Shown here one piece after another: positions 1 through 64,000 of a stretch of 64,000 bases of DNA. The DNA lies in NCBI GenBank assembly GCA_903875215.1, contig CAIQVH010000017.1, positions 1 to 64,000 on the forward strand, in the 5' to 3' direction. Source of the stretch: an uncultured Anaerolineae bacterium. Lineage in GTDB: Bacteria; Chloroflexota; Anaerolineae; Anaerolineales; Villigracilaceae. The stretch's first letter is position 1, and each line of letters begins with the position of its first letter. A program made the position numbers and the translations under genes. The notes under the pieces are model-generated. The model ran no database searches, was not told the DNA's origin, and saw nothing but the letters and a program-made list of their open reading frames with translations.

Positions 1-96
1 AGACCGGCCTGAGGCATTTCCCTTACTTACTGGACAGAACCCCCATTGAAGGGGTATATGCGGTTTACAGACCGGCCTGAGGCATTTCCCTTACTT
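1..96. repeat. Direct repeat pair at window edge (possible CRISPR end)
   Basis: A 28-nt unit beginning AGACCGGCCTGAGG occurs at 1-28 and identically at 69-96, a 68-nt period. The second copy is preceded by GTTTAC, so the full unit could be 34 nt (63-96) with the first copy cut by the window edge, leaving a 34-nt interval (29-62). Equal repeat and spacer lengths and a unit starting GTTT fit the end of a CRISPR array. Only two copies are visible and no cas gene is in the window, so a plain direct repeat is equally possible. Confidence 0.55.
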
Positions 97-165
97 CGTA
101 AGTTGGGGGCTCGTCCTTAAAGCGCAATTGACCCGTGCACCAAGCGAGCCGGGCAATCCGATGGC

Positions 166-1152
166 TTATCCCATCAATGCGGCATGCTGTTTTGTGTCCT
201 GCTGAATGAATTCCAACACACCCTGGGCGGCGACTTCATCGGTAATGAGACAATTTACCAGTCCGGCCCGGCAAGCGCCCAGGATGGGAAGCGTTTTCAT
301 GCCACCGGCTGAGATTCCCAGCTTGAGCGGAATCCGCTTCAAGTCCTCGGCGCCAATTCCCACCACCCGGTTTTGGATGGGATGACCTGGTAAATGGCCG
401 TTTCTATCAAAGATAATTCCGCACACATCTCCGACAACCCCTTGCATGGCCAGGGAACGGATATTTTCACGATCCATGTGCCCGGATCGAATCCAACTGG
501 ACGATTCGGGATCCATGGAGCCAATCCCAACCAGCGCCAGGTCCAGGGAGACGGTTGCCTGCATGATGCGTGCCACGGCTGGATCTTGCCGCAGGGCCTC
601 GCGCGTGGCAGGGCTTTCCACGATCAACGGGGCGGGAATAGTGAAGTACTGCCCTCCCAGGGCTTCGGCCAAATAGCGTGCAAGGTTTGGACCGTCAATT
701 TCTGGATTGACCGAACCCGATGAGCCGATGATCTGGAAGATGCGGGTGTCGGGATAGTTCGCCTTCCGCATGGCTGAAACGGTCTCCCACAGAGCCGTGC
801 CCCACGAAATGCCGATATTGCGGGCACCCTCCCCGATCAGTTCATCAACCAGGCGGGCTGACATCGCTCCCAGCTTGCGCAGCATCTGGCTGTTGCCCAG
901 CGTGCCGCGCGCCATGACTCGCACCATCCGCAGATTGAGCGCCTTCTGGAGAGCTTCCTCCAGGTCGTTGCAGCGACTCATAGGGTAATTGATTTGAACA
1001 TCCACGACGCCTTTTTCGCGCGCTTCGTTCAACAGGCGCGAAACCATGGAGCGCGAATAGCCAATGCGAGTGGCGATTTCATCCTGTTTATAATTGTCTT
1101 CGTAGTAAAAACTAGCCACGCGTACCAGTAATTCGATGTGCTGATCTTCCAT
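166..1152 (-). CDS. SorC/DeoR-family sugar-binding transcriptional regulator
   Basis: A 328-aa repressor or activator of the SorC family. The N-terminal helix-turn-helix lies at about residues 18-45 (QDEIATRIGYSRSMVSRLL), followed by the long SorC sugar-phosphate-binding domain with GISWGTALWE, VGIGSMD and LGISAGG segments typical of the family. The ATG at 1152 is chosen over a TTG 60 nt upstream because GGAGGG lies 6-7 nt before it. It lies downstream of the kinase-uridylyltransferase fusion on the same strand, about 270 nt away, so it may sense a phosphosugar from that pathway; this is inference. The family assignment is secure, the effector is unknown. Confidence 0.9.
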   Translation of the reverse strand: MEDQHIELLVRVASFYYEDNYKQDEIATRIGYSRSMVSRLLNEAREKGVVDVQINYPMSRCNDLEEALQKALNLRMVRVMARGTLGNSQMLRKLGAMSARLVDELIGEGARNIGISWGTALWETVSAMRKANYPDTRIFQIIGSSGSVNPEIDGPNLARYLAEALGGQYFTIPAPLIVESPATREALRQDPAVARIMQATVSLDLALVGIGSMDPESSSWIRSGHMDRENIRSLAMQGVVGDVCGIIFDRNGHLPGHPIQNRVVGIGAEDLKRIPLKLGISAGGMKTLPILGACRAGLVNCLITDEVAAQGVLEFIQQDTKQHAALMG

Positions 1153-1421
1153 GCAGCGCCCTCCGCGAGCAGAGTACTCAATGAGAAATTTTTCTCCGTA
1201 TGTTACAACCAAGGGAGGTGTTTTGACAAGGTTTAATTTTGGGGCTGATTAAAAGGCAGGCTCTGCAGGACGCGGGTGGATGCGGTGGAGGATGCCTGTC
1301 AGCCCGCCCACTGACCAATAACGAGTCGTCCCGTGTGTTGGTGAGGCATACCCTGGCAGCCAGAAAATCTCCGGGATACGCCTGAAACGAACCCATCCCT
1401 TTTATGAAGAATTGAGCGAGG

Positions 1422-3344
1422 TCAGGGCTGGCTGAAAGCCTGCAGGGTCTCCAAATAAGCTCCCGGGAGGCCGATGTCATAGTTTTGACCGTCCATTAGC
1501 AGGCCGAGAAAGCCCTGTTGCTGGCGCAGGCGCTCCAAAACCGGGGTGAGCTGGACTTCGCCTTGATCGCGGAGATTGTGATCAATTTGGTACTTAAGAA
1601 GGCCAAACAAGTCGGGCTTGAGGACATACTGGCCAAAAACGGTCAGATATTCACCTTCTGGCAGACCGGGAATGCGCAGGTTGGCGCGGGCGTAATCAGG
1701 CGTGGGCTTTTCGGCAAATTCGGTGATCGTCAGCAGGCGATCGGGGTCCTGCCAGAGGCCGGTTAATGTTCCGAAGTTGGCAATGTGCGCTTCGGGTGTT
1801 CGCCGCAGGCCAACCAGGCTGGTGCCATATTTCTCGTAAGCCTCCAGCAGTTGCCGGGCGCAGGAAGTCGAGCTGTTCGAACGGTAAATGTGGTCGCCAA
1901 GCATTAGCAGAAAGGGTTCATCTCCCACCGCCTGGGCGGCGCTGAAGACGGCGTGCCCGAAACCCTCCTGGCTGGTCTGAATCACATAGGTGAGATGGCG
2001 GCCGATTTCCAGCAAGCGGCGGGCGCAGGCCTGGAAGTTTTGCGGGAGTTTGTTGAAGTTTTCCGGGGGGAGTTGCGCGCTGAAAAAATCTTTGAAGTCT
2101 GCCAGGTCAGTGGGTTGTACAACCAGGATGACTTCTTCGATGCCAGCGTTCAGAGCTTCCTCCACGATCAGCAGGATGGCGGGCTTGGCAATTCCATCCC
2201 GATCGACGATCGGGAAAAATTCTTTCTTGGCGGCTTTGCTGGCCGGGAAAAGGCGCGTGCCAAACCCGGCAACCGGGATGACAGCTTTGCGCACTTTCTG
2301 CCGGGGAGCGAGGGTGAGCGGTAAGCCAGGGAGCTGCAATTCGCGCTCCAGGATTTCGAGCACCGCCTGCTGTGCTTCTGCGCTGCGACAGAGTAATTGT
2401 GCGGTGCCATCGCCCTGTGAGCCAACGCCTTTCCCGCCCCAGATGAGGGGCTGGAGCGGCCCATAGCCAAGCAGGCGATGCAAGGCCGGCGCGGTCAGCT
2501 CGCGCGGGCAGATGGGCGCTGCATAACGGTCAAACAGCTTCTGGGCTTCGGTCATCAGCGCGCCCAGGCGTTCAGGCTGACCGGTCTCCAGCGCCTCGAT
2601 GGCCTGGTGGACAATGCGCCGGTTGAGAGGGCCAAGCAGTTGATGCAGGCCGCGCGCCAGGTCGGTTTCGGCGTTGGGGTAGCAGTGATTCAGCTGGCGG
2701 AGGATCTCGCGGGTATCTTTCTGAGCCTGTAAATCGACCAGGACAAAGTGGAACGGGGCCCGGAGGTGCAGTTCGCGTGTCTCGAGCCGGTCGCCGTCGA
2801 AAGTCATCAGGACGGGCGTTTTGCCAAAGGCGCAGCCCTGATCCATGCGCCCGCAGAGCGAGGGCGTGGTAATTTCTCCCTGGTAGGCCAGTTCCATCTC
2901 GCCGCGCACGGTCAGTTTCAGGTCATAGAGGCGGTTGAAGGCGCGCGCGGCCAGGACGCAAATGGCAGCGCTGGAGGAGAGGCCTTTTTTAATCGGCAGA
3001 TCGGTCTGGTAGTTGTCGAGCACCAACCCGCGGACCTGATAATTGGTCTGCGCCTGGTAGGCCACCCCGGCAATGTAGCTCCAAAATCCGCCTTTCTGGG
3101 CTTCCTCGAGCAGGCGACCCGGCTCCATTGGGATTTCAACCGGCCCCAGGCGGGTGCCATCTGGCGCGGTGGCTGAAAGCACCAGCGCAGAGGGGTGCGT
3201 GGAGACTTCCGCGTACAGGCCCTGATCGGTGCCGGTGATGAGCGTCTGACCTGGCTCCAGCTGGGGGTTGATACGACGATAGCCACCCGCCCAGTCGGAG
3301 TGTTCGCCGACCAGGCAAATGCGGCCCGGAACAAAGAGTTGCAT
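1422..3344 (-). CDS. Bifunctional GHMP sugar kinase / UTP-sugar-1-phosphate uridylyltransferase
   Basis: A 640-aa two-domain fusion. Residues 1-345 are a GHMP kinase close to galactokinase: an N-terminal PGRICLVGEHSDWAGG sugar-binding motif (6-21), ATP loop KKGLSSSAA (119-127), the GRMDQ segment whose Asp168 matches the galactokinase catalytic base, and a C-terminal GGKGVGSQGDG motif (303-313). Residues 351-640 are a GalU-type nucleotidyltransferase with PVAGFGTRLFPASK, LMLGDH and FAEKP motifs. Such a protein should phosphorylate a free sugar at C1 and convert it to UDP-sugar, as FKP does for fucose with GTP. The exact sugar (galactose, arabinose or a uronate) cannot be read from sequence. 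It begins 26 nt after the lipoprotein gene, so is probably co-transcribed with it. Confidence 0.85.
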   Translation of the reverse strand: MQLFVPGRICLVGEHSDWAGGYRRINPQLEPGQTLITGTDQGLYAEVSTHPSALVLSATAPDGTRLGPVEIPMEPGRLLEEAQKGGFWSYIAGVAYQAQTNYQVRGLVLDNYQTDLPIKKGLSSSAAICVLAARAFNRLYDLKLTVRGEMELAYQGEITTPSLCGRMDQGCAFGKTPVLMTFDGDRLETRELHLRAPFHFVLVDLQAQKDTREILRQLNHCYPNAETDLARGLHQLLGPLNRRIVHQAIEALETGQPERLGALMTEAQKLFDRYAAPICPRELTAPALHRLLGYGPLQPLIWGGKGVGSQGDGTAQLLCRSAEAQQAVLEILERELQLPGLPLTLAPRQKVRKAVIPVAGFGTRLFPASKAAKKEFFPIVDRDGIAKPAILLIVEEALNAGIEEVILVVQPTDLADFKDFFSAQLPPENFNKLPQNFQACARRLLEIGRHLTYVIQTSQEGFGHAVFSAAQAVGDEPFLLMLGDHIYRSNSSTSCARQLLEAYEKYGTSLVGLRRTPEAHIANFGTLTGLWQDPDRLLTITEFAEKPTPDYARANLRIPGLPEGEYLTVFGQYVLKPDLFGLLKYQIDHNLRDQGEVQLTPVLERLRQQQGFLGLLMDGQNYDIGLPGAYLETLQAFSQP

Positions 3345-3370
3345 GAAAATCTTCCTGGGTAATTGGCGCG

Positions 3371-5425
3371 TTAAGGCTGCGCCGCAAAGATTTTAAGGCC
3401 CTCGCGTGAAACGGCGGCCAGATAACGTCCGTCCGGGCTGAAGGAGAGCCCGGTAACCGGGCTGTCAAAAGCCTGGAAGGTGGCGCTGGCGCTGAAATCG
3501 GGCGCGGTGACCACCACCGAGCCATCGGCCAGGGCCAGGGCCAGCAGGTCTTCACGAGCCGAGGTAACCATCTGGTTGATTTGCGCCGGGAGGGCAAGGC
3601 GCGCCACTTCGCTCAAGGTGTACTGCGGCGGTGCCATCAGGTTAAAAATCACCTGGTTTTTATCCAGGTCGCGCCGGAGCACCAGCAGGGTGCCATCCTT
3701 GCGCATCAACAGCGGAGGGTAGATAAAATCTATTGGTTCCCGCGCCAATGTGTTGCCGCTGGTCTTATCCACGATCGTAATGAGAAACGTGCGCGATTTT
3801 TGCTGGGTGGTGAACGCCATCCAATTCAGCGCTTCAGTAAAATTTTGGAAAGCGCCGCCCACCGATTCTTCGGGCAGGGTTTTGTTGCGGGCATATAGAT
3901 CGGTGCCCAGGCCTTTCAAATCGACCAGCACCCATTCGCCTTTGCGATCCAATGCGGCAATCTGGTAGGCGCCCACATCCAGCACGGTTTCACCCTGCCA
4001 GCTCTGCAGCTGGGTACGTTCGCCGGCAATTTCTCGGTAGGCAGTCGAATCGCTGCTGAACAGATCATGTTCAGGGTCTGTATTGCAGGTCAATTCCGCG
4101 CTGATGGTTTTCAGCCAGCAGACGGCGTGAGTGGTGTTGAGCAAAATCATCCCGTCGCTGATAAAGCGGAAGGCGCGCAGCTCGCCGATTTCCAGACCAT
4201 TGGTGCTATCGGCCAGAGGCAGAGGCAGGTTCCATTGCGGCGGAAGCGGTGACGGGGAGTCGGTTTCCAGCGTCTCCAGGCGGGTATTCTGACCGGATTG
4301 CGCGTCCCACTCTGCGATGGTGACTGTCGCCAGCGTATGCGTGCCATTCCAATCGACTCCCACGCCCTGGAGTGTGGTTCCGTTTAAGAAGGTGAGCGTC
4401 CACTCGCGTGCGCCGCCCGGCGGCTGGCTGATTTCGCGAAGCGCCTCAAGCGTCGCCAGCTGATAGACGCGCAGGCGGGTGCCGTAGGCTATTGCCAGCA
4501 GCGTGCCATCCGGCGAAATGGCCAGCGGCGTATCTTGCGCCGGAAGCAGCAAACTGTCCGACTGGCTCCAATCTTCGGTCTTGTAAAAAAGCAAATTGCG
4601 CCCTTCGCGCGCCAGAAACTGGCTGCCATCTGGCGTAAAGAGCAGATCACCCAGCGGGTGCGGACTGCTGAAGGCTTGCAGGCCGGTTTGCAGGTTAAAC
4701 ACCCGCAGCTCCGAAACACCAACCGAATACGCCAGGTACAGATCGTCGGGCGAAATAGCCACCTGAGCTTCGTTGATGGCGCCCAGAAATCCCGCTTGAA
4801 CCGGGAAAGCCAGCTTCGGAATTGCCCAGCCGCCATCCACCGCGTAGAGTTGCACCTGCCATTGCCCGGCCTGGCGTGTGGCCACGGCAAACCGGCTGCC
4901 ATCCAGGTTGACGGCCAGGCAGCGCTGGCATGGCTGGCTGATGGTAAAAATATCCAGCCAGTGCGCCAACTGGTTGCCAGACTGATCAAATACGAACAGG
5001 CCGTTGCTGGTGCTGACGAACAGTTTTTTTCCATCACGGCTGGAGACAGCCTGGCGTATCTGGGCGTGCATGGCCTGAAAAACCGGCTGCACCTGGGGCA
5101 GGGTATCCAGCGTCAGCGCAGAAAAGCCCATGTCCACCACCGGGGTGCCCGGCGCGGCAGGCAAAAACAGCCGCGGTGTCGGTGTCAGGCTGGGAGTCAC
5201 GGTCGGGCTGGGGGTGATGGTCGCAGTCAGCGTGGCGGTGAGAGTGGGTAAAATTGTCGGCGGCGGAGGAATGGTGACAGACGATTGGCCCGAAGGCTGC
5301 AGAGCAGATTCAGCAGGCGTTGAGGAAGAGCCAGTCAGCCCGGGCAGGGCGGGAAGCACGCTGCAAGCGGCCACCAGGATCAAAGCAACTGTACCAGTTA
5401 AAAACAAAGAAAGGAGCTTTTTCAT
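3371..5425 (-). CDS. Beta-propeller (WD40-like) surface lipoprotein
   Basis: A 684-aa predicted lipoprotein. The N-terminus has lysines, a hydrophobic stretch and a lipobox LVAAC at about residue 20. A Thr/Pro-rich linker follows (about residues 50-85), then a long region of WD40/YVTN-like blades with recurring ISPDG, FTPDG and FSPDG turns. The last blade (SFSPDGRYLAAVS) closes near the C-terminus. The second of two adjacent ATGs (5425) is preferred since GAGG lies 6 nt upstream; 5428 is the alternative. The gene starts 7 nt after the YHS gene and runs into the kinase fusion. It may be a protein-protein interaction or sensing scaffold on the outer face; the ligand is unknown. Confidence 0.8.
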   Translation of the reverse strand: MKKLLSLFLTGTVALILVAACSVLPALPGLTGSSSTPAESALQPSGQSSVTIPPPPTILPTLTATLTATITPSPTVTPSLTPTPRLFLPAAPGTPVVDMGFSALTLDTLPQVQPVFQAMHAQIRQAVSSRDGKKLFVSTSNGLFVFDQSGNQLAHWLDIFTISQPCQRCLAVNLDGSRFAVATRQAGQWQVQLYAVDGGWAIPKLAFPVQAGFLGAINEAQVAISPDDLYLAYSVGVSELRVFNLQTGLQAFSSPHPLGDLLFTPDGSQFLAREGRNLLFYKTEDWSQSDSLLLPAQDTPLAISPDGTLLAIAYGTRLRVYQLATLEALREISQPPGGAREWTLTFLNGTTLQGVGVDWNGTHTLATVTIAEWDAQSGQNTRLETLETDSPSPLPPQWNLPLPLADSTNGLEIGELRAFRFISDGMILLNTTHAVCWLKTISAELTCNTDPEHDLFSSDSTAYREIAGERTQLQSWQGETVLDVGAYQIAALDRKGEWVLVDLKGLGTDLYARNKTLPEESVGGAFQNFTEALNWMAFTTQQKSRTFLITIVDKTSGNTLAREPIDFIYPPLLMRKDGTLLVLRRDLDKNQVIFNLMAPPQYTLSEVARLALPAQINQMVTSAREDLLALALADGSVVVTAPDFSASATFQAFDSPVTGLSFSPDGRYLAAVSREGLKIFAAQP

Positions 5426-5432
5426 CATCGCC

Positions 5433-5657
5433 TCACGAATCAGGCTGAACTTTGGTGCGTTTATTGCTGTTGGTATGCACGATCTCCCCCGCCATGAACG
5501 CATCTGGATCTTTTTGAAATTGTTTCAGGCAATCCACCGTGCAGAAAATCACCTGGCGCCCGCGATATTTGACGATCGGAGAGCGCCACGGCACATCCAC
5601 CTGGTCACCGCAGGCGGTCTCATATTGGGTCGGAGATTTCTGCTGAGCAAGATCCAT
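5433..5657 (-). CDS. YHS domain small protein
   Basis: A 74-aa protein matching the YHS domain, a small metal-binding module: a first cysteine in TACGDQVD, a SPIVKYRGRQVIFC segment and CTVDCLKQFQKDPDAF, giving three cysteines. YHS domains accompany copper ATPases and other metal proteins, and also occur alone. It is the first gene of a minus-strand run that continues into the propeller lipoprotein. A TATAAT (complement of 5669-5674) lies 11 nt before the ATG, so the leader is very short. The family is well supported; function is unknown. Confidence 0.8.
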   Translation of the reverse strand: MDLAQQKSPTQYETACGDQVDVPWRSPIVKYRGRQVIFCTVDCLKQFQKDPDAFMAGEIVHTNSNKRTKVQPDS

Positions 5658-5668
5658 CTGCAGTAATG

Positions 5669-5692
5669 ATTATATCGTAGTGCGGGTATAAT
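5669..5692. promoter_or_regulatory. Divergent -10 boxes for YHS operon and 5700 gene
   Basis: TATAAT is read on the minus strand at 5674-5669, 11 nt before the YHS ATG, and on the plus strand at 5687-5692, 7 nt before the ATG at 5700. The plus-strand spacing places the transcription start at or next to the start codon, implying a leaderless mRNA. Clear -35 boxes are not visible. Confidence 0.6.
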
Positions 5693-5699
5693 CGCGCGC

Positions 5700-6038
5700 A
5701 TGCCAGACTGGAAAAATTACCTCGCCGTTGAGTTTGAACGCGCAGAAGTAGCGCGCGCCGCCGGAAATGAAGGCCAGGCGCGAGTCTGCGCCCGCCGCGC
5801 GGCCGGAATCGCCCTGCGTGAATATTACTCCCGCCATGGGTGGACACTCCACCGGCCGGGCGCCTACGAGCTGCTGCTGGATTTTATCGGATCAGACTTC
5901 GCCCCAGCCGCGCTCCGCCAGCTGGCAGCCCCGCTGACTGTGCGAGTGAACGAGCAGTTCAACCTCCCGCTGGATATTGATCTCGTTATGTCAGCCCGCC
6001 ACCTGTGTGCGGCCCTATTCCCCGATGAACTGAACTGA
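5700..6038 (+). CDS. Small helical HEPN-like hypothetical protein
   Basis: A 112-aa protein with no signal peptide or membrane segment. The N-terminal half has the look of a HEPN-type four-helix domain: an AR-A-G-x-ARVCARRAAGIALREYY helix near residues 18-45, as in HEPN proteins that pair with nucleotidyltransferases. A REYYSRH stretch formally fits the R-x4-6-H pattern of HEPN RNases, but its location in the fold is uncertain. No nucleotidyltransferase partner is adjacent. TATAAT ends 7 nt before the ATG and there is no Shine-Dalgarno, so translation is probably leaderless. Followed 46 nt downstream by an SDR-like gene with its own -10. Confidence 0.6.
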   Translation: MPDWKNYLAVEFERAEVARAAGNEGQARVCARRAAGIALREYYSRHGWTLHRPGAYELLLDFIGSDFAPAALRQLAAPLTVRVNEQFNLPLDIDLVMSARHLCAALFPDELN

Positions 6039-6072
6039 CCCCGCCCGAAAAAGCCAGCCCCCGAGAATACGA

Positions 6073-6078
6073 TATAAT
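6073..6078 (+). promoter_or_regulatory. -10 box of SDR gene, leaderless
   Basis: TATAAT ends 6 nt before the ATG at 6085 and no Shine-Dalgarno lies between, so the transcript probably begins at the start codon. Confidence 0.55.
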
Positions 6079-6084
6079 CTCGAC

Positions 6085-7032
6085 ATGATTCTCGTCACCG
6101 GTGGAACCGGCTTTGTGGGCCGCGCTTTGCTGCGCCAACTGGTAGCCAGCGGGCAGGAAGTGCGCACCCTGGTGCGCCCCTCCACGCGCACCCCCAATCT
6201 GCCGCGCGGCGTGCCCGTCGAAGTTGCCGTGACCAGCCTGAACAACGAACGCGGCCTGCGCGCCGCCCTGCGCGGTGTGGACGTGATCTACCACCTGGCA
6301 GGCGCAGAACACGCCGGCGCGCGCGCCAACATTCTCGAAACCGACGGACGCGGCACCTACAACCTGGCGCGCGCCGCCGCCGAGATGCGCGTCCGGCGCA
6401 TCTTCTACGTCAGCCATCTGGGCGCCGACCGCTCCTCCTATTACCCACTTTTCAAAGTCAAAGGCATCGCCGAAGAACACATTCGCCGCAGCGGCGTGCC
6501 GCACACCATCCTGAGAACCTCACTGCTTTACGGCGCCGAAGACCACTTCACCACCGTCCTGGCGCGCCTGCTGGCTGTTTCACCGGTCTTCTTCCTGCCA
6601 CGCGACGGCGAAGTACTCATCCAACCCCTGTGGGTTGAAGACCTCGTCACCTGTCTGCTCTGGAGCCTGGACACCCCCGAAACCATCAACCAGACCTATG
6701 ACATCGGCGGCGCCGAATACTTTCCCTTCCGCCAGGCCATAGAAATCATCCAGACGACGCTCGCCCGCAACCGCTGGCTGATCCCGCTGCCACTGCCCGC
6801 CCTGCGGACTCTGACCATCAGCGCAGAAAGCCTATTCCCGGCCTTCCCATTTTCCACCTTCTGGGTCGATTACCTATCCTACAACCGCACCTGCCCCGTC
6901 GACTCCATCACCCGCCTGTTCGGCCTGCTGCCGGCACGCTTCACCTACCGCCTCGACCACCTGAAAGGCGTCAACTGGGCGCGCAACGCCCGCCAAACCA
7001 TTTTCAACCGTAGTGCCAGTAAAGCGCCATGA
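6085..7032 (+). CDS. Atypical SDR NAD(P)-binding reductase/epimerase (NDUFA9-like)
   Basis: A 315-aa extended or atypical short-chain dehydrogenase. The Rossmann nucleotide loop is ILVTGGTGFVG at the N-terminus, with R-T-L-V-R-P ending the second strand and GVDVIYHLAG at the third. FYVSHLGADRSS replaces the classical serine region, and there is no clear YxxxK at the usual place, resembling the NDUFA9/NmrA-like complex I assembly subgroup. Substrate unknown. The stop codon overlaps the ATG of the next gene (ATGA at 7029), so the two are translationally coupled. Confidence 0.8.
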   Translation: MILVTGGTGFVGRALLRQLVASGQEVRTLVRPSTRTPNLPRGVPVEVAVTSLNNERGLRAALRGVDVIYHLAGAEHAGARANILETDGRGTYNLARAAAEMRVRRIFYVSHLGADRSSYYPLFKVKGIAEEHIRRSGVPHTILRTSLLYGAEDHFTTVLARLLAVSPVFFLPRDGEVLIQPLWVEDLVTCLLWSLDTPETINQTYDIGGAEYFPFRQAIEIIQTTLARNRWLIPLPLPALRTLTISAESLFPAFPFSTFWVDYLSYNRTCPVDSITRLFGLLPARFTYRLDHLKGVNWARNARQTIFNRSASKAP

Positions 7033-7907
7033 GTCTCACCATCCGCATCCTCGAAACCCCCGCCGAACTGACCGAAGTGGAAGAACTTCAACGCCAGGTC
7101 TGGCCGGGCACCGAAACGGAAGTCGTCCCCGTCCACCTGCTCGTCACCGCCGCCCACAACGGCGGTCTGGTACTGGGCGCCTTCGAAAACCACAAAATGC
7201 TCGGGTTCGCCTTCGGCTTTCCCGGCCTCTACCAGGTCCCCGACGGCCCGCGCCTTAAACATTGCTCGCACATGCTCGGCGTGCACCCCGACGCGCGCGA
7301 TTCCGGCATCGGCTTTGCGCTCAAACGCGCCCAATGGCAAATCGTCCGCAAACAAGGCCTCGACCGCATCACCTGGACCTACGACCCTTTGCTCAGCCGC
7401 AACGCGCACCTCAACCTGGCCCGGCTCGGCGCCGTCTGCAACACCTACCTGCGCGAAGTATACGGACAAATGCGCGACGGCCTGAACGCCGGCCTGCCCT
7501 CCGACCGCTTCCAGGTGGATTGGTGGATCAACACCCCGCGGGTGGAGCGGCGACTGGGAAGCAACCCGCGCGCCCGCCTGGAATTAAGCGATTTTGATGC
7601 CGCCCACACGCCCCGGCTCTATTCCGTCTCCAGCCCCACTGCCACCCTGATCCGCCCCCCCGCACAGTTCACCATCCCAGACGAAGCCCTGCTGCTGGCC
7701 GAAATCCCCTCCGATTTCCTCCAGCTCAAACAGATCAACTTTCCCCTGGCCGCCGACTGGCGGCAGTTCTCCCGCGCAGTCTTTGAAAGCGCCTTCGCCG
7801 CCGGGTACCTGGTCACCGATTTTATTTATGAACGCTCTAGCTCGCGCAGTTTTTACGTACTGACCCACGGTGACTCGACCCTCGGCGACCTGACCGTTCA
7901 AAAGTAA
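7029..7907 (+). CDS. GNAT-superfamily acetyltransferase-like protein (COG3375 type)
   Basis: A 292-aa protein whose N-terminal half is a GNAT fold: an LTEVEELQRQVW opening, ending a strand at HMLGVHPDARDSGIGFALK, which corresponds to the acetyl-CoA pyrophosphate loop, followed by ITWTYDPLLSRNAHLNLARLGAV. This pattern matches the conserved but uncharacterised COG3375 family. The C-terminal half (about 170-292) is less conserved. The gene overlaps the preceding SDR gene by 4 nt and is followed by a strong terminator. Confidence 0.8.
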   Translation: MSLTIRILETPAELTEVEELQRQVWPGTETEVVPVHLLVTAAHNGGLVLGAFENHKMLGFAFGFPGLYQVPDGPRLKHCSHMLGVHPDARDSGIGFALKRAQWQIVRKQGLDRITWTYDPLLSRNAHLNLARLGAVCNTYLREVYGQMRDGLNAGLPSDRFQVDWWINTPRVERRLGSNPRARLELSDFDAAHTPRLYSVSSPTATLIRPPAQFTIPDEALLLAEIPSDFLQLKQINFPLAADWRQFSRAVFESAFAAGYLVTDFIYERSSSRSFYVLTHGDSTLGDLTVQK

Positions 7908-7929
7908 CACAAGGTTCATGTCACTCCAA

Positions 7930-7956
7930 CAGACTACCGCCAGGTAGTCTGTTTTT
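7930..7956 (+). terminator. Rho-independent terminator
   Basis: Stem AGACTACC (7931-7938) pairs with GGTAGTCT (7943-7950) around a 4-nt loop, extended by C7930-G7951 and followed by five T. The minus-strand gene ending at 7934 uses half of this hairpin as coding sequence. Confidence 0.85.
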
Positions 7957-8641
7957 CGTCCTCCCCCCGCGAGCGGGCGTTCATCGTCAGGGGGTGGTAG
8001 ACGGGTTCGGGGCGCGCAGCGGGCATGCCGCGGGTGAATGTCCGTGCGGCGGCCGCGGGCTGTCCGGCGGGCTGAATCGGCGGGCTGACCGGGCGCCCGG
8101 AGCGGCTGGCAAGCTGACGGGCGGGTTGTGAATCTGGCTGGGCAAAGAGCCGCTCGCCAGACATGGAAAATGTCCCGATCAAGAGAATCCGGATGATCCA
8201 GACCATCACCGCCACGAAGATGGGCACCCCGGTAAGCAGGGTGTCGCGCCCCAGAATCTCGGCCCCAAGGGCGCTATGACTGCGAATGGCCACCGCCACG
8301 CCCCACCAGGTTAACGAAGCATTCATGGCTGCCGCGAGCGCCCACGCTCCCAGCAAGTACCAAAACTCGGCTGGCTCGTTGCGGCCCTGTTCAGGCGCGA
8401 ACAGGCGCGCCACCCCGGCAAAATCGATGGCGCAAAAAGCGACCGACAGGATGGTTGCCCAGCGCAGGCCGAGGAAAGTCAATCCGGAGCCGAGCAGGTC
8501 AGTCAGGGCAAAATCCGTGGTGGAGTAGTTGAATAATTCAAAAGCCAGCAGGGCCAGCAGAAACAAGCTGCCAAAAATAAGGCCACGCCGCACAAGAAAG
8601 CTGCGCAAGATTTGGATCAATTGGATGGGGGTGCGGTTCAT
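7934..8641 (-). CDS. Four-TM membrane protein of unknown function
   Basis: A 235-aa predicted membrane protein that I do not recognise. Hydrophobic segments lie at about residues 20-42, 55-78, 90-118 and 140-165. They are followed by a cytosolic-looking Pro/Ala/Arg-rich tail (170-235) of low complexity. The ATG at 8641 is preferred over an adjacent TTG because AAGGAG lies 6-7 nt upstream. The last five codons and the stop lie in the terminator of the convergent gene. Confidence 0.7.
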   Translation of the reverse strand: MNRTPIQLIQILRSFLVRRGLIFGSLFLLALLAFELFNYSTTDFALTDLLGSGLTFLGLRWATILSVAFCAIDFAGVARLFAPEQGRNEPAEFWYLLGAWALAAAMNASLTWWGVAVAIRSHSALGAEILGRDTLLTGVPIFVAVMVWIIRILLIGTFSMSGERLFAQPDSQPARQLASRSGRPVSPPIQPAGQPAAAARTFTRGMPAARPEPVYHPLTMNARSRGEDEKQTTWR

Positions 8642-8735
8642 CAAACTCTCCTTGGGCGCATGAGGAAGGACGATGCGCAGGACTAATATAGAACATTTAT
8701 TCTATTATGTCAAGCCTTTTAAGCGCCCATATAGG

Positions 8736-8764
8736 TTGTGACCCGGCCCATTCCGTCGTACAAT
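8736..8764 (+). promoter_or_regulatory. Sigma-70-type promoter for SMP-30 gene
   Basis: TTGTGA (8736-8741), a 17-nt spacer and TACAAT (8759-8764). The -10 overlaps an upstream in-frame ATG at 8763, which argues that the real start is the ATG at 8796. Confidence 0.65.
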
Positions 8765-8795
8765 GAGCAGGAATTTTGGGCAAACGGTGATCCTG

Positions 8796-9677
8796 ATGAA
8801 ATATTCCCCGCCACAATTGTTGATTGAAGCGCACGCCGCCCTGGGTGAAGGCCCGGCCTGGGATGCGGCGCGCGGACTGCTCTATTGGGTCGATATCCAC
8901 GCCGGGCACTTGCACCGCTATGACCCACAAACCACCACGGATGAAATTATCCCGGTGCCAGCTCCACTGGGCTGTGTCGCCCCGGCGCGCAGCGGAGCGC
9001 TGCTGCTCGGGCTGCAAAGCGGCCTGGCCCGGCTGGATCCAGCCTCCGGGCAGCTGACCTGGCTAACCAAGCCCGAAGCGCACCTGCCCGGCAACCGCTT
9101 CAACGACGGGAAATGCGGCCCTGACGGGCGCTTCCTGACCGGAACCATGGACAATGCCGAACTCGCCACCACTGGCTCGCTTTATTCCTACAGCCCAAAT
9201 GGCACGCTCAAAACCCTCCTGCGCGATGTGCGCATCTCCAACGGCCTGGCCTGGAGCCCGGACTACCAAACGCTCTACTACATCGACACACCCACCCGCC
9301 AGATCACCGCCTACGAATACGACCTTGCCAGCGGAGAAATTGCCAACCCTCGCCTGGCAGTCAGCATACCCCCGGCGCTTGGCTGGCCCGACGGCATGAC
9401 CTCTGACGCCCAAGGCCGCCTGTGGGTGGCGCTTTGGGGCGGCGCGGCCATCACCGTGTGGGACCCGGCCCACGGCAAATTGCTCGAAACGATCGGCCTC
9501 CCGGCCAAAAATGTCACCTCGTGCGCGTTTGGCGGCCCACACAACACCCAGCTCTACATCACCTCCGCCCGCCAGGGCCTCTCCACGGCCGATTTGAGCG
9601 CCTACCCAGCCACCGGCAGCCTGTTCCGCCTCGAGACAAACGTCACCGGGCTGCCCACCTTCTCCTTCGCCGACTGA
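8796..9677 (+). CDS. SMP-30/gluconolactonase family sugar lactonase
   Basis: A 293-aa six-bladed propeller of the SMP-30/regucalcin/gluconolactonase family, which hydrolyses sugar-acid lactones using a divalent metal. The metal-ligand motifs are all visible: LGEGPAWD (Glu), NRFNDGKCGPDGRF, SNGLAWSPD (Asn) and WPDGMTSD (Asp). Length is normal for the family. The start is placed at 8796 since the earlier ATG at 8763 lies inside the -10 box; a GGTGAT element precedes it. The acyltransferase gene starts 5 nt after its stop, suggesting an operon, although no common pathway is evident. Confidence 0.85.
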   Translation: MKYSPPQLLIEAHAALGEGPAWDAARGLLYWVDIHAGHLHRYDPQTTTDEIIPVPAPLGCVAPARSGALLLGLQSGLARLDPASGQLTWLTKPEAHLPGNRFNDGKCGPDGRFLTGTMDNAELATTGSLYSYSPNGTLKTLLRDVRISNGLAWSPDYQTLYYIDTPTRQITAYEYDLASGEIANPRLAVSIPPALGWPDGMTSDAQGRLWVALWGGAAITVWDPAHGKLLETIGLPAKNVTSCAFGGPHNTQLYITSARQGLSTADLSAYPATGSLFRLETNVTGLPTFSFAD

Positions 9678-9682
9678 TTTCC

Positions 9683-10723
9683 ATGACTGAAAAACGCCTG
9701 CTTTCTATCGATATCGCCAAAGGCCTCGGCATCCTGCTGGTGGCGCTGGCGCACAATGACCTGGCCGCCTACGCACCCTTTCTATATCACTGGATTTACT
9801 CCTTCCACATGCCGCTCTTTTTCTTCCTCTCCGGTTTTTTTTTCAAACCGGAACTGAATTTTCCCACCCTGCTAAAACGCCGCTTCGACAGCCTGCTCAG
9901 ACCCTATTTTTTCAGCCTGTTCCTGATCTACACCGGCTCCATTTTTTTTGGGAAAATGCCAATTTCCACCGCCCTGAGCCGAATCCTGAAAGCGCTCTAT
10001 GCCAACGGCTATACCCTCGACTGGGTGGCGATGTGGTTCCTGCCAGCCCTGTTCACCGTCAACCTGTTCGCTTTCCTTTTCTATCAGGCCTTTCGCTGGA
10101 CCGGCAAACCCTGGCCGCGCTGGATCGGTCTGCTCGTGGTGCTGGTGCTGGGCGCCTGGACAGTCAGCTGGTTCACCCCAATCGATGTGCGCCTGCTGGG
10201 GCGCAACCTGACCCTGCACGGCCTGCCCTGGAGCCTGGACCTGGCTCTGCTGGCCGGCTTTTTTTTCATCCTCGGTACAGAAATGAACCGCAACAAGCTG
10301 CCGAGCTGGTTATTCTCGTCTCGGGCTTTGCTTTCTGTCACCGGTCTCAGCCTTACCCTTAATCTTTATTTTCCTCAAACCCTGGATCTAACCCAGCGCC
10401 AATATGCAATGCCGCTGCTTTTCACCCTGGAAGCCACTTCTGGAATTCTGATGATCCTGGCCTTTTCACACTGGCTGGAGCACGGCCCAACCTGGCTGAC
10501 AGGGTTTTTGGCCTACCTGGGACGCATCTCCGTGCTGATTCTCATCTTCCACAACCCGGTGCAATCTTACCTGACCCCCAAAATTGACCTGTTGCTTGGC
10601 GGGAATATCTACAGCCCGCTGATCGCTTTTCCGTTTGCAATCGCCATCCCCAATCTGATTTATGAACTGGGCGTCAGGCACAATCCTCCCATCGCGGCCT
10701 GGTTCGGGTTAAAACCCCAATAA
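9683..10723 (+). CDS. Acyltransferase-3 family membrane protein
   Basis: A 346-aa integral membrane O-acyltransferase of the AT3 (OafA/WecH-like) family. The opening RLLSIDIAKGLGILLVALAHND contains the family's first helix and a conserved His at its end. About ten hydrophobic helices follow (for example FHMPLFFFLSGFFF, near 40-55). Such proteins O-acetylate extracellular polysaccharides, lipids or glycans; the acceptor is not deducible. It starts 5 nt after the lactonase stop and ends in a bidirectional terminator. Confidence 0.85.
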   Translation: MTEKRLLSIDIAKGLGILLVALAHNDLAAYAPFLYHWIYSFHMPLFFFLSGFFFKPELNFPTLLKRRFDSLLRPYFFSLFLIYTGSIFFGKMPISTALSRILKALYANGYTLDWVAMWFLPALFTVNLFAFLFYQAFRWTGKPWPRWIGLLVVLVLGAWTVSWFTPIDVRLLGRNLTLHGLPWSLDLALLAGFFFILGTEMNRNKLPSWLFSSRALLSVTGLSLTLNLYFPQTLDLTQRQYAMPLLFTLEATSGILMILAFSHWLEHGPTWLTGFLAYLGRISVLILIFHNPVQSYLTPKIDLLLGGNIYSPLIAFPFAIAIPNLIYELGVRHNPPIAAWFGLKPQ

Positions 10724-10763
10724 TAAAAATAATCCCCGCCGGCGGGCGGGGATTATTTTTATT
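10722..10763. terminator. Bidirectional terminator
   Basis: A perfect 19-bp stem (10722-10740 with 10745-10763) with a GC core and A/T ends around a 4-nt loop. It serves the convergent genes ending at 10723 and 10759, overlapping both stop regions. Confidence 0.9.
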
Positions 10764-11277
10764 CGATGGCTTCCTTTTGGGGCACGGGCGGTTCCATTTT
10801 GGGTTCCAGCGCCGCAAGCGCTGGCCCGCGCAAGCGATCTTCTTCAATTTTGCGGATACCGTTGCGAACCTGGTTGAGCAGCCTGCTGGCTTCCTCCTCC
10901 AACCCTTGCAGCGAAGCGACCACATACTCATCTGCATCGCGGCGGGTGGCATTGGCATCTTCGCGGGCCTGGTTGACAATCTGACCTGCGCGCGTCTGGG
11001 CGCTTTTCACAATCGCCTCCCGCTCAACGATTTGTTCGGCTTTTTCTTTAGCCAGCAGGACAATTCGGCCGGCTTCTTCCTGCGCCTGGGCCAGAATGCG
11101 ATCCTTTTGCGCCACCAATTGCTGGGCTTTTTTCACTTCTTCAGGGATGGTCACGCGCATCTGGTCAATAATATCCAGCATTTTATCTTCATCTACCATC
11201 ACGTTACGGGTAAATGGAAATGCGCGCGCTTCGTTGAATAATTCTTCGAGTCGGTCTACAAGATGCAAAATGTCCAT
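10759..11277 (-). CDS. Coiled-coil protein (DivIVA / ATP-synthase b-like)
   Basis: A 172-aa cytosolic protein that is almost entirely helical. Residues 1-50 (LVDRLEELFNEAR, MLDIIDQMRVTIPEEV) precede a long charged coiled coil (50-150) rich in A-Q-E-E-A and A-K-E-K-A repeats, then a Pro-rich tail. The pattern resembles DivIVA-like or AtpF-like scaffold proteins. It lies downstream of coaD with a 149-nt gap carrying its own promoter (TGCTAGAAT on the minus strand near 11360). GAGGT precedes the ATG. Function is unknown; a cell-envelope scaffold role is a guess. Confidence 0.7.
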   Translation of the reverse strand: MDILHLVDRLEELFNEARAFPFTRNVMVDEDKMLDIIDQMRVTIPEEVKKAQQLVAQKDRILAQAQEEAGRIVLLAKEKAEQIVEREAIVKSAQTRAGQIVNQAREDANATRRDADEYVVASLQGLEEEASRLLNQVRNGIRKIEEDRLRGPALAALEPKMEPPVPQKEAIE

Positions 11278-11426
11278 AATTACCTCTTACGTATTGCGCC
11301 ATGCGATTTCGTAATACGCAACCTATTTTAACGGCAAAAACGCGTTTCACTGAATTATTCTAGCATATTAATTAACGTCTATGCGCCTAATTTTACGTTT
11401 GCAAGGAAATTTCAATCAGGCCGGGT

Positions 11427-11945
11427 TCAATCGCGCAGAGCGTTGGCCGGTTTCTGGCTGTCATGCATGCCCAGGAACTGGCGCTTAAGCGCGGCTTCGA
11501 CGTGCGGAGGCACCATGCTCGAAACATCCCCCTCCAATGCAGCAATTTCGCGCACCGTAGTCGACGAGATAAAGGTATGCTCCTCGTTGGTGATGAACGA
11601 AACCGTCTCCATATCCGGCGCCAGGCGGTGATTGGCGAGCGCCATGCGAAATTCAAACTCAAAATCGGAGAAGACGCGCAGGCCGCGCACGATCACCTGC
11701 ACATCCAATTCGTGGCAAACATTAACCGTCAAACCGCTGTAGCCCACCACCCGGATTTTCTTGTGGCCCTTGAAAGTCCTTTTGACCAGATCCATGCGTT
11801 CTTCTGGGCTGAAGAGCAGGTTCTTGAGCGGCTTATCGTAGACTGCCACAATCATTTCATCGAACAGGCGTGCGGCGCGTTCGGCTATATCCATGTGACC
11901 ATAGTGAATGGGGTCAAAGGTGCCGGGAAATATGGCTCGAACCAT
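11427..11945 (-). CDS. coaD: Phosphopantetheine adenylyltransferase
   Basis: CoaD makes dephospho-CoA from ATP and 4'-phosphopantetheine, the penultimate step of CoA synthesis. The 172-aa protein has the nucleotidyltransferase signature GTFDPIHYGH at residues 8-17, with the second His in place. It also has VIVRGLRVFSDFEFE in the middle and ISSTTVREIA near residue 127. It lies 40 nt downstream of recG, an order seen in many bacteria, but rsmD, which is often between them, is absent here. Confidence 0.97.
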   Translation of the reverse strand: MVRAIFPGTFDPIHYGHMDIAERAARLFDEMIVAVYDKPLKNLLFSPEERMDLVKRTFKGHKKIRVVGYSGLTVNVCHELDVQVIVRGLRVFSDFEFEFRMALANHRLAPDMETVSFITNEEHTFISSTTVREIAALEGDVSSMVPPHVEAALKRQFLGMHDSQKPANALRD

Positions 11946-11985
11946 AGGAGAATCCTCTAGTTTTTGATGATTGTCGGGCGGGTGG

Positions 11986-14532
11986 TCAGCTTGCGTCGCC
12001 TTTGCCGGTGCCCCAGAAACGCTGAAATGCTTCGGCCAGCAGGGCGTGTTCAGGCTGGGTCAGTTCAGGGTCAACGGAAAACAGGTCGGTGGCGTGTTTG
12101 CGGGCTTTTTCGATCAGTTCAACATCGGTCAGGGAGGCCATCTTCAGGCTGGTGGCATATCCCGATTGCGAAGTTCCCAAGAATTCGCCGGGGCCGCGTT
12201 GCTGCAGGTCAAGTTCCGCCAGGCGGAAGCCGTCATTGGTTTCAGCCATGGCTTGCAGACGGTCGTTTTCGGTGGCGTCTGGCTGGTCGGGAATGAGCAG
12301 GCAGAAGGAATCGCCGCCGCCGCGCCCGACGCGCCCGCGCAGCTGGTGCAGCTGCGCCAGACCAAAACGGTTGGCGCCTTCGATCAGCATGACGGTGGCG
12401 TTGGGCACATCCACGCCGACTTCGATGACGGTGGTGGAAACCAGGATGTCGTAGCTGCGATCGCGGAATTCGGCCATGATGCGGTCTTTTTCATCGGGGC
12501 GCATTTTCCCGTGCAACAGGCCAAGTTTCAGGTCGGGGAAGATGTCTTTGGAGAGGCGTTCGTGGTCATCGACGGCCGCTTTGAGCGTTTCGAGTTTTTC
12601 GCTTTCTTCAATCAACGGGTAGACGATGAAGGCCTGTTTCCCACCTGTAATCTGGCTGCGGATCAGGCTGTAGGCGCGTTCGCGTTCGTGTGGAGTCAGC
12701 ACATAGGTGGCGACCGGCTGACGCCCGGCGGGCATTTCATCCATGACGGATAAATCCAAGTCGCCATAGAGGGTCAGCGCGAGCGAGCGTGGAATGGGCG
12801 TCGCGGTCATCACCAGCAGATGAGGGTGGGTGCCTTTGCTGCGCAGGGCGGCGCGTTGTTCAACGCCAAAGCGGTGCTGTTCGTCGATGACGACCAGTTG
12901 TAAGTCTTTAAACTGGACAGGCGCTTCGATCAACGCGTGGGTGCCGATCAGGACTTTTATTTCGCCGGATGCGAGTCCGTCCTGGATGGACGTTCTCTCC
13001 CCGTTGGCGGTGTCGCCGGTTAACAGGCGCACCTGCCCTTCGGCCAACAGCCCCTCTGTGACAAGGAACTTGGAAAAGTTCTTGAAGTGTTGTTCGGCCA
13101 GGATGGAAGTTGGGGCCATGATGGCGGCCTGCGCGCCGCCGCGCACAATCGCCATGACCGCCAGGGCCGAGACAACCGTCTTGCCGGAACCGACATCGCC
13201 CTGGATCAGGCGGTTCATCGGCCGCCCGGAGCCGATATCGACCAGAATGTCATCAATGCTGCGTTTCTGCGCGCCGGTCAACGGGAAGGGCAGAGCGGCC
13301 AGGCGCTCGGACAGCCAGGGTTCAGGCACATCAAAAATGCGCCCGACCACGGCCTGGTTTTGGCGTTTCTGGCGCAGCACACCCATCTGGAGATAGAAAA
13401 TTTCGTCAAAAGCCAGGCGCTGGCGCGCGGCCTTAAGGTTATCCTGCGTATCAGGAAAGTGCGCCTGCTGAATCGCTTCACCCAGCCCAAACAAACGGGC
13501 GGCTTGTTTGACGGAAGCCGGCAACGGGTCAGCCACGCGCGGCGACCAGAACTTGATGACTTGTTCCATCTGGCGGCGCAGCCAGTTTTGGGTGATGCTG
13601 GCGGTCAGCGAATAAACCGGCACAATCCGGTTGGTGTGTAGGTGTTCGGTTTCGACCGGCTCCCAATCGGGGCTGTTCATCACCAGGCGGCCCAGGTATT
13701 GCTCAATTTTCCCGGCGACGGCAATCGCCAGGCCTTCTTTGAGTCGATTCAACAGCCAGGGCTGGTTGAACCAGGTAATGCGTAGCGCGGCAGTGCCATC
13801 CGAAATCACACATTCGAGGATGGTCATTTTACCGCCGCGCACCTTGCGTTCCACCACGCTTTGGATCTGCCCGATGACCGTCACCACTTCACCGAGGAAC
13901 AGGTTGTTGATCGGCTTGAGCTGGCTGTAATCATCATAGCGGCGTGGAAAGTTATAGAGCATATCGCCCAGGGTATACAGGCCCAATTTTTCCAGCGAAA
14001 TCGCATTCTTGGGGCCAACACCCTGCAACACCGTCAGGCGGGCATTCAGGGCGACCGGTGTCTGGGAGGTCTGCGCCCCGGGAAACGAGGCCGCCCGCGG
14101 GGGAGCCTGGCGCTGGCTGACAGCGGATTCGGGCCGGGCAGGCGGCGGTTGCGAAGGGCGCTGTTCCCGCCGGGGAGCAGGCAGCTCTGCACCTGGCGGA
14201 AGCAGCTCTTCAGCAGCAGCGGAGTGCGATTCGGCGGGAACTCCTTCAGGGGCATAAACCGGTTCAGGGATTTCGCCCTCGCCAATCTGGCCCTGAATGC
14301 GCTTCCAGACGCCTTTAAGTGTATCGGCGCGCGAGGCAGGTGTCAGGCGGCCATAGTCGCGCAGACGCGCGGCAACGAGTTGGACAATATCCTCGGGAAC
14401 GCCCTCGTTGCGGGCTTCAGCTTCCCAAAAATCCAGGATTTTGGACAAACCACCAATGACGGCGGTATTGCCATACTTATTTTCGGCTTCGAGACGGAAA
14501 AATTTGCGCAGTTTTTCGAGAGAGGATTGCAT
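11986..14532 (-). CDS. recG: ATP-dependent DNA helicase RecG
   Basis: RecG remodels stalled replication forks and branched DNA. The 848-aa protein has the full set: a wedge/OB domain (QSVVERKVRGGKMTILECVISD), Walker A GDVGSGKT, DEAH-type box (VIDEQHRFGVEQR), MTATPIPRSLALT, and the C-terminal VGVDVPNATVM and QLRGRVGRGG motifs. It is longer than the roughly 690-aa E. coli form because of an extra N-terminal helical domain (1-90) and a Pro-rich linker (about 100-155), as in some deep-branching RecGs. A TAAAAT (complement of 14541-14546) lies 8 nt before the ATG without a Shine-Dalgarno. Confidence 0.97.
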   Translation of the reverse strand: MQSSLEKLRKFFRLEAENKYGNTAVIGGLSKILDFWEAEARNEGVPEDIVQLVAARLRDYGRLTPASRADTLKGVWKRIQGQIGEGEIPEPVYAPEGVPAESHSAAAEELLPPGAELPAPRREQRPSQPPPARPESAVSQRQAPPRAASFPGAQTSQTPVALNARLTVLQGVGPKNAISLEKLGLYTLGDMLYNFPRRYDDYSQLKPINNLFLGEVVTVIGQIQSVVERKVRGGKMTILECVISDGTAALRITWFNQPWLLNRLKEGLAIAVAGKIEQYLGRLVMNSPDWEPVETEHLHTNRIVPVYSLTASITQNWLRRQMEQVIKFWSPRVADPLPASVKQAARLFGLGEAIQQAHFPDTQDNLKAARQRLAFDEIFYLQMGVLRQKRQNQAVVGRIFDVPEPWLSERLAALPFPLTGAQKRSIDDILVDIGSGRPMNRLIQGDVGSGKTVVSALAVMAIVRGGAQAAIMAPTSILAEQHFKNFSKFLVTEGLLAEGQVRLLTGDTANGERTSIQDGLASGEIKVLIGTHALIEAPVQFKDLQLVVIDEQHRFGVEQRAALRSKGTHPHLLVMTATPIPRSLALTLYGDLDLSVMDEMPAGRQPVATYVLTPHERERAYSLIRSQITGGKQAFIVYPLIEESEKLETLKAAVDDHERLSKDIFPDLKLGLLHGKMRPDEKDRIMAEFRDRSYDILVSTTVIEVGVDVPNATVMLIEGANRFGLAQLHQLRGRVGRGGGDSFCLLIPDQPDATENDRLQAMAETNDGFRLAELDLQQRGPGEFLGTSQSGYATSLKMASLTDVELIEKARKHATDLFSVDPELTQPEHALLAEAFQRFWGTGKGDAS

Positions 14533-14600
14533 AATAGTTTATTTTATCAGAGGAAAATCGAAAAATGGCCTGGAATGGGGCCATGATTCGGCCGGATCTG

Positions 14601-15656
14601 CTATGGGCAGAATGGGCTGGGGCGCGGCTGAACCGGCAACCCAAAAGCCTCGCTGACGGGCACACCGTCCCAATCGGCGGGGAGGGGCAGCTGCAAAGCC
14701 CAGGCAGCCGTGGCAGCGGTATCAGTGACCTGCACCGGGGATGTTAACTGCATGGGGAGCACGCCCGGCCCGGAGACGATCCAGGGAATGGTCATATCTT
14801 GCGGGTCGCGGGAGCCGTGCATCTGATCATGCCCGCCGTGGTCAGCGGTGACGATGATCAAGGTTTGAGAACGCAAGCCGTGTTCATCGAGTGCGGCCAG
14901 CAGTTGGCCAAGAGCTTCGTCGCCGCGGCGCAAGACGCTAAGCTGCTCGGCAGAGAGCCAGCCATAGTCGTGACCCATGAAATCGGCGGTGGGAAAGTGG
15001 ACAAAGAGCAGGTTGAAATCGGCAGGGAAGTTGTTGAGGATCCAGTCGACAATGACCAGGTCGCGGTCGTTGATGAACTGGTACACATCCAGGTTGGCCG
15101 GATCGGTCAGCTGGGAGAGCTTTTTCTTGCCGACGACCATGCCGGTCTGCAGTCCGGCCTCGTGCGCCAGCTGAAAAATGCTTGTGCCGCGGGCAATGCC
15201 CTGGGAGGGGTCGTAGTCATTCCAGTCGACGCCATGTTTTTGTGGACAAACTCCCAGCAGCATGGAAGCGTGGGCTGGCAGGGTGGAACTGCTGAACGTG
15301 GTTTGGGCAGACAGGGTGTAAGCGCCATTTTGCATGAGCGCAAGTAGATTAGGCATGGGCGCAAGGGAAATTGCGTCGGGGCGCAAACCGTCAAAGCTGA
15401 CGATCAGCACCCGGCGGATGGCAGGCTGCGGCGTCAGGCTGGGGAAGGCGGTCTGGGTGGGTTCAAGCGTCCAGGTTGGGCGCGGGGTTGGGGAGTTGGT
15501 GGGCGTCAGGCTGGGACGCGGTGTGTGGGTGGACTGGGGCGAGAGGGGAGTGACCGGCGTGGCGACTGCCGCGCTGGTGGCGGGCAGGCAGGCAGTGAGA
15601 AAGAGTGTGAGGAGAAGCAGGTGGGCAATCTGCCTGAGGCGGGGGGAAATGCGCAT
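14601..15656 (-). CDS. Lipoprotein alkaline-phosphatase-superfamily phosphodiesterase
   Basis: A 351-aa predicted lipoprotein. The lipobox LTAC lies near residue 24, followed by a Thr/Pro-rich linker (about 35-75). The rest is a type I phosphodiesterase/nucleotide pyrophosphatase fold: first metal site VSFDGLRPD, nucleophile Thr in SSSTLPAHASM, and second metal site TADHGGHDQMHG with further His/Asp in FPTADFMGHD. It probably hydrolyses phosphodiesters or phosphomonoesters outside the membrane. Start 15656 has AGGAG 6 nt upstream. Divergent from ssb with 77 nt between the start codons. Confidence 0.88.
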   Translation of the reverse strand: MRISPRLRQIAHLLLLTLFLTACLPATSAAVATPVTPLSPQSTHTPRPSLTPTNSPTPRPTWTLEPTQTAFPSLTPQPAIRRVLIVSFDGLRPDAISLAPMPNLLALMQNGAYTLSAQTTFSSSTLPAHASMLLGVCPQKHGVDWNDYDPSQGIARGTSIFQLAHEAGLQTGMVVGKKKLSQLTDPANLDVYQFINDRDLVIVDWILNNFPADFNLLFVHFPTADFMGHDYGWLSAEQLSVLRRGDEALGQLLAALDEHGLRSQTLIIVTADHGGHDQMHGSRDPQDMTIPWIVSGPGVLPMQLTSPVQVTDTAATAAWALQLPLPADWDGVPVSEAFGLPVQPRPSPFCP

Positions 15657-15733
15657 CGGTACTCCTAAAAATGGGCTTGAATTCAAGAAAAGAGAGGCGT
15701 ACACTTAATATATCATTTCTTGAGGAGGAAACC

Positions 15734-16114
15734 ATGCCCGCTTTGAACCGTGTCCAATTGATTGGGTACCTGGGGAAAGACCCGGAATCACGCTTCACGC
15801 CAAACGGCAAGAAGGTGACGCATTTCAGCCTGGGGGTCACACAGCGCTGGAAGACCGGCGTAGAAATGAAAGAGCATACCGATTGGGTTTTCGTCGAGGC
15901 CTGGGGGCGGCTGGGGGAAATCTGCGACCAGTATTTGCACAAGGGCAGCCTGGTGTACCTGGAAGGGCGAATCAAAACCGATCGTTATGAGGAAAAAGGC
16001 GAAACCAGGTATTCCACCAAGGTGGTGGCGTTGCTGTTGCAGATGCTCGACCGCAAGGGGGCCGAGGAGCCGGTAATGACGGTGGAAGAAGATGCGACAG
16101 GGTATGAAGTATAA
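15734..16114 (+). CDS. ssb: Single-stranded DNA-binding protein
   Basis: A 126-aa SSB of the OB-fold family. NRVQLIGYLGKDPESRFTPNG is the conserved N-terminus; later segments are WVFVEAWGRLGEICDQYL and KGSLVYLEGRIKTDRYEEKGETRYST. It lacks the acidic DDDIPF C-terminal tail of standard SSB, ending in EEDATGYEV, so it may be a secondary SSB. The start at 15734 has GAGGA 8 nt upstream. Confidence 0.92.
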   Translation: MPALNRVQLIGYLGKDPESRFTPNGKKVTHFSLGVTQRWKTGVEMKEHTDWVFVEAWGRLGEICDQYLHKGSLVYLEGRIKTDRYEEKGETRYSTKVVALLLQMLDRKGAEEPVMTVEEDATGYEV

Positions 16115-16368
16115 GCAGTAATCCAAGCAGCCCCGTTTCGTAACTGGCAGACCGAAGTGGATTTAATGGCAGGGCCTCATCCAGGCACATGCGCTGGGCG
16201 GCCTTGGCATGGTTGAAGGAGTCTCTTTCGCCACGAACCATCCAACATCCGCCCGCCGAAGAACATTCAGCGCCAACCCTGAAATCTAGCCCCGCCCCGG
16301 ACTACCGCAGGTTTCCAAGCAGCACGGTAAAATAGACAGGCCTGTCCCAGGCCAGCAAATACTCAATT
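16115..16368. other. Intergenic region without a convincing gene
   Basis: About 250 bp between ssb and the SLC13 gene. No terminator hairpin follows ssb. A minus-strand reading frame (16550-16302) shows protein-like composition (EIEHFLDVIRGL, RPVYFTVLLGNL) but matches no family I know and overlaps the 5' end of the transporter frame; it may be a gene remnant. Confidence 0.3.
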
Positions 16369-17931
16369 TTGTCAACAAACCTGGCAGGATTTGCTCCACA
16401 GCGCATCAGCATTAAAGTCCTGCCGCTTGCGCGGACCTGTCCTGCGAGACCCCGGATAACATCCAGAAAGTGCTCGATTTCCTTGACCACTCCGCTCGCC
16501 CCTGACCCCAATATTCGGAAGCCCGGCTTCCGCGCCATCAAAATACAACTCTGGCGATCAATACCCCTGGGTGGCTTCCTGCTTTCAATTTTAGTTTCCC
16601 TCATCATCTGGTTTGCCCCTCTGCCAGGGTTGAACCTGGCAGGGCGAAAAACTCTGGCGGTGACGCTTTTCACCGTGGTCTGGTGGATTTTCAATCTCAT
16701 CCCCCCGGCTTATTCCACCCTGCTAATGTTGATGGGTTATCTTCTGCTCGACCTGGCCACGCCCGAGCAGATCTTCCACATCTGGACGCTGCCCTTGATG
16801 TGGCTGATCATCGGCTCGTTCCTGATTGCCGCCGCCGTCACCAAATCCGGTCTGGCCGGGCGCATCGCCACGTTTTTCATCCTGCGCTACGCCCGCTCCT
16901 ACCGTAGCCTGATTAGCCTGAGCTATGTGTTGGGGTTTGTGCTCAGTTTTCTCATCCCGCATCCTTTTCCACGCGCCTTGCTGTTGATGTCATTGATGCG
17001 CGCCATCATCCAGAAATCGGGGATGAATGCGGCAGATGCGGCTTCGGTGGGCTTTTCGGTATTTGTAGCCTCCACCGCCACCTCCACCATCCTCCTGACA
17101 GGCGACTCGACCCTTAATCTCGCCACTGTGGGCTTTAGCGGCACATCGCTCGGCTGGCTGGATTGGCCGAAGTACATGGCGGTGCCAGGAATCCTGGCAT
17201 CCTTTTTGATGCTGGGACTCCACCTGATTGTCTTCCGCCAGACCGGAGAGGTGCATATCGACCGCTCCGCTCTGGAGCTGGAGCGGAAAAAACTGGGGCC
17301 AATGACCCGCCTCGAGACGGTCACCCTGCTCTGGGTGGCGCTTGCGCTCCTGCTCTGGATAACGGATTCGCTTCACGGCATGGATCCCGCCTGGGTGGCA
17401 CTGCTGGTCGTCGTCGGCTTATCCCTCCCAAAAGTGGGCGATGTGTTGGACGCCAAAGACCTGGGCAGTGGTGTCAACTGGCCCATCATGATCTTTGTGA
17501 TGGGCGCGATGGCGATTGGCACGGTGGGCAAGGCCAATGGCCTGGCTGATTGGCTGGCCGCCATGTTGATGCCCGCCATCCCACCACAAAACCCCTACCT
17601 GTTCGCCACGCTGGTGGGCGGGGGGACGATGCTGATCCACATGGTACTGGGCAGTGCGCTGGCCTGCATGTCCATAGTGGCCCCGCCGATGGTACATTAC
17701 GCGGTTTCAGCCGGTTGGAGCCCGCTCTTTCCGGCTCTTTTGGTCTATACGGCAGTTGCCATCCACTACATTTTCCCGTTCCAGCACGTTGCCATCCTAC
17801 TCGGACAGGGTGAGACCGGCGGCTACAGCACCCGCCAGGTGCTCAAATACGGCCTGCCGCTGACTCTCGTCACGCTGATCGTGCTCATCCCCATCGAGGT
17901 GACCTGGTGGATGATTTTGGGGTTGGTGTAG
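16369..17931 (+). CDS. SLC13/DASS-family sodium:anion symporter
   Basis: A polytopic transporter of the divalent anion:Na+ symporter family, importing dicarboxylates or sulfate. The recognisable homology begins near 16555 (IPLGGFLLS), followed by LAVTLFTVVWWIFNLIPPAYSTLL, VASTATSTILLTGDSTLN (like the SNT Na+ motif region) and a second repeat half with MIFVMGAMAIGTVGKANGLADWL. About twelve helices are present. The start at 16369 is only the first available ATG; its first 60 residues are not family-like and the real start is probably a non-ATG codon nearer 16500, with no strong ribosome-binding site seen. Neighbours give no substrate clue. Confidence 0.8.
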   Translation: MSTNLAGFAPQRISIKVLPLARTCPARPRITSRKCSISLTTPLAPDPNIRKPGFRAIKIQLWRSIPLGGFLLSILVSLIIWFAPLPGLNLAGRKTLAVTLFTVVWWIFNLIPPAYSTLLMLMGYLLLDLATPEQIFHIWTLPLMWLIIGSFLIAAAVTKSGLAGRIATFFILRYARSYRSLISLSYVLGFVLSFLIPHPFPRALLLMSLMRAIIQKSGMNAADAASVGFSVFVASTATSTILLTGDSTLNLATVGFSGTSLGWLDWPKYMAVPGILASFLMLGLHLIVFRQTGEVHIDRSALELERKKLGPMTRLETVTLLWVALALLLWITDSLHGMDPAWVALLVVVGLSLPKVGDVLDAKDLGSGVNWPIMIFVMGAMAIGTVGKANGLADWLAAMLMPAIPPQNPYLFATLVGGGTMLIHMVLGSALACMSIVAPPMVHYAVSAGWSPLFPALLVYTAVAIHYIFPFQHVAILLGQGETGGYSTRQVLKYGLPLTLVTLIVLIPIEVTWWMILGLV

Positions 17932-18043
17932 TTTTTCTTGGCCGCTGTTCCATACAGGGCAGGGCAATTCATCGAAAAACCCGCCATTACCCATACGAAT
18001 GTGAGCAATTCTGTATTCAACCGGGCATGCGTAGGGATTAACC

Positions 18044-18085
18044 AATCAAGGCTCCTGAAGTTTATCGTCTTCAGGAGCCTTGATT
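18044..18085. terminator. Bidirectional terminator
   Basis: A perfect 17-bp stem (18044-18060 with 18069-18085) with an 8-nt loop, in the gap between convergent genes ending at 17931 and 18101. It is followed by ATTTT on the plus strand. Confidence 0.9.
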
Positions 18086-18100
18086 ATTTTCACAGGTACT

Positions 18101-19861
18101 TTACAGCTTTTCCAGTTGCTCCACCAGCCCGCTGATCACATCGAACCCGCCCTGCCAGAAGGCGGCGGAGTGCATGTCGATGCCGGCGCGGGTCAGGATG
18201 GTTTCGGGTGATTCGGAACCGCCGGCAGCCAGGATTTGCAGGTAGCGCGGCTTGAAGCTCTCCCCTTCGGCTTTGAACTGTTGGTAGAGCGAGAGCACGA
18301 GCAGTTGGCCGAACGCATAAGCGTAAACATAGAACGGGGTGTGGTAAATGTGCGGGATGCTGACCCATTCCCACTTGAACTCGTCGCTGATTTCGACCGC
18401 GTCGCCGAACTGGGTGTTGAGATTTTCCATATACGCGGCGGCCAGCTCATCAACGGAGGCATTGTTTTGCACCATTTCATGCGCCTGCTTTTCGAACAGG
18501 GCAAAAAACGACTGGCGCATGATCGTGGCGTAGGCATCATCCACCTGCCGGAAGAGCATGTCACGGCGGACAGCAGGATCCGACTCTTGGGCCAGCAACC
18601 GGTCAACGAGCATCATCTCGCCGAAGGTGGAGGCGGTTTCAGCCAGCGGCAGGGATGAATGCTGGGTAAACAGGCTGTGATGTTCAGCCAGCATCGAATG
18701 GATGGCGTGACCCAGTTCATGCGCCAGCGTGGCGACATCATCGGCGCGGCCCTGGTAGTTGACCAGCACCCAGGGGGTCAGATCGGGCCCGAGCGTGGAG
18801 CAGAAAGCCCCGCCGCGTTTGCCTTTGCGAACTTCACTGTCGAGATGCTGATCCTGAAAGACACGCTGGGCGAGCTGGCCAACGCGCGGCTCAAATTGAT
18901 TGAAAGAATCGAGCACCATCTTGGCAGCGGTGTTGAAATCGTAGCTTTTTTCAGATTTGCTGACCGGGGCATAAACATCGTAACGGCGCAATTTATCCTG
19001 CCCAAGCAGTTGGGCCTTAATCTTGAAAAAGCGCTGGAATACCGGGGCATTCTGGCGGGCTACTTCGAGCAGAGTGTCCACCACGTCGTTGGGAATGTCG
19101 TTGGCCAGGTTGCGCGCCGCCAGCGGTGTGGCGTGTTTGCGCAGGTTGACATTTTCGTTGCGCCAATCACGAACAATGGTCTGGTACATCTGGCCAAGGA
19201 TGGGGCCTTGTTCACCATAGACGCGGTAGAGTTCCTGGTAGGCACGAGCGCGCAAGTCAGGGTCGGCCTGGCGGACATAAGACATCAGTTCGCCGCGGGT
19301 CATTTCACGGGCTTCGCCGTTGACTTCCAGTTTGAAGACGTAGCGGTTGGTGATGGAATCGTAAAGATTGGTGAGCGCTTCGACACCGGTGACGTTCTTG
19401 ATGTTGAGAATCTTCTCTTCGGGTTCGGTGAGCGTGTGCGGCTTGTAATGACGCATTTCGTCGAGGTAGTAGCGGTAGTCGCCGGAGGTTTCCATCAGGC
19501 GGGCGGCGTTGGCATCATCCAAATCCTTCCACCACAGGCTGAAGAAAAGCAGGCGGTTTTGAATTTCGGCAAAAAATTGTTGCACACGACCCATCAGAGC
19601 CTGAAAGGCCTGGTTTTGGGTATCCGCTGCGAATGAGAGACTGGCGAAGCCGTACAGGCGGTACCCGGCGCGCATCAGCTTTTCAGATTCGCGCACGATG
19701 TTCAGGAATTTTTCAGCCGGAAGATCGGGCTGAAGATCGGCACGAAATTCTTCGAATTCGGCCACCTGGGCTTCGATGTATTTGAAGGATAGCTCCAGCT
19801 CGGGGCTTTCCAGCCCAGGAAAAAGGTCGGTCAGGCTCCAGGGAGATTGGGTATAGGTCAT
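18101..19861 (-). CDS. pepF: M3-family oligoendopeptidase (PepF type)
   Basis: A 586-aa cytosolic zinc peptidase of family M3 that cleaves short peptides. The zinc-binding helix is LAHELGHAIHSM (HExxH), followed about 25 residues later by SLPLAETASTFGEMM providing the third ligand Glu. The N-terminal helical domain (1-200) is family-like, with the segment RYYLDEMRHYKPHTLTEPEEKIL. Length is as usual for PepF. AAGGAG precedes the ATG. It is monocistronic apart from a 60-nt gap to ychF upstream. Confidence 0.93.
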   Translation of the reverse strand: MTYTQSPWSLTDLFPGLESPELELSFKYIEAQVAEFEEFRADLQPDLPAEKFLNIVRESEKLMRAGYRLYGFASLSFAADTQNQAFQALMGRVQQFFAEIQNRLLFFSLWWKDLDDANAARLMETSGDYRYYLDEMRHYKPHTLTEPEEKILNIKNVTGVEALTNLYDSITNRYVFKLEVNGEAREMTRGELMSYVRQADPDLRARAYQELYRVYGEQGPILGQMYQTIVRDWRNENVNLRKHATPLAARNLANDIPNDVVDTLLEVARQNAPVFQRFFKIKAQLLGQDKLRRYDVYAPVSKSEKSYDFNTAAKMVLDSFNQFEPRVGQLAQRVFQDQHLDSEVRKGKRGGAFCSTLGPDLTPWVLVNYQGRADDVATLAHELGHAIHSMLAEHHSLFTQHSSLPLAETASTFGEMMLVDRLLAQESDPAVRRDMLFRQVDDAYATIMRQSFFALFEKQAHEMVQNNASVDELAAAYMENLNTQFGDAVEISDEFKWEWVSIPHIYHTPFYVYAYAFGQLLVLSLYQQFKAEGESFKPRYLQILAAGGSESPETILTRAGIDMHSAAFWQGGFDVISGLVEQLEKL

Positions 19862-19921
19862 GAGATGCTCCTTGAGGGTTGGTTTTGTCCGCGGTGAAAT
19901 GGCTGAGGATCCGAAAGCCGT

Positions 19922-20974
19922 TTATAAGCTGGAGCGGATGTGAACGATATCGCCATCCTTGACAATGTATTCTTTGCCTTCCAGCCGGAACTTGCCCTTG
20001 GCTTTGCACTCGGCCATGCTGCCCAGGCTGAGCAGGTCTTCACAGGCGACGACTTCGGCGCGAACAAAGCCACGGGCCAGGTCGGTGTGAATGGAGCCGG
20101 CGGATTCAACCGCGCTGGCGTGGCGGCGGGTTTCCCAGGCGCGGACTTCATCTTCGCCGACAGTGAAGAAGACTTGCTGGTCGAGCAGATCGAAGGACAG
20201 GCGAATCATCAGGTTGAGGGCCGGTTCCGAGATTCCGTATTCGCTCATAAACAGCCCGGCATCTTCGGGCGGGAGTTGGGCAATTTCCATTTCCAGTTTG
20301 CCGGGCAAGGCCACACTGGGATGATCGAGGTGCAGGGCAGGCGGTTTTTGGCCTTCACCGAGATTGAAGACCGTTAGAATGGGCCGGCGGGTCAGCAGGC
20401 CATAGCTGGCCAGTTCCTTCTGATCGTCGGATGAAAATTCAAGTTTGCGCAGCGGCGTGCCTTCGTTGAGCGCATCCAGCAGACGGGTGAACAAAACGGT
20501 CTGGCGTTCATTCAGCGTCTTGTCGGTGCCACCTTTACGGCGCTCATCTACCAGGCGTTCGAGCTTGCGCTCCACGGCAATCTGGTCGTTGAGGAGCAGT
20601 TCGGAGAGCATCGCATCGGTATCGCGCGCCGGGTCAACAGACCCGGTGGGATGCGGAACATTTTCATCGTCGAAAGCACGCACAACGTGGATGAAGGCAT
20701 CCATCTGGGCCAGGGTGTTTAGCAGGCTGCCCGAAATCCCCTTCTGCGTTCCTTCCAGCCCGGCGATATCGGCGTAGGTGATCTTGGCGTAGATGGTTTT
20801 TTTTGGCTTGAACATGCCCGAGAGCGTGTCAACGCGCGGGTCGGGGACATCCACCACGCCGGTGTGCACTTCAATACGCCCGGCGGAGGCGGTGGTCGGT
20901 GTGTTGCTGCGGGTCAGGGCGTTAAATAGGGTGGTTTTTCCTGCTTGCGGCAGGCCGATTATTCCGAGTTTCAT
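19922..20974 (-). CDS. ychF: Redox-regulated ATPase YchF
   Basis: A 350-aa OBG-family P-loop protein that binds ATP rather than GTP and interacts with the ribosome. The P-loop is GLPQAGKTTLF at residues 6-16, with switch motif DIAGLEGTQKG, and a coiled-coil insertion around 120-200. The C-terminal DUF933 TGS domain contains GSIHTDLARGFVRAEVV. The ATG at 20974 is chosen over an upstream alternative because homology begins at once. Its start codon is immediately beside the -35 of the divergent tRNA promoter. Confidence 0.95.
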   Translation of the reverse strand: MKLGIIGLPQAGKTTLFNALTRSNTPTTASAGRIEVHTGVVDVPDPRVDTLSGMFKPKKTIYAKITYADIAGLEGTQKGISGSLLNTLAQMDAFIHVVRAFDDENVPHPTGSVDPARDTDAMLSELLLNDQIAVERKLERLVDERRKGGTDKTLNERQTVLFTRLLDALNEGTPLRKLEFSSDDQKELASYGLLTRRPILTVFNLGEGQKPPALHLDHPSVALPGKLEMEIAQLPPEDAGLFMSEYGISEPALNLMIRLSFDLLDQQVFFTVGEDEVRAWETRRHASAVESAGSIHTDLARGFVRAEVVACEDLLSLGSMAECKAKGKFRLEGKEYIVKDGDIVHIRSSL

Positions 20975-20975
20975 C

Positions 20976-21003
20976 TTGACCTTATCGTTGAGAGTGGTAT
21001 ACT
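20976..21003 (+). promoter_or_regulatory. Promoter of tRNA-Leu
   Basis: TTGACC (20976-20981), a 16-nt spacer and TATACT (20998-21003). The start point would be around 21010, a few bases before the mature tRNA. Confidence 0.75.
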
Positions 21004-21015
21004 TGCCGGGCACAT

Positions 21016-21101
<86 letters not shown>

Positions 21102-21157
21102 GAAGATTATACCAGCAACCCCGGAAGGGGCACAGACAGGGCAGCCCTGCCCCAGCC

Positions 21158-21190
21158 AAACCGCCATTGGGGGCGGTTTTGTCTTTTTAT
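21158..21190 (+). terminator. Terminator of tRNA-Leu
   Basis: Stem AAACCGCC (21158-21165) with GGCGGTTT (21172-21179), 6-nt loop, followed by a T-rich stretch. It lies 57 nt after the tRNA. The rest of the gap to glgC (to 21371) holds a possible TATAAT at 21257-21262. Confidence 0.75.
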
Positions 21191-21371
21191 TTTCCAAACC
21201 GGGCACGGATTTTCCCTCATGGCGGTAATCCTCGTGCTATTTTCTGAACTTGCTTATATAATCAAACCAAGCAGAAAAAGTAAACTGGCGCTCATTTTTA
21301 TCTGAACCTGGTCACACCGCTGGCCGGTTCTACCAGTTGCAAACCAGATTCCATGTAACAGAGGAGGCTCC

Positions 21372-22634
21372 ATGCCCGCACTAGATGATGTCCTGGCAAT
21401 TATTCTCGGTGGAGGCAAAGGCACGCGCCTGCACCCCCTGACCAAACTACGTTCCAAACCGGCCGTCCCGATCGCCGGAAAATACCGCCTGATTGATATT
21501 CCGATCAGCAACTGCATCAACTCGCGCATTTATCACATTGCCGTGCTGACGCAATTCCATTCGGTATCACTCAACCGCCATATCACACGCACCTACCACT
21601 TCGATAATTTTCATACCGGCTGGGTGCAAATCCTGGCTGCCGAGCAGACCCTGCAAAGCGAAGACTGGTACCAGGGCTCGGCGGATGCCGTTCGCAAGCA
21701 GATCCGTGAAATCATTGCTTCTGACGCGAAGGATGTCATCATTCTGGCCGGCGACCATCTCTACCGCATGGATTATGCTGCTTTTGTACAATATCACTGG
21801 GATCATGATGCCGATGTTACCGTCGCTGTTCAGCCAGTACCAAAACATGAAGCCCCGCGTCTGGGCATTTTGAAAGTGGCAGACGATGGCCGCATCACGG
21901 CCTTCGTGGAAAAACCCAAGGATCCGGCTGTGCAGGCACAGTTCGTCAGCCGCCCCGATGACCCCGAAAACCCCTTCCTTGGCTCGATGGGCATTTATGT
22001 TTTCAAAACCAAGGTGCTGATCGATATGCTGACGAACTTCCCCGACCACGATGACTTTGGCAGCCAGGTCATCCCCAACTCGATCCGCTCACACGTAGTC
22101 TACGGATTCAACTTCGACGACTATTGGCGCGACATCGGGACGATCCGCTCTTTTTACGATACCAATCTCGAGCTGGCCTCCCCAAATGCCAAGTTCAGCT
22201 TCTTCGACCCGGAACGCCCCATCTACACCAACCCGCGCATCCTGCCCGGATCATCGGTGGAGGACAGCGTGCTCAAAGATGTTTTGATGGCTGAAGGCTG
22301 CCGCATCATCCAATCGCATGTTTCCCACTCGGTGGTCGGCTTGCGCGCCCATATCGGGCCCAATGCCACCGTCAAAGACAGCATCGTGATGGGCGGCGAC
22401 TTCTATGATGGGGCCAACCTGCGGCGCAATGAAATTCCAATGGGCGTGGGCTCGAACTGTCACATTGAGGGCGCCATCCTGGATAAAAACGCGCGCATTG
22501 GCGAAGGCACCGTCATTCTGCCCTTCCCGCGCGGCACCGATATCGACGCCGGCACATGGGTGGTGCAGGACGGCATTGTCGTCATCCCCAAAGATACGAC
22601 CATTTTGCCCCATACCCGCATCGCGCCAGAATAA
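21372..22634 (+). CDS. glgC: Glucose-1-phosphate adenylyltransferase
   Basis: GlgC makes ADP-glucose for glycogen synthesis. The 420-aa protein has GGGKGTRLHPLTKLRSKPAVP at residues 14-34, the RLIDIPISNCINS segment, a Gly-Asp-His (GDHLYRMDY) metal region, FVEKP, and a C-terminal left-handed beta-helix with SHSVVGLRAHIG repeats. A GAGGAGG ribosome-binding site lies upstream. No other glycogen genes are in the window. Confidence 0.95.
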   Translation: MPALDDVLAIILGGGKGTRLHPLTKLRSKPAVPIAGKYRLIDIPISNCINSRIYHIAVLTQFHSVSLNRHITRTYHFDNFHTGWVQILAAEQTLQSEDWYQGSADAVRKQIREIIASDAKDVIILAGDHLYRMDYAAFVQYHWDHDADVTVAVQPVPKHEAPRLGILKVADDGRITAFVEKPKDPAVQAQFVSRPDDPENPFLGSMGIYVFKTKVLIDMLTNFPDHDDFGSQVIPNSIRSHVVYGFNFDDYWRDIGTIRSFYDTNLELASPNAKFSFFDPERPIYTNPRILPGSSVEDSVLKDVLMAEGCRIIQSHVSHSVVGLRAHIGPNATVKDSIVMGGDFYDGANLRRNEIPMGVGSNCHIEGAILDKNARIGEGTVILPFPRGTDIDAGTWVVQDGIVVIPKDTTILPHTRIAPE

Positions 22635-22715
22635 ACTTCAGGCGCATTAAAAACGAACCAGGATTTTGCATGGCAATGGAATGTGGCAGAAGACTGGCGC
22701 GCAACGGAGAATTGC

Positions 22716-23588
22716 ATGGAGTTCTACTGGTCGATCATTGTCATTGTTTTACAACTGGTTTTTTTGGAAGGGATTCTCTCAATCGACAATGCTGCGGTGA
22801 TTGGAGCATTGGTCACGCCGCTTCCTTCTGATAAAAAAATCGTCTGGCCTCAGCCGCTGGAAAGGTTGGGAGAACTTTTACATCCATTACTCGGTAACCA
22901 ACGCACGGCCGCATTGCGCGTTGGGTTGCTGGGTGCATACCTGGGCCGCGGTTTGATGTTATTGATGGCCAGTTTCCTGATCCATAACTCATGGATCAAG
23001 GTGATCGGTGCCGCCTATCTTATCCACCTGGCTTTCGACAATCTGGAAGATATGAGCGGCGGCGGCAGCGAAGAAGATGGCGAAGTCAAACCAATCAAAG
23101 TTCAATCGTTTTGGGCCACCGTGTTTACCGTCGAACTGATGGATCTGGTCTTCAGCATCGACAATGTGGTGGCGGCGGTCTCAATATCCAACAAATTGTG
23201 GGTGGTGATGATTGGGGTCGCCATCGGCATTTTAACCATGCGGTTTGCTGCCGGGATTTTCAGCTATGTTGTCGAACGGGAACCGATCCTCCAACAGGCG
23301 GCGTACATCCTGGTGCTCAATATTGGCATCGAATTGGTGCTGGATCAAATCTGGCATATCACAATCCCCGACCTGCTACGTTTTGGGATTTCCATCAGCA
23401 CCATCGTTCTGGTTCTGGCATATGCTCATTTCAAGCCACTGCAAAAACTGCGTTTTATCCTGGTCTGGCTGGCCCAAGGAATCGGAATCGTAAACGAATT
23501 TGTCGATTGGGCCTTTGCCCCGTTACGAGGCTTGTTCAATCTGATGGTCAAGACCTTACGCCAGACCACTGAGCTACAAGAATCATAA
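22716..23588 (+). CDS. TerC-family integral membrane protein
   Basis: A 290-aa polytopic protein of the TerC/Alx group, thought to export metal ions such as manganese. Two copies of the signature Ser-Ile-Asp-Asn are present: LSIDNAAVIGALV near residue 24 and FSIDNVVAAVSI near 157, each supplying an acidic membrane residue. There are about eight helices, with an acidic loop between (GGGSEEDGEVK). The ATG at 22716 has GGAG 7 nt upstream, unlike the earlier one at 22683. The gene follows glgC by 81 nt. Confidence 0.88.
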   Translation: MEFYWSIIVIVLQLVFLEGILSIDNAAVIGALVTPLPSDKKIVWPQPLERLGELLHPLLGNQRTAALRVGLLGAYLGRGLMLLMASFLIHNSWIKVIGAAYLIHLAFDNLEDMSGGGSEEDGEVKPIKVQSFWATVFTVELMDLVFSIDNVVAAVSISNKLWVVMIGVAIGILTMRFAAGIFSYVVEREPILQQAAYILVLNIGIELVLDQIWHITIPDLLRFGISISTIVLVLAYAHFKPLQKLRFILVWLAQGIGIVNEFVDWAFAPLRGLFNLMVKTLRQTTELQES

Positions 23589-23597
23589 TAAGCACAA

Positions 23598-23632
23598 CAA
23601 AGGACGTGGCTGAATAACAACCACGTCCTTTG
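23598..23632. terminator. Hairpin between convergent genes
   Basis: A 12-bp perfect stem CAAAGGACGTGG (23598-23609) with its complement (23621-23632), loop 11 nt. There is no strong T-tract on either strand. It lies between the TerC stop and the convergent GNAT stop. Confidence 0.6.
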
Positions 23633-23648
23633 CTGTATGCACAACGCT

Positions 23649-24089
23649 TTAATCATCCAGCTTTTTCTCCATCCACACCAGGTTGGTGGTCCCCAAATGG
23701 GGTGCTGGCAACCCGACAACATGGTAACCCCATTTTTCAAAATACGCGGTCGAAGTCACCCGTGACATCGACCCGACCACCGTCATGCCACGCTCCCGGG
23801 CACGATGTTCGACCGCGTTCAATAACATATGTCCGATTCCCTTACGCTGGTATTCCTGCGCCACAGCCAGATGTGAAACACTCCCAACCCCGGCAGATTT
23901 CTCATACAATTTGACCACTCCGACCACCTCACCAGCTTCATTGATCGCCATAAAATGCTCGCTGATTGGTTCGTAATCATCTTTTTCAGTACCTTTGGGA
24001 TGTCCCCAGGGTTCGCGCAACACCTTGTAACGTAAGGCATAATATGCCTTATATTCTTCCCTCGTGGCTGGTGTTGTAATTTTAATCAT
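23649..24089 (-). CDS. GNAT-family acetyltransferase
   Basis: A 146-aa single-domain GNAT N-acetyltransferase. The central strand and loop VSHLAVAQEYQRKGIGHMLL carry the Q/R-x-x-G-x-G/A acetyl-CoA motif, and the C-terminus has ARERGMTVVGSMSR and FEKWGYHVVG. Substrate unknown. GGAGG precedes the ATG. It is divergent from the P-type ATPase, with a palindromic site between them. Confidence 0.88.
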   Translation of the reverse strand: MIKITTPATREEYKAYYALRYKVLREPWGHPKGTEKDDYEPISEHFMAINEAGEVVGVVKLYEKSAGVGSVSHLAVAQEYQRKGIGHMLLNAVEHRARERGMTVVGSMSRVTSTAYFEKWGYHVVGLPAPHLGTTNLVWMEKKLDD

Positions 24090-24121
24090 CCTGCCTCCGC
24101 GAAACTGCTTTGAAAAAAGTA

Positions 24122-24139
24122 AATAACGATAATGTTATT
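24122..24139. promoter_or_regulatory. Dyad, possible operator
   Basis: AATAAC-GATAAT-GTTATT, a perfect 6-bp inverted repeat with 6-nt centre, lies in the 96-nt gap between the divergent GNAT and P-type ATPase starts. It could be a repressor site or a weak promoter element. Confidence 0.4.
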
Positions 24140-24185
24140 ATACAGCCAGTTGCAATTTCAATAACTGACCCAGGAGACGATAGCC

Positions 24186-27113
24186 ATGACCAGTCCTTTC
24201 ACCCCCACCAACCCACCTGAAAACCAGGAATGGCACACCCTGTCCCCACAGGAAGTTTTGATCCGATTAAACGTGGCTGAACACGGTTTGACAACCGCCG
24301 AAGCCCAAAAAAGAATGGACCTATACGGCCCCAACCAGCTGACCGAATCACCGCGTCCGGGTTTTTTAGTTCTGCTTTGGGAACAGATCAGTGATTTCGT
24401 GGTAATGCTGCTGATTATTGCCGCCATCGTCTCGGGAATCATCGGCTGGAATGAATATGTCAAGACCGGCTCAACCGCCGAATTTATAGACGCCGGGGCG
24501 ATTGTGGCCATTGTCATTTTGAATGCCACACTCGGCATCATCCAGGAACGGCGCGCCGAAGAAGCATTGGCCGCGCTGAAAAAACTGGCCGCGCCCGAGG
24601 CGCATATCCTGCGTAACGGAGAGCGAATCACACTCCCGGCGCGGGAGCTGGTACCCGGAGATATTGTCTACCTCGAAGCAGGGAATTTCATCCCGGCGGA
24701 TGTGCGCCTGCTCGAAGCCGTTAACCTGCGGGTGGAGGAAGCTTCGCTGACGGGAGAATCGCTGCCGGTGCAGAAAAATGCTGCCCTGCAGCTTGATGCC
24801 GAAGCCCCGCTCGGTGACCGGAAAAACACCGCTTTTATGGGCACCACAGTCTCTTATGGGCGCGGCAAGGGTGTGGTCACGGCTACCGGTATGCGCACCC
24901 AGCTGGGGCTGATTGCCGAAATGCTACAATCGGTGGAAGCGGAGGAAACCCCACTGCAAAAGCGTCTCGATGAGTTGGGAAAGACCCTCAGCATTGGGGC
25001 GTTGCTCTTGGTGGCGGTCGTTTTCCTGGTGGCTCTTCTCAACCGTACCAATATCAGTGAGTTGTTCCACAGCCCGCTGGCTTATTTTGGCGAATTTGCG
25101 AAAGAAATTACCGAAGTCTTCATGATCGCCGTCAGCCTGGCGATTGCCGCGGTGCCGGAAGGCCTGCCTGCAGTGGTGACGATCTCGCTGGCGCTTGGGA
25201 TGCAGGAAATGATCAAGCGGCATGCCCTGATTCGCAAGCTGTCCTCTGTCGAAACGCTGGGTTCAGCAACCACCATCTGCTCGGATAAAACCGGCACGCT
25301 GACACAAAACGAGATGACGGTTACGAAATTGTGGGCCGACGGGCAATTCCTGGGTGTGACCGGCACCGGTTACAGTCCACAGGGAGGATTTACTCTGGAT
25401 GGAAAACCAGCCGATGCCCAGCAGTTCCCGGCCATCCTGACTACGCTCTGGCTGGGCGTTTTGAACAACGACGCCGAGGTGCAGTCTAATGGGCAAATGG
25501 CGCGCATCATCGGCGATCCGACCGAGGCGGCGCTGATTGTCGCCGCCCAAAAAGCGGGTGCCCTGCACGAAGAACTGAACTCGGCTTATCCGCGTGAGAA
25601 CGAGGTGCCCTTCGACTCGGAGCGCAAGCGCATGATTACCATCCATGCGGTGGTTGACCCGCTGGGCAGTGCTCTCTCTCCCTTTCACAATAATACGCAC
25701 AAAGACTGGCGTGTGATCGTCGTTAAAGGTGCGCCAGATGTGGTGTTGAAGTTAAGCTCGCATTACCAGCAGCAAAATGACCAGTCGACCCCATTGGATG
25801 AGGCTGCCCGCCAGCGCATCCTGGCTGCGAACGACAGCATGACCCGGGATGCCCTGCGCGTGCTGGGTGTAGCCTACCGCATCGTTTCCACCATCGAAGG
25901 GGAGATCAGCCCGGAGAGCCTAGAGCACGATCTGATCTTTGTCGGTCTGATCGGCATGATTGATCCACCCCGCGTGGAGGTCAAACCGGCCCTGCTGAAA
26001 GCCCTGGCGGCGGGAATCCGCACGGTAATGATCACCGGCGATTTCCCCAACACGGCGCGGGCGATTGCCGAGGAAATCGGCCTGCTGCGTCCGGGTCACA
26101 AGGTGCTGGCTGGCGCTGAAATCGACGATCTGAGCGCCGAAGAGCTGCAAAAAACTGTCATGGAGACCGATGTCTTTGCGCGGGTTTCCCCCGAACACAA
26201 AATGCGCATTGTCGATGCCTTGCAGGCCAACCACCAGGTGGTGGCCATGACCGGCGACGGCGTCAACGACGCCCCGGCCATCAAACGCGCCGATATCGGT
26301 GTGGCCATGGGGATCACCGGCACGGATGTGGCCAAGGGTGCCGCCGATATGGTGTTGACCGATGACAATTACGCCAGTATCGTCTCGGCGGTGGAACAGG
26401 GCCGCATCATCTACAGCAATATCCGCAAGTTTGTGTTTTTCCTGCTTTCCAGCAACGTGGCCGAGATTATGATCATCTTTCTCGCCACGCTGGCCGGCCT
26501 GCCCGCGCCGCTGACGGCCATCCAGCTCTTGTGGCTGAACCTGGTGACCGATGGCGCGCCAGCGCTGGCGCTGGCCATGGAAAAGGGTGATCCTGACATT
26601 ATGGATCACAAGCCTCGCCCCAAAGATGAACCGATCATCAACCGCTCCATGCGCCTGGGCATCATCATCCAGACCATTGCCCAAACCGGCTCAGTACTCT
26701 CAGCTTTTATAATCGGCCTGCTGTGGCACCTCGAAGCCGGCGCGGTAATCCCAGCCGGCACCAACCCGCTGATTTTCCTGCTCCAGCATAACTGGAACGG
26801 GGTTGACGTACAAGCTGCCGAAACCATGGCCTTCCTGACACTCTCCATGGCCGAGCTGTTCCGCGCCTACACGGTGCGCTCCGAACGCGCCTCCCTGTTC
26901 GAGATTGGCATATTCTCAAACAAGTGGATGCAATATGCAGTCGGCGCTTCGCTGACACTCCTGATCCTGGTTTGTGTCGTGCCGTTCCTGCAGCCCATTT
27001 TCAACACCCACAACCCCTCCCTCACTGAATGGGGCGTGGTGCTCGCCCTGGCCATTTTGCCCGCCATTGCTGAAGAAATCACCAAATTCTTCCTGAGAAA
27101 ACAGACGAATTAA
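24186..27113 (+). CDS. Calcium-type cation-transporting P-type ATPase
   Basis: A 975-aa P2-type ATPase of the SERCA/PMR1/PacL group. Phosphorylation motif [13 protein letters not shown], actuator TGES, and hinge [22 protein letters not shown] are all intact. The N-terminal cation-ATPase domain starts [10 protein letters not shown]. Helix 4 has the [11 protein letters not shown] signature and helix 6 [12 protein letters not shown], consistent with Ca2+ (or Mn2+) transport. The family is certain; the ion is inferred. GAGACGA precedes the ATG. Divergent from the GNAT gene. Confidence 0.93.
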
Positions 27114-27186
27114 CTCTGCCAGACGGCGAAACGAAGGACACTCCGCAGATCAAGCCGCGTAGTTCAAGTTGAAACAAATCCGCAAA

Positions 27187-27231
27187 AAAAAATGCGGGTT
27201 GATGGGCTACAAGCCCGTCAACCCGCATTTT
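27187..27231. terminator. Terminator hairpin after P-type ATPase
   Basis: A long stem (27187-27207 with 27212-27231, one mismatch) rich in GC at the centre, with an A tract on its 5' side and TTTT on the 3' side, so it may work in both directions. Confidence 0.75.
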
Positions 27232-27363
27232 GCCCCGCATCATCCCCCCCTTCCGGGCGTTCATAAAAATCCACCTGCCGCTCCCAAACTGCGGACTGCC
27301 ACAAAGCGCGCCCCGGTTTTCTGCTATAATTTTTCAAAACCCAACCCGACAAGCGAGGTACCC

Positions 27364-28524
27364 ATGTCTCTGACCGCCCGTGAGCGTGTTTTGACCGCCA
27401 TCAACCACCAGGAACCCGATCGTGTGCCGATCATCATCGGCACCAGCAACACCACCAGCATGAAAATGCGCCCCTACCGGGCCCTGACCCGCCTGCTCGG
27501 ACTCACAACCCCCGAAAACTACATTTACGAATGGCCCGAACTCGGCACCGCCCTCCCAGACGAAGCAGTCCTCCAGCGCCTGCACGGCGATGCGCGCGGC
27601 GTGCTCGACCTGTACCCACAGTGGGTCTACGACCGCAACCGCAGCCGCCCCCCCCACAGCCCCTTCCTCGATGACTGGGGCAGCGGTCAGAGCGAGGCAG
27701 AACCGGGCGTCTGGTTCCCCGGCATTCACCCCATGCGCGAAGCAAAAACCCTGGAAGAAATCGAAAATTACCCGTGGCCCAACATGGATGACCCCTCGCG
27801 CGTAGCCCACGTCCGCGAACAAGCCCGCCAGCTGGCCGAGCAAAACCAATACGCCATCATCGGCACTCCCTGGCTGCTCTTCCCGCTCGAGCGCGCCTTC
27901 GCCATGCAAGGCATGGATACCTTCCTGATGAACCTGGCCCTTTACCCCGATTTCGCCGAAGCCCTCTTGAAAAAAATTGCCGGACTCTGCAAAACGCTGA
28001 TGGGGCACTTCCTCGAAGCCGCGGGCGAAAATCTCGATATCATCAAAATCGGCGACGACATTGGCACCCAAAACAGCCTGCTTATGTCGCCCAAAATGTA
28101 CCGCAAAATCCTCAAACCAATCCACGCTGACTACATCGCATACATCAAGGCACGCACCAAAGCCAAAGTCTTTTTCCACACCGATGGCGATGTATTCGAC
28201 CTGATCCCAGACTTCCTTGAAATCGGGGTAGATATTCTCAACCCCATCCAGACTTCCGCAGGCAAAATGTCCAACCTGGCAGAATTGAAAAGCCGCTTCG
28301 GACAGAACCTGACTTTCTGCGGCGCTGTAGACACCCACCGCATCCTGCCCTCCGGAACCCCCCAGCAGGTGCGTGACGAAGTGCGGCGCGTGATCAACAT
28401 CATGGCCCCCGGCGGCGGATACATGCTCGCATCGGTGCACACCATCATGGATGAAGTCCCACCTGAAAACATCCTCGCCATGGTCGATGCCGTGGAAGAA
28501 TTTGGCCGGTACCCGCTCCGCTAA
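27364..28524 (+). CDS. Uroporphyrinogen decarboxylase-family protein
   Basis: A 386-aa TIM-barrel of the UroD/MtbA superfamily. It opens with MSLTARERVLTAINHQEPDR, the typical start of UroD-like corrinoid methyltransferase relatives, and contains FHTDGDVFDLIPDFLEIGVDILNP with metal-site His and Asp and later FCGAVDTHRILPSG. It lacks the haem UroD N-terminal signature (RQAGR), so haem synthesis is unlikely; a methyltransferase role is likely. The ATG at 27364 has GAGG upstream and a TATAAT near 27326. Confidence 0.85.
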   Translation: MSLTARERVLTAINHQEPDRVPIIIGTSNTTSMKMRPYRALTRLLGLTTPENYIYEWPELGTALPDEAVLQRLHGDARGVLDLYPQWVYDRNRSRPPHSPFLDDWGSGQSEAEPGVWFPGIHPMREAKTLEEIENYPWPNMDDPSRVAHVREQARQLAEQNQYAIIGTPWLLFPLERAFAMQGMDTFLMNLALYPDFAEALLKKIAGLCKTLMGHFLEAAGENLDIIKIGDDIGTQNSLLMSPKMYRKILKPIHADYIAYIKARTKAKVFFHTDGDVFDLIPDFLEIGVDILNPIQTSAGKMSNLAELKSRFGQNLTFCGAVDTHRILPSGTPQQVRDEVRRVINIMAPGGGYMLASVHTIMDEVPPENILAMVDAVEEFGRYPLR

Positions 28525-28537
28525 AAGCGGACCTCAT

Positions 28538-28579
28538 AAAACAACCGCTGGCAGTCTGCAGACTACCAGCGGTTGTTTT
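28538..28579. terminator. Terminator hairpin
   Basis: An almost perfect 21-bp dyad centred on CTGCAG, flanked by AAAA on the left and TTTT on the right. It ends the UroD-family gene and can also serve the minus-strand Flp gene. Confidence 0.85.
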
Positions 28580-28634
28580 GTAAACAGAGCGTGGGAAACA
28601 AGATCCACCCAACAGCCTCAGCAAGGATAAACAT

Positions 28635-28778
28635 TCACAAGCTGTTAACGACGGACATATAAAGATTTGCAACTCCAGGCCCGATAGCGGCAATGGCAAC
28701 AACAATGACGATTGCGACCAAAACAAGAATAAACGCGTATTCAACCATGCCCTGAGCCTTTTGACGAAACTCCAACAT
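28635..28778 (-). CDS. Flp-type pilin (orphan)
   Basis: A 47-aa protein read from the minus strand. The N-terminal short leader MLEFRQKAQG precedes a conserved MVEYAFILVLVAIVIVV helix. Gly at the cleavage position, Glu at +3 and the Tyr next to it match the Flp (Fap/TadA secretion) pilin family. A perfect GGAGGTGA lies 5 nt before the ATG. No tad/cpa genes flank it. It lies 94 nt upstream of the nth stop, on the same strand. Confidence 0.85.
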   Translation of the reverse strand: MLEFRQKAQGMVEYAFILVLVAIVIVVAIAAIGPGVANLYMSVVNSL

Positions 28779-28872
28779 TCCAATCACCTCCTTCCAATAG
28801 AGCTTAACAGCCAAAACAAAAGCAGTTACCAGATTTTAACAATTATTTTTATTCCACCACCTTTTATTTATG

Positions 28873-29544
28873 TTAATCGCTGATGTTCCCCCGGCCAATA
28901 GGACATACGGCCCCCAGTGGGCAGGTCAGGCAGGCTGGTTTTCGCGCGTGACAGATCTCCCGCCCCAGACGAATCAGGTTCAAATGCGCAGCATAGTACG
29001 TTTCAGGGGGCAGGAGCGCTTCCAGATACAGGTGCGCCGCATCGACCGGCATGGTCTCGGGGCGCAGGCCCAGCCGCCCGGTCACCCGATACACATGCGT
29101 ATCCACCGGAAAAGCCGGGCGATTGAGTGAAAAACACAGCACAATCGCCGCTGTCTTTGGCCCAACTCCTTTGAACTTCATCAACCAGGCGCGGGCCTCT
29201 TCCAGTGGTAAATCGTTGAGGAAGGAAAGATCGAGATCCCCCCGCTCGCGGGTGATTTCCTGTAACACCTGCTGGATTCTCGGCCCTTTCTGATTGGCCA
29301 ATCCGGCTACCCGGATCGATTCTACCACTTCATCGGCCGCTGCGTCTCTGACAGCCTGCCAGCTGGGAAAACGCCGGCGCAAGGCTTCGAATGCTTTATC
29401 GCGGTTGACATCATTGGTATTCTGCGAAAGGATGGTCGAGACCAATTCATCCAACGCGGGCAGCGGATTGCGCCACTGCGGTTCGCCATAATGCTGAAGC
29501 AGCAGCCGGTAAATTTGGAGGGCTTGCGCCGCCAAATCGGTCAT
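28873..29544 (-). CDS. nth: Endonuclease III-like DNA glycosylase
   Basis: A 223-aa HhH-GPD base-excision glycosylase/lyase. The helix-hairpin-helix is LMKFKGVGPKTAAIVL with Lys in place, the following Asp is FPVDTHVYRVTGRLGL, and the C-terminal 4Fe-4S loop CHARKPACLTCPLGAVC shows the expected C-x6-C-x2-C-x5-C. Length is normal. It is the last gene of a run 33573-28873 (kinase, MBL, asparaginase, nth), with a 20-nt gap before it. Confidence 0.93.
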   Translation of the reverse strand: MTDLAAQALQIYRLLLQHYGEPQWRNPLPALDELVSTILSQNTNDVNRDKAFEALRRRFPSWQAVRDAAADEVVESIRVAGLANQKGPRIQQVLQEITRERGDLDLSFLNDLPLEEARAWLMKFKGVGPKTAAIVLCFSLNRPAFPVDTHVYRVTGRLGLRPETMPVDAAHLYLEALLPPETYYAAHLNLIRLGREICHARKPACLTCPLGAVCPIGRGNISD

Positions 29545-29564
29545 AAGTCAATCTCGCAGGCAGG

Positions 29565-30608
29565 TCAAGAGGCCAGGTGGAAGGCCGGGCGGGCCTCGCC
29601 AACATGCAGTTTGCGGAAATTGCGCAGGTCTGTCTCCGGGCCAAATTTGCTCAAGGCTTCCAGTTGGGCCGCATCCAGTGCGCCGAGGTGACGCAGCAGG
29701 GCCAGGGCAGTTGCCTGGCGGGCGCGATCATCCGGGTCGCCGTCACTGATCTTGAGTGTGATTCCGATGCCGGGCGAAGCGGGGCCGAGCGCACCGGGCA
29801 GCAATCCAACGGCCTGGTAACCTTCGGCGCCGCCCTTGGCGAGGATTTTTCCACGGCCAGCCAGCATCAGGGCAGTGTCAAAACGATCGGGGCCGCCGAC
29901 CATTTCCGGGTGGGCGATCATGGCGGCAGTGATCGTGCGGCAGGCGGCTGCGCGCTGCGCTTCCTGGGTGGAAGGGTCGCACAGGCGGGCGTATCCGAAG
30001 GCAGCGTTGTAGAGCGGGACGGCAAAATTCGGCGCGGAACAACCGTCAATGCCCAGTTCGACCTGGTCGATGGGCAGATTGCACATTTCAGCGAAGGCCT
30101 GCAAGATGGACTTCTGGATGGGGTGATCGAAGTCGATATAGTTTTCGGTCGGCAAGCCGCGCAGACGGGCGTGTGCCAGCATGCCGGTATGTTTGCCGGA
30201 GCAGTTGTGACGATAGGGTGAGGTTTTTTCGCCGCGCAGCAGCATGGCGTCGCGGGTGGCGGCATGAATTGGGTCGTGCATGCCACACATCAGCGCGTCC
30301 ACGCTGACGCCGATCTTGGCCTGCATGTCTTTGACGGTGGCGACATGATCGTCGGTGCCGGAGTGCGAGGCGCAGGTCAGGGCGATTTCTTTCTGGGTGA
30401 AGGCAAATTTCTCGTTGCCGCCACGTTCAATAAAGGGCAGAGCCTGGAACGGTTTTGCGCTTGAGCGCAGAAAAGTGACCAGGTACGGGTCGCCCAGCGA
30501 AGCGAGCAGGTTTCCACTACTGTCCACAACCGCCGCAGCGCCAAAATGGATCGATTCGACGATGCGTCCGCGTGTCAATTCATATACGGGTTGGTAGGGA
30601 TTTGTCAC
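29565..30608 (-). CDS. Asparaginase family protein (PF06089 type)
   Basis: A 347-aa L-asparaginase II-like protein of the Rhizobium type, not homologous to AnsA/AnsB. The segments are ELTRGRIVESIHFGAAAVVD, LTCASHSGTDDHV, HNCSGKHTGMLA (catalytic Ser-Gly-Lys-His cluster), GIDGCSAPNFAVP and KGGAEGYQAVG. The GTG at 30608 is preferred over an upstream alternative because GAGGAATAAC precedes it and the preceding MBL gene stops 2 nt upstream. Confidence 0.88.
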   Translation of the reverse strand: MTNPYQPVYELTRGRIVESIHFGAAAVVDSSGNLLASLGDPYLVTFLRSSAKPFQALPFIERGGNEKFAFTQKEIALTCASHSGTDDHVATVKDMQAKIGVSVDALMCGMHDPIHAATRDAMLLRGEKTSPYRHNCSGKHTGMLAHARLRGLPTENYIDFDHPIQKSILQAFAEMCNLPIDQVELGIDGCSAPNFAVPLYNAAFGYARLCDPSTQEAQRAAACRTITAAMIAHPEMVGGPDRFDTALMLAGRGKILAKGGAEGYQAVGLLPGALGPASPGIGITLKISDGDPDDRARQATALALLRHLGALDAAQLEALSKFGPETDLRNFRKLHVGEARPAFHLAS

Positions 30609-30609
30609 G

Positions 30610-31470
30610 TTATTCCTCGAAGATTTCTGCACTCGCGGAGGAGTTGTAATGGCGGGTGTAATAGTGGCGCAGGCCATAGGATAAGCGCTGGGCATATTGT
30701 TTTTGCCGGTCGGCGGGGATCTTCAGCTCGGACATGAGCGGCGCGACCAGCGCTTCAATCACATCAGAGCTGGCCTGGTAGTTGGCCAGATTTTCCATTT
30801 TGCCGTGGATGATTTTAATCTGGGCCAGCATTGTTTCGGCAGCTGAGAGAGGTACCTCGCCGCCGCGGCCGCTGACGAGGGTATAGTCTTGAAATTTGGT
30901 GAGCAGATGCTCGAGCGAGAGGATCCAATCTGGCAGGCTGGCACGCGAGAGGAAGGGCGGCTGGCTGCACACGATCAGGTCGCCGACAAAGAGGATGCCG
31001 GCTTCGGGCAGGATGGTCCAGATGGCCCCGGCGGCCGGGCCGGGATGGTTTTCAAGGATGACAGGGAAGTTACTCCATTCGATGCGCATGCGCTGGGTAA
31101 AGGTGATTTCCGGAGGTGCCCATCGGATGCTTCCCAACCCGGCCACAGATTCCCAGTCTGCGCCGGTTTCGTCGCCCTGGGCCTTGAACGTGTTGGGGCG
31201 GTTGCGGAAAGCCTGGGCGGTTTTTTCGTTGGCGACGATGGTGCAATCCATCGAGCGGGCGCCCAGCGTCCGATCGGGGTGCGCGTCCAGGTTGACGAGC
31301 AGGCGTTCGACGCCGCTGTTCAGTCCGAGCAGAGCCGCGCGCCATGAGCGGCCATCTTCAGGTGAGGGCGGTGCGTCGATCTGGATCAGACCATGTGGCA
31401 GGGCGATCGCTCCCAATGTGACGCCGGGATACTGATCTTCAATGAATACTTGGTGTGCAAGGGTTTGCAT
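30610..31470 (-). CDS. Metallo-beta-lactamase-fold protein with degenerate metal site
   Basis: A 286-aa MBL-fold protein. The canonical H-x-H-x-D-H is replaced by Asp-Ala-His-Pro-Asp-Arg at about residue 61-66, so two His ligands are missing. A later ENHPGPAAG keeps one His and ILFVGDLIV one Asp. It may have a changed activity or be structural. Its TAA is 1 nt before the GTG of the asparaginase, so the two are probably translationally linked. Function unknown. Confidence 0.75.
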   Translation of the reverse strand: MQTLAHQVFIEDQYPGVTLGAIALPHGLIQIDAPPSPEDGRSWRAALLGLNSGVERLLVNLDAHPDRTLGARSMDCTIVANEKTAQAFRNRPNTFKAQGDETGADWESVAGLGSIRWAPPEITFTQRMRIEWSNFPVILENHPGPAAGAIWTILPEAGILFVGDLIVCSQPPFLSRASLPDWILSLEHLLTKFQDYTLVSGRGGEVPLSAAETMLAQIKIIHGKMENLANYQASSDVIEALVAPLMSELKIPADRQKQYAQRLSYGLRHYYTRHYNSSASAEIFEE

Positions 31471-31518
31471 GATACTCCCTGGGTGAAATGAGGTGATTTG
31501 TGCTGGCCTTGGGAGGAT

Positions 31519-33573
31519 TCACTCCACGGTAGGCAAGGTAAAGACGAATTGTGCGCCCTGACCGGGGGATGATTCGGCCCAGATTTTTCCGCCGTGGCCC
31601 TGTACAGCCAGCTTGCAAAAGGCCAGGCCAACGCCCATCCCGCGGGCGCCGGTGTGGTTCTTGAGGCGTGTAAACTTGTCAAAGATGCGCTCGCGGTCTG
31701 CCTCCGGGATGCCTGGGCCATCGTCCTGGACATAAATGCGCATCAAGTTTTCATGCATTTCAGCACCGATGGTAATGTGTCCGTTAACCGGGGTGTATTT
31801 GACGGCGTTTTCGGTCAGGTTGATCAGCACGCGGCGGATCATATCGGTGTCAACGTAAAGCTCTTTCAGGGCGCCGGTGATTTTCAAATCGATGGTCTGG
31901 CCGCGGCTTTCGCGCCCCGGGCCGACGGCCTGCAGAACATCGGCGAGCAGGGCTGTGATGGAGATGGTCTGGCGCTCGCCTACTGGCTGGTTCTGTTCGA
32001 GGCGATTGATGTCGAGCAGGGAGCTGATCAGGCGTTGGATGCGGTCAATCGAATGGCGGGCAATTTTCAAGATAGATTCGGCGGTGTCTTTTTCTTCGGC
32101 GGGGATGAAAGCGCCAAGCATTTCCACGCTGGAGAGGATGTTGGCCAGCGGCGAACGCAGGTCGTGGTAAATCATCGCCGCCAGGTCTTCGCGCAAGGTG
32201 TCGAGTTCCTTGCGCTCGCGGATGTCCCGCATGATCCATTGAAAAGCGTCCTTGCCATCAAATTTGACCCTGCGGACATGAATGCTGACCGGATAGGTGG
32301 TGCCCTGCCGGCTGTACAGGGTGGATTCGTAGTGCAGCGTGGCCTCGCTGATTTTTTCAAAAGCCTGACCAACTTTGTCAAAGTTGATGTCATGCACCTG
32401 ACCGATCAAAAATCGGCACAAATCTGGAACGGGGTGGCCGGAAAAGCGGCCAGCTTGCAGGTTGGCTTCCAGGATTTGGCCGGTCAGGTCAGTGATGAGG
32501 ATCGGGTCGATACTGTCATCGAACAGGTCGAGGTAGCGTTTGCGGGCCGTGTCGAGGCTTTGGAATAATTCCCCTTTCGTGATGGCGGTGCCAGCCAGCG
32601 AACCAAGCCCGGTCAGAACAAGCAGCGAATCGGGGTTGAATTGTTTGTTGATCGGGTTGAAGGCTTCGATCACGCCAATGACTTTCCCCTGCGCATGAAT
32701 GGGGGCACAGGCCAGGGCGCGGACCTGTACGCCCGGGATTTTTTCTGCGCTGGAGAGCAGGGTTTCGGAAGCCACAGCCGGGATAACCACGCCTCGGCCT
32801 TCGCGCACCACCAGCCCGGCAACCCCCTCGCCGATGGGCATGCGGCGCAGAATCAGCCCTTCGCTGCGCGGGCCGCTGGCGGCGCGAAAGACGACCTGGT
32901 CATCTTCCACCAACCCCAGCGCAGTGATTTCGACCTGCATGGCCTGGCGGGTCTGGGTCAATGTGCTTTCGAAGATATTTCCCATGCCAATCGCCTGGCT
33001 CAGATTGGCGGCGCCTTCGGCCAGAATCGTCATAACGCGCGCCTGGCGCTGGCTTTCAGAAAACAGTCGGGCGTTCAGTACCGCAATCCCGGCCTGATCA
33101 GCGATGGCCTGCATCAAGTCGAGATGTTCCTGGGTGAAGGTATGCGGAGTGGAATGGACAATGGTCAGCACGCCGACCACTTTATCGCGCGTCATGAGCG
33201 GCGCACAGATGGCACATTTGGCGCCGGAACGATCGGCCGCGTCATCAGCGCGCCGCACCCAGCGCGAATCCTGGCTGGTATCGGGCACCAGCGCGGCTTG
33301 CTGTTGGCGGATGACCCAGCCGGCCAGCCCCTGATCGAGCGTACCACGCAGTTGCTGGGTGGTATTCTGGTGCAACTGGTCGCCATAAACTATGGCCGAA
33401 TCGATGGGCCGGCCCTGATCATCCATGACAATGATACTGCCGCGCTCACCGCCAACGTTGTTGAGCGCGGCAAACAGAACCCGCGTGAGGACGGTGTTCA
33501 AATCGAGCGCGGAGGCAAATTCGCGGCTGGTTTGATAAAGCAATTCCAGAACTGCACGCTGATCTACAGGCAT
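31519..33573 (-). CDS. GAF-GAF-PAS sensor histidine kinase
   Basis: A 684-aa cytosolic sensor kinase. Two GAF domains (about 8-175 and 185-335) bind small ligands or proteins, followed by a PAS domain (345-455). The HisKA dimerisation helix has the phosphoacceptor His470 in MIYHDLRSPLANIL, and the HATPase (570-684) has N box LTENAVKY, DDGPGIPEADR and GMGVGLAF. No transmembrane segment. There is no response regulator next to it. It is the first gene of a four-gene run. Confidence 0.92.
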   Translation of the reverse strand: MPVDQRAVLELLYQTSREFASALDLNTVLTRVLFAALNNVGGERGSIIVMDDQGRPIDSAIVYGDQLHQNTTQQLRGTLDQGLAGWVIRQQQAALVPDTSQDSRWVRRADDAADRSGAKCAICAPLMTRDKVVGVLTIVHSTPHTFTQEHLDLMQAIADQAGIAVLNARLFSESQRQARVMTILAEGAANLSQAIGMGNIFESTLTQTRQAMQVEITALGLVEDDQVVFRAASGPRSEGLILRRMPIGEGVAGLVVREGRGVVIPAVASETLLSSAEKIPGVQVRALACAPIHAQGKVIGVIEAFNPINKQFNPDSLLVLTGLGSLAGTAITKGELFQSLDTARKRYLDLFDDSIDPILITDLTGQILEANLQAGRFSGHPVPDLCRFLIGQVHDINFDKVGQAFEKISEATLHYESTLYSRQGTTYPVSIHVRRVKFDGKDAFQWIMRDIRERKELDTLREDLAAMIYHDLRSPLANILSSVEMLGAFIPAEEKDTAESILKIARHSIDRIQRLISSLLDINRLEQNQPVGERQTISITALLADVLQAVGPGRESRGQTIDLKITGALKELYVDTDMIRRVLINLTENAVKYTPVNGHITIGAEMHENLMRIYVQDDGPGIPEADRERIFDKFTRLKNHTGARGMGVGLAFCKLAVQGHGGKIWAESSPGQGAQFVFTLPTVE

Positions 33574-33616
33574 GACACTTTTTCTCCATCAAGCCGGGCG
33601 GCCCCGGCAACCGATA

Positions 33617-34783
33617 CTACAAGTATTTTAATCCTGAACCGGTATTGAACAACACCACGCGCTCCTGACGATCAAGCCAGCCGCGATCCAGTAGATGGTA
33701 CAGCGCAGCCAGCGTGGCGGCGCCTTCCGGGGCAGCGAAAATCCCCTCCTGGGAGGCGAGCTCGCGCTGCGCCTGGACAATTTCTTCATCCGTAACAGAC
33801 AGCGCAATCCCCTGACTCTGGCGCAGGGCACGCAGGATAAGCCGGTCGGCAAATACCCCGGGGACGCGCAACCCAGAAGCGATGGTCTGCGCCCCCTCCC
33901 AGAACTGGGCTCGATCACTATTCTGCTCGAAAGCCCGCACCACAGGGGCACACCCGGCCGCCTGGACGCTGACCAGGCGCGGACGCTGCGCCCCGATCAG
34001 TCCCATCTGTTCCAGTTCAGAAAAAGCTTTCCACATCCCCACCAGCCCGGTGCCGCCTCCGGTGGGATAAATAATCACGTCCGGCAGGCTCCATTCGAAG
34101 GCCTCGGCCAGCTCAAGACCCATCGTTTTTTTGCCTTCGCAGCGGTACGGTTCCTTAAACGTGGAGACATCGAACCAACCGTGGGCGCGCGCCGCCTCTC
34201 CGGCCTGGCGGGCCGCCTCTGAGATCAGTCCATCCACCAGGTGCAGCTCTGCGCCGAACAAGCGCACCTCCACCTGGTTGGGAAGCGGGGCGTCTGCCGG
34301 CATATAAACATGCGCGCGGGCGCGCGCCCGGGCCGCATACGCAGCCAGCGCGCCGCCCGCATTCCCAGCAGTGGGAATGACAAATTCGCGCACGCCCAGC
34401 TCCAGCGCGCGTGAAACCGCCAGCGCCAGCCCGCGCGCCTTAAATGAGCCGGTCGGATTGGAGGATTCATCCTTGACATACAATGCATTCATCCCCAAGG
34501 CCTGGCCCAGCTGACCCGTTTTCACCAGGGCAGTATCACCCTCGCCCAGCGTCAGCCGAAAAGCAGGGTCGCGCACCGGCAAAAGCTCACTCCAGCGCCA
34601 CAAACCGCGCGGACGACCCGCCAGCGCCTGGGCTGTCAGAGTCTTCCGGGCAGAGGCCAGATCGTAGCAGGCCAACAACGGCGATTTACACTCCGCACAA
34701 AAGGTTTGCAACCGGTCAGCTTCAAAAATCCGGCCACATTCCGGGCATTCCAATTGCGTGAGCGTGCTAAGCGGATGATTCAT
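33617..34783 (-). CDS. thrC: Threonine synthase
   Basis: A 388-aa PLP enzyme that makes threonine from O-phosphohomoserine. It opens with a Cys pair module CPECGRIFEADRLQTFCAEC, the zinc-ribbon-like N-terminus common in such synthases. The PLP lysine is in NPTGSFKARG (about residue 116), and the glycine loops are PTAGNAGGA and YPTGGGTGLVG. A TATACT (complement of 34791-34796) sits 7 nt upstream of the ATG with a 17-nt spaced TTGGCC, so the mRNA is probably leaderless. Divergent from the small membrane gene at 34880. Confidence 0.9.
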   Translation of the reverse strand: MNHPLSTLTQLECPECGRIFEADRLQTFCAECKSPLLACYDLASARKTLTAQALAGRPRGLWRWSELLPVRDPAFRLTLGEGDTALVKTGQLGQALGMNALYVKDESSNPTGSFKARGLALAVSRALELGVREFVIPTAGNAGGALAAYAARARARAHVYMPADAPLPNQVEVRLFGAELHLVDGLISEAARQAGEAARAHGWFDVSTFKEPYRCEGKKTMGLELAEAFEWSLPDVIIYPTGGGTGLVGMWKAFSELEQMGLIGAQRPRLVSVQAAGCAPVVRAFEQNSDRAQFWEGAQTIASGLRVPGVFADRLILRALRQSQGIALSVTDEEIVQAQRELASQEGIFAAPEGAATLAALYHLLDRGWLDRQERVVLFNTGSGLKYL

Positions 34784-34790
34784 AATTCAA

Positions 34791-34819
34791 AGTATAGCAC
34801 AGGCCCCGCAGAAGGCCAA
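34791..34819 (-). promoter_or_regulatory. Promoter of thrC, leaderless
   Basis: On the minus strand TTGGCC (34819-34814), 17-nt spacer, TATACT (34796-34791), with an extended TG immediately before the -10. The start point falls on the thrC ATG (34783). Confidence 0.7.
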
Positions 34820-34864
34820 AAACAGCGGGGGTGCGCGTATCTATGGAGAATCCGTGGCAAGGCA

Positions 34865-34873
34865 TGTTAAAAT
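34865..34873 (+). promoter_or_regulatory. Extended -10 box for small ORF 34880, leaderless
   Basis: TGT-TAAAAT, an extended -10, ends 6 nt before the ATG at 34880. No ribosome-binding site lies between. Confidence 0.55.
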
Positions 34874-34879
34874 AGCCCG

Positions 34880-35005
34880 ATGAAACCCTATCCCTGGCGA
34901 GAAGTATTGCTTTCCTGCGCGGCGCTGACTGCGGTGGCCTGCCTGTTGATCGGCCTTTTTACCGCTGCGGCGGCTTACCTGATCTGGAGCACCTATGGCG
35001 CTTGA
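34880..35005 (+). CDS. Small single-TM protein upstream of HAD gene
   Basis: A 41-aa open frame with a positively flanked start (MKPYPWREVL) and one hydrophobic segment (residues 9-37). It overlaps the ATG of the HAD gene by 11 nt, so it could couple its translation. The extended -10 places transcription at its ATG. I do not recognise the family; it may be a real small membrane protein or a leader. Confidence 0.5.
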   Translation: MKPYPWREVLLSCAALTAVACLLIGLFTAAAAYLIWSTYGA

Positions 35006-35681
35006 CCTGGCCCGCATCCGCGCCCTGTGTTTTGACGTGGACGGCACGTTGAACGACACAGATGACCAGTTTGTGGAACGCTTTGAGCCGTTTTTTCGCC
35101 CCATGCGTTTTCTACTACCCGGGCAGGATTCGACCCACGCCGCCCGCCGTTTCGTGATGTGGAGCGAAGCCCCGGGCAACGCCCTGCTCGGCCTTTCAGA
35201 CACCCTCGGAATTGACGATGAACTCGCCCGGCTGGCCGGCTGGCTCAACCGCATGCGCAAGCCCAAACTACGCCAGTTCCGCCCCATCCCCGGCGTGAAA
35301 GAGATGCTGGCCGACCTGCATAAAAGCTACCCCCTGGCAGTCGTCAGCGCACGCGAAGTGGAAAACACGCTGGCCTTCCTGAAAGAAAGTGGAATTTCCC
35401 AATACTTCACCTGCGTGGCCGGGGCACAAACCTGCGATCACACCAAACCCTTCCCCGACCCAATTTTTTGGGCCGCCAAACAAATGGGCGTACCACCCGA
35501 AGCCTGCCTGATGATCGGCGATACGACCGTGGATATCCGCGCCGGGAAAAAAGCCGGCGCTCAAACCGTCGGCGTGCTGTGCGGATTCGGCGAACGCGCT
35601 GAGTTGGAACGCCAGGGCGCTGACCTGATCCTGGAAAACACCCCCCAGCTGGCCGCCGTCTTACAGCCCCACCAGCCCTGA
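34995..35681 (+). CDS. HAD-superfamily phosphatase
   Basis: A 228-aa haloacid-dehalogenase-like hydrolase. Motif I is CFDVDGTLND (residues 9-18) with the Asp-x-Asp nucleophile pair. Motif II is VVSAREVEN, motif III Lys is in DHTKPFPDP, and motif IV is MIGDTTVDIRAGKKAG. The cap domain lies between residues 20 and 100. The family matches phosphoglycolate-phosphatase-like enzymes, but the substrate is unknown. Confidence 0.88.
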   Translation: MALDLARIRALCFDVDGTLNDTDDQFVERFEPFFRPMRFLLPGQDSTHAARRFVMWSEAPGNALLGLSDTLGIDDELARLAGWLNRMRKPKLRQFRPIPGVKEMLADLHKSYPLAVVSAREVENTLAFLKESGISQYFTCVAGAQTCDHTKPFPDPIFWAAKQMGVPPEACLMIGDTTVDIRAGKKAGAQTVGVLCGFGERAELERQGADLILENTPQLAAVLQPHQP

Positions 35682-35695
35682 TTCCCATCTCATAA

Positions 35696-35725
35696 ATAAA
35701 CAGTCCGCCGCGGCGGACTGTTTAT
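35696..35725. terminator. Bidirectional terminator
   Basis: A perfect 30-nt palindrome centred on GCCGCGGC with A/T ends, lying between convergent genes ending at 35681 and 35744. Confidence 0.8.
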
Positions 35726-35743
35726 GATCTGTAGCAAAGTTTC

Positions 35744-37060
35744 TCAGGGTTTCATCACCCGCAGAGCCACCAGCCAGAGGATCCCCAGCAGCAGGCCTCC
35801 GGCTAAAAACGGCACCGGCGCGCCAAACCATTGGAACAGCGACCCAAAAAAGAGCGGGGTGATGGCATTCGCCGCGCTGTAAAAGCCCGCAGAAACGCCC
35901 AAAATGCCACCCACCTCGCCTTTATCCGCCGATTTGGTAATCAGGCTGTTGATGGCAGGCTGCAACACCGCGCCGCCCAACGCCGCCGGGAAACTGGCAA
36001 TCAAAATCCAAACAATGCCTGGCCAGCCTTTACCCTCTTCCGCTGGCAGACTGACATTGATCGCCTGTCGGGAGGTTTTACCCTGCATCTCGGCCTCGAT
36101 TCTGGCCCGGTCATACCACGGCACCGGGATCTGCGGCGTGGTGGCCGTTAACAACAACCCCACCGCCAGCGTGGCAAGCCCCATCATCACCAGCCAGCGG
36201 TCGCCAAATTTCTTGCTCCAGCGCCCAATCAGACCCGCCTGCACAACGACGATAAAGAGGCCCGCCAGCACAAATAACCCGCTGGTATCGCGCGCCCCCA
36301 TACCCAGGCGGTTGAGCGCAAACAGCGAGAACATCTGCTCGTAGCCGCCAAAAGCCAACTGCTGGGCAAACATCAGGATCAACAAAACTCCGATGACGGG
36401 GCGGCCGAGCGCCTGCCGCATGGCTGTAAAAGTGAACGGCCCGCGCGTGCGGACGGTGCCTTTTTCAGGGTTGTATGTTTCTGGCAGCCAGAAAAACGTC
36501 AGCAGCAGCGAAGTCAGCGAGAAAAAGGCCGCAGTAAAAGCCACGGCCTGGTAATTGTCGCCGGAGGCAAGCAACACTGCAAAGGCAATCACGGGCCCGA
36601 GGATAAAACCCATCCCAAACGCCGCGCCGATCAGACCCAGGCCCTGGGTGCGGGTTTTTTCGTTGGTCACATCGGTAATCACCGCCTGCGCCGTGGAGAT
36701 GTTTGCGCCTGAAAGGCCGTCAATGATGCGCGAAACAAACAAGAGCCAGAGCGCATTGGCAAAACCCAGCAAGATGAACCCGGCCAGGGTGCCCATCTGA
36801 CTGATCAGCAAGATCGGGCGGCGCCCAAAACGGTCTGAAAGGCGCCCAAGCACCGGCGCGCCGATAAATTGCATAAATGGGTAGGCCGCGCCCAACAGAC
36901 CGATCATAAAAGCATCGGCGCCAAAGCGGGCGGCATACAGCGGCATGAGCGGAATAATGATCGAGAGTCCGAGCAGATCCACCAGGATGATGACCAGGAC
37001 TGGCAGGACTTTCTTGAAATCGAGTTTTTCTTCGGGAGCAGAAGCATCTCGGGTTGTCAT
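35744..37060 (-). CDS. MFS transporter (TetA-like)
   Basis: A 438-aa twelve-helix drug/proton antiporter. The loop after helix 2 is GRLSDRFGRRPILL, the MFS signature, and the C-terminal half has SGLFVLAGLFIVVVQAG. It resembles the TetA/multidrug branch but the substrate cannot be read. An unusually long loop (about 305-350) carries PQIPVPWYDRARIEAEM and charged residues. It is the last gene of a minus-strand run. Confidence 0.85.
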   Translation of the reverse strand: MTTRDASAPEEKLDFKKVLPVLVIILVDLLGLSIIIPLMPLYAARFGADAFMIGLLGAAYPFMQFIGAPVLGRLSDRFGRRPILLISQMGTLAGFILLGFANALWLLFVSRIIDGLSGANISTAQAVITDVTNEKTRTQGLGLIGAAFGMGFILGPVIAFAVLLASGDNYQAVAFTAAFFSLTSLLLTFFWLPETYNPEKGTVRTRGPFTFTAMRQALGRPVIGVLLILMFAQQLAFGGYEQMFSLFALNRLGMGARDTSGLFVLAGLFIVVVQAGLIGRWSKKFGDRWLVMMGLATLAVGLLLTATTPQIPVPWYDRARIEAEMQGKTSRQAINVSLPAEEGKGWPGIVWILIASFPAALGGAVLQPAINSLITKSADKGEVGGILGVSAGFYSAANAITPLFFGSLFQWFGAPVPFLAGGLLLGILWLVALRVMKP

Positions 37061-37075
37061 AATATATCCACCGGG

Positions 37076-37477
37076 CTAGGGCAGCCAGCGGTTGCCAGGC
37101 AAAGTCGCCACACCGAGGAAAACCAGCAGCAGGGCGGCCAGGATGGCGATCAACCCGTTGCGATAGCGCTGACCATCGGGCAGTGTTTTCCACATCGAGG
37201 GCAGGTGCCCAACGATCACCGCCACCAGCATGGCGGAGAGATGCTCCCAACGATAGCGCAGGGCAAAACCGCCCGCCATGCCGCTCAGGATGAAGAAGAG
37301 CAGTCCAAGCAAGGCCTGGGTATCCATCAGCCCCGAAAAAGCAGACGCCAGGCCACGGGCGGCTTTATCATAGGCCTGCTGCTGGATCAGCCCCAGCGCA
37401 AAGCGCACCAGCGCGGCCAGCGCCACGACCACAATGGCCCAACGAACGATTGAATGAAGGGGTAGTAAAAGATTCAT
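37076..37477 (-). CDS. Four-TM membrane protein, unknown
   Basis: A 133-aa integral membrane protein with four hydrophobic helices (about 5-30, 50-70, 78-95, 105-125) and a conserved His in the first (LHSIVRW) and others in HLSAM and GHLPSMW, which might ligate haem as in small cytochrome b-like proteins. I do not recognise it with certainty. The gap to the MFS gene is 15 nt and to the upstream gene 9 nt. Confidence 0.65.
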   Translation of the reverse strand: MNLLLPLHSIVRWAIVVVALAALVRFALGLIQQQAYDKAARGLASAFSGLMDTQALLGLLFFILSGMAGGFALRYRWEHLSAMLVAVIVGHLPSMWKTLPDGQRYRNGLIAILAALLLVFLGVATLPGNRWLP

Positions 37478-37486
37478 TTTTTCTCC

Positions 37487-38485
37487 TTACCAGTGTTTTT
37501 TTTCCGTCTCCCAATCCTTAACGCGCTCAAACAACTCAGGCAGTGGGCGCAAATCGGCCACGGGGACGGAAAAATTCTTAATTTGGGTCTTGCTGTATTG
37601 AAACACCCGGCTGCCGGCATGGATGGCGCTGGCCTTACGACGGAATTCCTCGTGCGCCAGGTAACCTGTCAGCCAGATTTCCATCCCATAAATCCAGATG
37701 TTCCCCCATTCATGCGGCTGAATCAGGTACAGATCGCCCATGCGCGGGCAATGCAGGCCAATGCGCGCCTCCGGGATGGCATCCACATGCACATAGGCCA
37801 GGCTGTAAAAGGTCTGCGACGCAAAAACGCGCGTCAGCGGAGCCAGAGTCAGCCGCTCGGTGATGAAATTACGCTCAGAATCCTGCCCGCCAATTTCCAC
37901 CGTGACCGGGCGGGCGCACTCGCTCTTCAACGCCAGGCGCCCCAACGCTTCCCAGGCTGCCGGGCGTGACCATTCAGCGCGCAGGGGATGAATCAAATGG
38001 ATGGGCTGATCTGCATCAACCGCTTTTTGAATTTCTTCGGGTGAATTGGTCGTCAGGCCGAGTAAGAATGCAAACAGGTAGAGATCCCGGTCGGTGTGGT
38101 TGGCAGCCTCGAACTGGTCTTCCGGAATCAGCGCCGGCGCGTGCAGCACCAGCCCCGGGTTGCGACGCATGGCCGTAATCTGATTTCGCTTCGAGATGAC
38201 AAACGTCTTTAAGTCACAGCGATGATTGCCCAGCGCCACATCATAGCGATCCGGCTCGGTGAACGGGGTGGCGCCCTTAACATCATAAGGAACCGCCTGC
38301 TCGCCCAGGTAACGTCGCAACGCCAGCTCCACCGCCACCCCGCCGACAATGCGCCGCAAACGCGAATAAAGCGAACCGCCCATGCGGTCATAAGTGTACG
38401 GCAGCGAACGCGAGGCATACAAAATGCCGCTCGTGGTCAGATCGGGCGAAAAAGGGAGCTTGATGAAATCCGAAGCAGAGATCAT
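37487..38485 (-). CDS. Putative restriction endonuclease (PD-(D/E)xK-like)
   Basis: A 332-aa protein with no family I can name. A pattern typical of PD-(D/E)xK nucleases is visible: a helix with Glu53 (GGVAVELALRRYL), then Pro78-Asp79 and Asp82, then nine residues later Asp91-Leu-Lys93 (CDLKTF). The C-terminal half contains Gly-Asp-Leu-Tyr and many aromatic residues that could recognise DNA. The upstream gene, 11 nt away, is a DNA methyltransferase, so this is probably the restriction partner. The nuclease identity is inference. Confidence 0.6.
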   Translation of the reverse strand: MISASDFIKLPFSPDLTTSGILYASRSLPYTYDRMGGSLYSRLRRIVGGVAVELALRRYLGEQAVPYDVKGATPFTEPDRYDVALGNHRCDLKTFVISKRNQITAMRRNPGLVLHAPALIPEDQFEAANHTDRDLYLFAFLLGLTTNSPEEIQKAVDADQPIHLIHPLRAEWSRPAAWEALGRLALKSECARPVTVEIGGQDSERNFITERLTLAPLTRVFASQTFYSLAYVHVDAIPEARIGLHCPRMGDLYLIQPHEWGNIWIYGMEIWLTGYLAHEEFRRKASAIHAGSRVFQYSKTQIKNFSVPVADLRPLPELFERVKDWETEKKHW

Positions 38486-38496
38486 AGGCGCTCAAA

Positions 38497-39309
38497 TCAC
38501 TCATTCCGAAACTGCAGGCAATAATGATGAAAAGTATTGCTGACCCAGGCGCTGCCCAGCCCAAAAGGCGCCAGCGGCTGGTTATCCTGCATCCAGATTT
38601 TCTCATCCTTCAGGGTATACACCTTGCCCAACTCGCGCGCCAAATCCCAGGCCAGCGGATAGATTCTACCGCCCTTTTTAACGTTTTTCACAATAATTGT
38701 CAGGTAAGCCTGCTCGCGCAGCAGCGGCTTGAGACCGGCGTAAATCTGCACCAGCAGCGCCAAAAACGCCTCGTAATCATGCACATTTCCCAAATCATGC
38801 GGATGATCGGAATACACCACATCCAGCCCGCTCGCGGCGCGGCGCTTTTGCTGATTTTCAGCCCCTTTGGCGTGCAGCATATCCCAATACGGCGGCGACG
38901 TGAGAACATAATCCACCGTTGGGATGGGATACTCCAACGCCAGCGCCGCATCGCCCTGAATCACCTGCGCCACCAACCCCGCCGAATCCGGGCTGGCCGC
39001 CAAACGCGCCTGCTCCTGGCTGATAATTTCCTGCGCGATCCCGGCATAACGGGCATTTAATTCGATGCCATAAGAGTTTCGTCCGGCCCGCAGCGCCGCC
39101 ACCAGCGTCGAACCGGTGCCGGCCATCGGGTCGAGCACTGTCTGCCCGCGCTTGGTAAAGAACTCAATAAACTCCTGCGCCATCGTCTCTGGGAATTTGG
39201 CCGGGTGCACCAGCACATCCTTCTTGCGCGGCGGCGGGTTGTGAATGAACCATGATTTCTGGAACTTCAGCCAGGTTTTCGGGTCGAGATCGTTCAGTTT
39301 GTTTTTCAA
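38497..39309 (-). CDS. Site-specific DNA methyltransferase (N4-C/N6-A)
   Basis: A 270-aa SAM-dependent DNA methylase. The SAM pocket motif DPMAGTGST lies at residues 60-68 and the catalytic TSPPYWD at 137-143, so the order is X-I-IV. The late QDNQPLAPFGLGSAWVSN is the probable target recognition part. The only in-frame start is TTG at 39309, because a stop codon lies two codons upstream; no strong Shine-Dalgarno is seen. It starts 13 nt after the lipoprotein stop and ends 11 nt before the putative endonuclease. Confidence 0.9.
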   Translation of the reverse strand: MKNKLNDLDPKTWLKFQKSWFIHNPPPRKKDVLVHPAKFPETMAQEFIEFFTKRGQTVLDPMAGTGSTLVAALRAGRNSYGIELNARYAGIAQEIISQEQARLAASPDSAGLVAQVIQGDAALALEYPIPTVDYVLTSPPYWDMLHAKGAENQQKRRAASGLDVVYSDHPHDLGNVHDYEAFLALLVQIYAGLKPLLREQAYLTIIVKNVKKGGRIYPLAWDLARELGKVYTLKDEKIWMQDNQPLAPFGLGSAWVSNTFHHYCLQFRNE

Positions 39310-39322
39310 GGGTCAGGTTCCA

Positions 39323-40180
39323 TCAGGGAGTGGGACGCGGCGTGCGGCTAGGCAGCGGGGTGCGGCTGGCTGTCGCTGTCGGCGTGGGCGAAAGGTACGA
39401 GACAGCATGGACGCGCAAATCAGAAAAACTGATGTTCAACCCTTCCGGGCTGAGAACGTTGGCAAAAACCCCCAGCCCGCCGCTCCTGAACATTGGGTCC
39501 AACAATGCGAACTGAAAATGCCCATTCAAAAAAAAGCGCATTTCCACGCCCGCCACCCAGAGTCCGAGCCGCACTTGTCCGGGCGCGCCAGACGGCAGAT
39601 CGCCGCTGGGCTCAAAGTCTGAAAGCGGGTACACCTCCCCGCTGCGCAGGCGGTCAACCCGCTGCTGGCCATCACAGGTCAGCACATAGCGATAGGCGTA
39701 GGCTTCGCTGCCGGCATGATAGAGCAGGCCAAAAGAATCTTTGGCGCCGCAGCGGTGAATATCCAGGGTGGTTTCGGCAAAGAAATCCGTCAGGATCAGG
39801 CCTCCGCGCAAACTGCTGAGCGTGACCGGCGATTGGTTCGCTGCCAGAGTCAGGCGGTTGGCGCTGACGAGGATGTTGTTTGCGCCCTGGCTGGCCGCGC
39901 TGGCGTTCGTCCAATCTGCGGGGGAGGAGAAATCCTCGCTGAAAAGCTGTGCGCCCAGACCCGGCAGAGTTGCGGGGGTGGCGCTGGGCAGTGTGGTGGG
40001 CTGCGGGGTGTGGGTGGCCGTCGGGGGGAACCAGAGAATGGTGGCAGTGGCGGTTAATGGCGGGGTAACGGAAGCCGGAGTCGGTGGAGCGGGTGTGCTG
40101 GGCGGCAGGCAGGCAGAGTTGGCGAGCAGGGTCAGGCCCAGAGCAACAACGAAGAGTTTATTCAAATCCAATGGCTTCAC
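39323..40180 (-). CDS. Lipoprotein with LamG-like domain and Thr/Pro linkers
   Basis: A 285-aa predicted lipoprotein. A hydrophobic N-terminus ends at a Cys near residue 24 (LLANSAC, an imperfect lipobox), then a Thr/Pro-rich linker (about 25-75). A concanavalin-like jelly-roll domain (80-260; LFSEDFSSPADW, SFGLLYHAGSEAYAYRY) follows, then a second Thr/Pro tail at the end. The GTG at 40180 is chosen over the upstream frame because the signal peptide begins there. TAGAAT (complement of 40189-40194) lies 8 nt upstream with no Shine-Dalgarno. Function is probably carbohydrate or surface binding. Confidence 0.7.
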   Translation of the reverse strand: MKPLDLNKLFVVALGLTLLANSACLPPSTPAPPTPASVTPPLTATATILWFPPTATHTPQPTTLPSATPATLPGLGAQLFSEDFSSPADWTNASAASQGANNILVSANRLTLAANQSPVTLSSLRGGLILTDFFAETTLDIHRCGAKDSFGLLYHAGSEAYAYRYVLTCDGQQRVDRLRSGEVYPLSDFEPSGDLPSGAPGQVRLGLWVAGVEMRFFLNGHFQFALLDPMFRSGGLGVFANVLSPEGLNISFSDLRVHAVSYLSPTPTATASRTPLPSRTPRPTP

Positions 40181-40330
40181 AGGGCTGGATTCTACCCGAA
40201 AAACGGTGGCGCGCCGGGAACGGGTTATCGGGTGAGTTTCTTCCGCTTTTTTTTGTGCCAAATGGGGAATGCGGTCGGCGGCGGGGTATTGTACAATTGG
40301 AAGAACTATACTTGCGGTCAAGGAGCAACT

Positions 40331-41368
40331 ATGACAAACAAAGCCGTCCTAATCACCGGCGCATGCGGTGAGATTGGTCAGGCACTGGTTCAAGGTTTGG
40401 CAAAAAAAGGGGGCTATCGCATTGTCACAACAGATTTGATGCCGCTCCCTGAGAACATTCAGGCCATGTCGGCCGAGCACTTGCAGGGCGACCTGGTGTA
40501 TCGCGTCAAACAACTTTATGATTATGATTTTGATCTGATGTTCCACCTGGCGGCTTCGCTTTCGTCGAAGGCGGAGGTGGCGACGGAGGAGGCGCATCGC
40601 ATCAATGTGGAAGGGACGATGCAGCTGTTGATGCTGGCAGCGTACAAGTCGGAGAAGCGCGGCCGGGCAGTAAAATTCTTATTCCCCAGTTCGATCGCCG
40701 CCTATGGCTTTTCGAACCTGGCCACCAAGATCGAGGCCGGGCGTGTGACGGAGGAACAGCACAACCATCCACACACCATGTATGGCGCCAACAAATTGTA
40801 TTGTGAAAAGCTGGGCGAATATTATGGGAATTATTACGGCCAGCGGCATCTCGATCCACAGCCGCCGATGATGCTGGATTTCCGCGCGATCCGCTTCCCG
40901 GGGCTGATCAGCGCCTTTACTTTGCCCAGCGGCGGAACAAGCGACTACGGCCCAGAGATGCTGCACGCCGCAGCCCAAGGCAAACCCTATTCCTGTTTTG
41001 TGCGCGAGGATACCAAGATCTCCTTCATGGCAATGCCAGATGCGATCAAGGCGATCATGATGTTGGTGGATGTGCCGCGGGAATATTTGACGCGCCAGGT
41101 ATACAACATCTGCGCCTTCAGCCTGACGGCGGGCGAATTCCGCAAACGCGCAGAGCAGGCCTTCCCGGGCACCAAGGTTAATTTTGAACCGAATCCACGC
41201 CGCCAGGGAATTGTAGATTCCTGGCCCGAAGAGCTGGATGACCACAGCGCCCGCACTGACTGGGGCTGGCTGCCAGATTATGACATTAACCGTTTCTTTG
41301 ACGATTACTTCCTGCCGGAAATCCGCAAACGGTATTCCGTCAGACCGAGCTTGCGCAGCCTGGAATAA
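40331..41368 (+). CDS. SDR NAD-dependent epimerase (threonine dehydrogenase-like)
   Basis: A 345-aa extended SDR. NAD loop LITGACGEIGQ near residue 6, active site Tyr-x3-Lys in YGANKLYCEKLG, and the segments GGTSDYGPEMLHAAAQG and SFMAMPDAIKAIMML, which mark the SDR-type L-threonine 3-dehydrogenase subfamily. It would oxidise threonine to 2-amino-3-ketobutyrate, but a sugar epimerase cannot be excluded. Shine-Dalgarno AAGGAG 5 nt upstream. Monocistronic. Confidence 0.83.
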   Translation: MTNKAVLITGACGEIGQALVQGLAKKGGYRIVTTDLMPLPENIQAMSAEHLQGDLVYRVKQLYDYDFDLMFHLAASLSSKAEVATEEAHRINVEGTMQLLMLAAYKSEKRGRAVKFLFPSSIAAYGFSNLATKIEAGRVTEEQHNHPHTMYGANKLYCEKLGEYYGNYYGQRHLDPQPPMMLDFRAIRFPGLISAFTLPSGGTSDYGPEMLHAAAQGKPYSCFVREDTKISFMAMPDAIKAIMMLVDVPREYLTRQVYNICAFSLTAGEFRKRAEQAFPGTKVNFEPNPRRQGIVDSWPEELDDHSARTDWGWLPDYDINRFFDDYFLPEIRKRYSVRPSLRSLE

Positions 41369-41381
41369 CTCTTGTTAACGG

Positions 41382-41414
41382 CAGCGAGCGGCAGGCTGGG
41401 CCTGCCGCTCGCTG
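41382..41414. terminator. Hairpin between convergent genes
   Basis: A 14-bp GC-rich stem (41382-41395 with 41401-41414), loop CTGGG. There is no T-tract, so termination strength is uncertain. Confidence 0.55.
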
Positions 41415-41431
41415 TGGGTGATACGGTAAGT

Positions 41432-41719
41432 TTACTTGAGCATCAAATCCTGGTATTCGAGGTTTCTTTCCAGGTAGCCATTGATAAACCAGCAGGTGGA
41501 AACAACCTTCAGTCCATTGGCACGGGCATAGTCCAGACCGGCGCGCGCCAGGCGCCCACCCAAACCTTTTCCTTCCAGTTCGGCCGGGACGCCGGTATGA
41601 GTAAAGGTGATTACCTCCCCTGCCAGGGTGTAATCCAGCTCCGCCAGGAATTGATCGACGCGGATTTCAAAGCGGTTTGCGCTCAGGTTGTGAGAAATGG
41701 TTAGTTCAGCTGTGGTCAT
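41432..41719 (-). CDS. Small GNAT-like acetyltransferase (YjdJ/COG2388)
   Basis: A 95-aa single GNAT half-fold. A central HTGVPAELEGKGLGGRLARAGLDYAR is the acetyl-CoA loop, and the ending WFINGYLERN is typical of the YidJ/NAT_SF_1 small family. GGAG precedes the ATG. Substrate unknown. Confidence 0.85.
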   Translation of the reverse strand: MTTAELTISHNLSANRFEIRVDQFLAELDYTLAGEVITFTHTGVPAELEGKGLGGRLARAGLDYARANGLKVVSTCWFINGYLERNLEYQDLMLK

Positions 41720-41785
41720 AGTTTTCTCCGGAATTAAGCTGAGAATATAACACCGGACAATTCAACCAGATACTACCCAAATGGG

Positions 41786-42649
41786 TTAATTTGTTACAGG
41801 ATAGAAACACAGCCCCGCCGTGCCCGGCCCGGTATGAACCGCCAGCGCCGGAGAGAGTTCCGCCACCAAAGATTCGACCACATCCACCCGGCACTCGACC
41901 AGCTTCCTGAGCTTCTCAATCTCTTCCCGCGCTCCGGCATGCACATACGCCACCTTGGCGCACCCACTCCCGACAGCCTCTGCCACATAATCGGCCATCT
42001 GCTCATAGGCCTGCAAATGCGAGCGCGCCTTGCCCAGCGCAACAATCACACCATTACGCATGCCTATCAACGGCTTAATGCTTAGCAGCGATCCAACCAG
42101 ATTCTGCGCCAGGCCAATGCGTCCCCCCAGATACAGATACTTGAGCGTATCCGCAGTTTGCACCATCTGTGTCACCGGGATCATCTCCCTGACCCGCGCG
42201 CTAATTTCATTCAGGCCGGCCCCGGCCAGGGCGGCTCGCGCCGCCTCGATCACCATCCAGCCCTGACACAGTGAAACATTCTGGGTATCCAGCACTTCGA
42301 TGCTCACCGACGGGCACTGCTCAAGCAACAGCGCACGCGCCACCATGGCCGACTGGAACGCGCCCGACCCACGTGACGTCATATGCAGGCTGATAATCTG
42401 TTCAACTCCCTGCCGAATCAGACGCTGATACATTTCCAGGTAATCTCCGGGCCCAGGGCTGGCCGTCGTTGGGAGCTGGGAGGCCGTCGGCAGCCAGCGT
42501 AAAAACTCTTCACGCTGAATCGTTACCAGGTCACGCAACACTTCTCTGCCACGATGAATATAATACGCCACAGTATGGATCTGCAATTGCCCGAGCAACG
42601 TCTCCGGAATGCTGGCACAGCTATCGGTCACAACTGCCACTTGAGACAT
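41786..42649 (-). CDS. DegV family fatty-acid-binding protein
   Basis: A 287-aa DegV protein. The first domain opens with VAVVTDSCASIPETLL and contains TASPGPGDYLEMYQRL and HMTSRGSGAFQSA, the Ser/Thr cluster that binds the fatty acid carboxylate. Members act with fatty acid kinase FakA, which is not seen in the window. AGGAGG precedes the ATG. Confidence 0.93.
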   Translation of the reverse strand: MSQVAVVTDSCASIPETLLGQLQIHTVAYYIHRGREVLRDLVTIQREEFLRWLPTASQLPTTASPGPGDYLEMYQRLIRQGVEQIISLHMTSRGSGAFQSAMVARALLLEQCPSVSIEVLDTQNVSLCQGWMVIEAARAALAGAGLNEISARVREMIPVTQMVQTADTLKYLYLGGRIGLAQNLVGSLLSIKPLIGMRNGVIVALGKARSHLQAYEQMADYVAEAVGSGCAKVAYVHAGAREEIEKLRKLVECRVDVVESLVAELSPALAVHTGPGTAGLCFYPVTN

Positions 42650-42717
42650 ACACGCCTCCTGAAATCAGATTAAATTCCCTCTTTCTCATTGTACACTTTT
42701 TTCGCCAACTTTGATTA

Positions 42718-42746
42718 TTGACCCTCACCCCGTTTCCTCTTACAAT
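42718..42746 (+). promoter_or_regulatory. Promoter of kamA-like gene
   Basis: TTGACC (42718-42723), a 17-nt spacer and TACAAT (42741-42746). With a start point near 42753, the mRNA leader to the kamA ATG (42896) would be about 143 nt. Confidence 0.75.
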
Positions 42747-42895
42747 GTTTTTATGGCAGCCGGGTTTTCGCGGAATTGCCTGACCTTTCCAAGCGGCTGC
42801 TTCCCCACCGCGCAAGACCCAGCCTACCCCAACCAGCACTGTGTTTGGTTGCCATCACCGGTCTGGATCAATCTCACCCGACAAAGGATTCACTC

Positions 42896-44224
42896 ATGCC
42901 CACCCCATTTACGTCCAAACGCGCCCCAATTTTTCAAGACGTACCCGATGAAAAATGGAACGACTGGCGCTGGCAATTAAGCAACCGCCTCAACAGCCTG
43001 GAAGAAATCGAAAAAGTCCTGCCCCTGACCGAGAGCGAGCGTAAAGCGCTGCAAACCCAAAACCTTTTCCGCGTGGATGTCACCCCCTACTACATCTCTT
43101 TGATTGATCCCAACGACCCGGAAGACCCCATCCGCAAGCAGATCATCCCCCGCGCCGAAGAAATGCAGGCTTTCACCGCCATGATGGAAGATTCGCTCTC
43201 GGAAGACAAGCACTCACCGGTGCCGGGGCTGGTCCATCGCTACCCAGACCGGGTACTGATGCTGGTGACCACCCAATGCGCCTCCTACTGCCGTTACTGC
43301 ACCCGCTCCCGCATCGTCGGTGACCCGTCCGCCACCTTCAAGCGCGAAGAGTTCGAGATGCAGCTCGAATATCTGCGCCGCACCCCGCAAGTGCGGGATG
43401 TCCTGCTCTCCGGCGGCGACCCGCTGGTGCTGGCGCCCAAAATCCTGGAAGAACTGCTCACCCGTCTGCGCGAGATCCCGCACATCGAAATCGTACGCAT
43501 CGGATCGCGTGTGCCTGTCTTCCTGCCAATGCGCGTCACCCAAGAATTGTGCGACACCCTGCAGAAATTCCACCCGCTGTGGATGAACATCCACGTCAAC
43601 CACCCGAGCGAGATCAGCCTTGAACTGGAACAGGCCACCGACCGCCTGACCCGCGCCGGGATTCAGCTCGGGAACCAATCCGTCCTGCTGGCCGGGGTAA
43701 ATGACTGCGTCCACATCCAGCGCGATCTGGTGCACAAACTGGTGCGCATCCGTGTGCGCCCATATTACCTCTACCAATGTGACCTGGTGGAAGGCGCCGG
43801 GCATTTCCGCACCCCGATTGCCAAGGGAATTGAGATCATCGAAGGCTTGCGCGGGCACACCTCCGGCTATGCAGTGCCCCACTACATCATCGACGGCCCT
43901 GGCGGCGGCGGCAAGATCCCGGTCATGCCAAATTACCTGCTCAGCATGTCAGATCACAAGGCCATCGTCCGCAACTACGAAGGCTACATTACCACCTACG
44001 AAGAACCATCCGAATACACCCTGCACAACCCGAAAACCTGCAAGCACTGTCAGAACAAACGCCCCGAGCCAGGCCAATCCGGTCTAACCGGTCTGCTCGA
44101 CGGCGATGCCATGTTCATCAAGCCGGAGAATTTTGATCAACTCCACGACCGGGGCGGCGTGCAACACCGCCTGAAAGATGACAGCAAGTGGAAACCGCTC
44201 GGCATCGGCGAATCCACAGATTAG
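42896..44224 (+). CDS. kamA: KamA-family radical SAM aminomutase
   Basis: A 442-aa lysine 2,3-aminomutase family enzyme. The radical SAM cluster motif is CASYCRYC (C-x3-C-x2-C), and the PLP lysine lies in PGGGGKIPVMPNY. C-terminal TCKHCQNKRP is a metal-binding-like Cys pair. Most likely it interconverts L-alpha-lysine and beta-lysine, but glutamate 2,3-aminomutases share these motifs. AAGGA is 10 nt upstream of the ATG. Confidence 0.87.
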   Translation: MPTPFTSKRAPIFQDVPDEKWNDWRWQLSNRLNSLEEIEKVLPLTESERKALQTQNLFRVDVTPYYISLIDPNDPEDPIRKQIIPRAEEMQAFTAMMEDSLSEDKHSPVPGLVHRYPDRVLMLVTTQCASYCRYCTRSRIVGDPSATFKREEFEMQLEYLRRTPQVRDVLLSGGDPLVLAPKILEELLTRLREIPHIEIVRIGSRVPVFLPMRVTQELCDTLQKFHPLWMNIHVNHPSEISLELEQATDRLTRAGIQLGNQSVLLAGVNDCVHIQRDLVHKLVRIRVRPYYLYQCDLVEGAGHFRTPIAKGIEIIEGLRGHTSGYAVPHYIIDGPGGGGKIPVMPNYLLSMSDHKAIVRNYEGYITTYEEPSEYTLHNPKTCKHCQNKRPEPGQSGLTGLLDGDAMFIKPENFDQLHDRGGVQHRLKDDSKWKPLGIGESTD

Positions 44225-44239
44225 TCTCTCTCGGTGGTA

Positions 44240-44245
44240 TATAAT
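44240..44245 (+). promoter_or_regulatory. -10 box of NBR1-like operon
   Basis: TATAAT at 44240-44245, about 74 nt before the first ATG (44319); no clear -35 is visible. Confidence 0.5.
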
Positions 44246-44318
44246 CAAGCGTGGGCAAGGCGGCCGGCTGCCACCTTTCCGCCCCCCGCCGAGAAAAAAG
44301 TATAAGGAGAAACCGACC

Positions 44319-44873
44319 ATGAAACCCATTCGTTTTGCCACGCTCATTCTGACACTGATCCTGTTAGTGACTGCCTTCATTCCCCTGGCTCCCAAAGCCG
44401 CCGCCACACAAACCCAGACCTATACCAACATCGCACCCACCCAAACCATCCTGGATGCAATGCTGGGCCGGCACCTGTTTGCACCCCTCAGCGTTATCGC
44501 ACCTGTCATCACCCTGAGAGTGGAGAACCTGGCCTCCCGGGATTACGCCTGCACCCTGGTGGCGCAAACGCCCAAGGATTGGGTCACCATGCAGCGCCGC
44601 CAAAGCTTCGACGCAGTCTGGAATCTACAAAATACCGGCACCAAAAACTGGGGCAAAACCGGGATTGATTACGCCTACGTCAGCGGCGCAAAAATGCACA
44701 CCGGAGCCAACCGCTTTGACCTGCCCAATGATGTTGGCCCCTACGGCAAGATCAAAATCAGGGTGGACATGGAATCTCCCAAAACCAAGGGATATTTCAC
44801 CACGGTCTGGGGCCTATTAAACTCCAGCGGCGCCTTTTGCAGAGTCACGCTCAGCATCAACGTCAATCGCTAA
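44319..44873 (+). CDS. Secreted NBR1-Ig-like domain protein
   Basis: A 184-aa predicted secreted protein. A signal peptide (1-27) ends near PKAAATQT. The mature part carries an NBR1-like Ig beta-sandwich (about 80-180): FDAVWNLQNTGTKNW, a W followed by PYGKIKIRVDMESP and GYFTTVWGLLNSSG. Two Cys (YACTL and AFCRV) could form a disulfide; both are in the same places in the next gene. AAGGAG precedes the ATG. The function of such domains in bacteria is unknown. Confidence 0.75.
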   Translation: MKPIRFATLILTLILLVTAFIPLAPKAAATQTQTYTNIAPTQTILDAMLGRHLFAPLSVIAPVITLRVENLASRDYACTLVAQTPKDWVTMQRRQSFDAVWNLQNTGTKNWGKTGIDYAYVSGAKMHTGANRFDLPNDVGPYGKIKIRVDMESPKTKGYFTTVWGLLNSSGAFCRVTLSINVNR

Positions 44874-45620
44874 ATGCGTTCACTCAAACGGGCAGCGGCC
44901 ATGGAAAGCAAGAATATCCCCTTAATGGTAATTCTCCTGGGCTTGTGGATCTCGTCCGCCTGCGTGGTGACGATCCCGGTGCCCGGATATGCTTCCGCGC
45001 CGCTGCCCGCCACGCCCGACCTGAATCAGGCCGCGCCAATCCAAACCCAGGTTATCCTGCCAACTCTGACCCTGGCCAATACAGACATCCCCCTACCGAC
45101 CTGGACACCGACCGAAACCCTGACTCCCTTCCCGAGCATCACCCCGTTCCCCACCGCTACAGCCATCCCGAGCAGTTCACCCATCCCGGTGGAAATTGCC
45201 ACGCTGGCCAGCCTGACCGGCATCCCCGATGCCACACTGACCCAGATGGCCCAGGGGCCGGTGGCATCGGGAGATCCCATCGGCAGCCAGTATTCCTGCA
45301 TCCTCGGCGAAAAGAAACCTGCCGACAAGACAGTCTATCCTCAAAAAACCAGCTTCACCGCCTGGTGGGATCTGACCAATGCCGGGACAAAAAAATGGAA
45401 AGAAGAAATCATCATCGTGTCACTGGTCGAGGGCAAAAGGATGACCGCAAACCGTTGGATACAACTGCCGGCAAATGTCGAGCCTGGCGAAACCTATCGG
45501 CTGAAACTCGAAATGGTCACCCCGGCTTATCCAGATGATTTCGTGATGACCTGGGGGCTGCAAGTGGGGGCCAACAGCCGGCACTTCTGCTTCTTCACGC
45601 TCCACGTCATCGTCAAGTAA
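44874..45620 (+). CDS. Lipoprotein with NBR1-Ig-like domain
   Basis: A 248-aa paralog of the preceding gene with a lipobox-like ISSAC near residue 30 and a Thr/Pro linker (about 60-110), then the same NBR1-like domain (140-248; FTAWWDLTNAGTKKW, PANVEPGETYRLKL, DFVMTWGLQVG) and equivalent Cys (YSCIL, HFCFF). It starts on the base after the preceding stop. ATG 44901 is an alternative start. The pair probably act together at the surface. Confidence 0.72.
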   Translation: MRSLKRAAAMESKNIPLMVILLGLWISSACVVTIPVPGYASAPLPATPDLNQAAPIQTQVILPTLTLANTDIPLPTWTPTETLTPFPSITPFPTATAIPSSSPIPVEIATLASLTGIPDATLTQMAQGPVASGDPIGSQYSCILGEKKPADKTVYPQKTSFTAWWDLTNAGTKKWKEEIIIVSLVEGKRMTANRWIQLPANVEPGETYRLKLEMVTPAYPDDFVMTWGLQVGANSRHFCFFTLHVIVK

Positions 45621-46337
45621 ATGCCGATGGGGAAAAAGTTGCCGGCCAGAGCTCCGGAAAAACGCCGGGAGGCAATCCCGGCTTCTGAAACGGCAACACC
45701 GGCTCCAGCCGAAAGGGGGGTAACAGATATTCGTCCCTGGATGGCGCTCCCGTTAATCGGAATTGTGATGCTGGCTTGCGTAGCAGCAGGCTTTTTCCTG
45801 TTCCGCACCGAAGCACTCGGCGGAGTAGTGAAAGGGGTGGCCTGGCAGCGGGTGATTTCCATCGAAGCACGCCACGATGTGCCCTACAGCGCCTGGCTGG
45901 ATGAAATTCCTGCAGCAGCGCAAAACCTGGCCTGCGAGCAGAAATCCCGTTCACGACAGGACAGCCCCGCGCCCAATGCCCGCCAATCCTGCGCCACGCA
46001 GGTTGTGGCGCAAAGTGACGGCACCTCACAGGCTGCAGAAAGTTGTTTTTACGAAGTGTTTGATAATTGGTGTGCCTACACACTCAGCGAGTGGGCACCT
46101 GTCGATCAGGCCATCACGGCGGGTACAGATTTGCACCCCTACTGGCCCTCCATCCAGACGGGCATTGACCAGCGCGAGGGCCGGCGCGAGGAAACGTATA
46201 CGGTTTATTTTGAGACTGGTGCCGGCACCAAAGAATACACAATCCCCGACCCGACCCTGTTCAGCCAATTCCAGGCTGGCAGCGAGTGGCTGTTGAGTAT
46301 TGACGGGCAGGGCACAGTAGTAGCAGTTTCCCCCTAG
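45621..46337 (+). CDS. Single-TM anchored protein, unknown
   Basis: A 238-aa protein with a cytoplasmic charged N-terminus (1-40), one TM helix (about 42-62) and an extracytoplasmic domain (65-238) with four or five Cys and aromatic residues (WQRVISIEARHDVPYSAW, FDNWCAYTLSEW, YTVYFETGAGTKEYTI). It is not a family I know. It follows the NBR1 pair with no gap and so completes a three-gene surface operon. Confidence 0.65.
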   Translation: MPMGKKLPARAPEKRREAIPASETATPAPAERGVTDIRPWMALPLIGIVMLACVAAGFFLFRTEALGGVVKGVAWQRVISIEARHDVPYSAWLDEIPAAAQNLACEQKSRSRQDSPAPNARQSCATQVVAQSDGTSQAAESCFYEVFDNWCAYTLSEWAPVDQAITAGTDLHPYWPSIQTGIDQREGRREETYTVYFETGAGTKEYTIPDPTLFSQFQAGSEWLLSIDGQGTVVAVSP

Positions 46338-46345
46338 GAGGAACA

Positions 46346-47311
46346 ATGCATTATCGTCGTCTGGGCCGTTCAGGCCTAAAAATCAGTGAAATCTCCCTCG
46401 GCGCCTGGGTGACGTTTGGCGGACAGGTGGACGAGGCAATCTCGATCGAATTGATCCAGGCAGCGTATGACGCTGGCGTCAATTTTTTTGACAATGCCGA
46501 TATTTACGCCAATGGTCTGGCCGAGCAGGTGATGGGTAAAGCGCTGAAAAATATCCCGCGCGAGGCGCTGGTACTCTCCTCGAAAGTTTTCTGGCCCACC
46601 ATGCCTGGCCCCAACGGGCGTGGACTTTCGCGCAAGCACATTCTCGAGTCGGTCAACAGCTCTTTAAAACGGATTGGGACGGATTACCTCGACCTGTATT
46701 TTTGCCACCGCTTCGACCCAGACACCCCGATCGACGAGATCGTCTACACCATGGATGCGCTCGTACGCCAGGGAAAAATCCTCTACTGGGGCACCTCCGA
46801 ATGGCGCGCCTGGCAGGTAACCGCCGCAATTGCCTCCGCAGAAAAATATCATCTCGTCCCGCCCGCCATGGAACAGCCGCAATACAACATGTTCCACCGC
46901 CGGCGCGTGGAAATGGAATTGGCGCCCCTGTGCAAGGAATTTGGCCTGGGACTGACAACCTGGAGCCCGCTCTATTACGGCATCCTGACCGGAAAATACA
47001 ACGACGGCATTCCCGCGGGCAGCCGCGCTGCGATGGATGGAATGGCCTGGATCCGCGACCGGATCACACCCGAACGAGTGGAAATTGTCCGCGCGTTGAA
47101 CCAGGTAGCCGGGGACTTGCACATCAATACCGCCCAACTGGCAATTGCCTGGCTGCTGCGCCGAAAAGAAGTCAGCAGTGTCATCACTGGAGCCACGAAT
47201 ATACAACAGCTCCAAAGCAACCTCGAAGCCGCCGACGCAGTCGACAAGTTGCACGATGACGTCCTAGAACAAATTGAAAAAATCTTGGGCAACTACCCCG
47301 ATGAAGATTAA
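46346..47311 (+). CDS. Aldo/keto reductase (Kv-beta/YghZ type)
   Basis: A 321-aa NADPH-dependent aldo/keto reductase. The opening MHYRRLGRSGLKISEISLGAW, catalytic FFDNADIYANGLAE (Asp, Tyr), Lys in VLSSKVFWP and His in LYFCHRFDPDTP form the tetrad. The C-terminal NADPH loop is ITGATNIQQLQSN. It belongs to the voltage-gated-channel beta-subunit group. AGGAGG is 5 nt upstream. Ends at a terminator. Confidence 0.93.
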   Translation: MHYRRLGRSGLKISEISLGAWVTFGGQVDEAISIELIQAAYDAGVNFFDNADIYANGLAEQVMGKALKNIPREALVLSSKVFWPTMPGPNGRGLSRKHILESVNSSLKRIGTDYLDLYFCHRFDPDTPIDEIVYTMDALVRQGKILYWGTSEWRAWQVTAAIASAEKYHLVPPAMEQPQYNMFHRRRVEMELAPLCKEFGLGLTTWSPLYYGILTGKYNDGIPAGSRAAMDGMAWIRDRITPERVEIVRALNQVAGDLHINTAQLAIAWLLRRKEVSSVITGATNIQQLQSNLEAADAVDKLHDDVLEQIEKILGNYPDED

Positions 47312-47332
47312 CCCCCCGCGCAGGTAAATTGA

Positions 47333-47374
47333 CCTCTTTCATCGGCAGACACGCGATGAAAGAGGCTTTTTATT
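47333..47374 (+). terminator. Rho-independent terminator
   Basis: Stem CCTCTTTCATCG (47333-47344) with CGATGAAAGAGG (47354-47365), 9-nt loop, followed by CTTTTTATT. It ends the aldo/keto reductase gene. Confidence 0.9.
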
Positions 47375-47484
47375 GCCCGGCCGGAAGGCTCTTCGGACAC
47401 CAAATTTGTCTGACAATTGCTTTTATCCTTGATTTTGCCTCAAGTTTGTGCTATTTATTGGTCATATTATTGCAAAGGATTTTT

Positions 47485-48339
47485 ATGCATCGCGAACGCG
47501 TCTCCGAAAATGTCTACTGGTTTCAAAGCGAAGTCTATGCACAGGTAACAGCCGGTGTAATTGCCGGCCCACAGTGGGCCGTGGTCATCGACACCCTGGC
47601 CACACCCGAAGAAACCTTAAGTATGCGTGAATTTGTAGAACACGAGTTGGGCCTGCAAATCCGCTATATCATCAACACCCATTACCATGCCGACCACACC
47701 TGGGGCAATTGCTTTTTCCCCGGATCGACGATTGTGTCACACTCGGCCTGTCGGACTTTGATGCTTGAGAAGGGCATCCCCTCGCTCGAGGCAGCCCGCA
47801 AACAAAACAATGCCTTGCGGCAGGTGAAAGTCGTCCTCCCCCACCTGACCTTTGACGACGGCGAAATGAATCTGCGCGTCGGAAAAAAGAATCTCATCCT
47901 CGGCCCGGCCATCGGGCACAGCCACGATGGCATTTCCGTCCTCGTCGAAGAAGACCGCATCCTCTTTGCCGGAGATGCCTTCATGCCATTACCCTACCTG
48001 GTGGATGGCAATCTCGATGATCTAGCCGCCGCCATCAAACGGATTGGCCGCATGGGCCTGGAAAATATCGTCCAAGGGCACGGCGATATCATCCTGCGCG
48101 GAGAAATAGACGCCGCCGTCAAGGAAAACCTGGCCTACCTCTCCGCCATCCGCAAAGTGGTGCGCACCGCTCTCAAACGCAAATCACCCTTTGAATATCT
48201 GGATGAAATCGCCGTCGAAGAATGCGGCAAGAGCCGGGTAACCTTGGGCGGGCTGGCACCCGCGCTGCACCAGCGCAACCTGCGCGCGCTCTACCGGCAA
48301 ATGCTAGAGAACAAGGACAACCTGGAAAGCGAAGAATAG
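47485..48339 (+). CDS. MBL-fold metallo-hydrolase
   Basis: A 284-aa metallo-beta-lactamase-fold hydrolase with the intact metal motif NTHYHADHTWGN, downstream His in GPAIGHSHDG, Asp in LLFAGDAF-like (ILFAGDAFM) and His in VQGHGDI. A binuclear zinc enzyme, substrate unknown. AAGGA is 6 nt before the ATG at 47485; the earlier frame is a shadow over the intergenic region. Confidence 0.9.
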   Translation: MHRERVSENVYWFQSEVYAQVTAGVIAGPQWAVVIDTLATPEETLSMREFVEHELGLQIRYIINTHYHADHTWGNCFFPGSTIVSHSACRTLMLEKGIPSLEAARKQNNALRQVKVVLPHLTFDDGEMNLRVGKKNLILGPAIGHSHDGISVLVEEDRILFAGDAFMPLPYLVDGNLDDLAAAIKRIGRMGLENIVQGHGDIILRGEIDAAVKENLAYLSAIRKVVRTALKRKSPFEYLDEIAVEECGKSRVTLGGLAPALHQRNLRALYRQMLENKDNLESEE

Positions 48340-48345
48340 GAATCA

Positions 48346-48372
48346 AAAAGCCGGGGCAAATCCCCGGCTTTT
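48346..48372. terminator. Bidirectional terminator
   Basis: An 11-bp stem AAAAGCCGGGG (48346-48356) with CCCCGGCTTTT (48362-48372), 5-nt loop. It lies between convergent genes ending at 48339 and 48376. Confidence 0.9.
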
Positions 48373-48375
48373 GGT

Positions 48376-49089
48376 TTAATCCACTTCCTCAAAGGCCTCG
48401 GCTGCATCTTCCTTCTCTTTCCTGGTCCTGATTCGCCCGTGCAGGCTAATCCCCACCACGCGTTCGGTACCATTAAATAGCTTACGGATATTGGGAAGCA
48501 GGGCCCACATCAGCAGCAGCTCGGCAATCACCCCGTACCCCACATCAAACCAGGTAGCCCCAGGCGCGCCGCTCAAAACACGTACGCCAAAAACCAGAAT
48601 TGCAGAAAGCGCCACGCTCATGGTGGTCACCGAGGCATATCCCAGGGTGAAGAAGACCAGCGCGCCCACCGGCAAAATGATCAGTACGGCAGGCGTCCAC
48701 AGCCCCATCGCTCCGCCCAGGGCCGGAGCGCCACCAGCGCCGCCGCGCAGCCGCACAAAACGGCCCTGCGCATCATAATCCGGGAGAAAAAGCGAATAAT
48801 TATGCCCAAGAATGGCCGCGATCGGCGCGCACAGATGCACCCAATCTGAAGCCGGGCTGACCCAGCGCGCAATCCACACAGCCACTGCCCCCTTCAATAC
48901 ATCACACAGGGCAGTCGCCAACCCGGCCCCAATTCCCGCGGCTCGCATCGCATTCGTGCCGCCCGTGCGCCCGCTTTCCACCGTACGAATATCCTTGCCC
49001 GTTTTCAGCCTGACAATCAACAGGCCAAACGGAATCGAGCCCAGCAAATAACCCAGTAACACCAGCCCGCCGTCTATCAGCAATTGCAT
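48376..49089 (-). CDS. plsY: Glycerol-3-phosphate acyltransferase PlsY
   Basis: A 237-aa membrane acyltransferase that makes lysophosphatidate from acyl phosphate. Motif 1 is SGRTGGTNAMRAAG (usual SGNxGATN), the opening GSIPFG is present, and motif 2 is LRGGAGGAPALG, in which the Lys of the usual GGKGVAT is replaced. The ATG at 49089 has GGAGG 6 nt upstream, better than 49095. A charged C-terminal tail (about 205-237) is longer than usual. Confidence 0.85.
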   Translation of the reverse strand: MQLLIDGGLVLLGYLLGSIPFGLLIVRLKTGKDIRTVESGRTGGTNAMRAAGIGAGLATALCDVLKGAVAVWIARWVSPASDWVHLCAPIAAILGHNYSLFLPDYDAQGRFVRLRGGAGGAPALGGAMGLWTPAVLIILPVGALVFFTLGYASVTTMSVALSAILVFGVRVLSGAPGATWFDVGYGVIAELLLMWALLPNIRKLFNGTERVVGISLHGRIRTRKEKEDAAEAFEEVD

Positions 49090-49140
49090 GGTCATCCTCC
49101 AGAATAGTCTACCAACGGTAACACAGAATCGGGCCTAGAG

Positions 49141-49548
49141 TTACACACCAGTCAGAATAAGAGGTACCTCGGCCGCGTGGCCGTCCTCAATCCAAAACGC
49201 ATGCGCCAGCCATTCCCCTTCCACCGGCGACCAGATCAGCTGGATAACTGAATAAGCCGCCTCAGCCACATCGCTGGGCGAGGGCACCGCCGGCCCCACA
49301 GGATGAGAATGAAAAATCGCCAGGATTTCCAGACCGTCAGATTCAATCTGTTCAAAGGCTTTTAACTGTTCGAGAGGGTCCATCTGATACCGAACAGGGC
49401 TGACAGCCGCATTTTTTACCGGGACAACGACAGTCACCCCCCCCTCACGCCCACCAAGCAGACCGCAAGCCTCCAGTGGTCGCTGCGCCTGTACGTAGGC
49501 ATGCATCCACTCCCAATGCTCACGAGACAACGTCAGCGAATGATCCAT
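49141..49548 (-). CDS. JAMM/MPN-domain metallopeptidase
   Basis: A 135-aa JAB1/MPN metalloprotease. Glu near LEACGLLGG, and the metal motif FHSHPVGPAVPSPSD (H-x-H-x10-D) are intact, typical of small bacterial deconjugating or Cys-releasing JAMM proteins that act with sulfur carriers. The ATG overlaps the stop of the upstream membrane gene. Confidence 0.9.
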   Translation of the reverse strand: MDHSLTLSREHWEWMHAYVQAQRPLEACGLLGGREGGVTVVVPVKNAAVSPVRYQMDPLEQLKAFEQIESDGLEILAIFHSHPVGPAVPSPSDVAEAAYSVIQLIWSPVEGEWLAHAFWIEDGHAAEVPLILTGV

Positions 49549-50363
49549 CACTTCCCAAACAACAAGGCAACCGTCCAAAATGCTCCCAGGCCAAGTAAAA
49601 GTTCCAGCGCCACCCGGCGCAAGGAAACCTGCTCGCGCACATTCAGCGTCAACCCCGTCAGGGCATACAGTACGCCCAGCAGAATCAGCCCAAATTGCAG
49701 CGGACTGACCGGCCAGTAATGAAGCGCAGCCGCCAACTGAGTGACGATAAATGCACTGACAACCGCCCAGGAGATATCCCAGGTCCCGCTCTGCAGGTGG
49801 ATCGAACGCAGAGTCACCATCCCAGCCGCCAAAAAAACCGCAACTGCCATAAACGCCAGCCGCACCCCGGCATACGAGAGGAACGATGCCAGGATCAGAA
49901 ACAACGCAAACGACAGCGCCATCAGCCCGGCCGAAGCAGCCGGATGGCGCACATCCGAGGCATCCAGGGCAATATATTCAGCCAGCAGAACAGCCAGCAG
50001 CAAGATTCCGCCGAAAACATAACTCAGCCACCAGGCCAGGCCATACTCAAAATTATAGAGCGGCACCCCCAGGATAAAAGCCGTCAGCGCGGGCATAATC
50101 CAATGCTGAAAGGTGCGCCGCCCATCGTAATGCGGGTGACCATGCAAGAGCCAGTTCACTCCCGAAGCAGTCAGCCCGGCAACGAGAAGCGTTGCCAGCG
50201 CCGAGTAATTGAACGGAAGCGAAAAATCAATCCCCAGGAAGCTGAATCGCAGGACAGTGCGCTCAATCTCAATCAACTGCGCCAGCGCATAAGAAAGGAG
50301 TACCGCGGCAAGCAACACGCTAACCCGGTTAATATCCGGCATGTGACGGTGTTCAAAGGACAT
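49548..50363 (-). CDS. Polytopic membrane protein, unknown
   Basis: A 271-aa protein with about eight hydrophobic helices. The N-terminus (MSFEHRHMPDINR) is hydrophilic. A periplasmic or cytosolic loop contains HGHPHYDGRRTFQHW. It is not a family I can name. TACAAT (complement of 50370-50375) lies 6 nt before the ATG, so a leaderless mRNA is likely. TGATG couples it to the JAMM gene. Confidence 0.7.
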   Translation of the reverse strand: MSFEHRHMPDINRVSVLLAAVLLSYALAQLIEIERTVLRFSFLGIDFSLPFNYSALATLLVAGLTASGVNWLLHGHPHYDGRRTFQHWIMPALTAFILGVPLYNFEYGLAWWLSYVFGGILLLAVLLAEYIALDASDVRHPAASAGLMALSFALFLILASFLSYAGVRLAFMAVAVFLAAGMVTLRSIHLQSGTWDISWAVVSAFIVTQLAAALHYWPVSPLQFGLILLGVLYALTGLTLNVREQVSLRRVALELLLGLGAFWTVALLFGK

Positions 50364-50369
50364 GCTCGC

Positions 50370-50375
50370 ATTGTA
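50370..50375 (-). promoter_or_regulatory. -10 box for 50363 gene, leaderless
   Basis: TACAAT on the minus strand ends 6 nt before the ATG at 50363; no Shine-Dalgarno is present between them. Confidence 0.5.
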
Positions 50376-50492
50376 CCTGCCGAATCTGGAGAGGGGAAGG
50401 GCCACCCTCTGCAAAAAACAAGAACAATGGGTGAGCGATTTTCGCCTGCCACACTTCGGGGTAAAAAGCTGCCTGTGGTAGAATCAACGGAT

Positions 50493-53403
<2,911 letters not shown>

Positions 53404-53426
53404 CTTGCTCAGGGGAGAACCCGCCC

Positions 53427-56400
53427 ATGAAGACTGATCCCGCGCCCAAACAGCTTTTTGGCCGCATCATCCAGTATCTTGTGATGGCGTACCAGGCTGT
53501 GGTCTTCCTGGCAATGCTGGCCTTTCCACTGCTGGCGATCCAATTCTTCCAGCAGCCCTTTCTGGGGGTTTTTCTTGAGCACACCCTGGTTTCCAACGGT
53601 GTCGGGCCGGAGACATACTCTCCGGCCTGGGAACTTTATCATCAGCTGGATACCCTCGACCAGGAAAAATCCGGGTTTGGCTACCAGCTCATTTCCATCG
53701 CCTTTCTCGATGCCAACCAAAACCCGCTCCAAAGCCTGAAGCCCAAGAATTTCAGCGAGCTGGAAGCCTTTCTGGCTGATCATCAGCCGGGTGAACAGGT
53801 TCAGGTAACCTTCCGCAACGAAAACCCCGGCCCAAAATATGGCCAGGCAACCTCCTTCACGGTCAGCCTGGCAAAATTCCCAGCTTCAGACCAAATCCGT
53901 TTTTTCATTTTGCCATACCTGGTGGCGCTGGTCTATTTCTTCGTCAGCCTGTGGATTTTTGGAATCCGGCGGACGGAATCAGCCGGGCGCGCCTTTTCGC
54001 TTTTTGCCAGCTCCATCGCGCTGGTCACCGCCGGGCTGCTGAATCTCTATACCACCAATCTGCCCCTGCTCACCTATTTGTGGATTTTAGCCGTGGCGCT
54101 GGTGGGAGGCGCCTTGTTCCATCTCGGGTTGGTCTTTCCCCAGGAAGCGCGCATCATGCTGCGCTACCCATTTTTACGCCTGCCGGGATATTTGCTCGCC
54201 CTGGGCCTGACCCTATTCCAGTTTGCTTCCCTGTTTGACTTCACCCGCCCGGTTTACTACGCCCTGACCTGGAAATTGAGCTACCTGTATGCCGCGCTGG
54301 CAACGCTTTTCTTCGTCGCGATGACGCTCTATCGCTTTCTACGCTCATCCTCGCCGGTGGTACGCCAACAGGCGCGCACCATCCTGCTCGGCGCGCTGAC
54401 CGGGTTCGGTTACATCACCATCTGGATGCTGCTGACCTCGCTCTACACGATGAACTTCAACCCTTACCTGGGGTTCCTGCCGCTGACGATTTTCCCAGCC
54501 ACCACCGGCTATACGGTGTTACGCTACCGGCTGATGCGTACCGATTACCTGGTCAGCCGCACTGTGCTTTACACTCTGCTGATTCTGCTGACGCTGGCCG
54601 GATATATCCTGCTGGCCTTCGGCTTCAGCCTGGTTTTTGGAACGTTGATCAACCCTGCCAACCCCCTGCTGATCGCCCTGACGGTCATCCTGGCAGCCTT
54701 TGTGCTCAACCCGGTGCGCGCCTATTTACAGCAAACCATCGACGCCATCTTTTTCCGCGGCGAGAAGGTACATCAACAACAGCTGGGCGCTTTCACCCGC
54801 AGCCTGGCTCGCGCCGTGACATTGAGCGACATTTTGCGCATCTTGCGCGAACAAATTACAAACAGCCTGCTGCCCAATCAGCTGCACATATTCATCTACA
54901 ACCCACTTTCTGAACAATATTTCGCCACACCCGACGAAGCCGGCCACCTCACCAGCGACATCCGCTTTGAAGCCGGCAGCCCGCTGCCGCTGGCCTTGCG
55001 CCGCGAACAAGTGCCCATCTTCATATCTGAAAATCGCTTTACAGAGGCTCTGCAGCCAGATCGAGGCCGCCTGGCGCTGCTCGCCACCCAACTGTTCATT
55101 CCCCTGGCAGGGCGTGAACGCCTGATTGGCTGGATTGCACTCGGCGAGCGGCTCTCTGGTGAAGCCTACGCCCATCATGATATCGCCTTCCTCGAAACAC
55201 TGGGCAGCCAATCAGCCGTGGCGCTTGAGCGCGCCCAGGTGCTGACAAACATGGAACGCCGGGTCGGCGAGATGAATGCGCTGGCCCGCGTGGCCCAGGG
55301 CATCAACATCACGCTCAATTTTGATGACATCCTGGAATTGATCTACGCCCAGACCGCCCAAATCATGTCACTGACCGATCTGCATATCACCCTGCACAAC
55401 AAGACCGGCCAATATTTTTACCACGCGTTCTGCCTCGAAGCGGACGAACGGCTTTCAGCCAAAGAAAACAGCCCGCTGCCACCCAAAACCGCCCTCGAGC
55501 AGGAAGTCATCCAGTTGCGGCGCGTCATTCTCGCCCAGGATTTCCCCAGTCAATGCCAGGCGATGGGCCTCACCTCGCCGGTCAAAGGATTGTTTGCCTG
55601 GCTGGGCGTCCCGCTTAACACCGGCGCAGAAACCATCGGCGCTTTGAGTATTGCCTCGCGTGACCCGGCGATTTCCTACACCAACGCCCAGGCGGAACTG
55701 CTGCAATCCATCGCCGACCAGGCCGCAGGCGCGATTGTCAAATCGCGGCTGCTACAAGAGACGGAACGCCGCGCCCAACAGCTGGCCACTCTGAACGTCA
55801 TCACCCGCCAGCTTACTTCAACGATGGAAATCGAACCCCTGCTGCACAACATCCTCGAAAACGCCGTCAACATTCTCAATGCCGAAACAGGCAGTCTCTT
55901 CCTCGTCGACGAGCAAACCGACGAACTGGTGTTCAGGGTGACAGTCGGCCCGGTCGCCCGCAACCTGGTCGGCCAGCGCCTGCCTGCCGGCAGCGGGGTG
56001 GTCGGAGATGCGGTCAACCGGCGCACACCGATCATTGTCAACGACGTGGCCACCACCACCACCTGGAGCCCGGCACAGGACAAGCAGACCGGGTTTGTCA
56101 CCCGCTCCATCCTGGCCGTCCCGATGGAAGTCAAGGACAAAATCATTGGCGTAATTGAGATCATCAACAAAAAAGATGGCAGCCCCTTCACTGAAGACGA
56201 CCAGAACCTGCTGGCCGCCTTTGGCGGGCAGGCTGCCGTCGCATTTGAGAACGCCCGGCTGTTCACCCTCACCGACCAGGAACTGGCCGCCCGCGTCGAA
56301 GAACTCTCAGTCATGCAACGCATTGATCGTGAACTGAACGCCAGCCTGGAAGTCAGCCGCACCATGCGCATCACGCTCGAATGGGCGCTGCGCCAATCAG

Positions 56401-57503
56401 GCGCAGAAGCCGGCCTGATCGGGTTTGTCCAGCCGATAGGAGTGCAGGTAATGGCCTCACAGGGCTACAAGGATGAAATCACCCCATTCCAGGAGCACCC
56501 CATCCCGCTCGAACATGCCGCCCTGCGCGAACCAATCGCCTCCGGTCAATTACAGCAGCTCTCGCTCGAAACCGCCAACCCGGGCCGGATCTTCTTAAAG
56601 CACGGACACAGCCAGATGGTCCTGCCCATCCGGCGCGAATCCCGGTCAATTGGGCTGCTCCTGCTGGAAAGCACCCACCCCGCAGCCTTTGCCGCCGATT
56701 CTATCAACTTTATCAGCCGCCTGGCCGATCATGCCGCCATCGCCATTTCCAACGCCCAGTTGTATGACGAAGTCCAGCAGGCCAACATCGCCAAAAGCGA
56801 ATTCGTCTCTTTCGTTGCGCACGAACTCAAAAACCCGATGACCTCCATCAAGGGCTATTCCGAACTGCTCGCTGCCGGCGCAGTCGGCCAGATCACCGAC
56901 ATGCAGGCAAATTTCCTTGGCACCATCCGCTCCAATATCGAGCGCATGAAAACCATCGTCGAAGATTTAAACGACAATTCCAAGATCGAAGCCGGCCGGA
57001 TGCGGCTGGACTTCAAAGCCGTCGAAATCCCCGCCGTAATCGAAAATGTTATCCGCTCCACCCGGCGGCAAATCGAAGAAAAGAAACAGACCATCGAGAT
57101 CACCCTGGGCGAAGACCTGCCCCCCGTTTGGGCCGACCGCACGCGCATCGAACAGATCCTGGTCAACCTGATCAGCAACGCCCACAAATACACCCCGGAA
57201 GGCGGGCATATCACCGTCAGCGCCAGCCGGGCAGAAAATGAATGGGATCCGCAGGGTGCGGCAGCAGTTGTCCATCTCTCGGTGCGCGACAATGGCATCG
57301 GTCTCGCTCCCGAAGATCAACGCCGGGTCTTTCAGAAATTCTTCCGCTCGGAAGATGATCAGGCGCGAAAATCACCCGGCACCGGCCTGGGGCTGAACAT
57401 CACCAAGAGCCTGATCGAAATGCAGGGCGGAAAAATCTGGTTTGAAACCGAGTTCCGCCAGGGAACCGTCTTCCACTTCACCATTCCGGTTTCGGAGAAC
57501 TAA
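53427..57503 (+). CDS. Multi-TM, four-GAF sensor histidine kinase
   Basis: A 1358-aa sensor kinase. A TM helix (about 18-42) is followed by a PDZ-like extracytoplasmic domain (45-150), then about eight further helices (160-450). Four GAF domains lie at about 470-600, 630-770, 795-945 and 965-1110. HisKA has His1132 in SFVAHELKNPM, and HATPase has NLISNAHKY, RDNGIGLAPEDQ and GTGLGLN. No receiver domain, and no response regulator is adjacent; the next gene is a FIST sensor protein. It starts 23 nt after gyrB, with AGGGGAG upstream. Confidence 0.9.
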   Translation: MKTDPAPKQLFGRIIQYLVMAYQAVVFLAMLAFPLLAIQFFQQPFLGVFLEHTLVSNGVGPETYSPAWELYHQLDTLDQEKSGFGYQLISIAFLDANQNPLQSLKPKNFSELEAFLADHQPGEQVQVTFRNENPGPKYGQATSFTVSLAKFPASDQIRFFILPYLVALVYFFVSLWIFGIRRTESAGRAFSLFASSIALVTAGLLNLYTTNLPLLTYLWILAVALVGGALFHLGLVFPQEARIMLRYPFLRLPGYLLALGLTLFQFASLFDFTRPVYYALTWKLSYLYAALATLFFVAMTLYRFLRSSSPVVRQQARTILLGALTGFGYITIWMLLTSLYTMNFNPYLGFLPLTIFPATTGYTVLRYRLMRTDYLVSRTVLYTLLILLTLAGYILLAFGFSLVFGTLINPANPLLIALTVILAAFVLNPVRAYLQQTIDAIFFRGEKVHQQQLGAFTRSLARAVTLSDILRILREQITNSLLPNQLHIFIYNPLSEQYFATPDEAGHLTSDIRFEAGSPLPLALRREQVPIFISENRFTEALQPDRGRLALLATQLFIPLAGRERLIGWIALGERLSGEAYAHHDIAFLETLGSQSAVALERAQVLTNMERRVGEMNALARVAQGINITLNFDDILELIYAQTAQIMSLTDLHITLHNKTGQYFYHAFCLEADERLSAKENSPLPPKTALEQEVIQLRRVILAQDFPSQCQAMGLTSPVKGLFAWLGVPLNTGAETIGALSIASRDPAISYTNAQAELLQSIADQAAGAIVKSRLLQETERRAQQLATLNVITRQLTSTMEIEPLLHNILENAVNILNAETGSLFLVDEQTDELVFRVTVGPVARNLVGQRLPAGSGVVGDAVNRRTPIIVNDVATTTTWSPAQDKQTGFVTRSILAVPMEVKDKIIGVIEIINKKDGSPFTEDDQNLLAAFGGQAAVAFENARLFTLTDQELAARVEELSVMQRIDRELNASLEVSRTMRITLEWALRQSGAEAGLIGFVQPIGVQVMASQGYKDEITPFQEHPIPLEHAALREPIASGQLQQLSLETANPGRIFLKHGHSQMVLPIRRESRSIGLLLLESTHPAAFAADSINFISRLADHAAIAISNAQLYDEVQQANIAKSEFVSFVAHELKNPMTSIKGYSELLAAGAVGQITDMQANFLGTIRSNIERMKTIVEDLNDNSKIEAGRMRLDFKAVEIPAVIENVIRSTRRQIEEKKQTIEITLGEDLPPVWADRTRIEQILVNLISNAHKYTPEGGHITVSASRAENEWDPQGAAAVVHLSVRDNGIGLAPEDQRRVFQKFFRSEDDQARKSPGTGLGLNITKSLIEMQGGKIWFETEFRQGTVFHFTIPVSEN

Positions 57504-57514
57504 AAGGAACCACG

Positions 57515-58684
57515 ATGACCCTTCTGGCCGCTGTTGGAGAAGCACATGCGCAGGATCCGCGCGAGGCCGGGCTGCAGGCTGCGCACCAGGCACTCAACCG
57601 GCTGGGCAGTGCCGCCCCGGTTTTTGGTATTGTCATTGCCCAGCACCGCTACGATGCCCAACAGCTCGTCAGCGGCATCTCCAGCCTGCTGGTGAACGTG
57701 CCCCTGCTCGGATTGAGCACCTTTGCCGGCCTGACTGGCAAAGGCACCCGCTTCCACACTGTCATTGTCGCCCTGCTGGCCGGCGAAGGACTGCATGCCG
57801 AAACCCACTGGTTTCCGGCTTACAGTCAATCCAGCGCCGAGATGGCCACACGAATCATGGAATTACTGGGCTATGAACAACGCCCGCTCGAGCAGGTGCT
57901 GGTCTTTGCCGACGGCCTGAACGGCAACCCGGAAGAATTCTGCGCCGGTCTGCCTGCAGAGTTGCCGGTGGCAGGCGCACTGGCCAGTGGCAACCTGCAA
58001 AGCTCCAACAGCTTCCAGATCGCCAGCGCGCAAACCGGGCGCGGAGCCCTGGGCGCCGCATTCTTACGCGGCAATCTCAAGATCGGCGTGGGATACGGGC
58101 ACGGCTGGCAGCCAGTCGGCGGTCATTTTCGCGTCACCCGCGCGCGCGGATTCTGGCTCCGCACCCTGGACGGGCACCCCGCCTCCGAATCCTACGCCCA
58201 GATGTTTGGAAAACCAGCCCGCGAATGGGCTTTCCCGCCCCTGAACTACATGACCCGCATCTACCCACTGGGATTTGAGCAGGAAAACTCGCCCAAAATG
58301 GTGGTGCGCGCCCCCATGCGCGTCGAAGCGGATGGCAGCTTTCGCCTGAACGTAGCCCTGCGAGACGGCAGCGACGCCTACCTGATGATCGGCAGCCCGG
58401 CCGATTGCCAGCGCGCCGCATTGGAAGCCGCACAACAAGCCCTGCTCAACCTTGGCAATTCAAAGCCTGCCTTTGTACTCGTGCTCGTAGATGTAGCCTG
58501 GCACATGCTCATGCAATCTCACATGGACACACTGCTAAAAACCCTGCAAGGCGTAATCGGCGCCGAGGTTCCGCTGGCCGGCGGCTACACTCTCGGACAG
58601 ATCGTCCCTGCCAGCGGTCAGGAAACCCACCCACAATTCCTCAACCAACACATCCTGGTGATCGCCTTCGGCGAAAAACACTGA
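57515..58684 (+). CDS. FIST domain sensory protein
   Basis: A 389-aa cytosolic FIST-N/FIST-C protein. N-terminal half (VFGIVIAQHRYDAQQL, PLLGLSTFAGL, GRGALGAAFLRG) and C-terminal (YPLGFEQENSPKMVVRAP, VPLAGGYTLGQI) fit the F-box/intracellular signal transduction domain, often found next to or fused to histidine kinases. It follows the 1358-aa kinase by 11 nt with an AAGGAA site. It probably senses a small ligand for the kinase; inference. Confidence 0.85.
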   Translation: MTLLAAVGEAHAQDPREAGLQAAHQALNRLGSAAPVFGIVIAQHRYDAQQLVSGISSLLVNVPLLGLSTFAGLTGKGTRFHTVIVALLAGEGLHAETHWFPAYSQSSAEMATRIMELLGYEQRPLEQVLVFADGLNGNPEEFCAGLPAELPVAGALASGNLQSSNSFQIASAQTGRGALGAAFLRGNLKIGVGYGHGWQPVGGHFRVTRARGFWLRTLDGHPASESYAQMFGKPAREWAFPPLNYMTRIYPLGFEQENSPKMVVRAPMRVEADGSFRLNVALRDGSDAYLMIGSPADCQRAALEAAQQALLNLGNSKPAFVLVLVDVAWHMLMQSHMDTLLKTLQGVIGAEVPLAGGYTLGQIVPASGQETHPQFLNQHILVIAFGEKH

Positions 58685-58718
58685 ACAACTCCGGCCCCTC
58701 ACCAGAAATCCTCGCTCG

Positions 58719-59600
58719 ATGAACAACCTGCGCCACCTGACAGAAATCAACCTCGCAGACCTGGTTGCCTCCTTTGGCTGGCAAAACTCCCCGGTGCTGG
58801 CCTCCGTTTTACAGGCAGTTTTCCACGCCCCGGCGCAAAAATTTGCCCGAAAAATGCTCGCCTTCGACGCGCAAGTCGCCACCCGCGGATTATCCCCCGC
58901 TGCCCAGGAACTATTCCACCAATTTGCCCACTCCCTGAAAATCACCGGCGCCGAACACATCCCCGCCAGCGGCCCGGCACTGTTTCTCTCCAACCATCCC
59001 GGCATGGTGGATACCCTGGCACTTTTCATCGCCATCCGGCGCCCCGATCTGCATATCATCGCCATCGAACGACCCTTTCTCCAGGCCCTCCCGCACACCA
59101 GCTCCCACCTGTTCTTTATCAGCGACGATCCAGCCCGCCGCATGGCAGCCGTGCGCCTGGCCAGTACCCATCTGAAACAGGGCGGCGCCGCCCTGACCTT
59201 TCCCGCCGGGAAAATCGAACCAGACCCGGCCGTCTACCCCGGCGCGCGCGCGGCCCTGGACGGTTGGAGCGCCTCTGCCAGCCTCTTCGCACGTCTCGCC
59301 CCGCAAACCCAAATCATCCCCACCCTGGTCAGTGGCGTGCTGTGGGACAGGGCCGTCCGTCACCCGCTGACCCGGCTCAAGGCCGGGCGCGAAGAGCGGG
59401 AACGGCTGGGCGCCGCCCTGCAACTGCTGGCCCACATCCAGCTCGAAAAACGCCCCCTGCGCGTCCATGTCCAGTTCGCCCCACCGCTGACCCCGGACGA
59501 AATAGGCGCACCACAGGCGGAAACCCTCCACGCCGGGATCCTCCAACGCATGCGCACCCTGCTCGATGAGTTTGACGCGTCACAGTCGGAGACGCGCTAA
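58719..59600 (+). CDS. PlsC-like 1-acyl-glycerol-3-phosphate acyltransferase
   Basis: A 293-aa lysophospholipid acyltransferase-fold protein. The catalytic motif is ALFLSNHPGMVDTL (H-x4-D) at about residues 88-101, a second motif is LTFPAGKIEPD, with the Gly-Lys in the place of the usual FPEGT. Acyl acceptor unknown. Its stop overlaps the next start (TAATG), so translation is coupled to the flippase-like gene. Confidence 0.82.
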   Translation: MNNLRHLTEINLADLVASFGWQNSPVLASVLQAVFHAPAQKFARKMLAFDAQVATRGLSPAAQELFHQFAHSLKITGAEHIPASGPALFLSNHPGMVDTLALFIAIRRPDLHIIAIERPFLQALPHTSSHLFFISDDPARRMAAVRLASTHLKQGGAALTFPAGKIEPDPAVYPGARAALDGWSASASLFARLAPQTQIIPTLVSGVLWDRAVRHPLTRLKAGREERERLGAALQLLAHIQLEKRPLRVHVQFAPPLTPDEIGAPQAETLHAGILQRMRTLLDEFDASQSETR

Positions 59601-60574
59601 TGAAACGCTGGAGCCTGCGCGCGCTGGCGTTGCTGACGCTAGCCGGTCTGTTGTTTTGGGCGCTGCGCCATGCCCCCCTGCCCGAAATCTGGGTTGCCGT
59701 GCGCAGATTGCAAAGCTGGCAGATCACCGCGCTGTTGGGCATGAACGCCCTATCCTACCTGCTCTTCACGCTGCGCTGGTGGACCATCGTTCAGGCGGAA
59801 AACCGGAAGATTTCTTTTTGGCCTCTGCTGCGCGTGCGCGTGGCTGTCTTCGGGGTGAGTTACTTCACCTTTGGCCCGCAAGTTGGCGGCGAGGCGCTGC
59901 AGGTGCTGGTGCTGCGCCGCGCCTACGGCCTGACCTACACCCACGCTACCGCCAGCGTTCTGATGGATAAATTGCTCGAGTTCCTGATCAATTTTCTGCT
60001 TTTAGCGCTCGGGCTGGCCGCAGTGCTGCAGCATGGAGTCCTGCTCGAAAATGGGATGCAGCGCACGGGGAGTCTATTCCTGCTGACAGTGCTCGTTGCC
60101 TGGCCGCCCTGTCACCTGATCCTGCTCCAGCAACGCCGCCACCCGCTGACCCTGGCACTTCGTGCCCTGCCGTGGGTGCCTCAGTCTTCGCGGCCACTGC
60201 GCTTCATCCGCGCCGCCGAAAATCTGGCCGGGAGATTTTGCCGGCGTCACCCGCGCCGTTTGCTGGCAGCGCTGGCTTTTTCTGGGCTGGCCGGCGCCGG
60301 TCTGCTGCTGGATTACTGGCTGCTGGCTGGTTTTTTACAGCTGCCGCTTTCTTTTTGGGAAGCCATAGCCGGCTGGTGGATGGGTTGGTTGGCGCTGTTA
60401 CTGCCATTGCCGGGCGGGTTGGGAGCCATGGAGGCCAGCCAGGTCTTTGCGCTCAGCCAGTTTGGGTTTGGCGCCGCCTCAGCACTGAGTGTGGCGCTTG
60501 TCATGCGCGGACGCGATCTGCTCGTTGGCGGGCTGGGCCTGCTGCTGGCCGCACTGGATACATCCCTGAAGTAA
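59600..60574 (+). CDS. UPF0104/lysylphosphatidylglycerol synthase TM-like protein
   Basis: A 324-aa integral membrane protein of the LPG synthase TM (UPF0104/AglD) family, with about eight helices. Family segments are ALSYLLFTLRWWTIV, TFGPQVGGEALQVLVLRR, ASVLMDKLLEFLI and LLPLPGGLGAMEASQV. Such proteins flip or modify polar lipids. Coupled to the acyltransferase upstream, it may act in lipid or glycolipid assembly. Confidence 0.87.
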   Translation: MKRWSLRALALLTLAGLLFWALRHAPLPEIWVAVRRLQSWQITALLGMNALSYLLFTLRWWTIVQAENRKISFWPLLRVRVAVFGVSYFTFGPQVGGEALQVLVLRRAYGLTYTHATASVLMDKLLEFLINFLLLALGLAAVLQHGVLLENGMQRTGSLFLLTVLVAWPPCHLILLQQRRHPLTLALRALPWVPQSSRPLRFIRAAENLAGRFCRRHPRRLLAALAFSGLAGAGLLLDYWLLAGFLQLPLSFWEAIAGWWMGWLALLLPLPGGLGAMEASQVFALSQFGFGAASALSVALVMRGRDLLVGGLGLLLAALDTSLK

Positions 60575-60641
60575 AACCACACTGCTGAAGCGGCCACCCC
60601 GCTTTGGTCACAAAACCGCACTGATTCACCCGGTTTGACGG

Positions 60642-60647
60642 TAAAAT
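60642..60647 (+). promoter_or_regulatory. -10 box of MDR gene, leaderless
   Basis: TAAAAT ends 6 nt before the ATG at 60654 with no Shine-Dalgarno. It opens the four-gene cluster. Confidence 0.5.
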
Positions 60648-60653
60648 CCTGCC

Positions 60654-61676
60654 ATGGCCTGCACCGCTTCAACCTTGTTATTCACCGCCCCCCGCCAGGT
60701 AGAACTGCGCGAAACGCCCCTGTCCCCGCCCGGCCCGGGACAAGTTCAAGTCGAAACCCTTTGCTCGGCCATCAGTCCCGGCAGTGAAATGCTGGTCTAT
60801 CGCGGCCAGTGCCCTCCCATTGCCGATGAACATGATTCACTCAGCAGCGGTCTCGTCTACCCGGCTGCCTATGGCTATGCCTGTGTGGGCCGGGTGACCA
60901 CTTTGGGCCGGCAGGTCAACCGCGAATGGAAGAATCGGCTGGTGTTTGCCTTCCAGCCGCACACCTCTCGATTCAATGCCGCTCCCCAGGCCCTGCTCCC
61001 CATTCCCGGCAATCTCTCCGCTGAATCTGCCGCCTTCCTCCCCAACATGGAAACCGCCGTTAACCTGGCGCAGGATGCCGCGCCGCTGCTCGGCGAACGC
61101 GTCCTGGTACTGGGACAGGGCGTCGTCGGCCTGCTGCTCACCGCCCTGTTGCGTGAATTTCCGCTCGAAACCCTGCTCACCGTGGAAGCCTGGCCCGCCC
61201 GCCGCGCCGCCTCCCTGGCGCTGGGCGTCAGCGCCAGCCTGGACGCAACTTCACCGGGGCTGGAAGCCGCCCTGCGCACCTGGCTGCCCTCCGGCGCCGA
61301 CCTGACCTGCGAAGTCAGCGGCGCGCCGCAGGCCCTCAACACAGCCCTGCATCACACCACTTTCAGCGGACGGATCGTCATCGGCTCGTGGTATGGCGAA
61401 AAGCGCGCCGAACTCGACCTGGGCGGCAGTTTCCATCGCAGCCGCATCCGGCTGATCGCTTCGCAGGTCAGCACGCTCAACCCCGAGCTTTCGGCCCGCT
61501 GGGATAAATCCCGCCGCTTCGGGGTGGCCTGGAACGCCATCGCCAGGGTCCAGCCCGAAAAGTGGATCACGCACCGTTTCCCGCTCAGCCAGGCCGCAGA
61601 GGCCTATCGCCTGCTCGATCAACATCCCAATGACTGCCTGCAAATTCTCCTGGAGCATCCACCATGTACCGACTAG
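60654..61676 (+). CDS. Zinc-type medium-chain dehydrogenase/reductase
   Basis: A 340-aa MDR-family oxidoreductase of the alcohol dehydrogenase superfamily. The N-terminal part has CSAISPGSEMLVYRG and the Rossmann loop VLVLGQGVVGLLL. The structural-zinc Cys cluster of classical ADHs is absent and the catalytic-zinc ligands are only partly seen, so it may be zinc-free. First gene of the cluster with PTPS, GT4 and methyltransferase; it overlaps the PTPS gene by 13 nt. Confidence 0.83.
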   Translation: MACTASTLLFTAPRQVELRETPLSPPGPGQVQVETLCSAISPGSEMLVYRGQCPPIADEHDSLSSGLVYPAAYGYACVGRVTTLGRQVNREWKNRLVFAFQPHTSRFNAAPQALLPIPGNLSAESAAFLPNMETAVNLAQDAAPLLGERVLVLGQGVVGLLLTALLREFPLETLLTVEAWPARRAASLALGVSASLDATSPGLEAALRTWLPSGADLTCEVSGAPQALNTALHHTTFSGRIVIGSWYGEKRAELDLGGSFHRSRIRLIASQVSTLNPELSARWDKSRRFGVAWNAIARVQPEKWITHRFPLSQAAEAYRLLDQHPNDCLQILLEHPPCTD

Positions 61677-62050
61677 CCCTCCGCCGCGATTTCATCGCCC
61701 GCCACTTCCTGATCGGGGGTGACTGGGGCCCCGAAAACTTCCCCAACTCGCATCACTACGTGCTCGAACTGCAGCTGGCCGGAACCAGTCTCGATCAACA
61801 CGGCTACCTCGTCGACCTGGTCGAGGTTGAAAGCCATCTCGAAGCCGTAGCCGGGTATTACCGCGAGAAAATGCTCAATGACCTGCCGGAATTTGCCGGG
61901 TTGAATCCATCCATCGAACACTTCGCGCGAATTTTATGCCTCAGCTTCCACGAACGCCTGCCAGCCGCCAACCTGAGCGAAATCCGGGTTGTCTTGTGGG
62001 AAAACGAATCCGCCTGGGTTTCTTATTCCATCCCACGCCAGGTAAAATGA
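61664..62050 (+). CDS. 6-pyruvoyl-tetrahydropterin synthase-like protein
   Basis: A 128-aa PTPS/QueD-fold protein. His in IARHFL corresponds to the first zinc ligand, NSHHYVLEL to the second (usual H-x-H-x-Y), though the first His of that pair is Asn here. The usual Cys is replaced by Glu (PENF), as in PTPS-III. The ending IRVVLWENESAWVSY has the conserved Glu. Substrate likely a reduced pterin or a related compound. It overlaps both neighbours. Confidence 0.82.
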   Translation: MYRLALRRDFIARHFLIGGDWGPENFPNSHHYVLELQLAGTSLDQHGYLVDLVEVESHLEAVAGYYREKMLNDLPEFAGLNPSIEHFARILCLSFHERLPAANLSEIRVVLWENESAWVSYSIPRQVK

Positions 62051-63096
62051 AAATCGGCCTGATCCTGTATGGATCGCTTGCCACCCTGAGCGGCGGCTAC
62101 CTGTATGATCGCCGGCTGGTGGAATCGCTCCGCGCCCAGGGCGATACGGTTGAAATCATCTCCCTGCCGTGGAGAAATTACGCCGCGCACCTGGGTGACA
62201 ACCTCACCTTCCGCCTGCCCGCCGGCTTCGATCTGCTCATCCAGGATGAATTGAATCACCCATCCCTAATTAGCGCCAACCTGGGCCGTTATCCTGGCCC
62301 AGTCATCAGCCTGGTGCATCATCTGCGCTGTTCAGAACAACGCCCCCACTGGCAGAACCAACTCTACCGCCTGGTCGAAACCCGCTACCTGCGCAGTGTG
62401 GATGGCTTCCTGTTCAACTCGCAAACCACCCGCCGCGTCGTCACCGGGCTGATCGGCTCAAGCCAGCCTGCTCTCGTCGCCTACCCGCCCACCGACCGCT
62501 TCGACCCCGGCCTGACCGGCCCGCAAGTGACCGACCGCGCCCAAAACGGCCCCCTGCGTCTGCTTTTTCTCGGCAACCTGATTCCGCGCAAAGGCCTGCA
62601 CACCCTGCTCGAAGCCCTCACCCGCCTGCCCGCCACCGACCTGCGCCTCGAAATCGTCGGCGCGCCAACCAGTGACCCCGTTTACGCACGCGCCATGCAA
62701 GCCCGCGCCGCCCAACCCGACCTGGCCGGACGCGTCACCTTCCACGGCGCCCTGGATAATGAACCCCTGCGCACCCAATTGCGCCAGGCCCACCTGCTCG
62801 TCGTCCCCTCCTCCTATGAAGGCTTCGGCATCGTCTACCTGGAAGGAATGGCCTTCGGCCTGCCCGCCATTGGCACCAGCGCCGGGGCCGCCCCCGAAAT
62901 TGTGCGCCACAACGAAACCGGCTTCCTGATTCCTCCCGGCGACGCCCCCGCCCTGGCCGCACACCTGGCCGCCCTGGCCGCCGACCGCAACCGCCTGGCG
63001 CGCATGTCGCTCGCCGCCCTGCAGCGCTACCAGCAGCAGCCCAAATGGGCCCAAACCGCCGCCGAAATCCGCCAATTCCTGCTCAGCCAGCTCTAA
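62047..63096 (+). CDS. GT4-family glycosyltransferase
   Basis: A 349-aa GT-B glycosyltransferase. N-terminal [15 protein letters not shown] and the C-terminal [19 protein letters not shown], the acceptor-donor region, and the E-x7-E motif [15 protein letters not shown] are intact. It transfers a sugar from a nucleotide donor to an unknown acceptor. Its ATG overlaps the PTPS stop (ATGA). Confidence 0.88.
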
Positions 63097-63098
63097 AC

Positions 63099-64000
63099 AT
63101 GATGGACTATTCCTTTCCCCGCTACCTGCTTGCCAAACAAACCGTCGACGAGCGCGCCCTCAACCAGCATGTCTTCAACGCCCTGTGCCAGGTCCTGCCG
63201 CGCCGGCCACTGCGCATCATCGAAGTCGGCGGCGGCAATGGCACAATGATTCCACGCCTGTGGAAGTGGAACCTACTCCAGCAAGCCGAATACACCCTGG
63301 TGGATGAACTACCCGAAAACATCGCCTCCGCCGAAGCCGCCCTGCCGTTATGGGCAGAAACCACCGGCCTGAGCGTGGAACGCTCCGCGCCGCGCAGCCT
63401 GCGATTCAGCGCCCCGCCGCGCGAGCTGCGCCTGAACCTGACCCAGGCCGATGTCTTCGACTACATCCACTCCGCCCCGCGCCCCGCCGACCTGCTCATC
63501 GCTCATGCTTTTTTGGATCTTCTGCCCATGCCCGCTAGCCTGCCCCGGCTGTTTTCTCTGCTTCAGCCAGGCGGTCTGGCCTGGCTGACAATCAACTTTG
63601 ACGGAGTAACCACGCTGGAGCCTCCGCTCGACCCGGCGCTCGAAGCCCAACTCGAACAGCTCTACCACGAGACGATGGATACCCGTCCCAGCGGCGGGGA
63701 CAGCCGCTCAGGGCGGCACCTGTTCGGGCATCTGAAGCAGGCCGGAGCGGAGATTCTGGCAGCGGGCGCTTCCGATTGGGTGGTGTACCCACACCAGGGC
63801 CGCTATCCCGCCGACGAAGCGTATTTCCTGCACTTTATCCTGCATTTCTTTGAAAGTTCCCTGGCCCATCATCCCCAACTGGATGCGGCCGCCTTTGCGC
63901 GCTGGCTGGCCGCCCGCCATGCCCAGATCGAGCGCGGTGAGCTGGTCTATATTGCCCACCAGCTCGATTTTTTGGTGGCCCCGCAACCCCGCCCCGGCGC
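63099..64000 (+). CDS. Class I SAM methyltransferase (partial)
   Basis: At least 300 aa and open to the window end. A first half with the SAM motif [15 protein letters not shown] (about residues 39-53), the acidic end of the second strand [19 protein letters not shown], and a motif IV-like [12 protein letters not shown]. Length and the cluster suggest a methyltransferase acting on a small molecule. Two ATGs at 63099 and 63102. The 3' end is outside. Confidence 0.75.

Follow-up and report, generated by a model that had tools for sequence, protein, structure and literature searches.

A candidate type II restriction-modification pair, probably for GCWGC, in an Anaerolineae genome

Genes at the locus and their predicted products

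The DNA analysed here (the window) is a stretch of 64,000 nucleotides from the 3.77 Mb genome of an uncultured Anaerolineae bacterium. On its minus strand, an open reading frame whose product by eye looks secreted or lipoprotein-like (39323-40321), a DNA methylase gene (38497-39309) and a gene for a 332-aa protein (37487-38485) follow one another, separated by 13 and 11 nt. A preliminary description of this DNA had proposed the last two as a candidate restriction-modification pair, and our analyses confirmed both reading frames, one of 332 aa starting with ATG and one of 270 aa starting with TTG, 11 nt apart. All nine named relatives at the locus come from Chloroflexota metagenome-assembled genomes (MAGs), five of which bear Anaerolineales or Anaerolinea in their titles. 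The features are as follows:

37487..38485, minus strand: candidate type II endonuclease, 332 aa, with a predicted PD-(D/E)xK layout and of an unlisted family (open reading frame, homologues, model)
38327..38329, minus strand: codon of Glu53, on N-terminal helix 39-62 (alignment, model)
38240..38242, minus strand: codon of Asp82, at the start of strand 82-85 (alignment, model)
38207..38215, minus strand: codons of Asp91-x-Lys93, on strand 88-97 (alignment, model)
37712..38002, minus strand: beta-sandwich-like insert in the nuclease, residues 162-258, which takes most of the listed local fold matches
37574..37600, minus strand: residues 296-304 (Q296, Y297, T300, N304), candidate DNA-recognition loop, a role suggested by conservation
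38497..39309, minus strand: DNA methyltransferase of the N6_N4_Mtase family, 270 aa, forced TTG start (PF01555, E 5.3e-23)
39106..39132, minus strand: SAM-binding motif DPMAGTGST, residues 60-68 (sequence)
38881..38901, minus strand: catalytic motif TSPPYWD, residues 137-143 (sequence)
39323..40321, minus strand: upstream open reading frame, by eye secreted or lipoprotein-like, 13 nt ahead of the methylase gene; its start codon is uncertain

A candidate endonuclease and a methyltransferase are encoded together in the window, as in type II systems, and Pfam searches of adjacent genes, which covered part of the neighbours, revealed no helicase or specificity subunit. The product of 39323-40321 gave no match in a Pfam search; its family has members in 53 of the 80 compared loci, as a rule placed ahead of the methylase or nuclease gene. 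The nuclease gene is followed after 9 nt, on the same strand, by 37076-37477, which encodes a 133-aa protein that by eye is probably a membrane protein and that had no significant match in a Pfam search.

Both methylase motifs that had been reported from the sequence, DPMAGTGST and TSPPYWD, are present, and the TTG start is indeed forced, because an in-frame TGA lies two codons upstream. The protein matched PF01555 (N6_N4_Mtase) with 82.6 bits against a curated cut-off of 26.7. The best stretch aligned methylase residues 15-94 with profile positions 139-221, so that the SAM motif comes ahead of the catalytic one. The opposite motif order was found in all six SPPY-type enzymes that our own motif scan picked from 20 PF01555 loci in six other genomes of the order. 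The SPPY motif is typical of m4C enzymes, and we take the TSPPYWD of the window methylase to be of the m4C type.

Glu53, Asp82, Asp91 and Lys93 of the 332-aa protein stand at the positions claimed for them. The four residues are identical in this protein and nine near relatives, which are 56-75% identical overall, and the quartet is therefore beyond chance; it comprises the conserved Glu, Asp and (D/E)-x-K of the PD-(D/E)xK superfamily. That the protein carries no other family signature also held: it matched no family at E<=10 in Pfam, NCBIfam or PADLOC and none at E<=0.1 in PHROGs, and had no credible sequence match in the PDB. Pfam searches of 31 nuclease relatives gave only five weak families, each in a single member and none of them EcoRV. 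A literature search, with subscription papers and REBASE outside its scope, found no description of this pair. The nuclease sequence family is thus absent from the protein libraries searched. The preliminary description had gone further and suggested, should the partner be a nuclease, an unrecognised endonuclease fold family; the sequence family is indeed unlisted, but the predicted fold belongs to the known PD-(D/E)xK class.

That fold was predicted with AlphaFold, for which the best of five models of the full-length protein reached a mean pLDDT of 81.8 with 10 sequences, the other four reaching 48-63. This best model has the PD-(D/E)xK layout at the residues named above, with an alpha-beta core that places Glu53 on helix 39-62, Asp82 at strand 82-85, and Asp91 and Lys93 on strand 88-97. 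Residues 1-165 modelled alone did not fold (pLDDT 41). In the full model, segment 162-258 looks like a beta-sandwich insertion. A Foldseek search of predicted viral proteins gave five matches at E<=0.001 (E 3.6e-6 to 6.7e-4). The second-ranked match is named "Restriction endonuclease" (E 5.7e-5, probability 1.00, target-normalised TM score 0.72), and rank 11 is also named restriction endonuclease (E 3.0e-3, target-normalised TM score 0.73). These phage proteins (BFVD A0A6J5NRJ2 and A0A6J7XSJ9) resemble the window protein in fold, with a Foldseek probability of 1.00 and target TM scores of 0.72-0.73, but are only 172 and 159 aa long and 9-10% identical to it. The predicted layout and the matches to these phage models support the restriction-modification reading.

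Foldseek searches of the full model against the PDB gave nothing at E<=0.001, and the top matches were mostly local or poorly superposed. Among 50 listed VIA-align matches were three entries of EcoRV, a type IIP PD-(D/E)xK enzyme (PDB 2ge5, 1stx, 1eon), with Z scores of 4.2-4.6 and 139-150 aligned residues over model residues 6-314. Within that list they were the sole matches to span the whole model and EcoRV was the sole nuclease. EcoRV also has a Glu-Asp-Asp-x-Lys set. The two proteins differ in that no sequence similarity was found between them and that the beta-sandwich at 162-258 is peculiar to the window protein, and the Z scores are too low for kinship; the partner methylase of EcoRV is presumably of a different class from the window methylase.

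GCWGC as the probable target site

The reading we favour, at a probability of roughly 0.7, is that the two genes form a type II restriction-modification pair whose target is probably GCWGC. Its computed basis is gene order, sequence motifs, the predicted fold, co-conservation, and a depletion of sites in the window's family that is linked to the nuclease. We infer cleavage, methylation, a shared target and defence as the purpose: the methylase would probably put an N4-methyl group on cytosine at GCWGC, and the 332-aa PD-(D/E)xK endonuclease would cut the same site when unmodified and thereby restrict incoming DNA. That the 332-aa protein is the endonuclease of such a pair is very likely; given such a pair, GCWGC is its probable target.

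GCWGC was tested here because it had been named beforehand by independent methylome work. That report describes, for Anaerolineales CL500-11 MAGs, methylation at GANTC, at TTAA and, as m4C, at GCWGC (PMC6329791). For M.AbaBS3I (EMGBS3_12600), the m4C GCWGC methylase of CL500-11, the best identity in REBASE was 22.9%; in E. coli the enzyme gave plasmids protection from TseI, and no restriction system is listed beside it (PMC6329791). M.AbaBS3I resembles the window methylase in its order, by lineage name, and in its m4C type, and its motif is depleted in pair-bearing genomes of the window's family; it differs in being listed there without a restriction system, and orthology between the two is a guess. 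If the target is GCWGC, the 332-aa protein belongs to a candidate partner family for a published m4C methylase that is listed with none (PMC6329791). GCWGC, the target proposed here, is also that of ApeKI and M.ApeKI of Aeropyrum pernix (PMC8557920); M.ApeKI methylates C-5, whereas the window methylase is of the N6_N4_Mtase family.

Depletion was measured in 8.5-263 kb from each of 46 genomes and in six further loci from outside the window's family, with an observed/expected ratio below 0.8 as the threshold. Across 262.9 kb of the genome that contains the window, GCWGC stood at 0.79 and GCSGC at 0.99 of expectation. GCWGC fell below the threshold in all 14 sampled genomes with an intact pair, all of the window's family, and in none of the eight that have the methylase but lack an intact nuclease; the two groups did not overlap. 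In this contrast GCWGC ranked first of 94 palindromic motifs (p 3.1e-6), as it did in all four contrasts of the sample. The ratio was also below 0.8 in 10 of 11 genomes with an intact nuclease and no close methylase (all of the genus designated g2), in four of six with a broken nuclease and no methylase, in two of seven with neither gene, and in three of the six non-family loci with an intact pair. An earlier run over 99 motifs, which included extra 5-9 kb pieces and filed G117, whose methylase lies on another contig, as lacking a methylase, placed GCWGC first or second in five of seven contrasts, 11th for nuclease without methylase against neither gene and, as expected, 91st for methylase only against neither.

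A first alternative is that the genes form the same kind of pair with another target, for example AGCT, and that the GCWGC signal reflects lineage history or another restriction system. AGCT, ATCGAT and CCWGG are depleted as well, and AGCT was below 0.8 in all 14 of the pair-bearing family genomes; however, AGCT was also low in four of the eight methylase genomes without an intact nuclease, where GCWGC was not. The control GCSGC remained near expectation (0.87-1.02) in the 14 pair genomes. Counts over whole genomes (80 genomes) point both ways. Seventeen family genomes with an intact pair had a median GCAGCA/CCAGCA ratio of 0.55, compared with 0.83 for 22 genomes that carry the methylase but no intact nuclease (p 1.3e-5); as a group, however, 17 non-family genomes with an intact pair showed no depletion (p 0.32). 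One of the non-family genomes with an intact pair, G023, is nearly purged, with 40 GCAGCA against 4711 CCAGCA. A further genome, G003, in which neither gene was detected, is strongly depleted (550 GCAGCA against 7133 CCAGCA), so something else in the order must also deplete GCWGC. Moreover, the depletion classes differ in taxonomy, and ancestry therefore confounds these tests. The first rank of GCWGC, the clean split between the 14 and 8 genomes and the naming of the motif in advance argue against a different target, which we consider fairly unlikely, and for a pair directed at GCWGC.

Several other short motifs were rare in these genomes. GGCC occurred at 0.02-0.06 of expectation in G062, G111, G103 and G566, all of the window's family, pointing to a second, strong restriction pressure there. 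In the 262.9 kb of the window's genome, GGWCC stood at 0.33 of expectation, below GCWGC, which suggests another active or recent restriction system. CTAG was considered as the specificity of the methylase and set aside: it was absent, against 58 copies expected, from G040, which has neither gene, and its rarity is thus uninformative here.

Nucleases without a methylase

Among 201 genomes of the order, the nuclease was found in 81 (family matches at E<=0.001, a few of them weak and partial) and the methylase in 85 (E<=1e-50), with both in 46. Integrity of the quartet was scored in an unselected alignment of 129 nuclease rows, of which 112 were counted; the 17 dropped were nine from named records without a whole-genome search and eight with an incomplete N-terminal region. 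The quartet E-D-[DE]-K was intact in 38 of 48 rows with a methylase in the genome and in 26 of 64 without, a label that rests on incomplete assemblies, six further such rows having less than 900 nt of upstream sequence. Here G144 was counted with a methylase, as its contig ends inside a 119-bit methylase fragment beside the nuclease; before it was moved, the counts were 37 of 47 and 27 of 65. Outside the window's family, the quartet was intact in 19 of 28 rows with a methylase and in none of 21 without (18 of 27 and 1 of 22 before the move, G144 being the sole exception). With ancestry ignored, Fisher tests gave 5e-5 overall and 5e-7 outside the family (1e-4 and 6e-6 before the move). In the window's family minus genus g2, the quartet was intact in 14 of 14 rows with a methylase; within g2 it was intact in five of six with and 26 of 43 without (p 0.39). 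A tree-based test was not significant, with five well-supported independent pairs (nine in all). On average 1.7 pairs changed in the same direction, 0.4 in the opposite direction and 2.9 showed no difference (quick tree, G144 as without methylase). The tree carries only about nine changes of methylase state and about ten of quartet state, too few for significance. Thus, methylase and quartet are strongly associated at a distance and weakly within g2, and the association is not safe from the effect of ancestry.

Selection on the nuclease was estimated by the Nei-Gojobori method with a script of our own. Ratios of dN/dS were 0.07-0.16 in eight pairs with a methylase, 0.09-0.18 in eight intact pairs without one, 0.10-0.33 in 11 broken pairs (in G147-G026, both nucleases are broken) and 0.21 in one mixed pair (G146-G596). 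Judged by these codon comparisons, nucleases without a methylase, broken ones included, remain under purifying selection. Conservation of W260, N262, W264, G267, G274, L312 and P314 reaches 85-100% in 27 distant broken homologues; the positions conserved there at 80% include neither the quartet nor Q296, Y297, T300 or N304. The latter four are 98-100% conserved in 43 methylase-bearing rows, which were selected for an intact quartet, so the identity of the quartet in them is not counted as evidence. From these patterns we infer that the broken homologues have probably retained the fold and lost the cutting and recognition surface.

Such conservation raises a second alternative, that restriction is not the main role of the protein, which has another conserved function, nuclease activity with a methylase being an optional state. 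Besides the constraint on broken copies, with dN/dS of 0.10-0.33 against 0.07-0.18 for intact pairs, and their conserved positions, this is favoured by the 35 of 81 nuclease genomes that lack a methylase at E<=1e-50, G144 with its fragment among them. Yet outside the family no quartet is kept where the methylase is missing, and within the family site depletion follows the nuclease. We regard another primary function as unlikely and retain the restriction-modification pair as the preferred reading.

Genus g2 bears most directly on how a nuclease of such a pair could persist alone, as 51 of its 57 genomes carry the nuclease and only six a close methylase. The 26 intact g2 nucleases, of 43 without a close methylase, are what a self-toxic enzyme should forbid unless other protection exists. 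These genomes may survive through another methylase, a silenced gene or purged sites. PF01555 matches numbered 2-8 in each of six searched genomes, and C5-methylase matches were found in 5 of 10 genomes.

Two sister genomes, G146 and G596 (loci L046, L236 and L167), are almost free of GCAGCA, with 22 and 15 copies in 3.2 and 2.7 Mb. They contain 3840 and 3884 copies of GCGGCA, and G146 has 2992 copies of CCAGCA against its 22 of GCAGCA. Neither has a relative of the window methylase at E<=1e-50. They share one C5-methylase, which might belong to another GCWGC system. Such genomes invite the idea of a restriction locus turned family core genome, in which the endonuclease outlives its methylase, as in purged G146, where it is intact, and self would be told from non-self by an absent word and not by methylation, a dead enzyme being kept elsewhere for a new task. 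We find this quite doubtful. The quartet of purged G596 is broken (EADR), and the nearby G584, with EDEK and no close methylase, is not purged (3713 GCAGCA); together with the shared C5-methylase, these observations weaken the absent-word explanation for G146.

Distribution and chromosomal setting

A methylase beside a chance neighbour with no common function is highly improbable: many of the 201 genomes hold one gene only (39 the methylase, 35 the nuclease, counting G144), but the reading frames lie at most 150 nt apart in 38 of the 46 genomes with both, and the two co-occur above chance (Fisher p 0.0008, ancestry uncorrected). In the window's own family, the nuclease was found in 25 of the 26 genomes listed and was missing in G194. 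A draw of 400 genomes of the phylum gave 24 nucleases, all in the window's family, with other members of the order in the draw uncounted. Recurrent neighbours in the compared loci include an epimerase, PurA, SSB, DUF3467, NAD kinase and a translin-like protein, the last just under the cut-off, and for this reason we read the setting as a chromosomal housekeeping neighbourhood and not an island. Many members of the order thus carry the nuclease family at a like chromosomal site, in some cases without the methylase or with the active site broken. The pair has the look of an old locus bound to its clade, not of an accessory system with patchy occurrence.

Restriction-modification genes are commonly regarded as mobile and patchy, with the endonuclease lost first. 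Here, much of an order shares an unlisted family of candidate endonucleases in a housekeeping neighbourhood, and purifying selection on it appears to persist after loss of the methylase and even of the active site.

A mobile-element origin was set aside, as a pattern-based scan of viral contigs and a tblastn search of 72,556 plasmid records (E<=0.01) gave no relative of the nuclease; a collection of phage records was queried with the methylase only. The best plasmid relative of the methylase is archaeal, encoded at 2911-3795 of a Haloferax lucentense plasmid (L280) with 45.7% identity, and stands before a gene for an ATP-dependent helicase.
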